From Lacunisphaera sp. (lineage in GTDB: Bacteria > Verrucomicrobiota > Verrucomicrobiia > Opitutales > Opitutaceae): a stretch of DNA of 52,671 nt. A model generated the notes under the pieces. It had not been told where the DNA came from. It ran no database searches and worked only from the letters and a program-made list of their open reading frames with translations. This document shows, one piece after another, positions 1 to 52,671 of the stretch. The position numbers and the translations under genes were made by a program. The first letter of the stretch is position 1. The number at the start of each line of letters is the position of its first letter. The stretch is taken from the NCBI GenBank assembly GCA_009695095.1, contig SIBQ01000014.1:1-52671 (forward strand). Reading direction: 5' to 3'.

Positions 1-74
1 ACAATGCTTTTGCCGCCATCGGCACTCCGCAAGATGCGGATCTTGTCTTCAGTACTGTAGCGTTTCCCTTTCAT
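1..74 (-). CDS. IS3-family transposase OrfA, N-terminal fragment (runs off window)
   Basis: Only the first 24 codons are visible, starting at an ATG at 74 on the minus strand. The peptide opens MKGKRYSTEDKIRILR and continues ADGGKSI, which matches the usual start of IS3-family OrfA proteins (helix-turn-helix 'transposase_8' type, which binds the element ends). It lies inside the partial insertion sequence and is too short for the track of longer reading frames. Whether OrfA is intact, and whether OrfB follows by frameshift, cannot be judged from here. Confidence 0.65.
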   Translation of the reverse strand, partial: MKGKRYSTEDKIRILRSADGGKSI

Positions 75-140
75 AGTCTGGTTCCTTTTATGGGCTCCAG
101 ACTAACTCTTCAAGTGGCTTGATTTAGCGGGGTCACGTCA
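1..140 (-). mobile_element. IS3-family insertion sequence, one end (partial)
   Basis: The leftmost 140 bases look like the 5' end of an IS3-type element that continues beyond the window. A transposase OrfA-like start lies at 74 on the minus strand. About 65 bp upstream of it the minus strand reads TGACGTGACCCCGCTAAATC from position 140 inward, which resembles the TG-starting terminal inverted repeat of IS3-group elements. The other end and any target duplication are outside the window, so the boundary at 140 is inferred. The element sits 57 bp beyond the 3' end of the response regulator gene and does not interrupt it. Confidence 0.6.
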
Positions 141-197
141 GCCGGGCGGGCTTAACCTGCCCGGAGGTCAGGTTCCACCTCTCGAAAGCGAAAAGAT

Positions 198-1571
198 TCA
201 TCCTCTATCGAGCACGTCGAGTTCGGGCCACTGGGCGATTTTGCGGTGCAGGGTGCGGCGGCTGATGCCGAGCAGCAAGGCCGCCTTGGTCCGGTTGCCT
301 CGCGCCTTCATCAGGGCCTCGCGCAGCAGCCGCTTTTCATTGTCTCCGACGGAATACGGGTTCGCCGGCGTGGCGGTCACCATCGCCGGCGGCGGCGCCA
401 CCTCGCCGCGGAATTTCGGCTCGAGGTCGAACTCGCTCAGCTTGCCGCCGCGCCGCAGCACGACGGCGTTCTCGGCGAAATTGCGCAGCTCCCGGATGTT
501 GCCCGGCCACGGGTAGGCCTGCAGGTGCTTCATCGCGCCGGGCTCGATGGTTACGGGCTCGTAGTTGTTCTCCTGCGTGTAAACGTTGATGAAATGCTCC
601 AGCAGGACCGGGATATCCTCCGTCCGCTCGCGCAGCGGCGGCGTGGTGATGCGCACGACGTTCAGCCGGAAAAACAGGTCCTCGCGGAACTTCCCCTCCT
701 TCACCATCTGCTCAAGGTTGCGGTTCGTCGCCGCGACCAGCCGCACGTCCACCGTGATGGTTTTCGTGCTGCCGATGCGCTCAAAGCTCTTCTTCTCGAT
801 GAACCGCAGCAGCTTCACCTGGATCTCCGGTCCGATCTCGCCGATTTCATCGAGGAAAACCGAGCCGCCATCGGCCGCCTCGAACCGCCCCTCGCGCCGC
901 TCCGTCGCGCCGGTGAACGACCCGCGCTCGTGGCCGAACAGCTCGCTCTCCAACAGCGTCGCCGGCAGCGCCGCGCAATGCACCGGCACGAACGCCGCGC
1001 GCGCCCGTGGGCTCGCCTGGTGGATGGCCTGCGCGATCAATTCCTTGCCCGTGCCCGTCTCGCCCTCGATAAGGATGGTCGCCTTCGACGGCGCCACCAG
1101 TTTCACCCGCTCGATCACCTCCGCCAGCTTCGACGAGTGGCCCACGATGCCCTCCACGCTGAACTTCTCGTCCAGTCGCTCGTGCAATTGCTTAATCTCC
1201 ACCTCCAGGGTCTTCGTCTTCAAGGCCCGCTGGATGAGGATTTCCAGCCGGTCGACCTGCACCGGCTTGGTCAGAAAATCCACCGCGCCGCGTTTCATCG
1301 CCTCGACGGCCGACTCGATGTTGCCGTAGGCCGTCATCATGATGACCGCCGGCTTGTTCGGCAGGGCCAGGGTCTTGTCGATGACCTTGAGGCCGCTTTT
1401 GCCCGGCATCCGCAGGTCGGTGATGATCACCTCGAACTCCTGTGCCTCCATCAGGTTGAATGCCTCTTCCGCACTCCCCGCCACCGACACGTCGTAGTGG
1501 TCCTGCAACGCTTGCTGCAGACCCTCGCGGGTGTGCTTCTCGTCATCGACAATCAATACGCTCGGCACCAT
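198..1571 (-). CDS. Sigma-54-dependent response regulator, NtrC family
   Basis: A 457-residue enhancer-binding transcription activator. Residues 1-115 form a receiver domain with the acidic pair D9/D10, phospho-acceptor D52 (TDLRMPG) and K102. Residues 140-370 form the AAA+ domain: Walker A GETGTGKE at 170-177, the sigma-54 contact loop GSFTGA at 217-222 (GAFTGA in most relatives), Walker B VFLDEIG at 238-244 and WPGNIREL near 355. Residues 412-447 form a Fis-type helix-turn-helix. By family it should remodel sigma-54 RNA polymerase when phosphorylated. No kinase is adjacent, but a PAS histidine kinase on the same strand starts at 5538 and is the likely partner (inference). Start is the ATG at 1571. 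Target genes are unknown. Confidence 0.93.
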   Translation of the reverse strand: MVPSVLIVDDEKHTREGLQQALQDHYDVSVAGSAEEAFNLMEAQEFEVIITDLRMPGKSGLKVIDKTLALPNKPAVIMMTAYGNIESAVEAMKRGAVDFLTKPVQVDRLEILIQRALKTKTLEVEIKQLHERLDEKFSVEGIVGHSSKLAEVIERVKLVAPSKATILIEGETGTGKELIAQAIHQASPRARAAFVPVHCAALPATLLESELFGHERGSFTGATERREGRFEAADGGSVFLDEIGEIGPEIQVKLLRFIEKKSFERIGSTKTITVDVRLVAATNRNLEQMVKEGKFREDLFFRLNVVRITTPPLRERTEDIPVLLEHFINVYTQENNYEPVTIEPGAMKHLQAYPWPGNIRELRNFAENAVVLRRGGKLSEFDLEPKFRGEVAPPPAMVTATPANPYSVGDNEKRLLREALMKARGNRTKAALLLGISRRTLHRKIAQWPELDVLDRG

Positions 1572-1677
1572 AGTCGTATCTCACTCCCCGCTCCCTCCCC
1601 GGTCAACGGGAAATGAGACGAGGTGACACAGCCTCTCGTGTATACCACCTGCCTTCTGTTTGTCGCGCTAAAGGGGT

Positions 1678-1711
1678 CCTCTGTTTTCTGTCCTCCGTTC
1701 TCTGTTCTCTG
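1678..1711. repeat. Short purine/pyrimidine-biased intergenic repeat
   Basis: A pyrimidine-rich stretch built from near-repeats of TTCTCTG and TTCTGTCCTCCG. On the other strand it reads as units of AGAGAACGGAGGAC. It is one of several low-complexity intergenic motifs in this window that look repeated rather than coding. It lies in the 258-bp gap between the response regulator start and the SRPBCC gene start. No second full copy was found in the window. Confidence 0.4.
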
Positions 1712-1829
1712 CACCATTCCAAACGCAAGCTTTTGGTCTTGATCCCTTCCCATAAGTCACACCAAAAAAACGGTGCAGGTGAATAACACTGTTCGGCCGC
1801 TGCGCGTACGTCCCATCGAACAATACATT

Positions 1830-2383
1830 ATGACCAAAAGACCTATGCTGAAAATCATCCTTATCGCGATACCGGCCATCATCGTCGTTTCCCTTATCAT
1901 CGTCGCCATGCAGCCGTCCAGCTACCGGGTGATGCGCTCCCTTGCCATCGCTGCACCACCGGACGCCGTGTTTCCGCACATGAACGACCTCAAGAAGTGG
2001 GAGATGTGGAATCCGTGGGCAAGACCGACCCAAACATGAAGGTCACTTACGCTGGCCCGGTCTCCGGTGTCGGTGCGAACCAATCGTGGGCCGGCAACAG
2101 CGAGGTTGGCGAGGGTCGTGCCACGATCACCGAGAGCCGTCCGGGTGAATCCGTGAAATACAAGATGGAATTCTTCAAGCCCATGTCCGCCACCAGCGAA
2201 ATGGATTTCACCTTCAAGTCGCAGGGAAATCAAACCGAGGTCACTGTGACGATTACCGGAGAAAAGAATTTCATGACCAAGGCGTTTTGCCTGTTCATGA
2301 GCATGGACAAAATGATTGGCGGCAAGTTCGAGAAGGCATTGGCGGAGTTGAATGAGACACTCAAGGCGCCGGGCCAGAAATAA
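1830..2383 (+). pseudogene. SRPBCC-family (polyketide cyclase/START-like) gene with a single-base frameshift
   Basis: Two overlapping frames make one protein. The first starts at ATG 1830 with one membrane segment (about residues 7-25) and runs through LKKWEMWNPWA. The second continues KTDPNMKVTYAGPVSG to the stop at 2383. The join is at 2020-2023, where GCAAGACC probably stood as GCAAAGACC, so loss of one A ends the first frame at the TGA at 2037-2039. The beta-grasp/helix pattern is that of SRPBCC ligand-binding proteins, which bind hydrophobic molecules. The ligand here is unknown. The TfoX-domain gene follows after 9 bp, so the two were probably co-transcribed. Sequencing error is an equal explanation for the lesion. 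Confidence 0.75.
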
Positions 2384-2392
2384 TTCCACCAC

Positions 2393-2797
2393 ATGGCGTT
2401 CGACGAGCAACTGACCGAGCGAATCCGTCGCGGATTCCAGAAGGCGCGAGTGCGCTTTGAGGAGAAACGCATGATAGGCGGGCTTTGCTTCATGGTGGAC
2501 GGAAAGATGTGCGTAGGCGTCCAGGAAAACCGTATCATGGCACGCATTGATCCAGCGGCTTATGACGCCGCGTTACGCAGGAAGGGTTGTGTTCCGATGG
2601 ATTTTACGGAGCGTCCGATGCGCGGTTTTGTGTTTGTGAGTCCGACGGGACTGGCAACTGATGGCGAGTTGGAGGACTGGCTGAAGCTCGCCCTGAAATT
2701 TAATCCGAAGGCTATAACCTCGAAGAAGCACGCGCCGAAACTGATTCCGCAGTCTCGCCAGCGGGGAATGAAACCTTCGCGACGGCGCCGAGGTTAA
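2393..2797 (+). CDS. TfoX/Sxy N-terminal-domain family protein
   Basis: A 134-residue single-domain protein. EEKRMIGGLCFMVDGKMCVGV (about residues 23-43, given here in part as the landmark KRMIGGLCFM) and the later MDFTERPMRGFVFV are hallmarks of the TfoX N-terminal domain. Stand-alone members are common in bacteria and are not shown to control competence. The C-terminal 25 residues are basic (KPSRRRRG end) and could touch nucleic acid, which is inference. It follows the frameshifted SRPBCC gene by 9 bp and precedes decayed genes. Start is ATG 2393, with no Shine-Dalgarno motif. Confidence 0.75.
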   Translation: MAFDEQLTERIRRGFQKARVRFEEKRMIGGLCFMVDGKMCVGVQENRIMARIDPAAYDAALRRKGCVPMDFTERPMRGFVFVSPTGLATDGELEDWLKLALKFNPKAITSKKHAPKLIPQSRQRGMKPSRRRRG

Positions 2798-2847
2798 GCT
2801 GCGACGGTGGCACATCAGACCAAGCCCGCGGGAAGCGTCCGCAGGGG

Positions 2848-3150
2848 TCAGGCTGGTGATCGTGATATTTTGCCGCGGTTCGGCCCACGCAGCTCACCGT
2901 GCTCCACCCTAAATTGAGGCAACCAGACTACGCTGCCGTCGCGCACGGCCGCGCTGTTCGCCGATTGCGTCGCCGGAGTTTCGGGTCTTTCGTGAGTTTC
3001 GTGAGCAACCCTTCCGCTTCTGCTTCCCTCTCGCCGGCGCAGCGCCTGAAAGATCAGCGCCGCCGTGTTCGCCGTGTTGGCGAGGCCGTCGCGTTCGTCG
3101 GCCAGCACGGCCTTCAGCTGGGCGTGCAACTCGCGATAGGCATCCGCGTC
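2848..3150 (-). pseudogene. GAF-domain free methionine-R-sulfoxide reductase (fRMsr/MsrC-like), decayed fragment
   Basis: The minus strand reads DAYRELHAQLKAVLADERD, then GLANTANTAALIFQALRR. This matches the N-terminus of MsrC/YebR-type GAF proteins, which reduce free methionine-R-sulfoxide. About 40 codons later it reads VVWLPQFRVEHGELRGPNRG, resembling the next conserved block (family: NWAGFYLLE..LVLGPFQGK). The stretch between the two blocks includes AHETHERPE, encoded by a CACGAAACTCACGAAAG-type repeat, so an intergenic-type repeat appears to have inserted. No clear start codon exists upstream and the catalytic cysteine half of the domain is missing before the stop at 2848. It overlaps no intact gene and abuts the YdeI fragment on the other strand. 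Identification is from recalled family sequence only. Confidence 0.5.
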
Positions 3151-3152
3151 CA

Positions 3153-3386
3153 GCCGAAGGCGAACCCAAGCCTGGCCGGCCCGTCCCCGCCGATCTTGCT
3201 GCCGCCCTGCGATAAAACAAAAAGACCGCGGTCGAGTGGGCCGACTTCTGCCCCAGCGCGCGCCGCGAATACATCGAGTGGATCACCGAGGCCAAGCGCG
3301 ACGAAACCCGCGCCCAATGCCTCGCTACTTCCCTTGCATGGATCGCTGAGGGCAAGCCCCGCAACTGGAAATGCCTGAATTGCTGA
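3153..3386 (+). pseudogene. YdeI/OmpD-associated family gene, C-terminal remnant with in-frame TAA
   Basis: The reading frame gives KPGRPVPADLAAALR, then TAA at 3213-3215, then NKKTAVEWADFCPSARREY and IEWITEAKRDETRAQ, ending EGKPRNWK at the TGA at 3384. This is the C-terminal half of the YdeI/OmpD-associated family (usual pattern: S..HRREYV.WI.EAK...TRA.R). The TAA could come from AAA by one substitution. The N-terminal half is not found upstream, where the opposite strand carries the decayed GAF gene, so this is a truncated remnant. The family's biochemical role is not well defined. Confidence 0.6.
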
Positions 3387-3398
3387 CCGCCTTTCGCC

Positions 3399-3623
3399 GT
3401 GTCGCACACCCCGAAGGATCCCCTGCACGGCATCACGCTCGAGGCGCTGCTCACGCAACTCGTCGCGCATTACGGCTGGGCGGAACTGGGCCGGAGGATC
3501 GATATCCGCTGCTTCAACTTTGACCCCAGCATCAAATCCAGCCTGCACTTCCTCCGGCGCACCCCATGGGCCCGGGCGAAAGTCGAGGAACTGTATCGCC
3601 ACTACCGCGCCACCTTCCCCTAG
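3399..3623 (+). CDS. VF530-family (DUF2132) small DNA-binding-like protein
   Basis: A 74-residue protein starting at GTG 3399. It carries the full family signature: [41 protein letters not shown], then [11 protein letters not shown]. Length and motif order match VF530-type proteins, a small helical family with a proposed nucleic-acid-binding fold. Its cellular role is unknown. It follows the YdeI remnant by 12 bp and seems to be the only intact gene between the TfoX-domain gene and the exported protein at 3709. Confidence 0.8.
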
Positions 3624-3708
3624 GCCGCACACCGCTGCGGCTTTGCCCTCGACTCGATTTCAGGTTTGCGAATCATAGTGCGGGTTCCCTGCGTCCCCCA
3701 CTCCCCTC

Positions 3709-4278
3709 ATGAAAAACCTCCTCCTCTTTTTCGCCGGCCTCGGGTTGCTGGCCACAGGCAGCCGGGCTGAAAATATCAACCTCGGCGGAGGCAAATCCCT
3801 GCATTTCATCCTTCCGGGCGCCTGGATCAGCACCGACACCTCGGCCCCGTCGCCGGAGGTTTCCCAGGTCGGGAAAAATCTGCGCTATGTTCCCAAGGGC
3901 GGCAGCAGCGACGCCGTGCTCCTCACCGTTCTGCTCGTGCCCGACAACCGGTATAGCGATCGCGAAAACCTGCGGATGCTGGTGGCGGACGCGACGCAGC
4001 AGTTCGCGCCCGAGTCGGTCGAGGGCAAGGCTTTCATCAAGGAGCTGCGCACCGCCACGGTGACCGGCTTCACCGCGACCTTCACCGACATCGACCTGGT
4101 CGACAAGCCCCCGGTCAATGACGACTACAAGACGATGACCGCCTGCTTCATCTACCTGGGCGAAAAGGTCATGGTGTTTGCCACGATTTTCAGCGACGAC
4201 CCGGCCGGGCCGGCCTTCGCCGAGGGGCTGCGCCTACTCAAGTCGCTCACGCTCGCCACCCCCAAGGGCAGTATTTGA
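3709..4278 (+). CDS. Exported protein of unknown function
   Basis: A 189-residue protein with a clear Sec signal peptide (basic MKN, a hydrophobic core of about residues 4-16, cleavage near GSRA-EN). The mature part alternates short beta-like strands (FTATFTDIDLV, TACFIYLGEKVMVFATIF) and ends in a helix (FAEGLRLLKSLTL). This layout resembles small periplasmic PsbP/DUF1795-like folds, but I do not recognise a family. No cysteines or lipobox follow the signal, so it is probably soluble in the periplasm. It converges on the histidine kinase gene, with a possible hairpin at 4285-4307 between them. Confidence 0.6.
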   Translation: MKNLLLFFAGLGLLATGSRAENINLGGGKSLHFILPGAWISTDTSAPSPEVSQVGKNLRYVPKGGSSDAVLLTVLLVPDNRYSDRENLRMLVADATQQFAPESVEGKAFIKELRTATVTGFTATFTDIDLVDKPPVNDDYKTMTACFIYLGEKVMVFATIFSDDPAGPAFAEGLRLLKSLTLATPKGSI

Positions 4279-4284
4279 GCAGCG

Positions 4285-4307
4285 GAACCCGGCCTCCGGA
4301 CGGGTTC
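4285..4307. terminator. Weak hairpin between convergent genes
   Basis: Perfect 7-bp arms GAACCCG and CGGGTTC enclose a 9-base loop between two convergent genes. There is no strong T-tract on either side, so a bidirectional terminator role is only a guess. Confidence 0.25.
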
Positions 4308-4380
4308 GTTTGCGAGGCCGGACTGAAAACGCGCCGGGCCTGTCCGCCCCGGCTTGGCGACGGGGAAGGGTGTGTCCACC

Positions 4381-5538
4381 TCAGCCCTGCAGCATCCGCA
4401 CGCGGCGATGCCTCTGGGGGAACTGCAGTGTCACCACCGTGCCGGTGCCTGCCTTGCTCTCGATGCCGGCGAGCCCGCCGTGGTCGCGCATGATGCGCTG
4501 CACGATCATCAGCCCGAGGCCGTGCCCGCCGGCCTTGGTCGTATGATACGGGGAAAATAATTTCGTCAGGTCCTCGGTCTTGATCCCGCTGCCCGTGTCG
4601 GCAATGAGCACGAAGACCGAGTCGTCGTCCGCGCGGACGCGGATCCCGAGCTTTCCGCCCGGATGCATCGCCTCCATCGCGTTCTTCACGAGGTTGAAAA
4701 ACACCTGCTTGAGCTGGTTGCGGTCGGCCATGATGACCGGCGTGCTGGCGGGCAGCTCGCCCTCGACCTTGAGGCCACGGTCGGCCAGCTCCTTCGCTTG
4801 GAAGCGCAACACGTCCTCGACGACCTCGACCACGTTGACCTCGGTCAGGTCGGGCGGACGCGGCCGGATGGCCTCGAGGAAATTCTTGATGATGCCGTCG
4901 AGGCGCATGACCTCGTCCTGGCAGACCTTGATGGACTTCTCAAGTGCGGCGGCCTCCTTCGAGCCCTTGAGTTTCTTCAGTTTCCGCTCGATGAGCTGCA
5001 GGTGGATGGTGAGCGAATTAAGCGGGTTGCCCAGCTCGTGCGCCACGCCGGCCGCCAGCAGCAGGACGGAGGAGATCTTCTCGTGCTCGATCAGGTCCGC
5101 GGTGGACTTCTTCTCGCTGGTGATGTCGGACAGGATGATGGCGAAGCGCGCTGTCTCGCCGTTGCCCTCGCTGAACGGCACCATGTAGAGCCGCACCACG
5201 CGCGGCGCCGGGTAGGTCAGTTCGAACTCGCGCGTAACGAGCGGCTGGCTGCCCTTCCCCTCGAGCGACGCGCGCAGGCCCGGCACCATCCGCCACAACG
5301 TCGCCGCCGCGCCCGGCTCATTCTTGAAGCCGATGAGCCGCGCCGCCGCGTCATTGGCGTAGTCGATCTCGCCGTCCGTCGTGATGACGAGCACGCCCTC
5401 CTGCAGGGTGCTGAAGACGGTGTCGAGCAGCGCGCGCTCCCGGGCCAGCCGCTGCGCGAGGGTCCGCAGGCCCACTGCGTCGAGCCGGTCGATGCGGTCG
5501 AGTACTTTGTCGAGTGAACTGTGTTTCTTGCCGGGCAT
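4381..5538 (-). CDS. PAS-domain sensor histidine kinase (NtrB/ZraS-like)
   Basis: A 385-residue kinase without membrane segments, so probably cytosolic. Residues 35-140 form a PAS domain (LQEGVLVITTDGEIDYAN). Residues 155-225 form HisKA with phospho-acceptor H167 in GVAHELGNPLNSL. Residues 265-375 form HATPase_c with the N-box at N286 (FNLVKNAMEA), G1 DTGSGI at 314-319 and G2 GHGLGLMI at 338-345. NtrB-type kinases of this build phosphorylate NtrC-family regulators, and the orphan regulator at 198-1571 on the same strand is the obvious candidate partner. The 2.8 kb between them is filled with plus-strand accessory genes, suggesting the pair was split by insertion (inference). The signal sensed is unknown. 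Confidence 0.92.
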   Translation of the reverse strand: MPGKKHSSLDKVLDRIDRLDAVGLRTLAQRLARERALLDTVFSTLQEGVLVITTDGEIDYANDAAARLIGFKNEPGAAATLWRMVPGLRASLEGKGSQPLVTREFELTYPAPRVVRLYMVPFSEGNGETARFAIILSDITSEKKSTADLIEHEKISSVLLLAAGVAHELGNPLNSLTIHLQLIERKLKKLKGSKEAAALEKSIKVCQDEVMRLDGIIKNFLEAIRPRPPDLTEVNVVEVVEDVLRFQAKELADRGLKVEGELPASTPVIMADRNQLKQVFFNLVKNAMEAMHPGGKLGIRVRADDDSVFVLIADTGSGIKTEDLTKLFSPYHTTKAGGHGLGLMIVQRIMRDHGGLAGIESKAGTGTVVTLQFPQRHRRVRMLQG

Positions 5539-5568
5539 GATACGAGGGAAGTTCAGTTATAGCGGCTT

Positions 5569-5643
5569 GTCATTCTGAGCAAAGCGAAGAATCCACCTTG
5601 ATTCATGGCAACAGATGGATGCTTCGTTATCACTCAGCATGAC
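5569..5643. repeat. Palindromic intergenic repeat, GTCATTCTGAGC type, copy 1
   Basis: The left arm GTCATTCTGAGCAAAGCGAA and the right arm TTCGTTATCACTCAGCATGAC form an imperfect palindrome around the GAAGAATCCACC centre. A second, diverged copy lies at 13986-14057. It sits between the kinase start and the RNase HII stop. No coding role is seen. Confidence 0.7.
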
Positions 5644-5673
5644 AGGTAACGGAAGTCTGTGGTGGGGTTTCAT

Positions 5674-6432
5674 TCAATCAAACAGTATCATCTGCCCCTC
5701 GAGGTCGCGCGGCTGGGCGAAGAGCTTGCGCAGAAAGCTGTCGCGGTGCACGGCGCTGCGGCCGAGCTTGAGGATGGCGTCGCGATGCTCCTCCGTGCCG
5801 TAGCCCTTGTGCTGGGCAAAGCCGTAACCGGGATACTTATTGTCCAGCTCGTCCATGAGCCGGTCGCGCGTCACCTTGGCGATGATCGAGGCCATCGCAA
5901 TGCACAGTGAGCGGGCGTCGCCGCTGACCACGCCCTGGTGCGGATACGGAAAATGCCGCAGCGGCAGGCCGTCGATCAGCACGCGGCACGATACCGTCGG
6001 CTGGAACGCCTGCTTTTCCTCCACACTGGAAAAAAGATCCGGCTCCTCCTTCCGCTCGAACGCCGTCGGCGGATGGATGCCCTCGAGGGCGCGGCGCATC
6101 GCGAGCTTCGTCGCTCCGAGGATGTTGACGGTCTCGACCTCCGCCACGCTGGCCGTGCCGTGGCTGGCGCGGATCTGCCCCGCCGCCGTCAATTCCTCGA
6201 ACTCCGTCCAAAGCTCCGCACGCGCCTCGGCGGTCAGCTGCTTCGAGTCGTTCACGCGGCCGGACTTGCCGACGGCCCAGCGGCCCTCGAGGAATTCCTG
6301 CGAGACCAGCACCGCCGCGGCCACCACCGGGCCGGCCAGGGCGCCGCGCCCGGCCTCGTCCACGCCAATCAGGCTGTTGAAGCCGTAGATTTGCTTCAGG
6401 TCGAATCCGCGGAGCTGGCGGCGTTTGGCCAT
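5674..6432 (-). CDS. rnhB: Ribonuclease HII
   Basis: A type 2 RNase H that cuts the RNA strand of RNA-DNA hybrids and removes single misincorporated ribonucleotides. The catalytic start block IGVDEAGRGALAGPVVAAAV is present (D25/E26), followed by NDSKQL, and the GDARSLCIAMASIIAKVTRD block holds the later acidic residues. Length is 252 residues from ATG 6432. A GTG at 6459 would add 9 residues and overlap the upstream gene. An insertion rich in E/K/F (about residues 120-150) is longer than usual for the family. It is preceded on the same strand by the RNase HIII gene, whose stop is 14 bp upstream, so the two are probably co-transcribed. Confidence 0.93.
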   Translation of the reverse strand: MAKRRQLRGFDLKQIYGFNSLIGVDEAGRGALAGPVVAAAVLVSQEFLEGRWAVGKSGRVNDSKQLTAEARAELWTEFEELTAAGQIRASHGTASVAEVETVNILGATKLAMRRALEGIHPPTAFERKEEPDLFSSVEEKQAFQPTVSCRVLIDGLPLRHFPYPHQGVVSGDARSLCIAMASIIAKVTRDRLMDELDNKYPGYGFAQHKGYGTEEHRDAILKLGRSAVHRDSFLRKLFAQPRDLEGQMILFD

Positions 6433-6446
6433 GCGGATTGGTCCGG

Positions 6447-7457
6447 CTACCGCTTCCACTCCTTCTTTTCCTTCGGCACGGGCAGCGGCAGCTCGTCAAG
6501 CTTGCCGGCGGCCGAGACCACCTCGTAGCAGGTGCGGAAGTGCAGCTTGGCGAAATGACCGAGCGCCCGCGCGCCGAATTTCTCGATGAGCACCGAGGCC
6601 TGCGCCTTGGCCGCCGCGCCGGCGCCCTTTTGCAGCTTGTCACCGAACTCCCGCGACAGCGCGTGCATGCAGCGGACAAACTCCGCCCGGGCCACGATCG
6701 ACGCCGCGGCGACGACGGGGTCTTCCTCCGCCTTGGTGCGCATAGCGAGGGTGAAGCGCTCGAGTTTGCGCTTCTTCAACTCGCGCTGGACAAGCGGTTC
6801 CTTGGAAAACTGGTCGAGCAGACCGCGCGGCACCCATTTCTTCTTGAGCGCGTTCTCCAGCGCGGTCGCGTGCTGCACGGCGAGCAGCCGGTTCAGGCTG
6901 GCGTAGGGCCGGCCCATTGTCCGGTTGTATTCGGCCATGCCGAGGAAGCAGGTCTCGACCACCACGCCGGGCGTGTCGCGAATGAGCCCGTCGAGCTTGA
7001 TGATCAGGGCGTCGACAATGGTCTTGCTGTCGCGTACCCCGGCCGCGAGCCACGACCGCACGGCGTCGCCGTCCGCGATTACGGTCGCGGCCACGACCGG
7101 GCCGAACAGGTCGCCCTTGCCGCTCTCGTCGAGGCCGGCGTGCGGCTCGAACCAGTCGGGATGCAGCACCTCGTCGTAGCCGAGCTTGGGCGCGCCGGTG
7201 ACCTCGGCCTCGATGACGTTTTGTACGAAATCCTCGGTCTCCTTGCCGGCCACGACCACCTTGCCGCTGGTATAGGCGGTCACGTTGACCTTCGGCCCCT
7301 TGAAGGTGAAGCGCGCGTAGGGCACCTCGACGGTCTTCCAGTGCTTTGCCGCGCAGGCGGCGCGGAGTTTCTCCATCTGCACGTCGTCGAGCTTGATGGT
7401 GTAGGAAGAGATAGCCTTGGGCTTCTCTTCCTCGGCGTCATAAGACCGTTTGGGCAT
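6447..7457 (-). CDS. rnhC: Ribonuclease HIII
   Basis: A 336-residue RNase H of the HIII type, acting on RNA-DNA hybrids. The N-terminal part (to about residue 95) is the TBP-like substrate-binding extension that separates HIII from HII. The catalytic block is GLDESGKGDLFGPVVAATV, where the GKGD form instead of GRG is diagnostic of HIII. VRDSKTI and the AASIVARAEFV block follow. The chosen start is ATG 7457. An in-frame TTG 18 bp upstream is less likely. The gene is divergent from mutY and lies immediately upstream of rnhB. Confidence 0.92.
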   Translation of the reverse strand: MPKRSYDAEEEKPKAISSYTIKLDDVQMEKLRAACAAKHWKTVEVPYARFTFKGPKVNVTAYTSGKVVVAGKETEDFVQNVIEAEVTGAPKLGYDEVLHPDWFEPHAGLDESGKGDLFGPVVAATVIADGDAVRSWLAAGVRDSKTIVDALIIKLDGLIRDTPGVVVETCFLGMAEYNRTMGRPYASLNRLLAVQHATALENALKKKWVPRGLLDQFSKEPLVQRELKKRKLERFTLAMRTKAEEDPVVAAASIVARAEFVRCMHALSREFGDKLQKGAGAAAKAQASVLIEKFGARALGHFAKLHFRTCYEVVSAAGKLDELPLPVPKEKKEWKR

Positions 7458-7468
7458 GGGGAGGATTA

Positions 7469-7500
7469 GCCACAAAAAGCACGAAAAAGCACGAAGAGAA
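7469..7500. repeat. CACGAAAAAG-type short tandem repeat
   Basis: The sequence CACAAAAAGCACGAAAAAGC, followed by a third CACGAAGAG unit, is a short imperfect tandem repeat. It fills the 80-bp divergent gap between rnhC and mutY. Related CACGAAACTCACGAAAG units, in reverse orientation, occur within the decayed GAF gene near 2980-3010. It could be translated in frame with mutY (giving SHKKHEKARR), but is more likely untranslated leader. Confidence 0.5.
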
Positions 7501-7536
7501 AATCATGGCTTCCCAGTCCGTCCTTTTGCGCCTTTT

Positions 7537-8583
7537 ATGCTTTCTGTGGCTCATGCGCTTCAGTTGATTTCCCACCGCCCCGCCTTCCAGCAGGCGCTGC
7601 ATGCTTGGTATCGCGTCCACCATCGGAAGCTGCCGTGGCGCGACGTCCCCTCACTCTATAAGACCGTCGTGTCAGAGTTCATGCTGCAGCAGACACAGGT
7701 CGCGACCGTCCTGCCCTACTTTGACCGCTGGCTGCGCGAGCTGCCCGACTTCGCCGCCCTCGCCGCCGCTTCCGAGGCGAAGGTCGTGAAACTCTGGGAG
7801 GGCCTCGGCTACTACACCCGCGCCCGCAATCTGCACCAACTCGCGAAGGTCGTCGTCGCCCTGCCCGCCCCGCCGCGAGCACCCGCCGAGTGGCGCGAGT
7901 TGCCCGGCATCGGCCCCTACTCCGCCGCCGCCATCAGCAGCATATCGTTTGGCGAACCTGCGGCGTGCGTCGACGGCAACGTCGTCCGCATCCTCGCGCG
8001 TCTGACCGGTGAGGGCCGGCTGTTCCGCGACGGCTCTGAGGCGGCAAAACATTTCACCCCACTGGCCGACCAACTCATCATTGGCACGGACCCGGCCACC
8101 CACAACCAGGCGATGATGGAACTCGGCGCGACGGTCTGCCGGCGCCAGAACCCACTGTGCGCCAGCTGTCAGGTCGCGAAATTCTGCGCCGCTCGCGCCA
8201 CCGGCAGGCCGGAGAAATTTCCGCGGCTCAAGCCAAGGTTAATCGAGCAACGAGCGATCACCCGCGTTTGGTGCGAGTATCGCGACAAGCTCCTGCTTCG
8301 CCGCGGCCCCGCTAAGGCGAAACGGCTCGCCGGGATGCACGAGCTGCCCGAGGCGTCCGATCTCGGCGTCAAACCCAGCAAGTCATCGCTCCTCGCCGTG
8401 AAGCGCCGGACCATTACCCGCTTCCAGCTCACCGAGTCGGTCTACCGCGTGAAGCCGCCCGCAGCGTTACGGAAACGCATCACCAGAAACGCCGCTCTGG
8501 AGTGGGTGCCAGTGAAGCAACTCGATTGTATCGCGCTGTCCGGCCCACACCGGCGTTGGATCGGAGAGCTCGGGAACCGGTAG
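7537..8583 (+). CDS. mutY: A/G-specific adenine glycosylase
   Basis: A base-excision repair enzyme that removes adenine opposite 8-oxoguanine. From ATG 7537 it has 348 residues. E47 in VVSEFMLQQTQV is the catalytic glutamate. The helix-hairpin-helix ELPGIGPYSAAAI is followed by D146 (ACVDGNVVR). The [4Fe-4S] motif is C201-x6-C208-x2-C211-x5-C217. Residues after about 235 form the NUDIX-like domain that recognises 8-oxoG, ending SGPHRRWIGEL. An in-frame start at 7450 exists, but its product would be the translated repeat SHKKHEKA, so 7537 was preferred. Confidence 0.94.
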   Translation: MLSVAHALQLISHRPAFQQALHAWYRVHHRKLPWRDVPSLYKTVVSEFMLQQTQVATVLPYFDRWLRELPDFAALAAASEAKVVKLWEGLGYYTRARNLHQLAKVVVALPAPPRAPAEWRELPGIGPYSAAAISSISFGEPAACVDGNVVRILARLTGEGRLFRDGSEAAKHFTPLADQLIIGTDPATHNQAMMELGATVCRRQNPLCASCQVAKFCAARATGRPEKFPRLKPRLIEQRAITRVWCEYRDKLLLRRGPAKAKRLAGMHELPEASDLGVKPSKSSLLAVKRRTITRFQLTESVYRVKPPAALRKRITRNAALEWVPVKQLDCIALSGPHRRWIGELGNR

Positions 8584-8701
8584 GGGTGCTTGCCCTCAAG
8601 CGCCCGAGCCGTTGGGGGCAACAGCTCCTGCCTCACCAATAATACTGGAGGGCCCGTCTCCCGACAGGCCGCGGACAGCCAGGAAGCCGTCCCTCCATCA
8701 A

Positions 8702-9592
8702 TCAACGCCCGAACCGCGACGCGACGAGTTTCTCGACGTGTTTCTTGGAGAGCAGCACTTCCTCGACCGTGAGCCGGGGACTGAGTTCGATGACGAGGGT
8801 GTGCTCGGGCCGCCAGAATGAGCTGACCATCTTGAAATCAATCTTCCCCGTGCCGATAGCGTGGTGGTCATGGCCCAGGGCGTTGACGTCGTGCAGGTGG
8901 AAGCCGATGGCGTTCGGCGCGTTCTTCGCCAGGTGGTCGCGGTGGTTGAGCAGCCCCATGTTCTGCTTGATCTGGGCGTGGCCGGTGTCGTGCCAGTAGC
9001 CACAGGCCTCCAGCTTGGTCATCGCGGTGATCAGGTCCGGATGGTCGGCGTCGAGCGGCAGCTCTTCGAATTTCTCGCGGCTCTCGAAACCCAGCTTCAA
9101 GCCCTTCTGGCCGGCGTAAGGCAGCAGATCAGCCAGGCCCTGCTTGGTGTTCTCCCAGTAGGCCGGCACCCGCTCCTTCAGCTTGGCGAGGGATTTTGCC
9201 AGCAGCTTCTGGTAAGTGGCGTTGGCGGACAGGTCGGCCCCCTCGTGCGCATCAAGGTAGTTGTCCACCTTGCGCGCCGGGTTGAACCAGAAGAACTCGA
9301 CCGCGCCGAGGTGCATGATGACCTTTGTCGCCTTCAACTGGTGGGCGAAGTCGATGGTGCGTTTGCTGTGCCGGAGCCACTGGTCGCGCTCGCGCGCGTC
9401 GGCCGACGACGGCAGGTAGAGGTTGGGCGCGGCGTGCATGACGCCGGTGGGCAGCGGGCAGAAATTGTGGCAGGACGCGATCTTGATGACGCCCTCCTCG
9501 ACGGCCTTAAGGATGCCCGGCACAAGTGTGATGCGGATGCCGTGGCTCAGCTCGGCCCACTCAAAACCCAGGCCGGCCATCTCCTTGAGCAT
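8702..9592 (-). CDS. Sugar phosphate isomerase/epimerase-like TIM-barrel protein, N-terminus interrupted
   Basis: A 296-residue frame from ATG 9592. The order ELSHGIRITLVPGIL, IASCHNFCPLP, KVIMHLGAVEFFW, LGFESREKFEELP, YWHDTGHAQIK and GFHLHDVNALGHDHHAIG is that of the xylose-isomerase-like/AP-endonuclease-2 barrel. The glutamate, aspartate and histidines needed to bind a divalent metal are all present. Substrate is unknown. The barrel's first strand is missing from this frame. It is encoded just upstream (9593-9655) in the same frame but separated by a TAG at 9607-9605. The gene is therefore either a recent nonsense mutant, a case of re-initiation at 9592, or a base-calling error. Confidence 0.75.
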   Translation of the reverse strand: MLKEMAGLGFEWAELSHGIRITLVPGILKAVEEGVIKIASCHNFCPLPTGVMHAAPNLYLPSSADARERDQWLRHSKRTIDFAHQLKATKVIMHLGAVEFFWFNPARKVDNYLDAHEGADLSANATYQKLLAKSLAKLKERVPAYWENTKQGLADLLPYAGQKGLKLGFESREKFEELPLDADHPDLITAMTKLEACGYWHDTGHAQIKQNMGLLNHRDHLAKNAPNAIGFHLHDVNALGHDHHAIGTGKIDFKMVSSFWRPEHTLVIELSPRLTVEEVLLSKKHVEKLVASRFGR

Positions 9593-9655
9593 CTCATAGC
9601 CGTCCTAGTGACGGTGCGAGCACCAGCAGGTGGAGAGGGCGGTGATCGGCTTCAT
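9593..9655 (-). other. Detached 5' part of the TIM-barrel gene, ending in an in-frame TAG
   Basis: From ATG 9655 the minus strand reads MKPITALSTCWCSHRH, then TAG, then DGYEM, joining the downstream frame without shift. The leader GTGAGGTCTGCGC before this ATG offers a rare GAGG purine block at proper spacing, which supports 9655 as the original start. Codon 17 could have been AAG or CAG before one substitution. The lost piece contains the first barrel strand (ITALSTCW). Confidence 0.7.
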
Positions 9656-9773
9656 GCGCAGACCTCACTAGGACAGGAGACGGGGGTGAAATCAAGTGGG
9701 TGCTTGGAAGGAATCCACGGCGGGGTCGCCGTGGCTCCATGGAGCACGGGCAACCCCGCCCGCGCCTCAACAC

Positions 9774-9815
9774 CCAAAAAGCAACCGGCCGGACATGCGA
9801 GGACGTCCGGCCGGT
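9774..9815 (-). terminator. Rho-independent terminator of rpsU
   Basis: A perfect 11-bp stem (ACCGGCCGGAC at 9784-9794, GTCCGGCCGGT at 9805-9815) with a 10-base loop. On the minus strand it is followed by TTGCTTTTTGGG. It lies 24 bp past the rpsU stop codon. Confidence 0.8.
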
Positions 9816-9839
9816 CAAAGAAAAGGGCGGTAAGGCGGC

Positions 9840-10037
9840 TTACTCAGCGTAGCGGCGGCGGAGCATGCAGGTGAAGGCCATGACCTTCTCCTTGCGGCGG
9901 CGGCGTTCCGAGGGCTTCTCGGCGTAGCGCTTCATGCGGACATCCTTGATGATGTTCTCGCGCTCGAGCTTCTTCTTCATGCGGCGCAGCGCACGATCGA
10001 TCGGCTCGTTTTTACGCATCTTGATCTCGATGGACAT
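9840..10037 (-). CDS. rpsU: Small ribosomal subunit protein bS21
   Basis: A 65-residue basic protein of the 30S subunit, near the anti-Shine-Dalgarno end of 16S rRNA. MSIEIKMRKNEPIDRALRRM and KRYAEKPSERRRRK are typical. The start at ATG 10037 was chosen because the 49 residues encoded upstream in frame have no counterpart in the family. The leader is pyrimidine-rich and has no Shine-Dalgarno motif. It is monocistronic, followed by a strong terminator, and divergent from dnaE. In Flavobacterium bS21 is known to help mask the anti-SD, which makes its presence in this SD-poor window worth noting. Confidence 0.95.
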   Translation of the reverse strand: MSIEIKMRKNEPIDRALRRMKKKLERENIIKDVRMKRYAEKPSERRRRKEKVMAFTCMLRRRYAE

Positions 10038-10071
10038 GGTAATGGACAGGTAGGTGGAGAGGAAAAGGTGC

Positions 10072-10100
10072 AACAAGCCAGCCGCTCCGACCACCGTCAA
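10072..10100 (-). promoter_or_regulatory. Possible promoter of rpsU
   Basis: On the minus strand TTGACG is followed after 17 bp by CTTGTT, about 35 bp upstream of the rpsU start. The -35 match is good and the -10 match is poor, so this is a weak candidate only. Confidence 0.25.
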
Positions 10101-10323
10101 CCCCAATTTTGAGGCCGGCCCGGGACGGCTGAATCCAATCTCGCTATAGTCCTGCAGCAGCGGGACGAATGCGGATGCAATCATCCTCTTGTGCTGGCTA
10201 ACCCTCGTGCGTGAATAACTTTACGCTATCCGGCTACTGTTCTCCGCAGCCTTGGCGAAGGAGATGCTCTATGAGGCTCTTTCAGCTTGCTCGGGGCAAT
10301 TGAGAGGCATCCCATCAACCTCC

Positions 10324-13962
<3,639 letters not shown>

Positions 13963-13985
13963 GATTAACTCTATATCCGCAACCT

Positions 13986-14057
13986 GTCATTCTGCGCGCA
14001 GTGAAGAATCCATCTGCTGATTTCAATCCATGGATCCTTCGCTGCGCACTGGATGAC
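13986..14057. repeat. Palindromic intergenic repeat, GTCATTCTG type, copy 2
   Basis: GTCATTCTGCGCGCAGTGAA on the left and TTCGCTGCGCACTGGATGAC on the right form an imperfect palindrome with GAAGAATCC and GGATCCTTC as inner arms. It shares order and spacing with the copy at 5569-5643. It fills almost all of the gap between dnaE and the rRNA methyltransferase gene. Confidence 0.75.
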
Positions 14058-14068
14058 ACTTATTGATA

Positions 14069-15181
14069 ATGTCTGATTCCTCCATCCTCAACAATGCCGC
14101 CCGCATCCTCAAAATGGTGCAGGCCGGCACGCCCGCCGACCAGGCGCTGCGCGAGTCGCTGACGCAGGACCGCCACTTCACGGTGCCCGCCGAGCGCCGG
14201 GGCATCAGCCGGGCTGTGTTCACCCATTACCGCTGGTGGCGCTGGCTCGACGAAAGCGCCTCGGCCCAAAAGCAACTCGCCGCCGCGCTGGAGTTGCAAC
14301 AGCGCTTCGACTCCAATCCCGCCGCCTTCAAGCCCGAGGCTCTCGCCGCCAAGGCCGTGCCCGACTGGCTGAAGGACGAGATGGATGCCATGCCTGCGGC
14401 CTGGCTGGCCCAGTTGCAACGCGAACCTGCACTCTGGATCCGGGCCAAGGCCGGCATCGGCGCGGCGCTGGCCAAAAAGCTTGGCCATTGCGCGCCTGCC
14501 TCCCGATCGCCGGACGCGCTGCGCTATACCGGCCTCACCGATCTTTACCACACGCCGGAGTTCCAGGCCGGCGAATTCGAGATTCAGGACCTCGCCTCAC
14601 AACTTGTGAGCCTCGCCGCCGCCCCACAGCCGGGCGAGACGTGGTGGGACGCCTGTGCCGGCGAAGGCGGCAAGACGATGCACCTCTCCGACCTGATGCG
14701 AAACAAGGGACTGCTCTGGGCGAGCGACCGTTCGCATCGCCGGCTCGCCAAGCTTAAGGAGCGCGCCGCCCGCGCCAAGGTCTTCAATTTCCGCGCCGCG
14801 TCGTGGGCGGGCGGCATCAAGCTCCCGACCAAGACCAAGTTCGACGGCATCCTCGTCGACGCGCCGTGCACCGGCATCGGCACCTGGCAGCGCAATCCCC
14901 ACGCACGGTGGACCACGCAGCCGTCGGACATTCGCGAACTCGCCGTCGTGCAACGCATGCTTCTCGACCATGTCGCAGGATCACTCAAACCCGGCGGCCG
15001 GCTCCTCTATGCGGTTTGCACGCTCTCCCGCGGCGAGACAACCGGCGTGGCCGATGCGTTCACCGCTACGCACCCGGAACTCACGCCCGACCCGGTTATG
15101 GGCCGGGGCACCCAGCTCACGCTCTGGCCGCAGGAGCTTAACGCCAACGGCATGTTTATCGCGGCATGGCGGCGGAAGTAG
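14069..15181 (+). CDS. RsmB/NOP-family rRNA (cytosine-5) methyltransferase
   Basis: A 370-residue SAM-dependent RNA m5C methyltransferase, probably modifying 16S rRNA as RsmB does. Residues 1-150 are helical and resemble the NusB-like/RNA-binding lead-in. The Rossmann core has WDACAGEGGKTMHLSDLM (SAM motif I). The two catalytic cysteines lie in DAPCTGIGTWQRNP (motif IV) and AVCTLSRGE (motif VI). The motif IV context PCTGIGTWQRNP is the RsmB-type form (PCSGTG..RR.P). Start is ATG 14069, 6 bp after an in-frame TTG. The next methyltransferase gene starts inside its 3' end. Confidence 0.88.
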   Translation: MSDSSILNNAARILKMVQAGTPADQALRESLTQDRHFTVPAERRGISRAVFTHYRWWRWLDESASAQKQLAAALELQQRFDSNPAAFKPEALAAKAVPDWLKDEMDAMPAAWLAQLQREPALWIRAKAGIGAALAKKLGHCAPASRSPDALRYTGLTDLYHTPEFQAGEFEIQDLASQLVSLAAAPQPGETWWDACAGEGGKTMHLSDLMRNKGLLWASDRSHRRLAKLKERAARAKVFNFRAASWAGGIKLPTKTKFDGILVDAPCTGIGTWQRNPHARWTTQPSDIRELAVVQRMLLDHVAGSLKPGGRLLYAVCTLSRGETTGVADAFTATHPELTPDPVMGRGTQLTLWPQELNANGMFIAAWRRK

Positions 15182-15939
15182 GCAAAATCGACGGTGCGAC
15201 GGTACGCGATGACTTCAACGCCATCAGCACCGTCATCCACTACACCCGCGCGGCCCACTTCCTCGGGCTCTGGGCATCCGAGCGGGTGCTGATCGAGCGC
15301 TGCTTCCCCGACAAATCGGCGCGGCTGCTCGAGGCCGGGTGCGGCGCCGGCCGCGCGGCCGTCGGACTCTGGCACCAAGGTTACCATAACCTCACCGCCT
15401 TCGACTTCGCCTCCGGGATGATCGAGCAGGCCCGAAACCTCGCCGCCGAGCAGGGCATCGTCGGTCTCACCTTTCTCCAGGCCGACGCCACGCGGCTCAG
15501 CGAATGTCCGATATTAGATGACACTTTGTTTGACGGGTCCCTCTTCCTCTTCAACGGGCTGATGCAGATTCCCGGGCGGGAGAACCGGCGGACAGCGATG
15601 CGGGAGCTCCACCGCGTCTGCCGGCCGGGCGCGCCTTTCATCTTCACCTCGCACGACCGAGAGGAACCGCGCGAAGCCAAGGCCTGGGCGGAGGAAGCCG
15701 CGCGCTGGGCGTGCGGCGAGCAAAACCCGCGGCTGCTCGAGTTCGGCGACCGTTACTTCGCCCACGAACACGGGCAGACCTTTATGCACCTGCCCGAGCG
15801 CCGCGAAGTGCTGGAGGATTTAGCGGTGACGGGGTGGCGATTCGAGCACACGACGCTGCGCGACGACCTCGCCACCGAGTCCATGGCAGTCCGCGAGTTT
15901 TCCGACAACTGCCGGTTCTGGATCGCACGGAAAATCTAG
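15166..15939 (+). CDS. Class I SAM-dependent methyltransferase
   Basis: A 257-residue methyltransferase with motif I LLEAGCGAGRAAVGLW, the acidic strand-2 end LTAFDFASGMIEQAR, FLQADATRL, and the post-core strand GAPFIFTSHDRE. Methyltransferase_11/25-like. The substrate cannot be read from the sequence. Its ATG at 15166 overlaps the RsmB-like gene by 16 bp, indicating translational coupling, so an RNA- or ribosome-related target is possible but unproven. Its stop overlaps the stop of the convergent acetyltransferase gene by 4 bp. Confidence 0.8.
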   Translation: MAAEVGKIDGATVRDDFNAISTVIHYTRAAHFLGLWASERVLIERCFPDKSARLLEAGCGAGRAAVGLWHQGYHNLTAFDFASGMIEQARNLAAEQGIVGLTFLQADATRLSECPILDDTLFDGSLFLFNGLMQIPGRENRRTAMRELHRVCRPGAPFIFTSHDREEPREAKAWAEEAARWACGEQNPRLLEFGDRYFAHEHGQTFMHLPERREVLEDLAVTGWRFEHTTLRDDLATESMAVREFSDNCRFWIARKI

Positions 15940-16547
15940 CGCGCGAGCTTCGCCTCGAGCGCGGCCTTGGCCGCCGGCCACTCCTCCGCCGTGAGGCTGA
16001 GGATGGCGGTGTTGCGCACATAGCCGTCGTAGCGCGCTTGGTATTTGCGCAGGATGCCCTCGAACGTGCAGCCGAGCCGCGCGATGGCCGCGCGGGACCC
16101 TTCGTTGCGCTCGTCCGTCTTCAACTGCACCCGGACGGCGCCGTGCTTTTCAAAGGCATGCGTGGGCTGCAGTAGCTTGGCCTCCGTGTTGACGGGCGTG
16201 CGCTGGGCCTCCTTCGCCAGCCACGTGTTGCCGATCTCCAGGCCGCGGTTCGCCCGGTGGATGTCCAGATAACGCGTGGAGCCCACCACCCGGCCGTCGG
16301 CCCGCCGGACAGTCGCCCATGCCGCCTCCGTGCCGGCCGCTTGGGCCTGCACTCCGTCTTCCAGCCATTTGGCCATCTCTGTTTCGTCGCCGAGCGGCGG
16401 CGTCAGGAAATAGTGAAAAACCTCGGGATCCTGCTCGGCCGCGACCAGGGCCGGCAGGTGCCGGCGCTCCAGCGGCTCAAGCCGCACGTGACGGCCCTCG
16501 AGCAGGACGGGCTGGGGATCAAAGGTGGAGCGCACGCCGGCCAGCAT
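15936..16547 (-). CDS. GNAT-family N-acetyltransferase (RimJ/RimL-like)
   Basis: A 203-residue acetyltransferase. LEPLERRHLPALVAAEQ opens the fold, VVGSTRYLDIHRANRGLEIG is the central beta-hairpin, the TWLAKEAQRTPVNTEAK region corresponds to the acetyl-CoA-binding helix (usually R/Q-x-x-G-x-G/A; here degenerate), and NEGSRAAIARLGCTFEGILR is the typical C-terminal helix-strand of RimJ/L enzymes. These acetylate N-termini or small amines. The target is unknown. It ends convergently with the methyltransferase gene and starts divergently from the CcsA-like gene. Confidence 0.82.
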   Translation of the reverse strand: MLAGVRSTFDPQPVLLEGRHVRLEPLERRHLPALVAAEQDPEVFHYFLTPPLGDETEMAKWLEDGVQAQAAGTEAAWATVRRADGRVVGSTRYLDIHRANRGLEIGNTWLAKEAQRTPVNTEAKLLQPTHAFEKHGAVRVQLKTDERNEGSRAAIARLGCTFEGILRKYQARYDGYVRNTAILSLTAEEWPAAKAALEAKLAR

Positions 16548-16663
16548 GCAACGCCGTCGCGCCGGCCCAAGACAAAATCAGTTTTCCACCCGCACAGTGG
16601 GCCCCCGGACTAATAACGATTTGTCTGACTTGCGCCGGCCAGCCGGCCGGCCATCTTGTCGGC

Positions 16664-17509
16664 ATGCTCTCGCTTCTCACCGACCGGACATTGTTATGGC
16701 TCGGTGCCCTGCTTTACCTGGCCGGTTTCCTTACTGGCCTTGTGGCGCTGACCAAGCGGCAGCCCTCCGCCGGCCAGCGCACCATTCTGAACCTCTTTCT
16801 GGTCGGGGGCTGGGGATTCCAGATGGCCGGCCTCTATGTGCGCGGCCTCGCCGGCGGTGGCTGCCCGCTCGGCAACACCTTTGAAATCGTCCAGTTTGTC
16901 GCCTGGTCGGCGATGGTGATGTATTTCTTCGTCGGGACCATCTTCCGGGGCAGCCTGCTCGGCCTGTTCACCGCCGGCTATGCCGCCGCGCTGGGCCTGG
17001 TCTCGCTGCTCATCCCTCACTGGGACCTGGTGCGCGGGCAGAAACTCTTCGGCAACAATCCGTGGATCGAGGTGCACGCCGCGCTCGCCGTGTTCAGCTA
17101 CGGCGTGTTCGGCCTGCTGGCCCTGACCTCGCTCATGCAGCTCCTGCAGAACTGGAGCCTGAAAAACAAGCGGCTCAACGGGCTCTTCTGGTTCCTGCCC
17201 TCGGTGGTGCAGCTGGAGCAGATCAACTACCGGCTGGTGCTGCTGGGCGTCACGCTGCTCACCATTTCCCTCGGCGTCGGCGCCTCGTGGTGGGTGCGGA
17301 ACACCGAATCGGTCCACCTGCCCAAACTGCTGGTGACCGTCAGCGTCTGGCTGTGCTACTTCGTCGTCCTGCTCCTGCGCTGGCGCGGCCGGCTGGTCTC
17401 GGTCCGCTTTGCCTGGGTCTGTCTCGTGCTGTTCTGCGTGGCGCTGCTTTCGCTCGGGCCGGTCAACTCCAACCGCCACGGCTACAAGCCGGTCGCGCGC
17501 TCCCGCTGA
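16664..17509 (+). CDS. CcsA/HemX-like cytochrome c assembly membrane protein
   Basis: A 281-residue integral membrane protein with about eight hydrophobic segments. GGGCPLGNTFEIVQFVAW matches the conserved CcsA/HemX segment preceding a membrane helix, and H residues at WIEVHAALAVFSYGVF and near RHGYKP could serve heme binding. The HWDLVRG stretch between segments stands where CcsA relatives carry the W-rich loop, which is much reduced here. It ends 3 bp before hemA. In Bacillus the homolog HemX is also joined to hemA and lowers glutamyl-tRNA reductase levels, so a role in heme supply control is plausible. Start ATG 16664 was chosen at the first hydrophobic segment. Confidence 0.82.
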   Translation: MLSLLTDRTLLWLGALLYLAGFLTGLVALTKRQPSAGQRTILNLFLVGGWGFQMAGLYVRGLAGGGCPLGNTFEIVQFVAWSAMVMYFFVGTIFRGSLLGLFTAGYAAALGLVSLLIPHWDLVRGQKLFGNNPWIEVHAALAVFSYGVFGLLALTSLMQLLQNWSLKNKRLNGLFWFLPSVVQLEQINYRLVLLGVTLLTISLGVGASWWVRNTESVHLPKLLVTVSVWLCYFVVLLLRWRGRLVSVRFAWVCLVLFCVALLSLGPVNSNRHGYKPVARSR

Positions 17510-17512
17510 ACG

Positions 17513-18559
17513 ATGGACACCCCTTCGTCCGTCCTTTTCCTGTTTGGCGCCAACCATCACACCGCGCCGCTGGCCGTCCGCGAGAAGCTCGCGCTGGACG
17601 CCGAGCGGGCCGCCGCCTTCGCCGCCCGGATGCGGGCGACGCCAGGCGTGCAGGAATTCGCTCTGCTCAACACCTGCAACCGCATCGAGGTCTACGGCGT
17701 GGCGCGGAACCCGGACACCCTCGCCGCCCTGCGCACCGGCTGGTGCGAGGCCACCGGCTGCACGCCCGCGGAGTTTGAATCCCACGGCTTCTCACGCCAC
17801 AACCACGACGCCATCGCGCACCTCTTCGCCGTCGCCGCCGGGCTCGACTCGCAGATGCTGGGCGAGACGGAGATCCTCGGCCAGGTGAAGGACGCTTATG
17901 ACGCCGCGCTGGCGCAAACCTGGACCGGTCCGGTGCTGAACCGCGTTTTCCAGAAAACCTTTCAGTCCGCAAAATACATCCGCACGCACACCGCCATTGG
18001 CGACGGCCGGACCAGCGTCGCCAGCGTGGCGGTGGACCTGGCGGGGCGCATTTTTGGCAAACTTACGACCTGCCGGGTCCTGGTGATTGGCGCGGGCGAT
18101 ATCGGCCAGAAAACGGCCCAGGCCTTCCAGAGCCGCGGTGCACGCTCCATCACGGTCGCCAGCCGCACGCTGTCGAAGGCCGAGGCGGTGGCCGCGGCCG
18201 CCGGCGGCTGGGCCGCCAGCCTGGCCGAGCTGCCCGAGGCGGTGGCCGCGGCCGACATCGTCACGAGCTCCACCGCCGCGCCCGGTTTCGTGCTCCCGTC
18301 GGAACTGGTTGCACGCGCGATGAAACACCGCCCCGCCCGCCCGCTTTTTCTCATCGACCTCGCGCTGCCCCGGGACGTGGATCCCGCCGCCGCGGCTCTG
18401 GCCAATGTCTTCCTCTACAATCTCGATGACCTCGCCAAGATCGCCGAGGGAAATCTGGCCCAGCGCGAGGCCGAGCTGGCCCGGTGCCGGGCCATCGTCG
18501 CCGAGCGCACGGCGGCGCTGTGGCCGCAAGTTGCCCATTCGCTGAACCGCAAAGCGTAA
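17513..18559 (+). CDS. hemA: Glutamyl-tRNA reductase
   Basis: First committed enzyme of C5 heme synthesis: reduces glutamyl-tRNA to glutamate-1-semialdehyde with NADPH. 348 residues. The catalytic cysteine is C55 in ALLNTCNRIEVYG, with H15 in ANHHTAPLAVREK nearby. SQMLGETEILGQVKDAY is the signature block, VLVIGAGDIGQKTAQAF is the NADPH-binding loop, and FLIDLALPRDVDP ends the Rossmann domain. The C-terminal dimerisation helix is shorter than in E. coli (420 residues). It is coupled to the upstream CcsA-like gene. Heme made here would feed the oxidase genes further along. Confidence 0.95.
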   Translation: MDTPSSVLFLFGANHHTAPLAVREKLALDAERAAAFAARMRATPGVQEFALLNTCNRIEVYGVARNPDTLAALRTGWCEATGCTPAEFESHGFSRHNHDAIAHLFAVAAGLDSQMLGETEILGQVKDAYDAALAQTWTGPVLNRVFQKTFQSAKYIRTHTAIGDGRTSVASVAVDLAGRIFGKLTTCRVLVIGAGDIGQKTAQAFQSRGARSITVASRTLSKAEAVAAAAGGWAASLAELPEAVAAADIVTSSTAAPGFVLPSELVARAMKHRPARPLFLIDLALPRDVDPAAAALANVFLYNLDDLAKIAEGNLAQREAELARCRAIVAERTAALWPQVAHSLNRKA

Positions 18560-18600
18560 TTGGTTTGGAGAGGTGGAGTGAGGGCATCCGCCTCCCTCGA

Positions 18601-19866
18601 CTAACCGAGGTGCCGCGCGACCCAGTCGGCCGCCGACCGCCCTGCTGGACCATTCGCCGTGCCCTCCGTCGGCTGCTGCAGGAGTTCGCGCAACCGCCGG
18701 GACTGCGTCCGGGTCCGTTCGCGCCGCACGGCATCACCGGCGCACTCGCACAGTTGCGCCGCCAGCGCCGCGGGCGTCGCCGCCCCCTGGATGAACTCGG
18801 GATACATCGGCTCCTTCAGCAGCAGGTTCGCGATGCCGATAAATTCTACCTTCACCAGCCAGCGCGCAAAGAGATACGTCAGCGGATTGGTGCGATAGAC
18901 CACCGCGCCCGGGATTCCCGCCAGCGCGCAATGCAACGACATGGTGCCCGAACTGGTCAGAACAGCCGCGGCGGCAAATGGTAGGGCGCGGATTCCGCTC
19001 CGCGCCGGATTGTCCGAGTCGGCGAAGGGACTCGCCGCTCTACCTTCAGTCACCAGCCGCAGCTCAACCGTTTCCGCCAGTTGCGGCCACTGCGCCAGCG
19101 CCGCACGCGCCACCACGGCCACTGCGGCACTCGGATAAAGCACAATGGCCTTCGCGGCCGGCGTGGCTTTCAAAAACCCGACAAAGCCCGCCAGCAACCC
19201 GGGGAAAATCCGTGACACCGCCTGCACCCGGCTGCCGGGCAGCAACAGGACCGGGCCGGACGGATCGTAACGCACCGGCGGCGCGTAGTCCGACGCGAGG
19301 AAGGGATGCCCAACAAATTCCACCGCCAGCGGCGTGTCGGCATAGCATGCGGGCTCAAACGGAAAAATCACGGCGAGTGCGTCGAGGTCGCGCGCCATCG
19401 TGAAGCGACGCTGAGGTTTCCAGGCCCAGATCTGCGGGGAAATGTAATAGAGCAGCTTCACCCTGCCCCCACCTTTCACACTCAGCCGGCGATGCCGGAG
19501 CTTGGCCGCCAGCCGCAGGTTGAATCCGGGATAGTCCACGAAGCACACCGCGCGCGGCTGGTGCCGCTCGATCCAGCCCAGCGTCGCGTCGAACAGCGCG
19601 CTGAAAAACGAATAGTGCTTCAAAATCTCGACCAAGCCGACGACCGAGGTCGCCGTCAGGTCGTGCAGCAACTGCGCGCCGGCCGCCGCAAGCTCCGGCC
19701 CGCCCAGCGCGCAGATTTTCAGCCGGGGATTCTTGGCGAGCAGTTCGCGCACGACCTTCGCCGCGTGCTCGTCGCCCGAGTGCTCGCCGGCGACGATGAG
19801 CAGGTCGACCTTGCCAGAGATGGGAGCCGGCAAGCCAAAGGGGAGCTTCTGTTGTTCGGCAGACAT
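18601..19866 (-). CDS. lpxB: Lipid-A-disaccharide synthase
   Basis: GT19 glycosyltransferase joining UDP-2,3-diacylglucosamine and lipid X into the lipid A disaccharide at the inner membrane face. LLIVAGEHSGDEHAAKVV opens it, followed by GLVEILKHY, CFVDYPGFNLRLA, YYISPQIWAWKPQR, LLLPGSRVQAVSR and LTSSGTMSLHCALAGIP, then VVYRTNPLTY. At 421 residues it is about 40 longer than E. coli LpxB. Roughly 18 of these (SPFADSDNPARSGIRAL) come from a palindromic repeat embedded in frame at 18980-19044, just before the conserved SSGT loop. A 14-bp perfect palindrome sits right at its start codon side. The gene lies downstream of a Gfo/Idh gene on the same strand. Confidence 0.94.
   Translation of the reverse strand: MSAEQQKLPFGLPAPISGKVDLLIVAGEHSGDEHAAKVVRELLAKNPRLKICALGGPELAAAGAQLLHDLTATSVVGLVEILKHYSFFSALFDATLGWIERHQPRAVCFVDYPGFNLRLAAKLRHRRLSVKGGGRVKLLYYISPQIWAWKPQRRFTMARDLDALAVIFPFEPACYADTPLAVEFVGHPFLASDYAPPVRYDPSGPVLLLPGSRVQAVSRIFPGLLAGFVGFLKATPAAKAIVLYPSAAVAVVARAALAQWPQLAETVELRLVTEGRAASPFADSDNPARSGIRALPFAAAAVLTSSGTMSLHCALAGIPGAVVYRTNPLTYLFARWLVKVEFIGIANLLLKEPMYPEFIQGAATPAALAAQLCECAGDAVRRERTRTQSRRLRELLQQPTEGTANGPAGRSAADWVARHLG
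18980..19044. repeat. Palindromic repeat element embedded in frame within lpxB
   Basis: The plus strand starts GGTAGGGCGCGG and ends CGCTCTACC. It contains two internal hairpins, GGCGCGGA/TCCGCGCC (6-base loop) and CGGCGA/TCGCCG (6-base loop). The GTAGGGCG and CCTAC ends also flank GC-rich hairpins near 29118 and 39028. Its translation on the minus strand is an extra segment absent from E. coli LpxB. Confidence 0.7.
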
Positions 19867-19871
19867 GGATT

Positions 19872-19933
19872 AACCACAGAGACACGGAGGCACAGAGAAA
19901 GGATCAATTCCCCTGCTCTGTGTCTCTGTGGTT
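19872..19933. repeat. Palindromic repeat with perfect 14-bp arms
   Basis: AACCACAGAGACAC at 19872-19885 is exactly complementary to GTGTCTCTGTGGTT at 19920-19933. A second inner pair, CACAGAG and CTCTG, extends the symmetry. It fills the entire gap between the stop of the oxidoreductase gene and the lpxB start codon, so a transcript crossing it would fold it just before lpxB. Confidence 0.8.
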
Positions 19934-20913
19934 CATTTCTTCGTCTTCCGGATCTGATCCGTGATGGTGAGCGCAACCTCGAGCGCCGACTTGCCGAGCG
20001 CCCCGCCGACCTTGGGCTGCTTCGCCTCGCGCACGCTCTCGATGAAGTGCGCCAGCTCGATGGCGAGCGGCTCGCCCTTCTCGATGGGAATCTCATGCAC
20101 GGGCACCTTGTCTTCTACGGCCTTGGCCAGGCCAATCTTCAGCTTCAGGCCATAGGCAATGATGTCGCTCTTCTTCACCAAGTGGCCCTTCTGATTCATG
20201 AAATCGAGCGAGAGGTAGGCGTTATCCTGGAACACGCGGATCTCCCGGTTCTTCTTTAAACTCATCCGGCTGGCGCTCAGGTTGGCCACGCAGCCGCTCT
20301 CGAACTCGATGCGCGCGTTGGCGATGTCCTCGGTCTTGGAGAGCACGTTGATGCCCACGCTGTCGATCTTGCGGATGGGTGATTTCACCAGCGCGAGCAC
20401 GATGCCGATGTCGTGGATCATCAGGTCGAGCACGACGCCAACCTCGGTACCGCGGGTTTGGTAGGGTGCGAGCCGCTCGGTGGTGATGTATTGCGGGCGG
20501 CCGGTGTGCTTCTCGAGGTAGCTCATCACCGGATTGAAGTGCTCGATGTGGCCGACCTGCACGAGGCAGTGGTGCTCGCGCGCGGCCGCCAGCACCTGCT
20601 CGGCCTCCGCCAGGCTGGCGCAAAGGGGTTTCTCGATCAGCAGGTGGCAGCCCTTGGCCAGCAAAGGTAGCGCGACGAGCGCGTGCCGGTCCGTCGGCAC
20701 GACGACGCTGATCGCGTCGCAAGCGTCGCCCAGCCCCGTGAGGGTGGCGAAGCGCCGGCAGTTGTGCCTGGCGCAAATCTCCGCCGCGCGCGCGTCGCTG
20801 GTCTCGTAGATGCCGGCCAGTTCCGCGCCGGGCAGCGACGCGTAGATGCGGGCGTGATGCTGGCCGAGCGAACCGACACCGGCGACGCCGCACTTAATCC
20901 GGGGGTTAGCCAT
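19933..20913 (-). CDS. Gfo/Idh/MocA-family NAD(P)-dependent oxidoreductase
   Basis: A 326-residue sugar (or nucleotide-sugar) dehydrogenase. The N-terminal Rossmann fold has GVAGVGSLGQHHARIY. EKPLCASLAEAEQVL is the family signature, with the conserved catalytic-region lysine. VGHIEHFNP and VVLDLMIHDIGIVLAL supply the C-terminal-domain histidines. Gene order (minus strand) puts it just upstream of lpxB. GnnA, a relative, oxidises UDP-GlcNAc for a diamino lipid A, but its partner aminotransferase GnnB is not in the window, so a lipid A role is only a suggestion. Confidence 0.85.
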   Translation of the reverse strand: MANPRIKCGVAGVGSLGQHHARIYASLPGAELAGIYETSDARAAEICARHNCRRFATLTGLGDACDAISVVVPTDRHALVALPLLAKGCHLLIEKPLCASLAEAEQVLAAAREHHCLVQVGHIEHFNPVMSYLEKHTGRPQYITTERLAPYQTRGTEVGVVLDLMIHDIGIVLALVKSPIRKIDSVGINVLSKTEDIANARIEFESGCVANLSASRMSLKKNREIRVFQDNAYLSLDFMNQKGHLVKKSDIIAYGLKLKIGLAKAVEDKVPVHEIPIEKGEPLAIELAHFIESVREAKQPKVGGALGKSALEVALTITDQIRKTKK

Positions 20914-21002
20914 GGGGAAAAATCACTCGTTGGGTTTAGCCCGAATGAACAGAATTGACAGAATAATTTCCAGAAGACCGTTTCTCCATTCTGCTCATTT
21001 TG

Positions 21003-21692
21003 TTAATTCTGTCCGACCATCACACCTTGAATCAGATTAAGCTGGCGGCCAGTTTTCTTGGCGTGGGTGGGATTGTGCGTCACCAGCACCAGCGCGGCGC
21101 GTTCCTCGGCGCAGACCTCCAGCAGCAGGCTGATGACCTCGTCGCCCGTCCGCTCGTCGAGATTGCCCGTCGGCTCGTCGGCCAGGATGACCGCCGGCCG
21201 GTTCATCAGCGCCCGCGCCACCGCCACGCGCTGGCGCTCTCCGCCCGAAAGCTGCGAGGAAAGATGATGACCGCGCTCGGCCAAACCGACGCGCTTGAGC
21301 AGGGCGGCGGCCCGGTCGCGCTCGCCCGCGCCAACGCCGCCGAGGATCCTCGCGGCCATCAGCACGTTTGCCGCAGCGTCGATTTCCGGAATCAGGTAAT
21401 AGGACTGAAAGACCATGCCGAGGAACCGCCCGCGCCGCGCGGTGAGTTCGCCCAGGCCGAGTTTATTCGCGGGCTCGCTGTCCCACCACAGTTCGCCCGC
21501 GTCGGGGCGGTCGAGCCCGGCGAGAATGTTGAGCAGCGTGCTTTTGCCGGAGCCGGACTCGCCGCGCACGCTCACGGACTCGCCCGCGCCAATGGCGAGA
21601 TCCACGCCGCGCAGCACCTCGAGCGTGCGGTCACCGCTCGGGTAGTTTTTGCGCAGGCCGGCGGCGCGCAGGACAGTGCCGGGGTCACTCAC
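21003..21692 (-). CDS. lolD: Lipoprotein-release ABC transporter ATPase
   Basis: A 229-residue ABC ATPase with Walker [11 protein letters not shown]-loop [11 protein letters not shown], signature [15 protein letters not shown], Walker [14 protein letters not shown] and switch H in LVTHNP. The order and the GNLDERTG sequence fit the MacB/LolD group, which powers extraction of lipoproteins from the inner membrane. Its start overlaps the 3' end of the LolC/E gene by 8 bp, so the two form one unit. The SS core LNIL(A)GLDRPDAGE is typical. Confidence 0.9.
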
Positions 21693-22917
21693 TGCGAAGC
21701 GCCTCCACGGGTTTGAGTTTCGCGGCGCGCCACGCGGGGATCAGCCCGGCGAGCGTCGAGGCGATGAGGGAGAAGACGATGATGAAGACCACGTCCTTCG
21801 TTACGGTGTGGGCCGGCAGTGAGCTGAACTGGTAGAACTTTTCAAACACGTCCTGCCCCACGGTCAGCCGGGCGACGAAATGCACGATGTGGTCGCGGTA
21901 GCGCAGCAGCGTGAAGCCCAGCGCGAGTCCCAGTCCCGTGCCCACCGCGCCGAGAAACAGACCCTGCACGCAGAAACACAGCGCAACCTGCCTGGCCTTG
22001 CCGCCCATGGCGCCGAGCAGGCCGATCTCGCGCGTCTTGCGGAGCACGGACATCAGCAGCGAGATGGTGATGGAAAAAGTCGCCACGAGGACAATGAAGG
22101 CCATCAGGAAAAAGATCATGTTTTGCTCGAAGGTAATGATCGACTGGAACTCGGCGTTGGCCTCGAGCCAGGTGAGTGCCCGCGTGTCGGGCGGCAGGGC
22201 CGCATTGAGCGCGGCCGCGACTGCGTCGACATTCTCCCCGGGCGACAGGCGCACGTTGTAGCCGTGAACCCTCCGGTCGAGCCCGTAGAGATCCTGCATC
22301 AGCCGCAGCGAGCAGAGCACCGTGGCGCTGTCGAGCTGCTGGTGGCCGATCTGGAAAATACCCGCGACCCGGGCCTCGCGGGGCAGCAGCACTTCGTTGC
22401 GATTGAGCCGGTCGAACATCAGCGGTGAGAAGATGCTGACCTTGTCCCCAATCTGCGCGCCGAGCGAACGCGCGAGCATCGAGCTGAGGATCACCGAGTC
22501 ATCGTCGAGATCGTCGAGCGAGCCCGCGAGCAGGTAGCGCTCGAGCGGAATGACCTTTTTCATCCGGTCGAAATCAAAACCCTGGATCGCGGGGAAAGCG
22601 GGCCGGCTGGCGAATTCGATCATCACCACGCCCCGGGCAAAAGGCGCCGCCGCCACGATGGAGGGCGACGCGGCCAGGATCTTCTCCACGCCGCCGGTCT
22701 TGTCCCCCTCCAGCAGGTGGCGGGCGGTGATCTGGATTTCACCCTGCGTGTCAATGATCAGGCGGCCGACCTGGTAACCGAACCCGCCCATGATGCCCGT
22801 CACCATCAGCATGATGGTCACGCCGAGCATGATGCCCACCGTCGAGATGATTGTGATGAACGAAACCCGCCCGGACGGGAAAAGCTGCTTGAACGCGAGG
22901 TAGAGGGGCCAGGGCAT
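21685..22917 (-). CDS. LolC/LolE-family lipoprotein-release permease
   Basis: A 410-residue inner-membrane protein: one N-terminal membrane helix (FITIISTVGIMLGVTIMLMV), a large periplasmic domain (about residues 45-265), then three C-terminal helices and the end [15 protein letters not shown], which is the MacB/LolC-type FtsX tail. With LolD it would move outer-membrane lipoproteins to a carrier. Only one permease is present, so the transporter may be a homodimer as in LolF-type systems, though LolE-type duplication elsewhere cannot be excluded. Fully coupled to lolD. Confidence 0.88.
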   Translation of the reverse strand: MPWPLYLAFKQLFPSGRVSFITIISTVGIMLGVTIMLMVTGIMGGFGYQVGRLIIDTQGEIQITARHLLEGDKTGGVEKILAASPSIVAAAPFARGVVMIEFASRPAFPAIQGFDFDRMKKVIPLERYLLAGSLDDLDDDSVILSSMLARSLGAQIGDKVSIFSPLMFDRLNRNEVLLPREARVAGIFQIGHQQLDSATVLCSLRLMQDLYGLDRRVHGYNVRLSPGENVDAVAAALNAALPPDTRALTWLEANAEFQSIITFEQNMIFFLMAFIVLVATFSITISLLMSVLRKTREIGLLGAMGGKARQVALCFCVQGLFLGAVGTGLGLALGFTLLRYRDHIVHFVARLTVGQDVFEKFYQFSSLPAHTVTKDVVFIIVFSLIASTLAGLIPAWRAAKLKPVEALRSE

Positions 22918-22928
22918 CGGTAAGTTTT

Positions 22929-22954
22929 AAGGTGTAAGGTATAAGGTGTAAGGT
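22929..22954. repeat. Short AAGGTGTAAGGT tandem motif
   Basis: AAGGTGTAAGGT is repeated after ATA within 26 bp, and the reverse form AACTTAAACCTTAAACC lies at 22985-23000. Similar TAAGTTTTAAGG text occurs at 48748-48765, upstream of groEL. It lies between lysS and the Lol genes. It looks like another low-complexity intergenic repeat. Confidence 0.45.
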
Positions 22955-22994
22955 CGAGCCTCCGTGCTGCGCTTACAGCTCTACAACTTAAACC

Positions 22995-24488
22995 TTAAAC
23001 CTGCGGGGCAGCCGCGCCGGCGTGGCCCGGTCGCAGCGATGGAAACAGGATGACATCGCGAATGCTCTCGGCCCCGGTGAGCAGAATGCACAGGCGGTCG
23101 ATGCCCACGCCCATGCCGCCGGCGGGCGGCATGCCGTGCTCGAGGGCGAGCAGGAAATCCGTGTCTATCTTCTGTTGGTCGGCGCCGACCTGTTTTTCAA
23201 ACATCTCGCGCTGCACGAGCGGGTCGTTCTGCTCCGAATACGCCGGGGCGATCTCCATGCCGCCAATGATCAGCTCAAACACATCGAGGGTGCTGTCGTC
23301 GCCGGGCGTGAACTTGGCCAGCGGGCACAGCTCCTTCGGCAGGTGCGTGACAAAGGTCGGCTGGATGAGCGTGGGCTCGATCTTCTTGGAGAAAATCTCG
23401 TTGGTGACCTCGAAGTCCTCCCACTTTGGGTCGACCGTCAGGCCCAATTTCTCCGCCCGGGCGATCTTCTCGGCCTTGCTGCGCTTGAACCAGTCGGGGT
23501 CGGCCGTCTCGGTTCGGATGAGGTCCCGGTATTTAGCCTCGCGCCACTCGCCGGCAAAGTTGATGACCTGGCCGCTGGCGGCGTGCTTGATCCCGGTGGT
23601 GCCGAGCACATCGCGGCACACGCCGGCAAAGAGCGCCTGGACGAGTTCCATCATCCCGCGGAAATCGGAATAAGCCTGGTAGACCTCGAGCATGGTGAAC
23701 TCGGGGTTGTGCTTCCGGGAGATGCCCTCGTTGCGGAAAATGCGGCCGAGCTCGAACACGCGGTCATAGCCGCCGACCAGCAGGCGCTTGAGCCGCAGCT
23801 CGAGCGCGATGCGGAGGAAGAAGTCCACCCCGAGGGCATTGTGGTGCGTGACGAACGGCCGCGCGGCGGCGCCGCCGGCCACGTTCTCCAGCACGGGCGT
23901 CTCCACCTCGAGGAACTTCCGGGCGGCGAGGGTATGGCGGAGGCTTGCCACGATGCGGCTGCGCAGCATCAGGCGGGCGCGCGACTCCGGGTTGACGATG
24001 AGGTCGAGGTAACGCTGGCGGTAAACCTGCTCGGCATCGGTCAGGCCGTGCCATTTTTCCGGCAGCGGACGCAACGCCTTCGCCACCAGCGTGTATTTTT
24101 CCACGCGCACGGTGATCTCGCCCGTCTTCGATTTGAAGAGCGGGCCGGACGCGCCGATGATGTCGCCGAGGTCGAGCTTCTTGAAGGCCGCGTAGTCCTC
24201 GTCGCCCACCACGTCCTTCTTGAGGTAGAGCTGAAGCTGGCCCTGCTGGTCGAGAATCTTGACGAAGTGGCTCTTGCCCATGTCGCGAATGACCACGAGG
24301 CGGCCGGCGACCTTGACCGGCACGGTGTTGTCCTGGCCATCCACGTAGGCGGCCAGCGCCTCGGCGGAGAAATGTGTCTGCTCGACGGCGGCCCGGAACG
24401 GGTCGGAACCCGCCGCGCGCAGATCCGTCAGCTTCTTGAGCCGCACGGCATATTGGTCGTGTGAGATGTCCTCGGGAAGATCGCTCAT
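22995..24488 (-). CDS. lysS: Lysyl-tRNA synthetase, class II
   Basis: Charges tRNA-Lys. 497 residues from ATG 24488. The N-terminal OB fold carries VAGRLVVIRDMGKSHFVKI. The catalytic domain has motif 1 near FLEVETPVLENVAGGAAARPF, motif 2 FELGRIFRNEGISRKHNPEFT and motif 3 GMGVGIDRLCILLTG. The frame stays open 270 codons upstream of 24488, but that stretch is antisense to lipB and its translation is not synthetase-like, so the ATG was used. It is followed on the same strand by the Lol genes after a 77-bp repeat-bearing gap, and divergent from lipB. Confidence 0.95.
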   Translation of the reverse strand: MSDLPEDISHDQYAVRLKKLTDLRAAGSDPFRAAVEQTHFSAEALAAYVDGQDNTVPVKVAGRLVVIRDMGKSHFVKILDQQGQLQLYLKKDVVGDEDYAAFKKLDLGDIIGASGPLFKSKTGEITVRVEKYTLVAKALRPLPEKWHGLTDAEQVYRQRYLDLIVNPESRARLMLRSRIVASLRHTLAARKFLEVETPVLENVAGGAAARPFVTHHNALGVDFFLRIALELRLKRLLVGGYDRVFELGRIFRNEGISRKHNPEFTMLEVYQAYSDFRGMMELVQALFAGVCRDVLGTTGIKHAASGQVINFAGEWREAKYRDLIRTETADPDWFKRSKAEKIARAEKLGLTVDPKWEDFEVTNEIFSKKIEPTLIQPTFVTHLPKELCPLAKFTPGDDSTLDVFELIIGGMEIAPAYSEQNDPLVQREMFEKQVGADQQKIDTDFLLALEHGMPPAGGMGVGIDRLCILLTGAESIRDVILFPSLRPGHAGAAAPQV

Positions 24489-24596
24489 GGAACGCCGCAG
24501 GCTTGGATGCCCGGGTGGCGGGCGCAAATGGAAAGTAAGCGCACTCCGGACGAAACAGTTGCACCGCAACCCATCCTGATTGAAATTGCCCGCGTA

Positions 24597-25310
24597 ATGT
24601 CCGACCCCGCCACCATCCTCACCCCTGCCCGCCCTAAGCCTGTCGAGCGGGTGACCCGCGACTGGGGTCGCACGGATTACATCGCGGGCTGGCAGCAACA
24701 GGAGAAACTCGTCGCCCGGCGCATCGCCGGCGAAATCGTCGACACGCTCGTCTTCACCGAGCACGAGCCGGTCTACACCCTCGGCGTGCGGCGCGGTGCC
24801 GAGCAGCACATGATTTGGGACGAGGCCGAGTTGCAGCGCCGCGGCATCGAGGTGGTACAAACCAACCGCGGCGGCGACATCACTTACCACGGTCCGGGGC
24901 AAATCGTCGGCTATCCGATTGTCAGCCTTACCCCGCGCAAAGACCTGCACGCCTACCTGCGCCTCCTGGAGCAAGTGCTCATCAACACCGTCGGCACCTT
25001 CGGCCTCGCCGCCAGCCGCCGCGCGGGTAAGACCGGCCTCTGGCTTGGCCCGCGCAAGATCGCTGCCATCGGGGTCGCCGTGAAAAAGTGGACAACCTAC
25101 CATGGTTTCGCGCTCAACGTTAACACCGACCTCGCGCCCTTCTCCGGCATCGTGCCTTGCGGCATTACTGACGGCACCGTCACCTCGATGTCGGCCGAAC
25201 TCGGTCACGAAGTCGACCCCACCGAGGTGCAAGCCGTGCTCGCTGCCGAGTTCTGGCGGCTGCTGCCGGAGTTTTTTGCAAACCACCAATCCACACTGAT
25301 AAGTCACTAA
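24597..25310 (+). CDS. lipB: Octanoyl-ACP:protein N-octanoyltransferase
   Basis: Transfers octanoyl from acyl carrier protein to lipoyl domains, the first step of lipoate synthesis. 237 residues from ATG 24597. An ATG at 24528 would add 23 unlike residues. Family blocks: NRGGDITYHGPGQIVGYPI, K154 in GPRKIAAIGVAV, HGFALNVNTDL and the catalytic cysteine C188 in SGIVPCGITDG. It is followed 87 bp later by lipA on the same strand. Confidence 0.94.
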   Translation: MSDPATILTPARPKPVERVTRDWGRTDYIAGWQQQEKLVARRIAGEIVDTLVFTEHEPVYTLGVRRGAEQHMIWDEAELQRRGIEVVQTNRGGDITYHGPGQIVGYPIVSLTPRKDLHAYLRLLEQVLINTVGTFGLAASRRAGKTGLWLGPRKIAAIGVAVKKWTTYHGFALNVNTDLAPFSGIVPCGITDGTVTSMSAELGHEVDPTEVQAVLAAEFWRLLPEFFANHQSTLISH

Positions 25311-25397
25311 TGACAGAAATCACTGAGAACACTGACTCATGATTAGTGAGAAAATTAGTGTGCATTAGCGGTTAAATTGCTCAATTTCCGACCGAGC

Positions 25398-26297
25398 ATG
25401 ATGCCCACCAACCGCAAGCCCGACTGGCTCCGGGCCAAGCTGCCCTCCGGCCCCGCCTACCAGGCCACCCGCCAGCTGGTGGAGGACAACAGGCTGCACA
25501 CCGTCTGCCAGAGCGCGCAATGTCCGAACATCGGCGAGTGCTGGGCGCGCGGCACCGCGACGGTCATGATTCTGGGCAACATCTGCACGCGCTCCTGTAA
25601 TTTCTGCGCGATCCAAACGGGCCGGCCCACGGAATTAGACCTCGGGGAGCCCGCCCGCGTGGCCGATGCGGTCGCCCGGATGGGACTGCGCCACTGCGTC
25701 ATCACCTCCGTCGCCCGCGACGATTTGCAGGATGGCGGGGCAGGTGTCTGGGCCGCCACCATCCGTGCCACCAAATACAAAAACCCCCGGTGCGCCATCG
25801 AGGTGCTCGTGCCGGACTTCAAAGGTCATCTCGACCAGGTGGACATGGTACTCGATGCCCAGCCCGACATTTTCAACCATAACGTCGAGACTGTGGAGCG
25901 GCTGCAGCGCCCGGTGCGCGTGCAGGCCCGCTATGACCGCAGCCGCTCCGTGCTGCGTCACGCCAAGAGCCGCAGCTTCACGACCAAGACGGGCATCATG
26001 CTCGGCCTCGGCGAAACCGAGGCGGAGATCGGGCAGTGCCTGCGCGACATTGCCAGCGACCAGACCGACATTCTTACCATCGGCCAATACCTGCAACCGA
26101 CGCCCCAGCACTGGAAGATCGACCGCTGGGTGCCGCCGGAGGAATTTGCCCACTGGAGGAAATTCGCCCTTGAAGCCGGTCTCGGCGTCGTGGAGTCCGG
26201 GCCGCTGGTCCGATCCAGTTACCACGCCGACAGGCAGTCGTCGAAATACACCGGCGAGGAACACCTGAACAAGGCGCCCACCCTGGCCGGCATTTGA
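25398..26297 (+). CDS. lipA: Lipoyl synthase
   Basis: Radical-SAM enzyme inserting two sulfurs into protein-bound octanoate. 299 residues from ATG 25398. Auxiliary cluster cysteines C37, C42, C48 in CQSAQCPNIGEC; radical-SAM cluster C63, C67, C70 in CTRSCNFC. TSVARDDLQDGGAG and GIMLGLGETEAEI are typical, and the conserved serine closing the auxiliary cluster is in VRSSYHAD. Paired with lipB, it lets the cell make lipoate without uptake. Confidence 0.95.
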   Translation: MMPTNRKPDWLRAKLPSGPAYQATRQLVEDNRLHTVCQSAQCPNIGECWARGTATVMILGNICTRSCNFCAIQTGRPTELDLGEPARVADAVARMGLRHCVITSVARDDLQDGGAGVWAATIRATKYKNPRCAIEVLVPDFKGHLDQVDMVLDAQPDIFNHNVETVERLQRPVRVQARYDRSRSVLRHAKSRSFTTKTGIMLGLGETEAEIGQCLRDIASDQTDILTIGQYLQPTPQHWKIDRWVPPEEFAHWRKFALEAGLGVVESGPLVRSSYHADRQSSKYTGEEHLNKAPTLAGI

Positions 26298-26300
26298 GAT

Positions 26301-26367
26301 CGGGCGGGACCGCTGGGCTTACTGGCGCATTGGAATTATCTCGCGGCGGACCCAGCGGTCCCGCCCG
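26301..26367. repeat. Perfect 17-bp inverted repeat between lipA and AMP nucleosidase
   Basis: CGGGCGGGACCGCTGGG at 26301-26317 is exactly complementary to CCCAGCGGTCCCGCCCG at 26351-26367, with a 33-base spacer. There is no T-tract directly after it, so it is more likely a repeat element than a simple terminator. A second hairpin, CGCCG/CGGCG followed by GGGTCAATTTTT, lies at about 26401-26428. Confidence 0.8.
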
Positions 26368-26449
26368 ACTCTGCCCGTATGGGGTTCCTCAGATTTACCT
26401 CGCCGCAAGGCACGGCGGGGTCAATTTTTCACGGGCAAAGCAACCTGCC

Positions 26450-27220
26450 ATGGAAACCAAGAAACAGATCGTCGACAACTGGCTCCCGCGTTACACCGGC
26501 GTGCCGCTCAAGCATTTCGGCCGCTACATTCTGCTGACCAATTTCCAGCATTATGTGAAGTTCTTCGCCCACTGGCACCGGGTGCCCGTGCATGGCCGGG
26601 ATCAGGCCATGCCCAGCGCCACGGCCAACGACATCACGATCATTAATTTTGGCATGGGCAGCGCCAACGCCGCCACGGTGATGGACCTGCTCACCGCCAT
26701 CAAGCCCAAGGCCGTGCTCTTCCTCGGCAAGTGCGGCGGCCTCAAGCACCGTGCCGAGCTCGGCAGCCTCATTCTCCCCATCGCCGCCATCCGCGGCGAA
26801 GGCACGAGCAACGATTACTACCCCGCCGAGGTGCCCGCCCTCCCCGCCTTCGCCCTGCAAAAGGCCATCTCCACCACCATCCGTGACCACAGGCGCAATT
26901 ACTGGACCGGCACGGTCTACACCACCAACCGCCGGGTCTGGGAACACGACACGGATTTCAAGCGATACCTGAGGAAAATCCGCGCCATCGCCATCGACAT
27001 GGAGACCGCCACCATCTTCATCACCGCCTTCGCCAACGAATTGGTCGCCGGCGCGCTGCTGCTCGTCTCCGACCAGCCCATGACCCCCGAGGGCGTGAAG
27101 ACCACCGAAAGTGACAAGCTGGTGGACGACAAGCACGTGGCGATGCACCTCCGCATCGGCATCGATTCCCTGAAGCAGCTCATCAACAAGGGTGTCACCG
27201 TCAAACACCTGAAGTTCTGA
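26450..27220 (+). CDS. amn: AMP nucleosidase
   Basis: A 256-residue phosphorylase-superfamily enzyme that splits AMP into adenine and ribose-5-phosphate. TIINFGMGSANAATVMDLL and LFLGKCGGLKHR line the nucleoside/phosphate site, and AIDMETATIFITAFAN is the conserved MExA-type block (DMET with E). VSDQPMTPEGVKT follows. It corresponds to the short AMP nucleosidase form known from Bacteroidetes (about 260 residues), lacking the E. coli Amn N-terminal regulatory domain. Start ATG 26450, 150 bp past lipA with a long inverted repeat between them. Confidence 0.85.
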   Translation: METKKQIVDNWLPRYTGVPLKHFGRYILLTNFQHYVKFFAHWHRVPVHGRDQAMPSATANDITIINFGMGSANAATVMDLLTAIKPKAVLFLGKCGGLKHRAELGSLILPIAAIRGEGTSNDYYPAEVPALPAFALQKAISTTIRDHRRNYWTGTVYTTNRRVWEHDTDFKRYLRKIRAIAIDMETATIFITAFANELVAGALLLVSDQPMTPEGVKTTESDKLVDDKHVAMHLRIGIDSLKQLINKGVTVKHLKF

Positions 27221-27244
27221 GGCGGAAAAGGCGGGGCGCGACCG

Positions 27245-27937
27245 ATGCTGATCAGAATCAAAGGCACCACTTCAAACTGTTACCTGCTGCTGGGCGAACG
27301 GCCCGTGCTGGTGGACACCGGCGCGCCGGGCGACCTCAAGCGCATCCTCAGCGCGCTGCAGGCCAACGGCGTCGAGCCGAAGCAGCTCGCGCTCATCCTC
27401 CTCACCCACGGCCACAGCGACCACGCTGGCTGCGCCGCCGAGTTGAAACGCCGCAGCGGCGCCCAGATCGCGCTGCACGCCGGCGACGCCGCGCTCGCCC
27501 GCAGCGGCCAGAACGGCGTGCTCGCTGCGCAGGACATGATCGGCCGCATCGTGCGCCCATTCGTGGACGAACAGTTCGAGGCCTTCGGGCCCGACCTGCT
27601 TTTTCGCGACGGCTTTTCGCTGGAACCCCACGGCGTCAAGGGCCGCGTGCTCGCGACGCCCGGCCACACCTTCGGCTCGGCCTCGGTGGTGCTCGGGTCG
27701 GGCGAGGCGATCATCGGCGACGTGCTGCGCGGCAGCATGGTGTGGCCCAATCGGGCCAGCCCGCATTTTTTCTGCAACGACCCGGAAACGAACACGCGCA
27801 GCATCGTGCGGCTGGCACGCGAAGGGCTGCTACGATGCCATCCGGGCAACTTCGGCAGCTTCCCCGGTTCCGAGTTGCACCGCTTCCGGGCCACGGCGTC
27901 CGGCGAGGTGCTGGAACTCTCCGGCGAGCCGGTGTGA
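27245..27937 (+). CDS. MBL-fold metallo-hydrolase (glyoxalase II-like)
   Basis: A 230-residue metallo-beta-lactamase-fold hydrolase. The zinc motif is LTHGHSDHAG (HxHxDH), followed by a further ligand H in VLATPGHTFGSASV and a D in AIIGDVLRGS. The final histidine may be in CHPGNFGSF. Substrate is unknown; glyoxalase II, lactonase and general thioesterase roles are all possible. Starts 24 bp after the AMP nucleosidase gene and is probably co-transcribed. Confidence 0.85.
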   Translation: MLIRIKGTTSNCYLLLGERPVLVDTGAPGDLKRILSALQANGVEPKQLALILLTHGHSDHAGCAAELKRRSGAQIALHAGDAALARSGQNGVLAAQDMIGRIVRPFVDEQFEAFGPDLLFRDGFSLEPHGVKGRVLATPGHTFGSASVVLGSGEAIIGDVLRGSMVWPNRASPHFFCNDPETNTRSIVRLAREGLLRCHPGNFGSFPGSELHRFRATASGEVLELSGEPV

Positions 27938-28106
27938 GTTATTGCGGTTCGGTTACAAATCCGCTCGGCCCAATTGTTGGTGTTGATTGCGCGCCAATCG
28001 ACGACTGATCCTCCAAACTTCAACCTCCAGGGAAAACATATCAGAAAGCTAGAAATTGAGGATTCACTGAAACTTTGGAGCTTGAATGTTGGAGCTTTGC
28101 TTTCCG

Positions 28107-29006
28107 TCACGGCCGCACGTCCACCCAGAAGGGCACGAAGACCTCGGTCCCACCGAGATTCACCTGGGCCCAGATGGCATAGCGGCCGGACGACGGGATG
28201 GTGACCTTGAAATTCAACTCGGGGCGCAGCGCATCGGGCGGCCTCGTCAGGTCAGTTTCCCTCGGGTGCAGGTGCGCGAAGCCGCTGCGCGCCTCGTCGA
28301 ACGCCACGAGGTGGGCGAACGTCCCCATGACCGGCTGCAACGGCACGGGCTCCTTCTTCGTCCCCTGGCTCTCGATGCGAAATTTCAGGTCGGCCGGCTG
28401 ACCCGGGCGAAATAACAGCGGCACGCCCAACTCGAATTTCAGGCCGCCGGCCTGCCAGGTGGTGTTCGGCTCGCGGATGACCCGGGCCACTGTGCCCGGC
28501 ACCGTAAAATCGGCCGAGGCGTAGAGCCCGCGCGACGTGGCGACGGGCGTGAAGTCGGCGAACACGCGGTAAACACCGGCGCGCGCCGGCGTCAGCATGA
28601 ACACCCATTCACCCGGCCGCCGGCCCGGCTCGGGGTGGATGTGCTGGTAATCACTGAGCGTCGGATCGACGACGAGCAGGTGAAGCTTGCGGGTGTGCAC
28701 TACGAGCAGGTCCTCCGGCGCGATGGGTTTGCCGCTCGCGGTGCGCAGGGTGAGGATGAGGCTCAGCGGCCGGTTGCGCTCCGGCGCACGGTCCGGCTTC
28801 AGCGCCAACACCACGGGCGAACGCACGGCCACGACGGGAATGAATTGCGGGTTGGCGGGATCGCAAAACTCGAGCGAACCCTTCCCGGCCATCCGGAAAT
28901 CCATGTGGTTCAGGTTGGTGCCGGTCGGCAGCAGCCGCACAACGAGGTAGAGCACCAGCGCGACGGCGGTGATGAGCGTGACCTGGCGACGCTGAACTTT
29001 ATCCAT
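28107..29006 (-). CDS. Membrane-anchored histidine-rich exported protein with duplicated H-x12-HxH motif
   Basis: A 299-residue protein with an N-terminal hydrophobic segment (about residues 10-26) and no lipobox, so periplasmic and tethered. Two copies of one pattern are visible: H109 to H122-x-H124 (LHLLVVDPTLSDYQHIHPE) and H232 to H245-x-H247 (AHLVAFDEARSGFAHLHP). Both have 13-residue spacing. The fold of alternating strands resembles YtkA/FixH-like proteins of copper and oxidase clusters (family resemblance, not proof). Next to a SCO lipoprotein on the same strand, it is a candidate metal-handling factor of oxidase assembly. Function not established. Confidence 0.7.
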   Translation of the reverse strand: MDKVQRRQVTLITAVALVLYLVVRLLPTGTNLNHMDFRMAGKGSLEFCDPANPQFIPVVAVRSPVVLALKPDRAPERNRPLSLILTLRTASGKPIAPEDLLVVHTRKLHLLVVDPTLSDYQHIHPEPGRRPGEWVFMLTPARAGVYRVFADFTPVATSRGLYASADFTVPGTVARVIREPNTTWQAGGLKFELGVPLLFRPGQPADLKFRIESQGTKKEPVPLQPVMGTFAHLVAFDEARSGFAHLHPRETDLTRPPDALRPELNFKVTIPSSGRYAIWAQVNLGGTEVFVPFWVDVRP

Positions 29007-29104
29007 GGAGAAACTGTAGAGCGGGATCGCTGATCCCTCCTACTTCTTGGTGGAGGGCCGACCTTCTGGTCGGGCGCGGCCAAGCACGAGCTGGGTCCTC
29101 CAAA

Positions 29105-29126
29105 GGCGGGGTCAGGCGACCCCGCC
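29105..29126. repeat. GC-rich hairpin GGCGGGGTC/GACCCCGCC
   Basis: Perfect 9-bp arms with a 4-base loop, 28 bp downstream of the SCO gene's stop (on its transcribed strand) and followed there by only TTT. A near-identical hairpin at 39031-39051 has a better T-tract. The shared CCCTAC flank points to a repeated element also used as a terminator. Confidence 0.6.
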
Positions 29127-29153
29127 CTACCGCAAAGGATTGCACAACGTCGC

Positions 29154-30074
29154 TCATTCCTTCCTGAGCCGGCGGACGAAGTCCTCGATCAGCCAGTTGC
29201 TGCCTTCCACGCGGTGGATGATCTTGCCCTGCTCGTTGATGAGCACGGTGGCGAGCGTGTGCTTGATGGTCGCGCCCTCGAACTCGCGGATGACGCCCAT
29301 TTGCGCGAGCAACTGACGCATCGCGTCATCCGGCCCGGTGAGGAACGACCAGTTCGCCGTGTCGAGCCGGCGGATCTGCGCGTATTCCTTCAGTATGCCG
29401 GGCGTGTCGTATTCCGGGTCGAGCGAGAGGGAGACGAGCTCAAGATCCTTGGCGCCCGCGGCTTTCGCGGCCTGCTGCAGCGCGGCCATGCGCTCGGTGG
29501 CGGCCGGGCACATCGTGGCGATCGGGCAGCGGGTGAAGATGAAATTGAGCACAACCTGCTTGCCGCGGAACCGGTTGCCGGCCACGGCGCGCCCTTCCTG
29601 GTCGAGCAGGGTGAACTCTGGCAGGTTTTCGCCGACTTCCCGGTAGGCGTCCTTGCCGCGCATCGCCGTGTCCTGCGCGAGGGCGCTGGCCGCCGCATCG
29701 AGCGCGCGCCGGGTCGCCGCATCGTCCGACCAGATTTTTTCGAGGTAGAAACCGTCGTCACGTTGCACGAGTTCGGCGCGGATGTGCTGGCCGGACTTCG
29801 CGATTGCCAGGTCACCTGAGGCGACCTTGAACTCCATGGTCATCGCCATCATGAAGCCCTTGATCTCGTCGTGCGCTACAATCAGGGTCTGGCGCCCGGT
29901 GTTGGCGGATACGATCTCGCCAGTCAGCGGGTAGCGCTTTTCGCCCGGCTTGATCGCAACCGCGTTGGCGGCGGTCGTCGATTCCTGCTTGGCGCAACCC
30001 GGGATGAGCAGTACGCCGCCCGCCATTAGCAAACACCGGGCCAGCCGGCTGGCCGGCGAATATCTGGGCTTCAT
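29154..30074 (-). CDS. SCO1/SenC-family copper chaperone lipoprotein fused to a CusF-like domain
   Basis: A 306-residue protein. A lipoprotein signal is present (lipobox LLIPGC, C27). Residues 47-112 resemble CusF-type copper-binding domains (LTGEIVSANTGRQTLIVAHDE with the methionine-rich GFMMAMTMEF). Residues 148-303 form a SCO thioredoxin fold that inserts copper in the CuA site of cytochrome oxidase. The metal cysteines are C183 and C189 in FTRCPIATMCP: spacing is CX5C, not the usual CX3C. H272 (IKHTL) is conserved. Start ATG 30074, divergent from ctaA by 94 bp. Position beside the caa3 genes supports a role in CuA maturation. Confidence 0.88.
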   Translation of the reverse strand: MKPRYSPASRLARCLLMAGGVLLIPGCAKQESTTAANAVAIKPGEKRYPLTGEIVSANTGRQTLIVAHDEIKGFMMAMTMEFKVASGDLAIAKSGQHIRAELVQRDDGFYLEKIWSDDAATRRALDAAASALAQDTAMRGKDAYREVGENLPEFTLLDQEGRAVAGNRFRGKQVVLNFIFTRCPIATMCPAATERMAALQQAAKAAGAKDLELVSLSLDPEYDTPGILKEYAQIRRLDTANWSFLTGPDDAMRQLLAQMGVIREFEGATIKHTLATVLINEQGKIIHRVEGSNWLIEDFVRRLRKE

Positions 30075-30168
30075 CCTCCACACCCATTTGCCAACGGCGC
30101 GAATTGTCAAAAGGTTTGCGCTGCCCGCATGCGAAGTATCACCTGCCGATCCTGTCCCCACCCCGGCC

Positions 30169-31137
30169 ATGAACCGCACTTCCACCTATAAACCCGGCCT
30201 CGCCTGGTTCGCCGCCCTCAGCTGCGCGTGGGTGTTCGTGCTCGTGGCGCTCGGGGCGTTCACGACCAGCATCGGCGCCGGCATGGCGTTTCCCGACTGG
30301 CCGCTCTCCAACGGCTCGATCAATCCGTCCGGCTGGCTGACCGAAATCGACAAGTTCGCGGAGCACTCGCACCGGTTGTCGGCGGCGGTGATGAGCACCC
30401 TCACCTACATCATCGGCGTATGGATCTGGCGGCAGGAGGAGCGCGCGTGGCTGCGCCAGCTCGCGCTCTTCGCGGCCCTGCTCGTGGTGGGCCAGGCGCT
30501 GGTGGGCGGACTGCGCGTGCTCTTCGACCACCTGCACATCGCCGCGCTGGAAACAAGCGCCGGCCGGCTCTTTGCGATGCTGCACGCAGTCCTCGCGCAG
30601 ATGTTTGTCTGCACACTTCTCGCCCTCGCCCTGGCCTGCTCCCGCCCCTGGATAGAGGCGTACGGCGGGCTGAAAGGCACCGTCGGTCCCCGGACGATTG
30701 CGCTCGGGCGGTTGTGCGTGGCCCTCCTGTTCGGGCAGCTGGCCGTCGCCGCGATCATGAGGCACAGTCAGGCTGGACTGGCTATGCCCACATTTCCGCT
30801 TACGCCCGAGGGGGGGCTACTGCCCGCACACTGGGATTTCCGGGTGGCCATCCACTTCACCCACCGGTTGCTCGCCGCCGCTATCACCATTGCCCTCGCC
30901 GCCTATGGTCATGTGCTCTGGCGCGATGCGGCGGTCTCGCGCCCGATGCGCGCGCTGTGGATGGGCGCGGCTGGTTTGCTCGCGCTGCAGATTTACCTCG
31001 GGGCGCAGATCATCTGGACCGGCCGAAGTGTGACGATGACCACGGGGCACGTCATCATCGGCGCGCTGACACTGGCGGCGACGTTTGTGGTGGCCTTTTT
31101 CACCCACCGCGACTCGATTGAACCGGCCCGGACATGA
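30169..31137 (+). CDS. ctaA: Heme A synthase
   Basis: A 322-residue membrane protein with eight helices. It oxidises the C8 methyl group of heme O to formyl, giving heme A. Four conserved histidines are visible: EHSHRLSAAV (two-histidine site), LHAVLAQMF, FTHRLLAAAI and TTGHVIIGALT. FTTSIGAGMAFPDWPL is the characteristic start. It is 4 bp overlapped by ctaB (ATGA), showing a coupled heme O to heme A route. Confidence 0.93.
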   Translation: MNRTSTYKPGLAWFAALSCAWVFVLVALGAFTTSIGAGMAFPDWPLSNGSINPSGWLTEIDKFAEHSHRLSAAVMSTLTYIIGVWIWRQEERAWLRQLALFAALLVVGQALVGGLRVLFDHLHIAALETSAGRLFAMLHAVLAQMFVCTLLALALACSRPWIEAYGGLKGTVGPRTIALGRLCVALLFGQLAVAAIMRHSQAGLAMPTFPLTPEGGLLPAHWDFRVAIHFTHRLLAAAITIALAAYGHVLWRDAAVSRPMRALWMGAAGLLALQIYLGAQIIWTGRSVTMTTGHVIIGALTLAATFVVAFFTHRDSIEPART

Positions 31138-32093
31138 CCCCAACGCGCGAACACGTCACCACCGAGATCATGACCGACACTCCGCAGGCGAACTGGCGGC
31201 ACTACCTCGAACTGACCAAGCCGAGGCTGAGCATGCTGTCGGTCAGCACGGCCATGGTCGGCTACCTCGCGGCCCTGCCCTACTGGAACTGGGCGCGCAC
31301 GCTTTATGTGATGCTCGGCACTGCGCTCTGCGCCGGTGGCGTGGCGGCGCTGAACCAATGGATGGAGAGCGACCTCGACGCCCTGATGAAACGCACCGCC
31401 GACCGGCCCATCCCCACTGGCATCGTACAGCCCGGCTCGGCCTTCGTGATCGGCTGGCTCATGTGCATGGCCGGGCTGGGTGTGCTGTTCCAGCAGGTCA
31501 ACGGGATGTCGGCCTTTCTCGCGCTGGCGACCATGGTCGCCTACCTTGCCATTTATACGCCGGCCAAGCGCTGGTCGCGCTTGAACACCGAGATTGGTGC
31601 CATCAGCGGCGCGCTCCCCCCTATGATCGGCTGGGCCGCGGCCGGCCGCTCAAACGACCCGCTCGGCTGGACGCTCTTCGCCATCCTTTATACCTGGCAG
31701 ATGCCGCACTTCTTCTCGCTGGCGTGGACCTACCGGCAAGACTATGCCGCAGCCGGCATGAAGATGATCTCGGTCACCGACCCGAGCGGTCGCAAGGTCT
31801 CGCGCCGGGCCTTCATCTGGACGGTGCTGCTGGTGGCCGCAAGCGGCCTGCCGACGCTCCTCGGCTATTGCTCGTGGTATTACTTCGCCTTCGCCGCGGT
31901 GCTGGGACTGTGGATCCTGAAGTCGGCGATCGTCTTCCTCAACCCGGAGAAGCGCGAGACCGAGGCGCGCCGGTTGTTCCTCATCTCGATCGCCTACCTC
32001 CCGCTGCTGCTCGGGCTGCTCGTCGCCGACCGGTTGATTTTCCCGGCTGTGATCCAATCATTCGTTAACTGTCAGAGTGGGTCTTATCCGTGA
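31134..32093 (+). CDS. ctaB: Protoheme IX farnesyltransferase (heme O synthase)
   Basis: A 319-residue UbiA-type prenyltransferase that farnesylates heme b. LTKPRLSMLSVSTAMVGYL starts the core. N-x-x-x-D-x-x-D in NQWMESDLDALMKRTADRPI binds the magnesium-diphosphate, and the second site is in the YTWQMPHFFSLAW segment. About nine membrane segments. The ATG at 31134 overlaps the ctaA stop. An in-frame ATG at 31170 would drop a 12-residue extension and is possible. Confidence 0.93.
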   Translation: MTPTREHVTTEIMTDTPQANWRHYLELTKPRLSMLSVSTAMVGYLAALPYWNWARTLYVMLGTALCAGGVAALNQWMESDLDALMKRTADRPIPTGIVQPGSAFVIGWLMCMAGLGVLFQQVNGMSAFLALATMVAYLAIYTPAKRWSRLNTEIGAISGALPPMIGWAAAGRSNDPLGWTLFAILYTWQMPHFFSLAWTYRQDYAAAGMKMISVTDPSGRKVSRRAFIWTVLLVAASGLPTLLGYCSWYYFAFAAVLGLWILKSAIVFLNPEKRETEARRLFLISIAYLPLLLGLLVADRLIFPAVIQSFVNCQSGSYP

Positions 32094-32128
32094 CCATCAG
32101 TGTAATCCGTGGCTAAACCTTCTCCCCC

Positions 32129-32566
32129 ATGACCGTCTCCGAGATCCCCACGCTCAACGCCGCGCTCAACGCCACGGCAACCGTGCTCATCACGGCCGGC
32201 TTCATTTTCATCAAGCAACGCAAGATCGAGCTGCACCGTGCCTGCATGCTGACGGCCGGCGTGGTGTCAGCGCTGTTCCTCGCCGGCTACGTGACCCACA
32301 AGGTGCTCATGCGCGGCGTGCACACGCCGTTCGGCGGCGAGGGGGCGGCGCTGCGCGCGCTTTATTACACGATGCTGATTTCCCACATCGTGCTGGCCAT
32401 CGCCATCGCCTGGCTGGTGCCGCGCACGTTCCTGTTCGCCATCAAGGGCAACTATGAGATGCACCAGCGGTGGGCCCGCTTCACCTTTCCCATCTGGTAT
32501 TACGTCTCGGTCACGGGGGTGCTGGTTTATTTTTTCCTCTACCAGTGGTGGCCGGCCGCACAATAG
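32129..32566 (+). CDS. DUF420 membrane protein of the oxidase cluster
   Basis: A 145-residue protein with four hydrophobic segments. Conserved histidines occur at KIELHRACML, GYVTHKVLM, ISHIVLAIA and EMHQRWARFTFPIW, matching DUF420 (YozB-like). DUF420 genes are typically found next to ctaB and caa3 oxidase genes. A role in heme handling or oxidase assembly is suspected but not shown. Between ctaB and it lies CAGTGTAATCCGTGGC text that resembles an intergenic repeat. Confidence 0.82.
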   Translation: MTVSEIPTLNAALNATATVLITAGFIFIKQRKIELHRACMLTAGVVSALFLAGYVTHKVLMRGVHTPFGGEGAALRALYYTMLISHIVLAIAIAWLVPRTFLFAIKGNYEMHQRWARFTFPIWYYVSVTGVLVYFFLYQWWPAAQ

Positions 32567-32621
32567 GAGTGCAGTCAATTCGCTTGTTCCATCCGCGCCA
32601 GTCGATTATCTGACCTTCCCC

Positions 32622-33587
32622 ATGAGCGCTTCTGTTCCCCGCCCAGGCCTCAGGCACCGGCTCCCCGCTGCGTGTGGTGTTTTACTCGGCCTGACTGTCT
32701 CGTTGCTGTTGTCGGTGCCTTTTCTCCGCGCCGCGGAGCCCCGGGACGAAGCCATCGCCATCATGCAACGCGCCAATCAAGCGGCGCCCAAGGACAAGGA
32801 GGTGTTGCAAGCCGCCTTGCTCGACATCGACAGCCTGATCGCGCGTTCCCCCTCCGAGGCGATAGCCCACTATGTGCGGGGCTCGATCCAATTCCATTTG
32901 CAGAACACAGAAGCGTCGGTGGCTGCCTATCGCCGGGCAATCGAGCTCGATCCTATCTTCACCGACGCCCGCTATGAACTGGGAGTTGTCCTGGCGGAGG
33001 CGGACCGGAAGGAGGAGGCGCTGGCCGAGTGGGAGGCCGCGCTGCGCGCCGATCCCTCACACATCGATGCGGCCTATAATGCCGGCCAATGCAACTATGA
33101 CCTCGGGCGCTTCGCCGAGGCACTGGAAAAATGGCGGATCACCGAAAAACTGACCCCCGACGACTTCCAGGTCGCCCGCAAGGTGCTGCAGGCCCTCAAT
33201 GCCCTCGAGCGCGAGGAGGAGGAGGCGGTCGCGCGCCAGAAAGTCCTGCGCATCAAACGCGAAAAACGCGACGAGGCGGTGCGCGATGTGCCGGAATTCT
33301 GCTTCGACCAGATGATGGTCGGTTCCATGCGCATTTTCGCCTATGAGTCCTTTGGCCAGTCACCGGCGATCCCGGTTTATATGTTCAAGGTCGACCGAGA
33401 CCGGGAAGGCACCATCGGCAACCTGCAGCTGGGCAACGGACCCGAGACCGGATTCACCCTCCGCGTCAGCCTGCCCGCCGGCGGCAAGGATCACGTGCGC
33501 ACCTTCCCCACTCGTCCATCATGGCAGGAACTCAAGCCACTGGTGCTGGCGATGGCGCAGGAACGCTTCGGCGACGGGGTGAAATAA
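32622..33587 (+). CDS. Exported TPR-repeat protein
   Basis: A 321-residue protein with a signal peptide (hydrophobic LLGLTVSLLLSVPFL, cleavage near LRAAEP). Residues 60-210 hold at least three TPR-like units (AHYVRGSIQFHLQNTEASVAAYRRAIELDP; YELGVVLAEADRKEEALAEWEAAL; YNAGQCNYDLGRFAEALEKWR - given as landmarks GSIQFHLQ, GVVLAEAD, AGQCNYDL). A charged, helical stretch (EREEEEAVARQKVLRIKREK, about 200-220) follows, then a compact C-terminal domain of about 90 residues that I do not recognise. Likely periplasmic scaffold. It lies in the oxidase cluster but need not belong to it. Confidence 0.75.
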   Translation: MSASVPRPGLRHRLPAACGVLLGLTVSLLLSVPFLRAAEPRDEAIAIMQRANQAAPKDKEVLQAALLDIDSLIARSPSEAIAHYVRGSIQFHLQNTEASVAAYRRAIELDPIFTDARYELGVVLAEADRKEEALAEWEAALRADPSHIDAAYNAGQCNYDLGRFAEALEKWRITEKLTPDDFQVARKVLQALNALEREEEEAVARQKVLRIKREKRDEAVRDVPEFCFDQMMVGSMRIFAYESFGQSPAIPVYMFKVDRDREGTIGNLQLGNGPETGFTLRVSLPAGGKDHVRTFPTRPSWQELKPLVLAMAQERFGDGVK

Positions 33588-33610
33588 CCCGGCGCCGGTT
33601 CGAACCGGGC

Positions 33611-33637
33611 AAACAAAAGACCGGGCGGAACGCCCGG
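33611..33637 (-). terminator. Rho-independent terminator of the azurin-like gene
   Basis: The stem CCGGGCG/CGCCCGG (33621-33627 with 33631-33637, loop GAA) is followed on the minus strand by TCTTTTGTTT. It lies 27 bp beyond the azurin-like stop codon and also separates the convergent TPR gene. Confidence 0.75.
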
Positions 33638-33663
33638 CCTGGAAGGGATCAACAACGGCGGCC

Positions 33664-34140
33664 TTACTTGACAACAATCACGCCCTGCATACCGGCCAGA
33701 AAGTGCGCCGGAAAGCTGCAGACGAAGGGATACTCACCGGGTTCGGTGGGCGCCTTGAAGCTGATCTCATCGCTCTGCTTCGGCCCGAGGAGCTTGGTAT
33801 GGATGATGACCTGGTCGGCCAGCGCGGCCGGGACATAGTCGGTTGCCATGGCCATGACGGCTGCATCGACGAACGCCTTGGCGTCGGTGCCCTTCTTGAG
33901 GAGAACCCAGTTGTGCGCCATGGCGGCCTTCGGCATGTTGCCCATGTTGGTCAGGCTCACCTTGACCTCCTGACCGGCCTTAACCTCAATGCGGGTAAGA
34001 TTATACTTCATCAAGTCGTTCGCGGTAAACTCGAAGGTCGCGACGGCGGAGGCGGGCGCGGTGGCCTGCCGGTCTTTGGGACCGCAGCCCGCCAGGAGCA
34101 GGCAGCCCGCCAGCAGGGGGAGAATCAGGTGTTTTTTCAT
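33664..34140 (-). CDS. Azurin-like blue copper lipoprotein
   Basis: A 158-residue protein. Lipobox LLLAGC gives C19. The mature part matches azurin: FTANDLMKYNLTRIEVKAGQ, KAAMAHNWVLLKKG (copper ligand H76), and VCSFPAHFLAGMQG with C141, H146 and M151, giving the type 1 His-Cys-His-Met site. The insertion of about 40 residues after VLLKKG is normal for azurins. As a membrane-tethered electron carrier it could donate to the neighbouring caa3 oxidase (inference). Divergent from the coxB gene, 184 bp apart. Confidence 0.92.
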   Translation of the reverse strand: MKKHLILPLLAGCLLLAGCGPKDRQATAPASAVATFEFTANDLMKYNLTRIEVKAGQEVKVSLTNMGNMPKAAMAHNWVLLKKGTDAKAFVDAAVMAMATDYVPAALADQVIIHTKLLGPKQSDEISFKAPTEPGEYPFVCSFPAHFLAGMQGVIVVK

Positions 34141-34324
34141 AGGAGGAGGGAGTATCGCACATCTGACGGCGGCGTGCAATGCTGCAGGTAAGCATTGCGC
34201 CTGCCAATACCGGGGCTTGGCGCGGAGAATAGCTCGGTTTTGTGGTTGAAATGGAGGACATTTTGCAAACTCTGGCCCAATTCTCTTGGCGCAGCGCACC
34301 GTGCTGATGCCGCTATTGTTACAC

Positions 34325-35641
34325 ATGACCCGCACACGCTCCGCCCACCGCAAAGTTCTGCGCTTTGCCATCGCATTGATTGCCGGGTTCAGTTTGGCCC
34401 TGTCGTCCGGCTGCAACAAGCTCCACCAAGTCTTCAGCCTCAGCGGCCCCCAGTCCACGATGGTCACGGAGGGTCCCGTCGCCAAATCCCAGTGGGATCT
34501 GTTCATGGTCACGGTCTATGTGACGACTTTCATCTTCATCGTCGTCGGCGCGGTGCTCGCTTACGCCCAGATCAAGTTCCGCGCCAAGTCCGACGCCGAC
34601 GAGCACGCCGCGGTGCCGGCGGAAGCGGGTCATGGCAACCCATTCGTCGAAATCGGCCTCATCGCCGGCTCCGTCGCCCTGCTGGTCATCATCGCCATCC
34701 CCACGCTGAGCGGCATCTGGTATACGCACGACGTGCCCGAGGCCGAGCGAGGCAACGCTATTGATGTCACCGCCACCGGCTACCAGTGGTGGTTCAAGTT
34801 CGACTATAACGCTGAGATGATGCCGCTCCCGGGAGGCGGCGAGGCCGCGCTTGTCACGGGCAACGAGCTCGTCGTCCCCGCCGGCACCCCCGTGCGCGTG
34901 CACCTCCGCACTATCGACGTCATCCACAGCTTCTGGATTCCCAAGCTTGCCGGCAAGGTGGACATGATGCCGAACCGCCCGAACTTCGTCTGGTTCAAGG
35001 CCGACAAGCCGGGCTATTACTACGGCCAGTGCGCCGAGTATTGCGGCGAATCGCACGCGATCATGCGCTTCCGCGTCATCGCGCTCTCCGCCGCCGACTA
35101 TGTGAAGTGGCTCGCCAACCAGAAGCAGCCCGCCCGCACGGTCACCGTCCAGACCGCCGCCGCGGACGCAGCCCTGCCGCACGTCCAGTTCGCCAGCCTG
35201 ACGCTCAATGACGGCCGGGCCTTCGGCGGCTCACCTGGTTTTGATGCCGACCCGCTGACCGCCTGGAGAAAGATACAGCAACCCGCCGCCAGTGAAAACG
35301 CCTCGCTCATCGCCGCCGGCCGCAAGCTTTTCAAGGACAAGACCTGCGTCTCCTGCCACACCATCCGCGGTCACGACGGCGCCGGCATCGTCGGGCCCGA
35401 TCTCACGCATATCGGCGCCCGTTCCTCGGTTGCCGCCGGCGCCTTGGAAAACACGCCTGAGCGCCTGCACCAGTGGATCAAGGACCCGGAATACTTCAAG
35501 CCGGGCAACAAGATGTTCCACGGCTTTGGCGGCATGCAGGGCTACATGAAGCCGGATGACAAGGGCGGCACCGTGCCGAACATCGTCCTCAATGACCAGG
35601 AGATCGACGCCCTCGTCGCCTATCTGCACAGCCTGAAATAA
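34325..35641 (+). CDS. ctaC: Cytochrome c oxidase subunit II with fused cytochrome c (caa3-type)
   Basis: A 438-residue subunit. A lipoprotein-like signal (LALSSGC, C30) is followed by two membrane helices (residues 60-82 and 108-130). The CuA domain has H201 and the C236-x-E-x-C240-x3-H244-x2-M247 set in CAEYCGESHAIM. A C-terminal cytochrome c domain (about 325-438) has the heme motif CVSCH at 341-345, with candidate sixth ligands M397, M404 or M408. This fused build defines caa3-type oxidases, and the heme domain takes electrons from a donor such as an azurin or cytochrome c. First of the structural subunit genes, 33 bp before subunit I. Confidence 0.94.
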   Translation: MTRTRSAHRKVLRFAIALIAGFSLALSSGCNKLHQVFSLSGPQSTMVTEGPVAKSQWDLFMVTVYVTTFIFIVVGAVLAYAQIKFRAKSDADEHAAVPAEAGHGNPFVEIGLIAGSVALLVIIAIPTLSGIWYTHDVPEAERGNAIDVTATGYQWWFKFDYNAEMMPLPGGGEAALVTGNELVVPAGTPVRVHLRTIDVIHSFWIPKLAGKVDMMPNRPNFVWFKADKPGYYYGQCAEYCGESHAIMRFRVIALSAADYVKWLANQKQPARTVTVQTAAADAALPHVQFASLTLNDGRAFGGSPGFDADPLTAWRKIQQPAASENASLIAAGRKLFKDKTCVSCHTIRGHDGAGIVGPDLTHIGARSSVAAGALENTPERLHQWIKDPEYFKPGNKMFHGFGGMQGYMKPDDKGGTVPNIVLNDQEIDALVAYLHSLK

Positions 35642-35674
35642 CCGCCGGCAACCTCACCCCTATTCTTACTTCCC

Positions 35675-37678
35675 ATGGCCGAAGCACTGGCAAAATCAGA
35701 ATTCACCGGGACGGGGCACGCCCCCGCCAAATCGTTTGAATTGTTCGCGCGCCCCACGGCCAAGACCGGCCTCGTCGGCTGGCTGACTACCGTCGATCAC
35801 AAGAAGATCGGCATGCTCTATGGTGGCTTCGCCATCCTGTTCTTCCTCATCGGCGGCCTCGAGGCGCTGCTGATCCGCACGCAACTCATCGTCCCGAACA
35901 ACCGGTTCATTAGTGCGCAGCTCTACAACGAGCTGTTCACGATGCACGGCACCACGATGATCTTCCTCGCGGTCATGCCGCTCAACGCCGCCTTCTTCAA
36001 CCTGCTCGTCCCGATCCAGGTCGGCGCGCGCGACGTGGCCTTCCCGCGCCTGAACGCCTTCTCGCTGTGGGTGTGGGTCGCCGGGGCCACCCTGCTCAAC
36101 GTCGGCTGGATTTCACACCTCGTTCCGAGTTGGAATTTCGGCGGTGCGCCCGATGTCGGCTGGTTCGGCTACTCCCCCCTCACCTCCAAGGTGTTCACGC
36201 CCGACCTGTCCACCGACTTCTGGGTGCTCGGCATCCAGATGCTCGGCCTTTCCTCCATCGTCGCCTCGCTGAACTTCATCGTCACCATCATCAATATGCG
36301 CGCCCCGGGCCTGACGATGATGCGCCTGCCCGTGTTCACCTGGATGGCGCTGGTCACCAGCTTCCTGCTCATCCTCGCGCTGCCCGCCATCGCCATTGCG
36401 CTCGTCGAGGTGATGTTCGACCGCAATTTCGGCACCAATTTCTTCGAGGTCTCCGGCGGCGGCCAGCCCATCCTCTGGCAGCACCTCTTCTGGGTGTTCG
36501 GCCACCCCGAGGTCTACATCCTCATCCTCCCCCCGATGGGCTACGTGTCGGAAATCCTGCCCACCTTTTCGCGCAAGCCGCTCTTCGGCTACCCCATCGT
36601 GATCTTCTCAGGCGTCGCCATCGGCTTCATCGGCTTCGGCGTGTGGAGCCACCACATGTTCACCACCGGCCTCGGCACGGTCGCCACCGCGGCCTTCGCC
36701 ATTGCCACCATGGCCATCGCTGTGCCGACGGGCGTCAAGATCTTCAACTGGATCGGCACGCTCTGGGGCGGCCACATCGTTACCCGCGTACCGATGATGT
36801 TCGCCCTCGGCTTCATCTGGATGTTCATGCTCGGCGGCTTCTCCGGCATCATGCACGCCGCCGCGCCGGCCGACGCTCAGCAGCAGGACAGCTACTTCGT
36901 CATCGCCCACTTCCATTACGTGCTCATCGGCGGCGCCACCTTCGCGCTGCTGGCGGCCATCCACTTCTGGTTCCCGAAATTTTTCGGCCGGATGGTGCCC
37001 GAATTCTGGGGTAAAGTCTCCTTCTGGCTCATCTTCGTCGGGTTCAACTGCACGTTTTTCCCAATGCACTTCCTCGGCCTGAACGGCATGCCCCGCCGCA
37101 CCTGGATCTACGACTCCAACATGGGCTGGAACGAGGGCAACCTGTTTGCCACCATCGGCGCCTACTTGCTCGGCCTTGGTATCTTCACCTACTTCGCCGT
37201 GCTGGTGTATTCCTTCTTCAAGGGCCAGAAGTGCGGCAACGACCCGTGGGACGCCCGCACCCTGGAATGGTCCATCCCTTCGCCTCCGCCCGAGCACAAC
37301 TTTGCGGCCATCCCGCAAGTCCACGCCCGCGACGCCTGGTGGTATGAGAAGACCCACCAGGAGGAAATCGCCAAGGAGAAGGCCGCGAACATCAAGGCCG
37401 AGGAGGCCCACGGTGGCATCCACATACCCGACCAGTCGTGGTATCCGATCATCGCCGGCATGGGCCTGCTGTTCGGCACCTACAATCTCGCCCAGCTGAA
37501 GCACCCCGTCGTCATGTTCGGCAACCAGGTGCTCGGCTCGCACGCGCCCCTCGCCATCGCCGGCCTCAGCATCGTCGTCCTCGCCTGCTATCTCTGGTCG
37601 CTCGAGGGCCCCGGCGGCTACCATATCCATCTCGATGCCGACGGCAATGCCAAGGAATCCGGCGGCTATCATCACTAA
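35675..37678 (+). CDS. ctaD: Cytochrome c oxidase subunit I (caa3-type)
   Basis: A 667-residue subunit with at least 12 membrane helices. Conserved residues: H91 (low-spin heme, MHGTTMIF), H277 of FGHPEVY cross-linked to Y281, H326 and H327 for CuB (WSHHMF), and H412 and H414 for heme a3 and heme a (AHFHYVLIGG). E279 in HPEV marks an A1-type D-channel. The long C-terminus (about residues 520-667) adds two hydrophobic segments and a His-rich end. It is the proton-pumping core reducing oxygen to water. Confidence 0.96.
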   Translation: MAEALAKSEFTGTGHAPAKSFELFARPTAKTGLVGWLTTVDHKKIGMLYGGFAILFFLIGGLEALLIRTQLIVPNNRFISAQLYNELFTMHGTTMIFLAVMPLNAAFFNLLVPIQVGARDVAFPRLNAFSLWVWVAGATLLNVGWISHLVPSWNFGGAPDVGWFGYSPLTSKVFTPDLSTDFWVLGIQMLGLSSIVASLNFIVTIINMRAPGLTMMRLPVFTWMALVTSFLLILALPAIAIALVEVMFDRNFGTNFFEVSGGGQPILWQHLFWVFGHPEVYILILPPMGYVSEILPTFSRKPLFGYPIVIFSGVAIGFIGFGVWSHHMFTTGLGTVATAAFAIATMAIAVPTGVKIFNWIGTLWGGHIVTRVPMMFALGFIWMFMLGGFSGIMHAAAPADAQQQDSYFVIAHFHYVLIGGATFALLAAIHFWFPKFFGRMVPEFWGKVSFWLIFVGFNCTFFPMHFLGLNGMPRRTWIYDSNMGWNEGNLFATIGAYLLGLGIFTYFAVLVYSFFKGQKCGNDPWDARTLEWSIPSPPPEHNFAAIPQVHARDAWWYEKTHQEEIAKEKAANIKAEEAHGGIHIPDQSWYPIIAGMGLLFGTYNLAQLKHPVVMFGNQVLGSHAPLAIAGLSIVVLACYLWSLEGPGGYHIHLDADGNAKESGGYHH

Positions 37679-37718
37679 GCGCCCCTCTCCCCTCACCTCC
37701 TTCCACCCTCACTCCTTG

Positions 37719-37751
37719 CCTCGCCGAAGCTCGCCAGAGCGTAGGCGGGTT
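37719..37751. repeat. CCTCGCCG-AGCT...GGCGGGTT intergenic repeat, copy 1
   Basis: CCTCGCCGAAGCTCGCCAGA, then GCGTAGGCGGGTT. A near copy ends at the groEL stop codon (47075-47107), and a reversed, longer relative is at 46510-46546. It lies between subunit I and subunit III genes, outside any recognisable frame. Confidence 0.6.
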
Positions 37752-37765
37752 CCTTTCACTCATTC

Positions 37766-38593
37766 ATGAGCAGTCACGCAGCCACCATCGACCACCATCA
37801 CGACTCGACAACGTCGACCGGCATTCCGAACAAGAAGCTTCTTTGGTGGGCCTTCCTCGCCTCGGATTGCATGTTCTTCGGCACGCTGATCTCGACCCAT
37901 CTCGTCTACCGCCTCAACCCGCCCCCGGGCAACGCAATCCCGACGCAGGTCTTCAACATCGAGCTCACGTCCTTCTCGACGTTCATCCTGCTCATGTCCT
38001 CCCTGCTCATGGCGCTTGCGGTGAATGCCATCCAGCGCGGAAACGTCCGCAGCACGCGCACCATGCTGCTCGGCACGATGTTCTTCGGCTGTATCTTTCT
38101 CGGCGGCCAGGTCTACGAGTTCGGCCACTTCGTGCACATGAAGCACATGACGCTCTCAAACAGCCTCTTCGGTTCGACGTTCTACACCCTCACCGGCACG
38201 CACGGCACGCATGTTGCCATCGGCGTGCTGCTGCTCGGCATGATGTATGTCCGCACCTTCAAACCCGCGGCCGGCGGCGGCCTGTCGATGAACTTCCTCC
38301 ATATGCTGGCGGTCGCCGTCGCGGCCGGGGTCGCCTTCATCGTCTTCGTGCCCGGCATGATCGAGATCATCTACGGCGCCGGTATCGGCGAATTCCTGAG
38401 CAGCCACGCCGTCCCGCTCAGCGTTGGTGCGGCCGCCTGCATCGCCATGGCGTGGTTCGCCCGCCAAAGCTCCACGGTCGAGTTTGGCGAGAAGAACGCC
38501 ATCGATGTCGAGGCCGTCGGCCTCTACTGGCACTTCGTCGACATCGTCTGGATCATCATCTTCACGGCCGTCTATCTCCTCGAGTATTTGTAA
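37766..38593 (+). CDS. ctaE: Cytochrome c oxidase subunit III, with extra membrane-segment insertion
   Basis: A 275-residue subunit. KLLWWAFLASDCMFFGTLIS and FGSTFYTLTGTHGTHVAIG are canonical, and the end is YWHFVDIVWIIIFTAVYLLEYL. Between the helix near residue 160 and YWHFVD there is an additional stretch of about 70 residues (residues 170-240) with two hydrophobic segments (LAVAVAAGVAFIVFV and SVGAAACIAMAWFA). Ordinary bacterial subunit III has a short loop there. Function of the insert is unknown. Follows subunit I by 87 bp, with a repeat element between. Confidence 0.9.
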   Translation: MSSHAATIDHHHDSTTSTGIPNKKLLWWAFLASDCMFFGTLISTHLVYRLNPPPGNAIPTQVFNIELTSFSTFILLMSSLLMALAVNAIQRGNVRSTRTMLLGTMFFGCIFLGGQVYEFGHFVHMKHMTLSNSLFGSTFYTLTGTHGTHVAIGVLLLGMMYVRTFKPAAGGGLSMNFLHMLAVAVAAGVAFIVFVPGMIEIIYGAGIGEFLSSHAVPLSVGAAACIAMAWFARQSSTVEFGEKNAIDVEAVGLYWHFVDIVWIIIFTAVYLLEYL

Positions 38594-38645
38594 GCCCAGC
38601 TCTTCCGGTCTCAAGTTTCAGCCCTCAGCCCTTTTCTTCCAGCCC

Positions 38646-39005
38646 ATGTCCGCTCCCGCCGCCACTCACACCCCCACCGCCGTCGGCCATCACGAGCCGA
38701 GCAAGTTTCACATCTACATCCAGATCGCGATGATCCTGGCCGTCATCACCGGCGTCGAGGTCGTGCTGGTCTATACGCCCATCGTCAAGTGGCTGGTCGT
38801 CACCGCCCTCGTGCTGCTCTCCGCCGTGAAGTTCATGTTCGTCATCTTCTTCTTCATGCACCTGCGCTGGGACAAGATGTTCTGCACCATTCTCTTTTTC
38901 ATCGGCCTCGTGCTGGCCGGCGGCACCATGTGGGCCCTGCTGCACCTCTTTGGCGCCGACGCCGGCAAGCCGCTGAGCGCTGTGGTGGGTCTGCTGCTGT
39001 TCTGA
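38646..39005 (+). CDS. ctaF: Cytochrome c oxidase subunit IV (prokaryotic type)
   Basis: A 119-residue membrane protein: three hydrophobic segments (IAMILAVITGVEVVLVY, VVTALVLLSAVKFMFVIFFFMHL, ILFFIGLVLAGGTMWALL - landmarks only). VKFMFVIFFFMHLRWD is the conserved core of the COX4_pro/caa3 subunit IV family. Stabilises the oxidase complex. Ends 25 bp before a good terminator hairpin, so it closes the structural transcript. Confidence 0.9.
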   Translation: MSAPAATHTPTAVGHHEPSKFHIYIQIAMILAVITGVEVVLVYTPIVKWLVVTALVLLSAVKFMFVIFFFMHLRWDKMFCTILFFIGLVLAGGTMWALLHLFGADAGKPLSAVVGLLLF

Positions 39006-39030
39006 ACCAGATTTGACTATCTTGTTGTAG

Positions 39031-39056
39031 GGCGGGGTCGCTGACCCCGCCTTTTT
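39031..39056 (+). terminator. Terminator hairpin after oxidase subunit IV
   Basis: Perfect 9-bp stem GGCGGGGTC/GACCCCGCC with loop GCT, followed directly by TTTTT. It is the same hairpin type as at 29105-29126, including the GTAGGGCG lead. Probably terminates the ctaC-ctaF unit. Confidence 0.75.
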
Positions 39057-39094
39057 CATTTACGCAGAATGACAGCTATGAGGATGATGTCCCA

Positions 39095-39886
39095 ATGATC
39101 GACTGGACCCACTGGCACAATGAACCCTTCCTGATCGGCGGGCTCATCTTTCTCGGCTGGCTCTTTGCCATCCTTGCCGGACCCCTGCGCCAGCACCTGG
39201 CCCCAGGGGCTGCCTACCCCCATCGGCACGCCGTCATGTTCTACGCGGCCCTCGTCATCTTCTACCTCGCCGTCGGCTCACCGCTCGACCAGGCGGGTGA
39301 ACGCTACCTGCTCAGCGCCCACATGCTGCAGCACCAGCTCATTATCTATCCGGCGGCCGTTCTCTTCCTGCTCGGGCTGCCCCACTGGCTGGTGCGTCCG
39401 GTCACCGGCCGGCCCGTCTTGCGGCCGTTGCTCCGGATTCTCACCCATCCCGTCGTTTGCGGTGTGCTCTACATCGGCGTCATCACGGTCTGGCACATGC
39501 CGTCGTTCTACGATCTGGCCTTGCAAAGTCGCTCCGTGCACATCGCGGAGCACTTCATGTTTTTCGGCGCATCACTCTTCTACTGGTGGCCGCTGCTCAG
39601 TCCCTCCCGGGAGTTTCCGCCCGCCAGTTATGCCGGGCAGATGCTCTATCTTCCGGCGGTGGTTATCGGCATGACGCCCGTGTTCGCCTACATCACCTTC
39701 TCGCAGGACGTCCTCTACCCCACCTACGAATTCGCCCCCCGCATCACCGGCCTGTCCGCCGCCAGCGACCAGTTGCTCGCTGGCGCCATGATGAAACTCG
39801 GCGGCATGAGCGTCATGATGATCGCCTTCGCCGTCACCTTCTACCGTTGGTATCAGGCTGGCGAGTCACGGGCGGGCAAAATGTAA
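39095..39886 (+). CDS. ctaG: Cytochrome c oxidase assembly factor CtaG (caa3 type)
   Basis: A 263-residue membrane protein with about seven hydrophobic segments. AHMLQHQLIIYPAAVLFLLG, YIGVITVWHMPSFYDLAL, HIAEHFMFFGASLFYWWPLL and TFSQDVLYPTYE are caa3_CtaG-family marks, with histidines suited to metal binding. The Bacillus homolog is required for CuB or CuA copper insertion. It sits just downstream of the subunit IV terminator, and its own promoter was not identified. Confidence 0.92.
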   Translation: MIDWTHWHNEPFLIGGLIFLGWLFAILAGPLRQHLAPGAAYPHRHAVMFYAALVIFYLAVGSPLDQAGERYLLSAHMLQHQLIIYPAAVLFLLGLPHWLVRPVTGRPVLRPLLRILTHPVVCGVLYIGVITVWHMPSFYDLALQSRSVHIAEHFMFFGASLFYWWPLLSPSREFPPASYAGQMLYLPAVVIGMTPVFAYITFSQDVLYPTYEFAPRITGLSAASDQLLAGAMMKLGGMSVMMIAFAVTFYRWYQAGESRAGKM

Positions 39887-39931
39887 GGGCGGACTCGGGA
39901 GTCCACCCCGTGAATTTGCCTGGGATCGAGT

Positions 39932-40915
39932 TCAGGCGCCGGCCGAGGGGATGAGGTCGTCGATCGAGTCGCTCTCGACATTGACATCGGCGAAGAGCCA
40001 CGTGGACAGGTAGCGCTCGCTGCTCGACGGGATGATGGCGACGATCTGCTTGCCCTTGTTTTCCGGACGCTTGGACAGCTGGATGGCCGCCCAGACCGCC
40101 GCACCAGACGAGATACCAATCGGAATGCCGTCGAGCTGGTTGACCTGCTTCGACACCGGGCCGGTATCGGCCTCCTTCACTCGGATGACCTCGTCGTAGA
40201 TCTTGGTGTTGAGCACCCCAGGCACGAAACCGGCGCCAATGCCCTGGATCTTGTGCGGGCCAGGCGCGCCGCCGGAGAGAATGGGCGAGGAATCCGGTTC
40301 GAGGGCCACCATCTTCAGCGACGGCTTGCGGGCCTTGAGCACCTCGCCCACGCCGGTGATGGTGCCCCCGGTGCCGATGCCAGAAACGATGATGTCGACC
40401 TTGCCGTCGGTGTCGCGCCAGATTTCCTCCGCCGTGGTTTGGCGGTGGATGGCCGGGTTGGCCGGGTTGGTGAATTGCTGCATAATGATGCTTTTCGGGA
40501 TCTTCGCAGCCAGCTCCTCGGCCTTGGCCATGGCGCCCTTCATGCCCTTGGGCCCCTCAGTCAGCACGAGGCGGGCGCCGAGGATTTTGAGCAGCTTGCG
40601 GCGCTCGGTGCTCATCGTCTCGGGCATGGTCAGGATAAGTTTCAGACCCTTGGCCGCGGCGACAAACGCCAAGGCGATGCCCGTGTTGCCGCTGGTGGCC
40701 TCGATGAGCACGCTGTCCTTGGTGATTTTGCCGGACTTTAGTCCATCAGTGATCATGGAGAGGCCGATGCGGTCCTTGACGCTGGAAAGCGGGTTGAAGA
40801 ATTCCAACTTGAGCAGGATTTCCGCCTGGGCCCCGTGGGCCGCGGCGGTGCGGTTGAGCCGTACGAGCGGCGTGTTGCCGATAGTTTCGGTGATGTCGCT
40901 GTATATCTTGGCCAT
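39932..40915 (-). CDS. cysK: Cysteine synthase A (O-acetylserine sulfhydrylase)
   Basis: A 327-residue PLP enzyme that makes cysteine from O-acetylserine and sulfide. K47 in [15 protein letters not shown] forms the PLP Schiff base. [18 protein letters not shown] is the substrate loop, and the phosphate-cup block [14 protein letters not shown] follows. It lies on the minus strand downstream of a sulfonate-type ABC importer and an Rrf2 regulator, forming a coherent sulfur unit. CysK is a signalling partner of CymR, an Rrf2 protein, in Firmicutes, so a similar pairing is possible here but unproven. Confidence 0.95.
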
Positions 40916-41008
40916 GATCGTCGTGGGTTCAGGGTTTGTGAAAATCGCGGGAGTAAGTTTGTTGCGGACAAAAATGCGCAGGGCAACTGCGAAAAATGTC
41001 TTATCTGC

Positions 41009-41773
41009 TCATTTTCCCGTGCCCCAGCGGCGGTGCAAGAACTTCTCCCACGGGGAGAACAGTGCCTTGTCCGCCAGCAGACCGATGAGGACGATGACAA
41101 GCATGACGGCCACGACCTGTTCCATCGCGTTCAGCTCCCGGCCGTAGTGCAGCAGGTGACCCAGCCCGAACCCGGTCAGGATGGTCACATAAATCTCCGC
41201 CGCCATGAGCGAGCGCCACGCAAAAGCCCAGCCCTGTTTCATGCCGCTGACGATGAAGGGCAGCGAGGCCGGCAGCATGACGGTCGCCCAGGTATGCACG
41301 CCGTGCGAGCCCATCGTGTGTGCCGCCCGGATGTAGATGGGGTTCACGTTGCGCACCCCGGTCTCGGTGGCGAGAATTACCGACCAGAGCGTGCCCATGA
41401 CCACCACGAAAAGCATGGCGCCCTCGGTCTGGCCGAACCACAGCAGGGCCAGCGGCACCCAGCACACGCTCGGCAGCCCCTGCAAGCCAAGCGCCAGCAC
41501 GCCCACCGTGTCGCGCAAGGCTTGCACCCGCGCGGTGAGAAAACCCAGCGGGATGCCGGCCACCAGTCCGATGAGATAACCCGCCAACAGTCGCTTCATG
41601 GTCACGACCGTGCTGGACCACAGCGTGCCGTCGCCCGTGATGTCCCACAGGTAGCGCCCCACGCTTTCGGGCGACGGCACCAGCACCGGCGACCAGATTT
41701 TTGCCTCGTAGGCATAGTGCCACACCCCGATAAGCACGACGAAGAACAAGCCGGCGGTGAGTCCCCGTTTCAC
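41009..41773 (-). CDS. ABC transporter permease, SsuC/TauC type
   Basis: A 254-residue inner-membrane permease with about six helices. The cytoplasmic coupling loop AWRSLMAAEIYV(TILTGFG) is the EAA-type motif. Start is GTG 41773, which overlaps the ATPase stop by 4 bp (GTGA). It forms a complete importer with the ATPase and binding protein, of the sulfonate/taurine/nitrate family. Substrate specificity cannot be read from the permease. Confidence 0.88.
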   Translation of the reverse strand: MKRGLTAGLFFVVLIGVWHYAYEAKIWSPVLVPSPESVGRYLWDITGDGTLWSSTVVTMKRLLAGYLIGLVAGIPLGFLTARVQALRDTVGVLALGLQGLPSVCWVPLALLWFGQTEGAMLFVVVMGTLWSVILATETGVRNVNPIYIRAAHTMGSHGVHTWATVMLPASLPFIVSGMKQGWAFAWRSLMAAEIYVTILTGFGLGHLLHYGRELNAMEQVVAVMLVIVLIGLLADKALFSPWEKFLHRRWGTGK

Positions 41774-42576
41774 CCGGCCACCTCCGCGTCTTGCATGTGC
41801 GCTTTCAGGGCAGACCTGATCCGGGTGGCGTAACCGGCCAGAGCCACGCTGTTGATGTCGCGTGGCCGCGGGAGGTTGATCTTGAACTCCTCCCGGATCC
41901 GGCCCGGGTGCGGGGAGAACAGTACCACTCGGTCGCCGAGGCAGGCCGCCTCGCGCACGTTGTGCGTCACAAATACGATGGTCACCTTCCGCTGCTCCCA
42001 GATGCGCTGCAAGTCGCCGTAAAGCTGCTCGCGCGTCAGGGCGTCCAGCGCCGCGAAGGGCTCGTCCATCAGGAGCATGCGCGGGTTGGGCGCCAGCGCC
42101 CGCCCCAGGGCCACGCGCTGTCTCATGCCCCCGGACAGCTCGTGGAGGTTGGCGTGTTGGAATTTCTCCAGCCCGACAAGCTTCAGATAGTAGCGTGCTA
42201 CCTCCAGCCGCTCCCCCTTGCTCAGGCCGGGTTTCAGCCGGAGCCCGAACAGGACGTTGCCCAGGGCATCGAGCCACGGAAACAGCGCCGACTCCTGGAA
42301 CATCATCATGCGTTCGCGTCCAGGCTGGCGGACCGTCACGCCGTCGGCGCTGATCGTCCCTTCATCCGGTTGCTCCAGCCCGGCGATGAGGTTCAGCAAG
42401 GTTGACTTGCCGCAGCCGCTCGGTCCCACGAGGCAGACGAACTCCCCCTCAGCGACTTGCAGGCTGGCCTGGTCCAGCGCGTGCACGATGCCACGCTTGG
42501 TGCGAAACGTCTTCGACACCTGGTTGATCGACAGTTTTGCCGGGGGTGGCGCGGTGACCTCCTGCTCGATAGTCAT
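41770..42576 (-). CDS. ABC transporter ATPase, SsuB/TauB type
   Basis: A 268-residue ATPase with Walker A GPSGCGKST, Q-loop MMFQESALFPWLDAL, signature ELSGGMRQRVALGRAL and Walker B MLLMDEPFAALDALTR. The final switch H is in FVTHNVREAACLG. It closely matches SsuB/TauB/NrtD, which drive uptake of sulfonates, taurine or nitrate. Its ATG at 42576 overlaps the binding-protein stop (ATGA), and its stop overlaps the permease start. Confidence 0.92.
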   Translation of the reverse strand: MTIEQEVTAPPPAKLSINQVSKTFRTKRGIVHALDQASLQVAEGEFVCLVGPSGCGKSTLLNLIAGLEQPDEGTISADGVTVRQPGRERMMMFQESALFPWLDALGNVLFGLRLKPGLSKGERLEVARYYLKLVGLEKFQHANLHELSGGMRQRVALGRALAPNPRMLLMDEPFAALDALTREQLYGDLQRIWEQRKVTIVFVTHNVREAACLGDRVVLFSPHPGRIREEFKINLPRPRDINSVALAGYATRIRSALKAHMQDAEVAG

Positions 42577-43535
42577 GGTTGGGCGGAGAAAAGACGGTCG
42601 AGGGGGATCGCATCGCGCAGGAAACCCACGCTCTGGGCGTCGCCAACCAGGGCGGCAAATTGCGCTGGCGAGACCTGGTCGGTGAATTTCAACCGCCGCC
42701 ACGCACTGGTGATGATGGCGTTGGACATCTCGCGCCGCATCTCGGCGCTGAGCCCGGCGCGGACCAGCGCCCGAGCCTGATCGGGCTGGGCGTTCAGCCA
42801 TGCCGTGAGCTCGATGTGCGCCGCGCGGAATTTCTCCACCAGCGCCGGGCGTGCTTTGAGGAACTTCATGCTGGAGACCAGCACGGTCGTGACCGCATCG
42901 GTCTGTTCCACGAACACCTTGCCGCCGGCTTCCAGCTCCAGCCGCGAGACCCACGGCTCCACCGTCCACACGCCATCGATCTTGCCCTGCTGGAACAGGC
43001 TCAGCTGGTCGGCGTTGGTCGTCGGCGCCACGAATACGTCCCCACCGATAAGGGTGATTTTGAAACTCTGTTTTTTCAGCCACACGCGCGCCGCCACGTC
43101 CTGCGTGTTACCGAGCTGCGGCGTGGCGATTTTTCTGCCGGTAAAATCTGCCGGTTGCGCGATGCGCCCGTCGCCCAAGACCACGAGGGCCGCCCCACCC
43201 TCCGCCGATCCCGCCAGCACGCGGATCTCGTCGCCCCGCGAGCGGATGTAAGCGTTCAAGGCCGGGTTGGGTCCGACATAGGTCAGGTCAATCGAGCCGG
43301 CGAATATGGCCTCCATCGCGCTCGGGCCGGCGTTGAAGGAATACCACTGGATGGTGACGTCCGGCCCGAGCCGTTGTTCGAACCAGCCGTGCTTCTCGCG
43401 CGAAGTGTGGCTGCCGATCACGCCCTGGGCGTGGGTGACATTGGGGAAATAGCCGACCCGCAGGGTTATTTTTTCTGCCTGGACCAGCGCGGCGCAGAAA
43501 ATTAAAATGAGTGAAAGGTAAATGCGTTTCTTCAC
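42573..43535 (-). CDS. ABC transporter substrate-binding protein, SsuA/TauA-like
   Basis: A 320-residue periplasmic protein from GTG 43535 with a signal peptide (KKRIYLSLILIFCAALVQA). The mature sequence begins VRLVGYF-like: TLRVGYFPNVTHAQGV. SAMEAIFAGSIDLTYVGPNPALNAY and IATPQLGNTQDVAARVWL are SsuA/NrtA-type binding-domain blocks (NMT1/THI5-like fold). The ligand is probably an alkanesulfonate, taurine or sulfate ester, given the nearby cysK. Nitrate remains possible. Confidence 0.86.
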   Translation of the reverse strand: MKKRIYLSLILIFCAALVQAEKITLRVGYFPNVTHAQGVIGSHTSREKHGWFEQRLGPDVTIQWYSFNAGPSAMEAIFAGSIDLTYVGPNPALNAYIRSRGDEIRVLAGSAEGGAALVVLGDGRIAQPADFTGRKIATPQLGNTQDVAARVWLKKQSFKITLIGGDVFVAPTTNADQLSLFQQGKIDGVWTVEPWVSRLELEAGGKVFVEQTDAVTTVLVSSMKFLKARPALVEKFRAAHIELTAWLNAQPDQARALVRAGLSAEMRREMSNAIITSAWRRLKFTDQVSPAQFAALVGDAQSVGFLRDAIPLDRLFSAQP

Positions 43536-43551
43536 GGAAAAAGAAAATAGT

Positions 43552-44937
43552 TCAGAAGGAGAGCTGCAGTCGCGTAATGAGTGCCTTTTCATCCTGGCGG
43601 AGGGCGGGTGCGGCGGGGTCGGCGGGCGCACTAGGAGCGAAGCCAAACTTTGTCTGGTAGTAGTCGAACTTGAAGACGACCGTCTTGCTGAGATACCAGT
43701 TGAGACCCAATCCGTATGAAGTGGCCTCGTCAGCGCTGGTGGAAACGGAGGCGTAAAGCGGGAAAGCCGCATCGTCTATTCTTAGGTTGGCGTAACGGCC
43801 TGTCACTTCGAACGCGCCCCAGGTGCCGTTGGTAAAGTCGAAGTTTCCCCGGGGCACAACGCCCGCGAAGGACGAGTCCTCGCCGGTCAGCACGTAAGCG
43901 GCCGCGAACTGCCAGGCTTTGTTCTGCAACCCGGCCTTGGCTCCGGCCGCGCTTGGGCGGACATTGACTGTGGACAGGACGTATTCACCGATGGCCCCGA
44001 ACGAGCCGTGGCGGTAATCAAACTGGGGCGAGATGCGCCAGCTCTGGCCGTCAGCGATGGTTGCGGTGTTATAGGAGAAGAACGTTTGCTGACCGTCCGT
44101 CTTGTAGCCGGCCGTGCGACCAGCCGCGGTCTTCTCCCGGCCTAGGCTGGCGGAGATGCCGAAGGAGAGGCCCTGCACTGGCGAACCGGCGTCATGCTGG
44201 AATGGCGAGGCGAAGAGGCGCACCACCACGTCCTTCTCATTGTCGAAATCCGTGTTGGTCGTGCTCGCGCCGTCGGCCACGCCACCGAAGATGCCGGCCG
44301 CGTAACTGACCCGGCCGTTGAACAGTTCGCCACCGGCCTGCACCCCGAGGTCGCGGTTGGGCACGAGGTTGGTGACGATGGAGCGCTCGTTGAAAAAGGT
44401 CCAGGAGTCGGACTGAAGCAGTTCGAGACCGACCGGCGGCTTGAATTTCCCGAATTTGAGCTGCAGGGCCTTGTCGATCGTGACCCCCAGGTTGGCATCG
44501 ATGATGCTGACCGCGCTGCCGCCGAACTCTGTCACAAACTGGAAGGAGTATTTCTTGGCGAAAGTGCCCTCGGTGATGAGGCGCGCGCGGCGGAGCACAA
44601 AGGCGTTGTTCACGATGCCGTTATCGCCAAAGAAGAGGCGCGAATCGAGCTGCACGAGGCCGCGCAGCTTGATGGAGTTGGCGCCGTCGGCGGACGCGAG
44701 TGCAAAGCCCTTGTCGCTGATCGTGATTTTTGGCGCGACCGGCGCCGCCGCGGCCTCGTCCTTGATCTCCTGTTTGCGCTCAAGCACGAGGAGTTTTTGC
44801 TCGATGGCACGAAGCTGCTCGCGGAGCAGCTTGATTTCATCGCCTTGGTCGGCGGCGGTGAGCATCGCCGGCAAAGCGGCATTGAGCACCAGCACGGCAA
44901 GCGGGGGCACAAGTTGGCAGAGGGAAGAGATTTTCAT
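43552..44937 (-). CDS. OprO/OprP-family outer-membrane porin
   Basis: A 461-residue protein with a signal peptide (LAVLVLNAALPAMLTAA), a short coiled coil (EIKLLREQLRAIEQKLLVLE, residues 33-53) and a beta-barrel with alternating strands. FKPPVGLELLQSD and FNERSIVTNLVPNRDLGVQ match porin_O_P. The last residue is F (LQLSF), as required for outer-membrane insertion. It precedes the ABC importer by 16 bp on the same strand, so it likely passes that importer's substrate. OprP-type pores favour anions, consistent with sulfonates or sulfate. Confidence 0.9.
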   Translation of the reverse strand: MKISSLCQLVPPLAVLVLNAALPAMLTAADQGDEIKLLREQLRAIEQKLLVLERKQEIKDEAAAAPVAPKITISDKGFALASADGANSIKLRGLVQLDSRLFFGDNGIVNNAFVLRRARLITEGTFAKKYSFQFVTEFGGSAVSIIDANLGVTIDKALQLKFGKFKPPVGLELLQSDSWTFFNERSIVTNLVPNRDLGVQAGGELFNGRVSYAAGIFGGVADGASTTNTDFDNEKDVVVRLFASPFQHDAGSPVQGLSFGISASLGREKTAAGRTAGYKTDGQQTFFSYNTATIADGQSWRISPQFDYRHGSFGAIGEYVLSTVNVRPSAAGAKAGLQNKAWQFAAAYVLTGEDSSFAGVVPRGNFDFTNGTWGAFEVTGRYANLRIDDAAFPLYASVSTSADEATSYGLGLNWYLSKTVVFKFDYYQTKFGFAPSAPADPAAPALRQDEKALITRLQLSF

Positions 44938-45045
44938 GGGAGTGGTCCGATAATGGTAGTCTTGGAAATCCCCGTAGCAAGGTCAGTCATGATCATGGTG
45001 TCTGGTCAGCCAACATCGGCGTGGCAGACGGAGGCCTGGCTTCAC

Positions 45046-45627
45046 TCATATGGCGTAATCTCCCAAGAGTTGATGGATGACGCCCTCGCTGGGACTGGTA
45101 AGTGCAGCGCGGGTCCGGCCGGAATTTTCCCCGGGCTGGACAGCAGCAGGTGTATTCCCCGGCGTGCTGAACGGCAGCGGCCACCCGTTGGTGACCATTT
45201 TGCGGGTGGTGACCTCGACAACGTCGGCGAGAGTGTAGCAGTCAAGGATGGCCGCGATGGCATTGCGCACATCGAGCATCAGCATCCGCAAGCCGCAATG
45301 CGTCTCGTCGGGGCAGGAGCATTTCTCGTAAGCGGCCTGGCTCACGCAGCCGACCGGCGCCAGCGGCCCGTCGATCAGGCGCACGACCTGGCCGATCGTG
45401 ATTTTGGTGGCCGGCTTCGTCAGGCGATAGCCGCCATGCTTGCCGCGCTCGCTCTCCACATAGCCGGCCTCGCGGAGCTGCTGCATCACTTGCTCCAAGA
45501 ATTTCACCGGCATGTCTTCCGCCTTGGCCAGTTCGGTCACGCGCACGAGCGACCGCCCCACCTTGGTCGCAATGCCGAGGTTGATGAGAGAGCGGAGGGC
45601 GTATTCACCCCGTTTGGACAGTCTCAT
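45046..45627 (-). CDS. Rrf2-family transcriptional regulator with cysteine cluster
   Basis: A 193-residue regulator. A winged helix starts MRLSKRGEYALRSLINL, with the recognition part MPVKFLEQVMQQLREAGYV and wing RGKHGGYRL. C94, C103, C105 and C111 (GCVSQAAYEKCSCPDETHC) could bind an Fe-S cluster as in IscR, or be redox sensors. The final 45 residues (after about 148) are low in complexity and lack family matches. Directly upstream on the same strand of the porin-ABC-cysK group, it probably controls sulfur uptake like CymR. A 108-bp leader separates it from the porin. Confidence 0.9.
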   Translation of the reverse strand: MRLSKRGEYALRSLINLGIATKVGRSLVRVTELAKAEDMPVKFLEQVMQQLREAGYVESERGKHGGYRLTKPATKITIGQVVRLIDGPLAPVGCVSQAAYEKCSCPDETHCGLRMLMLDVRNAIAAILDCYTLADVVEVTTRKMVTNGWPLPFSTPGNTPAAVQPGENSGRTRAALTSPSEGVIHQLLGDYAI

Positions 45628-45639
45628 GGGCTGGATATC

Positions 45640-45712
45640 GATACTACATTGAATTAATAGGATTTATATCAAGTTCTATCTCAACGCTTTGTCATAATTC
45701 TACGAACAAGGC
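45640..45712 (-). promoter_or_regulatory. AT-rich promoter/operator region of the Rrf2 gene
   Basis: The gap upstream of the Rrf2 start is strikingly AT-rich for this window. The minus strand has ATGACA, then TTGAGATAG, TTGATATAAATCC and TATTAATTC. TTGATA and TAGTAT are 20 bp apart, and TATAAA is a further candidate -10. AATCCTATTAATTC resembles AT-rich Rrf2 (CymR/IscR-like) sites, so self-regulation is plausible. No exact consensus was matched. Confidence 0.35.
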
Positions 45713-46492
45713 TTAAAGAATGAGCCTTAACCCATCGTGGGCAAGTTGAACGCCCGCCGGGAGTTTTTGGCTCCACTCCGCGTGCTCAATCCGGTGGGTC
45801 AGGTGAGTCAAATAAGTGATGGGGGCCCCGATTTCGGCGGCGGCCGCGCAGGCTTCGGCGATGTTCATGTGCGACGGATGCGGCTCCTCGCGCAGCCCGT
45901 CGAGGCAGACCGCGTCGGCGCCCTGGGCCAGCGCGACGGCCTCGCGCGGGATGCGCTTGCAGTCGGAGTAATAGGCGAACTTTTTCCCGGACGACTTCTC
46001 CGTGAAGACGAGTCCGAGGGTGTTGAGGCCGCCGTGTGGCAGCAAGGTGGAGCGGATGGTGCCTTGCGGGAATTCCAGCACCGCCGGCATCTCCATCAGC
46101 TTGAAGGCCGCATAGCCCATCGACACCGGCCGCTCCGCGATGGCGTAGGGAAACATCGCCAGCACCCGCGCCATGCCCTCGTCGGTGGTGTGGACGGTCA
46201 GCGCCGTGCTCCCGCGCAGATCGCAGAAGCGGCGCAAGTCGTCCATACCCGTGATGTGGTCGTTGTGTCCGTGGGTCAGGATGAACACGTCGAGCTGCGT
46301 CACCTTCTCCCGCAGGCACTGCAGCCGGAATTCCGGCGCCGCATCCACCTGGATGTGCAGACCGTCCATGACGACATGGATGCTGGCCCGCGTGCGGTGG
46401 TTGCGCGGATCGGTCGAGGTGCAGACCGCGCAATTGCACGCGATCATCGGCACCCCCTGCGACGTGCCCGTGCCCATGAAGATCACTTCCAT
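45713..46492 (-). CDS. MBL-fold metallo-hydrolase, PhnP-like
   Basis: A 259-residue hydrolase from ATG 46492. The start VIFMGTGTSQGVPMIACNC AVC holds two cysteines typical of the PhnP/lipB-linked MBL subgroup. The metal motif is FILTHGHNDHITGMDDLR, with further ligands in YYSDCKRIP and LTHLTHRIEH. PhnP-type enzymes cleave cyclic ribose phosphates; other members process phosphodiesters of unknown origin. The gene is on the same strand as the Rrf2 regulator but with its own 85-bp gap, so it may be separately controlled. Confidence 0.88.
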   Translation of the reverse strand: MEVIFMGTGTSQGVPMIACNCAVCTSTDPRNHRTRASIHVVMDGLHIQVDAAPEFRLQCLREKVTQLDVFILTHGHNDHITGMDDLRRFCDLRGSTALTVHTTDEGMARVLAMFPYAIAERPVSMGYAAFKLMEMPAVLEFPQGTIRSTLLPHGGLNTLGLVFTEKSSGKKFAYYSDCKRIPREAVALAQGADAVCLDGLREEPHPSHMNIAEACAAAAEIGAPITYLTHLTHRIEHAEWSQKLPAGVQLAHDGLRLIL

Positions 46493-46509
46493 GACAGCCC
46501 ACGGAACAA

Positions 46510-46546
46510 CCTCCTTCGCTCTCTGGCAAGAGCTACGGAGGGCAGG
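46510..46546. repeat. CCTCCTTCGCTC...GAGCTACGGAGGGCAGG repeat, reversed relative of the CCTCGCCG type
   Basis: Inverted arms CCTCC...GGAGG and GCTCTCTGGCAAGAGC make a palindromic stem. In reverse complement it shares CCGTAGCT and GAAGG-GG with the copies at 37719-37751 and 47075-47107. It lies 18 bp upstream of the metallo-hydrolase start codon. Confidence 0.5.
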
Positions 46547-47021
46547 CACAGAACCCACGAAAGTGAACGGTAAAGGCAGGGCGCTATCTCTAACGCGCCG
46601 CAGAGGATGCCTATGTCCTCGCCCGTGGAAGCACGCTTGAGCCAGTGCGTAAGGTTGGCCCGGGCTTTGGTCTAAGATAGCGTCATCATATCGTTGCAAT
46701 AAAGCCGCTATTAAGCGCGGGCCAAGCCGCTAGCAGCACCCCGCTCATGATCTCGGGATCAACGACCATGACGCTGGGTTTCCTTCCGCCATCGTGGTTC
46801 GCTGCCGTTTTCTCGCAAGATTCGATTCATCTGCATGGCCCGATCTGCCTTGTTGATGAAGGCTACGCGCCTGTCACATTCCCCAAGATTTATTTCCAGC
46901 AAACAGGCAAAGCGTGGCGACAAACGCGACAAGATTGGGCGCGAGGGAGCGATCGGGCATGCAACCTAGAGGTTTGCCGGTTTCCCGGCGCCACCAAGCT
47001 TTCGCTGCCGTCGTCCTGCGC
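46547..47021. other. Non-coding gap with a nested palindrome (46655-46725)
   Basis: I see no convincing gene in this interval. An open frame at 46747-47085 on the plus strand lacks any family likeness. The one clear structure is TTGGCCCG (46655-46662) paired with CGGGCCAA (46718-46725), enclosing ATAGCG (46677-46682) paired with CGCTAT (46706-46711). This could be a DNA cruciform or a folded RNA of about 71 nt. No transcript start was identified. Confidence 0.5.
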
Positions 47022-47054
47022 AAAGAAAAAGGCGCGCTCCGGAGAGCGCGCCTT
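47022..47054 (-). terminator. Rho-independent terminator of groEL
   Basis: Perfect 11-bp arms AAGGCGCGCTC/GAGCGCGCCTT with loop CGGA (47029-47054), followed on the minus strand by TTTTTCTTT. It lies 52 bp past the groEL stop. Confidence 0.85.
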
Positions 47055-47074
47055 GAAGTTTTTGGTGGGCCTAG

Positions 47075-47107
47075 CCTCGCCGTAGCTACGGGAGACGAAG
47101 GCGGGTT
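47075..47107. repeat. CCTCGCCG-AGCT...GGCGGGTT intergenic repeat, copy 2
   Basis: CCTCGCCGTAGCTACGGGAG, then ACGAAGGCGGGTT, matching the copy at 37719-37751 at both ends and differing in the centre. It overlaps the last two bases of the groEL stop codon and ends there, which fits insertion right after the gene. Confidence 0.6.
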
Positions 47108-48740
47108 AGTAGTCCATGCCGCCCATGCCACCGCCGCCGTGGCCGCCGCCCGGAGCTTCTTTCTTCTCCGGGAGGTCGGTGATGATGCACTCGGTGGTGA
47201 GGAGCAGGCCGGCAATCGAGGCCGCGTTCTGCAGCGCGGTGCGGGTGACCTTCGTCGGGTCCACCACACCGGCCTTCACGAGGTCCTCGTATTCGCCTGT
47301 CGCGACGTTGAAGCCATAGTTGCCCTTGTTGGCGAGGATCTCCTTGACGACCACGCCACCGTCCACGCCAGCATTGGCGCAGAGCACGCGGACGGGGTGT
47401 TCGATGGCGCGGCGCACGATCTGGGCGCCGAAGGCTTCGTCAGCCTCGAGCTTGAGGGCTTCGATGGCCTTGATGGTGCGGAGCAGAGCGACGCCGCCAC
47501 CGGCGACGATGCCTTCCTCGACCGCGGCGCGCGTGGCGTGGAGGGCGTCCTCGACGCGGGCCTTCTTTTCCTTCATCTCGACCTCGGTGGAGGCGCCGAC
47601 ACTGATGACGGCGATGCCACCGGCGAGCTTGGCGAGGCGCTCCTGGAGCTTCTCGCTGTCGTAGTCGGAGGTGGTCTCGTCGATCTGCCGGCGGAGCTGC
47701 TTGACGCGGCCCTGGATTTCGGACGTCTTGCCACCGCCTTCGACGATGGTCGTGTTCTCCTTGTCCACCGTGATGCGCTTGGCCTTGCCGAGATCGGCGA
47801 GGGTGAGGTTCTCGAGCTTGAGGCCGAGATCCTCCGTGATGCATTTGCCACCGGTGAGGATCGCAATGTCCTCGAGCATGGCCTTGCGGCGGTCGCCAAA
47901 GCCGGGTGCCTTGACGGCGCATACATTGAGCGTGCCGCGAATCTTGTTCACCACGAGTGCCGCGAGCGCTTCGCCCTCGACCTCTTCAGCGATGATGAGG
48001 AGGGGCTTGCTGCTCTTGGCGATGGTCTGCAGCAGCGGGAGCATTTCCTGCAGGTTGCTGATCTTCTTCTCGTGGATGAGCACATGGGCATCCTCGAGGA
48101 CGACCTCCTGGCTCTCGGCGTTGGTCACGAAGTAAGGCGACAGGTAACCCTTGTCGAACTGCATGCCCTCGACGACCTCGAGCGTCGTCTCGATGGACTT
48201 GGCCTCTTCGACGGTGATGGTGCCGTCCTTGCCGACCTTGTCCATCGCGTCGGCGATGATGTTGCCGATGGTCTCGTCCCAATTGGCGGAGACGGTGGCG
48301 ACCTGGCGGATTTCCTCGCGGTCATTGACCTTCTTGGAAACGCGGGCGAGCTCGGCGACGGCGGCCTCCACGGCCTTGTCGATGCCGCGCTTGAGGTAGA
48401 TCGGGTTGGCACCGGCGGTGACGTTCTTCAGGCCCTCGCGGTAGATGCCCTCGGCGAGCAAGGTGGCGGTGGTGGTGCCATCGCCCGCGCTGTCACTGGT
48501 CTTGGAGGCGACCTCCTTGACCATCTGGGCGCCCATGTTCTCGTAGGGATCGGGAAGCTCGATTTCCTTGGCGACGGTGACGCCGTCCTTGGTGACGGTC
48601 GGCGACCCGAATTTTTTGTCGATGACGACGTTGCGGCCCTTGGGCCCCAGCGTGACCTTGACGGCGCGAGAGAGAATCTCTACACCGCGAAGAATTTTCT
48701 GACGAGCAGTCTCGTCGAACAGGAGTTGTTTAGCTGCCAT
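47106..48740 (-). CDS. groEL: Chaperonin GroEL (Hsp60)
   Basis: A 544-residue chaperonin subunit. [14 protein letters not shown] and [17 protein letters not shown] bind ATP, with the catalytic aspartate in GDGTTTAT and another in [13 protein letters not shown]. The apical and equatorial order is canonical, and it ends [14 protein letters not shown], the usual GGM tail. Transcribed after dnaK and groES on the same strand, groES lying 44 bp upstream. The leader has no Shine-Dalgarno motif. Folds newly made and stressed proteins in the cytosol. Confidence 0.98.
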
Positions 48741-48784
48741 GATATGTAAGTAAGTTTTAAGGTTTAAGTTATCTAGACGGTGGT

Positions 48785-49081
48785 TCAGGTGATGACGCCG
48801 AGAATGTCGTCTTCGCGGACCAGAGTGAATTTCTGTTCCTCGATTTTTACTTCGGTGCCGCCGTATTTGGAGATGAGCACGCGGTCGCCGACCTTCACTT
48901 CGAAGGGTGTGACCTTGCCGCTCTCATCCCGCTTGCCGGTGCCCAGGGCGATGACCTTGGCCTCCTGCGGTTTTTCCTTGGCGCTGTCGGGGATGATGAT
49001 TCCGCCGCGCACTTGTTCTTTTTCCTCGATGTGCCGCACAAGCACGCGATCACCGATGGGTTTGATGTTTACTTTAGCCAT
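48785..49081 (-). CDS. groES: Co-chaperonin GroES (Hsp10)
   Basis: A 98-residue cap of the GroEL ring. [27 protein letters not shown] carries the mobile loop and IIIPD hydrophobic contact, followed by [13 protein letters not shown] and [17 protein letters not shown]. It precedes groEL on the same strand as usual. No CIRCE (TTAGCACTC-N9-GAGTGCTAA) operator was found upstream, so heat control by HrcA is not supported here. Confidence 0.98.
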
Positions 49082-49164
49082 GTTGGTTTTGTGGGGGTTG
49101 GAGTTGGATGGTTTCGGATTAAAAGCGTGAACTCGTTTCAGAGAGATACGGGTCCGCGCTAAAG

Positions 49165-51096
<1,932 letters not shown>

Positions 51097-51212
51097 GCGC
51101 GTAGCTCAGCAATACCCGTGCCTCGCGCCGAGCAATTTCCTGGCTAATTGACTGTCAGCCGCTTACAGGAAACTTCAATGGCCGGACTGCTGGGCGATTC
51201 CCCGCTTTCGCG

Positions 51213-51256
51213 CCACGGTGGCACAAGCCCCCAGAGCCGGTGGCACACTGTGCCAC
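51213..51256. promoter_or_regulatory. Paired GTGGC inverted repeats between dnaK and the LON-domain gene
   Basis: GCCAC-G-GTGGC lies at 51213-51223 and GTGGCAC-ACT-GTGCCAC at 51240-51256. Their centres are 30 bp apart, about three helical turns. The 10-mer CGGTGGCACA is repeated directly at 51216 and 51238. The site is 46-89 bp before the LON-domain start and 117-160 bp before the dnaK start, a good place for a dimeric regulator of either gene. The regulator is unknown. Confidence 0.5.
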
Positions 51257-51301
51257 GAACCGCGGATTGATAAAACTCGGCCCACCGCCCACCCTTGGCC
51301 C

Positions 51302-51982
51302 ATGGAAACGCTGCATGTGCCCGAGGCGGTACCGGTGATGACGCTGCCCAACACGGTTTTCTTTCCGCAGGCCCTGTTACCGCTCCACATCTTCGAACCC
51401 CGCTATCAGGAAATGCTGCGCGACGTGCTCGCCAGCAATCGCCTGTTTGCCGTCGCCCGGCTCGACCGCACCCGCCCGGAAAATCCCGCCGAGCCGGAGC
51501 CGCTGCACCACATCGCCTCGGTCGGCATCATCCGTGCGTGCCAGAATGCCGACAACGACACCTCGAACCTGCTGCTTCAGGGCATCTGCCGCGTCGAGGT
51601 GAAGGCCATCGTCCGCGAAGTGCCGTACCGCATCATTGCCGTGAAGCCGATCACGACCACCGCCGGCACGCACCACGCCGAACTCGAGCTGCTGCGCTTC
51701 GAGGTCATGCGCCTGCTCAATCTTCGCCGCCGGCTCGGCGCGCCCGCCCCCAAGGGCATGACCCGTTTCCTCGAGAGCATCGACGACATCGACACCTTCG
51801 CCGACATCGCCGTGTTCAACCTGTGCGACGACGGGGCGATCAAGCAACAGCTCCTCGAAACACTCGAGACGCGCCGCCGGCTGCAGCTCTTCGTCCGGTC
51901 GCTCAAGACCGAGATCGAAGGACAGCGCCTCCGCCGCAAGCTGCAGGGGCTGCTGCCCGACGACCAGATCGCGGGCAATTGA
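51302..51982 (+). CDS. Stand-alone LON substrate-binding-domain protein
   Basis: A 226-residue protein. VMTLPNTVFFPQALLPLHIFEPRY is the classic N-terminal LON domain start, followed by LFAVARLDRT and IASVGIIRACQNADN. NLLLQGICRVEVKAIV continues the domain, and residues 130-226 are helical. It has no ATPase or protease domain, so it is not a protease itself but could bind or present substrates. Divergent from dnaK, which suggests a link to protein quality control. Start ATG 51302. Confidence 0.88.
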   Translation: METLHVPEAVPVMTLPNTVFFPQALLPLHIFEPRYQEMLRDVLASNRLFAVARLDRTRPENPAEPEPLHHIASVGIIRACQNADNDTSNLLLQGICRVEVKAIVREVPYRIIAVKPITTTAGTHHAELELLRFEVMRLLNLRRRLGAPAPKGMTRFLESIDDIDTFADIAVFNLCDDGAIKQQLLETLETRRRLQLFVRSLKTEIEGQRLRRKLQGLLPDDQIAGN

Positions 51983-52671
51983 CCGCCATCGGCGACAAGC
52001 CCGCAGACAATACAGAAAACGTTTATTGCCAGAAAAAGGCACAAAACTCGGCTGGCTTAGGCAGCTTTCAAGGCGCCCATAAGCGCTCGGAATATCATCG
52101 GCCGAAGGCAAAATCTTTTTTGCGGCTCATAGTGGCCAAAAATCTGCTGCCTTGTCCCGCGTAAAAACGGCCTGCCAGCCGCAGTGATCGTTATCCGCCT
52201 TCGCGCGGCAAACCAGACTTCCCGACCCACGTACCCGCGCTCGCCACGCATCGAAAGAAAGATGGAGCCGCTTGTCGGATTTGAACCCATTACGAGCTAT
52301 TTTCGAGGGAACTGCACAAGTGCCTCGCGGGCTGACGAAATCGATTTAACTCGCTGATCAAATTGGTTCTGCGTCGCAAACCGGCCATTGAACCGCGAAG
52401 AAGGGAAATGAATAGAAAAGAACCGTATCTGGCAGGAATTTGTCGGGAGAACCTTGGCCAAGGGGGGCGGGGGTGTGGCCCATTCAGGCGGAGCCGCGAA
52501 CGCGACGAATCACCAACCGCAAAATTTTTCGTAAAAGGCGCGACGACGTCCTGGGAAGCGGCAGGAACCGGTTGCTGTAGGGGCTAGACAGGCGCGAGCC
52601 GGCCTATGATAGGATTTATCCAAGCCTCCTTTAATTTTTAAAAAAATGGAGCAAAGGGGGCGGCGAGCAGT
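51983..52671. other. Non-coding end of window
   Basis: Nothing here can be supported as a gene. A short frame at 52363-52587 has no family likeness. On the minus strand near 52263-52290 the sequence GGGTTCAAATCC resembles a tRNA T-loop, followed by acceptor-like AAGCGGCTCCA. The stem has a mismatch and no cloverleaf forms around it. The complement GCCGCTT occurs about 300 nt away at 52557-52563. A TATAAT-like TATCAT follows AT-rich DNA at 52600-52660 on the minus strand. A small RNA here cannot be excluded. Confidence 0.4.

Follow-up and report, generated by a model that had tools for sequence, protein, structure and literature searches.

GTAG-tagged REPs forming an in-frame insert in the lpxB gene of a Lacunisphaera genome

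A REP dimer inside lpxB

The window, by which we mean the whole stretch of 52,671 nucleotides analysed here (Lacunisphaera sp., contig SIBQ01000014.1), carries on its minus strand an lpxB gene whose reading frame runs uninterrupted across a 65-bp pair of repetitive extragenic palindromic sequences (REPs). The 421-residue minus-strand open reading frame (ORF) matches the Pfam LpxB family (PF02684) with an E value of 7.8e-67, and its product matches LpxB chains in the PDB by sequence with an E value of 1.4e-29. A second lpxB that might explain tolerance of the insert was considered and rejected: the two PF02684 pieces in the genome are halves of one gene. The features of the window are as follows.

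18601..19866, minus strand: lpxB, lipid-A-disaccharide synthase, 421 amino acids; open frame, no other copy found in the genome
18980..19044, minus strand: head-to-head REP dimer, touching lpxB codons 275–296 (GRAASPFADSDNPARSGIRALP), with the final base of codon 296 outside the element
18980..19006, plus strand: REP unit 1, GGTAG tag and stem–loop GGCGCGGA-TTCCGC-TCCGCGCC (BLAST, DNA fold)
19007..19019, no strand: 13-bp spacer between the REP units; spacers vary among copies
19020..19044, minus strand: REP unit 2, GGTAG tag and stem–loop with core CGGCGA-GTCCCT-TCGCCG (BLAST, DNA fold)
29105..29131, minus strand: single REP (GGTAGGGCGGGGTCGCCTGACCCCGCC) with a CCCTACC end; flanked by two minus-strand ORFs and intergenic on a crude ORF map
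39027..39051, plus strand: single REP-like hairpin (GTAGGGCGGGGTCGCTGACCCCGCC) with a TGTAGGG end; intergenic on the same crude map, between two plus-strand ORFs

A sequence-only reading of the window had placed a 65-bp block with the ends GGTAGGG and CTCTACC inside lpxB, and both the ends and the location hold, with 51 bases separating the tags. On the coding strand the element reads GGTAGAGCGGCGAGTCCCTTCGCCG, 13 bp, GGCGCGGAGCGGAATCCGCGCCCTACC, so that GGTAG and its complement form the outer ends of two stem–loops. Two hairpins, as described in that reading, were recovered in the DNA fold: one has 8 bp and the other 6+3 bp interrupted by a single bulge, and each closes with a 6-nt loop. Compared with dinucleotide shuffles, the block folds with z values of −2.85 as DNA and −3.63 as RNA. 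The GTAG tags of both units are unpaired in the DNA fold, except for the last G of one, and the two tags pair together in the RNA fold. The block thus consists of two GTAG-tagged REPs arranged head to head and forms a REPIN-like miniature element. Its units belong to the GTAG REP super-family by their tag outside the stem, their multiple and mostly intergenic copies, and their stem and loop sizes, which lie within the ranges in Table 1 of PMC3733652 (5–13 bp and 2–20 bp, respectively).

An AlphaFold2 model of the protein has a mean pLDDT of 89.2, with most blocks at 90 or more; block means over residues 271–300 are 64, 54 and 77. This low-pLDDT stretch lies between a strand at 267–271 and strands at 297–304, and the alignment sets the invariant SGT at residues 306–308, after the insert loop. 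In a Foldseek search the model ranked the PDB LpxB entries 5w8x, 5w8n and 5w8s at the top (E values of 6e-18 to 3e-17), with a loose superposition on PDB LpxB entries (TM-score 0.51/0.58, r.m.s.d. 17 Å). In the predicted structure, then, the insert falls within a loop of low confidence ahead of the SSGT turn. Because the loop varies among relatives, it probably lies outside the catalytic machinery. LpxB with the insert would still be functional. The converse, a decaying lpxB in which the insert marks lost function, might draw on a genome smaller than most in the family, but the 421 codons are open, invariant alignment residues stand on either side of the insert and this is the sole lpxB found; we regard decay as highly improbable.

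Related copies in the same genome

The assembly holds 2,144,518 bases in 41 contigs and is 91.52% complete. A BLAST search placed the block at 13 sites in this genome at E ≤ 10 and at 7 with E ≤ 0.001, lpxB counted. For a 67-bp query the best matches, which cover nearly the full query, reached E values of 2.6e-13 elsewhere in the genome and 1.6e-14 in relatives. At E ≤ 0.001 the element type occurs in 18 of 120 family genomes, that is, in 17 of the other 119, with copy numbers that are lower bounds. These copies refute the reading that the insert is ordinary variation in LpxB loop length, palindromic by chance, even though the same segment varies as well in relatives that we did not class as REP-bearing (reaching 15 residues, or 28 in the case of L027); we give that reading practically no weight.

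Copies matching REP unit 1 lie, by BLAST, at C38:3741, C17:41946, C34:3356, C34:24792 and C30:27062. Head-to-head dimers recur too: the pattern GGTAGRGN{24,54}CYCTACC has 8 places in the genome, including lpxB, versus 1 for a reversed control. The seven beyond lpxB include none on the window's contig, and the pattern also picks up a second REP family of the GGGGCGCTTGCCC type. Restricting the pattern to 40 bases or fewer between tags, a spacing below the 51 of the lpxB block, gave no match. Beyond lpxB these searches gave 19 places in the genome. We checked the context of 12 and found 3 inside ORFs and 9 between ORFs or at their edges; the 12 exclude L002 and L009–L014, two of which (L009 and L014) are pieces of the L006 and L007 elements.

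A loose hairpin scan of the window itself returned nine places, lpxB among them. The sequence-only reading had proposed that the flanks of the block match those of intergenic hairpins in the window; of the nine places we take two, at 29105 and 39027, as intergenic single REPs on the crude ORF map. The stems of these two REPs are nearly identical to one another (GGCGGGGTC/GACCCCGCC).

One LpxB site compared among relatives

We found an LpxB match in 114 of 120 family genomes and read all 114 sequences; two of them (L119 and L134) stop short of the site, leaving 112 rows, to which 12 hand-chosen named rows were added for a total of 124. Named loci encoding relatives of the window's LpxB come from Opitutaceae and further Opitutia; metagenome-assembled genomes of Lacunisphaera and Didemnitutus rank near the top. 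The named loci number 80, 25 of which repeat sequences among the 112; L192 and L215 are unreadable by the pattern used, which leaves 78.

The site was defined as the segment that follows a strand, VELR in the window's protein, and extends to the A(A/S)AVLTSSGT motif. It is exactly 6 residues long in 71 of the 124 rows and 9 or fewer in 103, compared with 27 in the window's protein, a net gain of 21 residues over the commonest length. The gain of about 18 residues ahead of SSGT claimed from the sequence was therefore right in place and imprecise in size: the string quoted has 17 residues and the element touches 22 codons. The element has 65 bp against a net gain of 63 bp, which means that some flanking bases have been altered as well. 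The same reading had stated that Escherichia coli LpxB lacks this stretch. The PDB LpxB chains, which we take to be those of E. coli, do lack the REP peptide, but instead of a clean gap they show unrelated residues there, along with 8 gap positions.

REP-derived inserts occupy the site in 6 of the 112 family LpxBs (L022, which is the window's, L023, L025, L026, L044 and L045) and in 1 of the 78 readable named loci (L158); L025 and L158 have decayed tags and were assigned to the class by eye. A hairpin scan restricted to the 114 family sequences picked out L022, L023, L026, L044 and L045 at the site, as well as L027, which has a 28-residue segment with a GC-rich insert and loose hairpins and was left out of the count for want of a GTAG tag. 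L028, a possible deletion remnant, was likewise not counted.

The seven inserts represent three kinds of element, one of them in both orientations. The window's lpxB carries a GCGCGGATTCC/GGCGAGTCCC pair; L044 and L045 have a single REP with a GGGGCCGCTGGCCCC core; and L023 and L026 contain nearly the same two REP stems in reversed order, as expected of one dimer in opposite orientations. REPs of a CCGCTGG-loop kind are found in the lpxBs of genomes G009, G107, G001 and G079. By inspection, the recognizable ends share one reading frame in all seven inserts, with GGT-AGG on the left and CTA-CC on the right, or decayed forms of these; in L044 and L045 just the right end is present. The inserted residues themselves differ among the REP-bearing homologues.

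Two further REPs were seen in these genes. The lpxB of G002 (L031) has a single GTAG REP at a second site, around residue 236 of the window's protein, and L044 has an additional REP at or just upstream of the lpxB start.

Separate insertions or one ancient insertion

CCGCTGG-loop REPs (pattern GGTAGGGN{4,8}CCGCTGG) number 6, 9, 28, 4 and 3 in G009, G107, G001, G079 and G060, counts that include lpxB copies where these match and that compare with a control of 1 in each of the five genomes, so that the 3 in G060 scarcely exceed it. In the window's genome the pattern has no match (control 3), and the window's element type has none at E ≤ 0.001 in any of those five. The match between lpxB element and host repeats is not exclusive to insert-bearing hosts: CCGCTGG-loop REPs are also repeated in G059 (24), G050 (12), G015 (5), G027 (5) and G085 (3), the lpxBs of which have no counted insert. 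More broadly, the dimer pattern matched at least once in 78 of the 120 genomes of the family, counting the window's own; since many of them yield matches to the control pattern too, only high counts are meaningful, such as 94, 67, 44 and 43 against controls of 5, 1, 1 and 0.

Trees of LpxB (112 and 124 rows) were built without the segment columns. The REP label requires at least 6 changes on both trees, and starred branches force at least 5, which may be gains or losses. Its scatter resembles that of shuffled labels, with 500 of 500 shuffles as low on the first tree and 55 of 500 on the second. In the 112-row tree L022 groups with three REP-less rows (SH-aLRT 98); this grouping dissolves in the 124-row tree, where L022 sits beside L023 with a support of 13. 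Because this neighbourhood is unstable between trees, the independence of L022 and L023 rests on element type rather than on the tree.

One group on the tree brings several states of the site together: L158 has a dimer, L028 (its neighbour, with a support of 99) has a remnant-like segment, L026 has the reversed dimer, and L084 and L150 have a short segment. L026 and L084 are 96% identical over the protein columns of the tree and share 1,118 of 1,224 aligned bases, and the bases adjoining the site diverge more between them than the remaining gene does. From these changed bases, local allele exchange probably contributed in this group, and the flank differences would fit local recombination as well as clean insertion.

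An alternative history has a single ancient REP insertion in an ancestor within Opitutaceae, followed by many losses, with type and orientation changed in place by conversion or flipping. Left-flank xSEG/xTEG residues common to L022, L023, L026 and L158 would suit it, as would the resemblance of L028, a near twin of L158, to a deletion remnant and the poorly supported pairing of L022 with L023 in the larger tree. The EG flank, however, recurs in the REP-less rows L100, L104 and L117; most REP-less relatives show an ordinary short segment free of scars; the wide scatter on the trees would demand many losses; and the element kinds differ, the window's kind and the CCGCTGG kind never occurring together in the window's genome, G009 or G001. 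We therefore consider a single ancient insertion unlikely, although it deserves some weight. Separate insertions at the LpxB site are favoured, because most of the lpxB elements belong to types that recur in the genome of their own host.

Occupation of one site in seven genomes also raises the question of whether the insert has been domesticated and is maintained by selection, with the loop, or else the hairpins of the lpxB transcript, controlling the expression of LpxB or its activity. The strong RNA structure predicted for the block (−35.1 kcal/mol, in addition to its RNA z value) would accord with such a role, but the inserted residues are unconserved between genomes, the sisters L084 and L150 do without the insert present in L026, and the loop is predicted at low confidence. 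We judge domestication very unlikely.

The block is repeat DNA in an open frame, most relatives lack it, and some carry other REPs at the same place. We put at about 90% the probability that a REP dimer inserted into lpxB and has been kept as an in-frame, tolerated loop. The proposal of a repeat element turned protein insert, made from the window alone, thus gains support both from the genomic copies and from the LpxB relatives, most of which are without it.

A stronger version of this reading makes the loop a true REP hot spot in Opitutaceae, entered independently at least three times by different families at one and the same codon (GAAGG or close to it), in both orientations and the same frame, through target preference and not tolerance alone. 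We hold this idea to be doubtful at present, about on a par with the ancient insertion. Repeated occupation of one loop would allow target preference to be told apart from tolerance, something beyond the reach of single cases, and close relatives offer natural filled and empty lpxB alleles.

REPs in other genes

Among the 12 places checked, REPs lie in frame in three more ORFs of the genome, two of which encode DNA repair proteins.

C38, element 3741–3801, ORF L004:1001–1972: REP dimer in an OGG-like 8-oxoguanine DNA glycosylase, between the N-terminal and HhH-GPD domains
C34, element 29384–29422, ORF L007:452–2293: REP unit in the interdomain linker of MutL, read as GRAASPFA
C18, element 75926–75981, ORF L017:2–2287: REP dimer from another family, head to head, within the frame of a penicillin amidase

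The octapeptide GRAASPFA, from REP unit 2, is common to LpxB and MutL of this genome. The MutL linker varies among relatives, so alignment cannot prove insertion there. Of 10 genomes searched for the glycosylase, counting the window's own, 8 gave a match; in the seven aligned relatives the loop is short in L220, L222 and L224 and longer, with another sequence, in L219, L221, L223 and L225, the extra length being about 4 to 11 residues, with L225 much longer. In the OGG-like gene of L225 (G027) the long insert at the loop has runs like SQLSSLSTLSSQLST and resembles short-unit repeat DNA. In L006 (C34:24792), an OsmC-like ORF ends at a TAG stop that comes from the GTAG tag of a REP.

Relation to known repeat systems

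REPINs of Pseudomonas, which occur with RAYT transposases, consist of two inverted REPs and a short spacer that form a unit. The lpxB element shares the inverted pair and the short spacer; it differs in that its genome has few copies (the 7 places at E ≤ 0.001) and no Y1_Tnp match. Rickettsia palindromic elements (RPEs) are palindromic repeats retained as in-frame protein inserts. The lpxB element is alike in being a palindromic repeat so kept, and differs in phylum, tag type and sequence families, distinctions drawn here by description. The comparison with RPEs offered in the sequence-only reading is apt as an idea, but the element is a GTAG-type REP, of an intragenic kind published in 2013. 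Extracts of that publication (Di Nocera, De Gregorio, Rocco 2013; PMC3733652) place RPE-4 and RPE-6 with CGTC repeats.

The same extracts describe intragenic GTAG REPs, with the largest number in Opitutus terrae, a member of Opitutaceae; the phenomenon is thus already on record for this family. The likenesses described there extend to the GTAG tag, the short stem–loop, the head-to-head dimers and the several families per genome, to intragenic copies within the same bacterial family (O. terrae), and to the suggestion that loop and linker insertions are neutral. Extracts of PMC3733652 also report many intragenic copies in replication and repair genes, echoed by two of our three further genes, REP tags that give a TAG stop to a neighbouring ORF, as in L006, and, as their only case of REPs at nearly the same site of one gene, recB of two Xanthomonas species. 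The main text of that paper does not name lpxB. Literature searches for repetitive extragenic palindromic sequences in Opitutaceae found nothing under that phrase, and pairing the term with lpxB returned, by title, other subjects only. The new part is modest, namely the repeated occupation of one LpxB loop by REPs. The window's insert provides a structurally interpretable case in which an intergenic repeat has turned into protein sequence in the one lpxB of a genome.

Mobilization and retention

REPs have been hypothesized to be moved by RAYT transposases, according to extracts of PMC3733652. A profile search found no match to Y1_Tnp (PF01797) in the 91.5% complete assembly of the window's genome; 106 of the 120 family genomes have one. 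From 521 Y1_Tnp places listed in relatives we read 19, 7 of which encode proteins of about 330 amino acids or cut versions of these; among the 12 others, the ORF chosen in L245, L252 and L253 lies in a frame other than that of the transposase. The flanks covered about 0.5 kb or more per side where the contig allowed, with about 0.2 kb upstream in G001 and none downstream in G027. Tagged REPs stood on both sides of the gene at none of the 19 places. Stray tag strings occur nearby in L238, L245, L249, L255 and L256, with a possible REP only in L245, where it is cut by the contig end. A RAYT link for the lpxB element was accordingly not established, with neither a Y1_Tnp gene in its genome nor a REP-flanked one among the places read.

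We suggest the following course of events. A GTAG REP dimer would have transposed into lpxB, its hairpins probably handled as single strands by a Y1/HUH (RAYT-like) transposase, and we lean towards a Y1-type enzyme that has since been lost or is absent from the assembly. The element would have been retained because it happened to be in frame, had no stop and lay in a variable loop that follows a beta strand and precedes the SSGT turn, through tolerance and not benefit. It is probably a stranded relic in the window's genome, because no such transposase is now seen there.

Two relatives have near-tandem rows of three Y1_Tnp genes, at G075:C1:723729–725730 and G064:C1:2622989–2625510.
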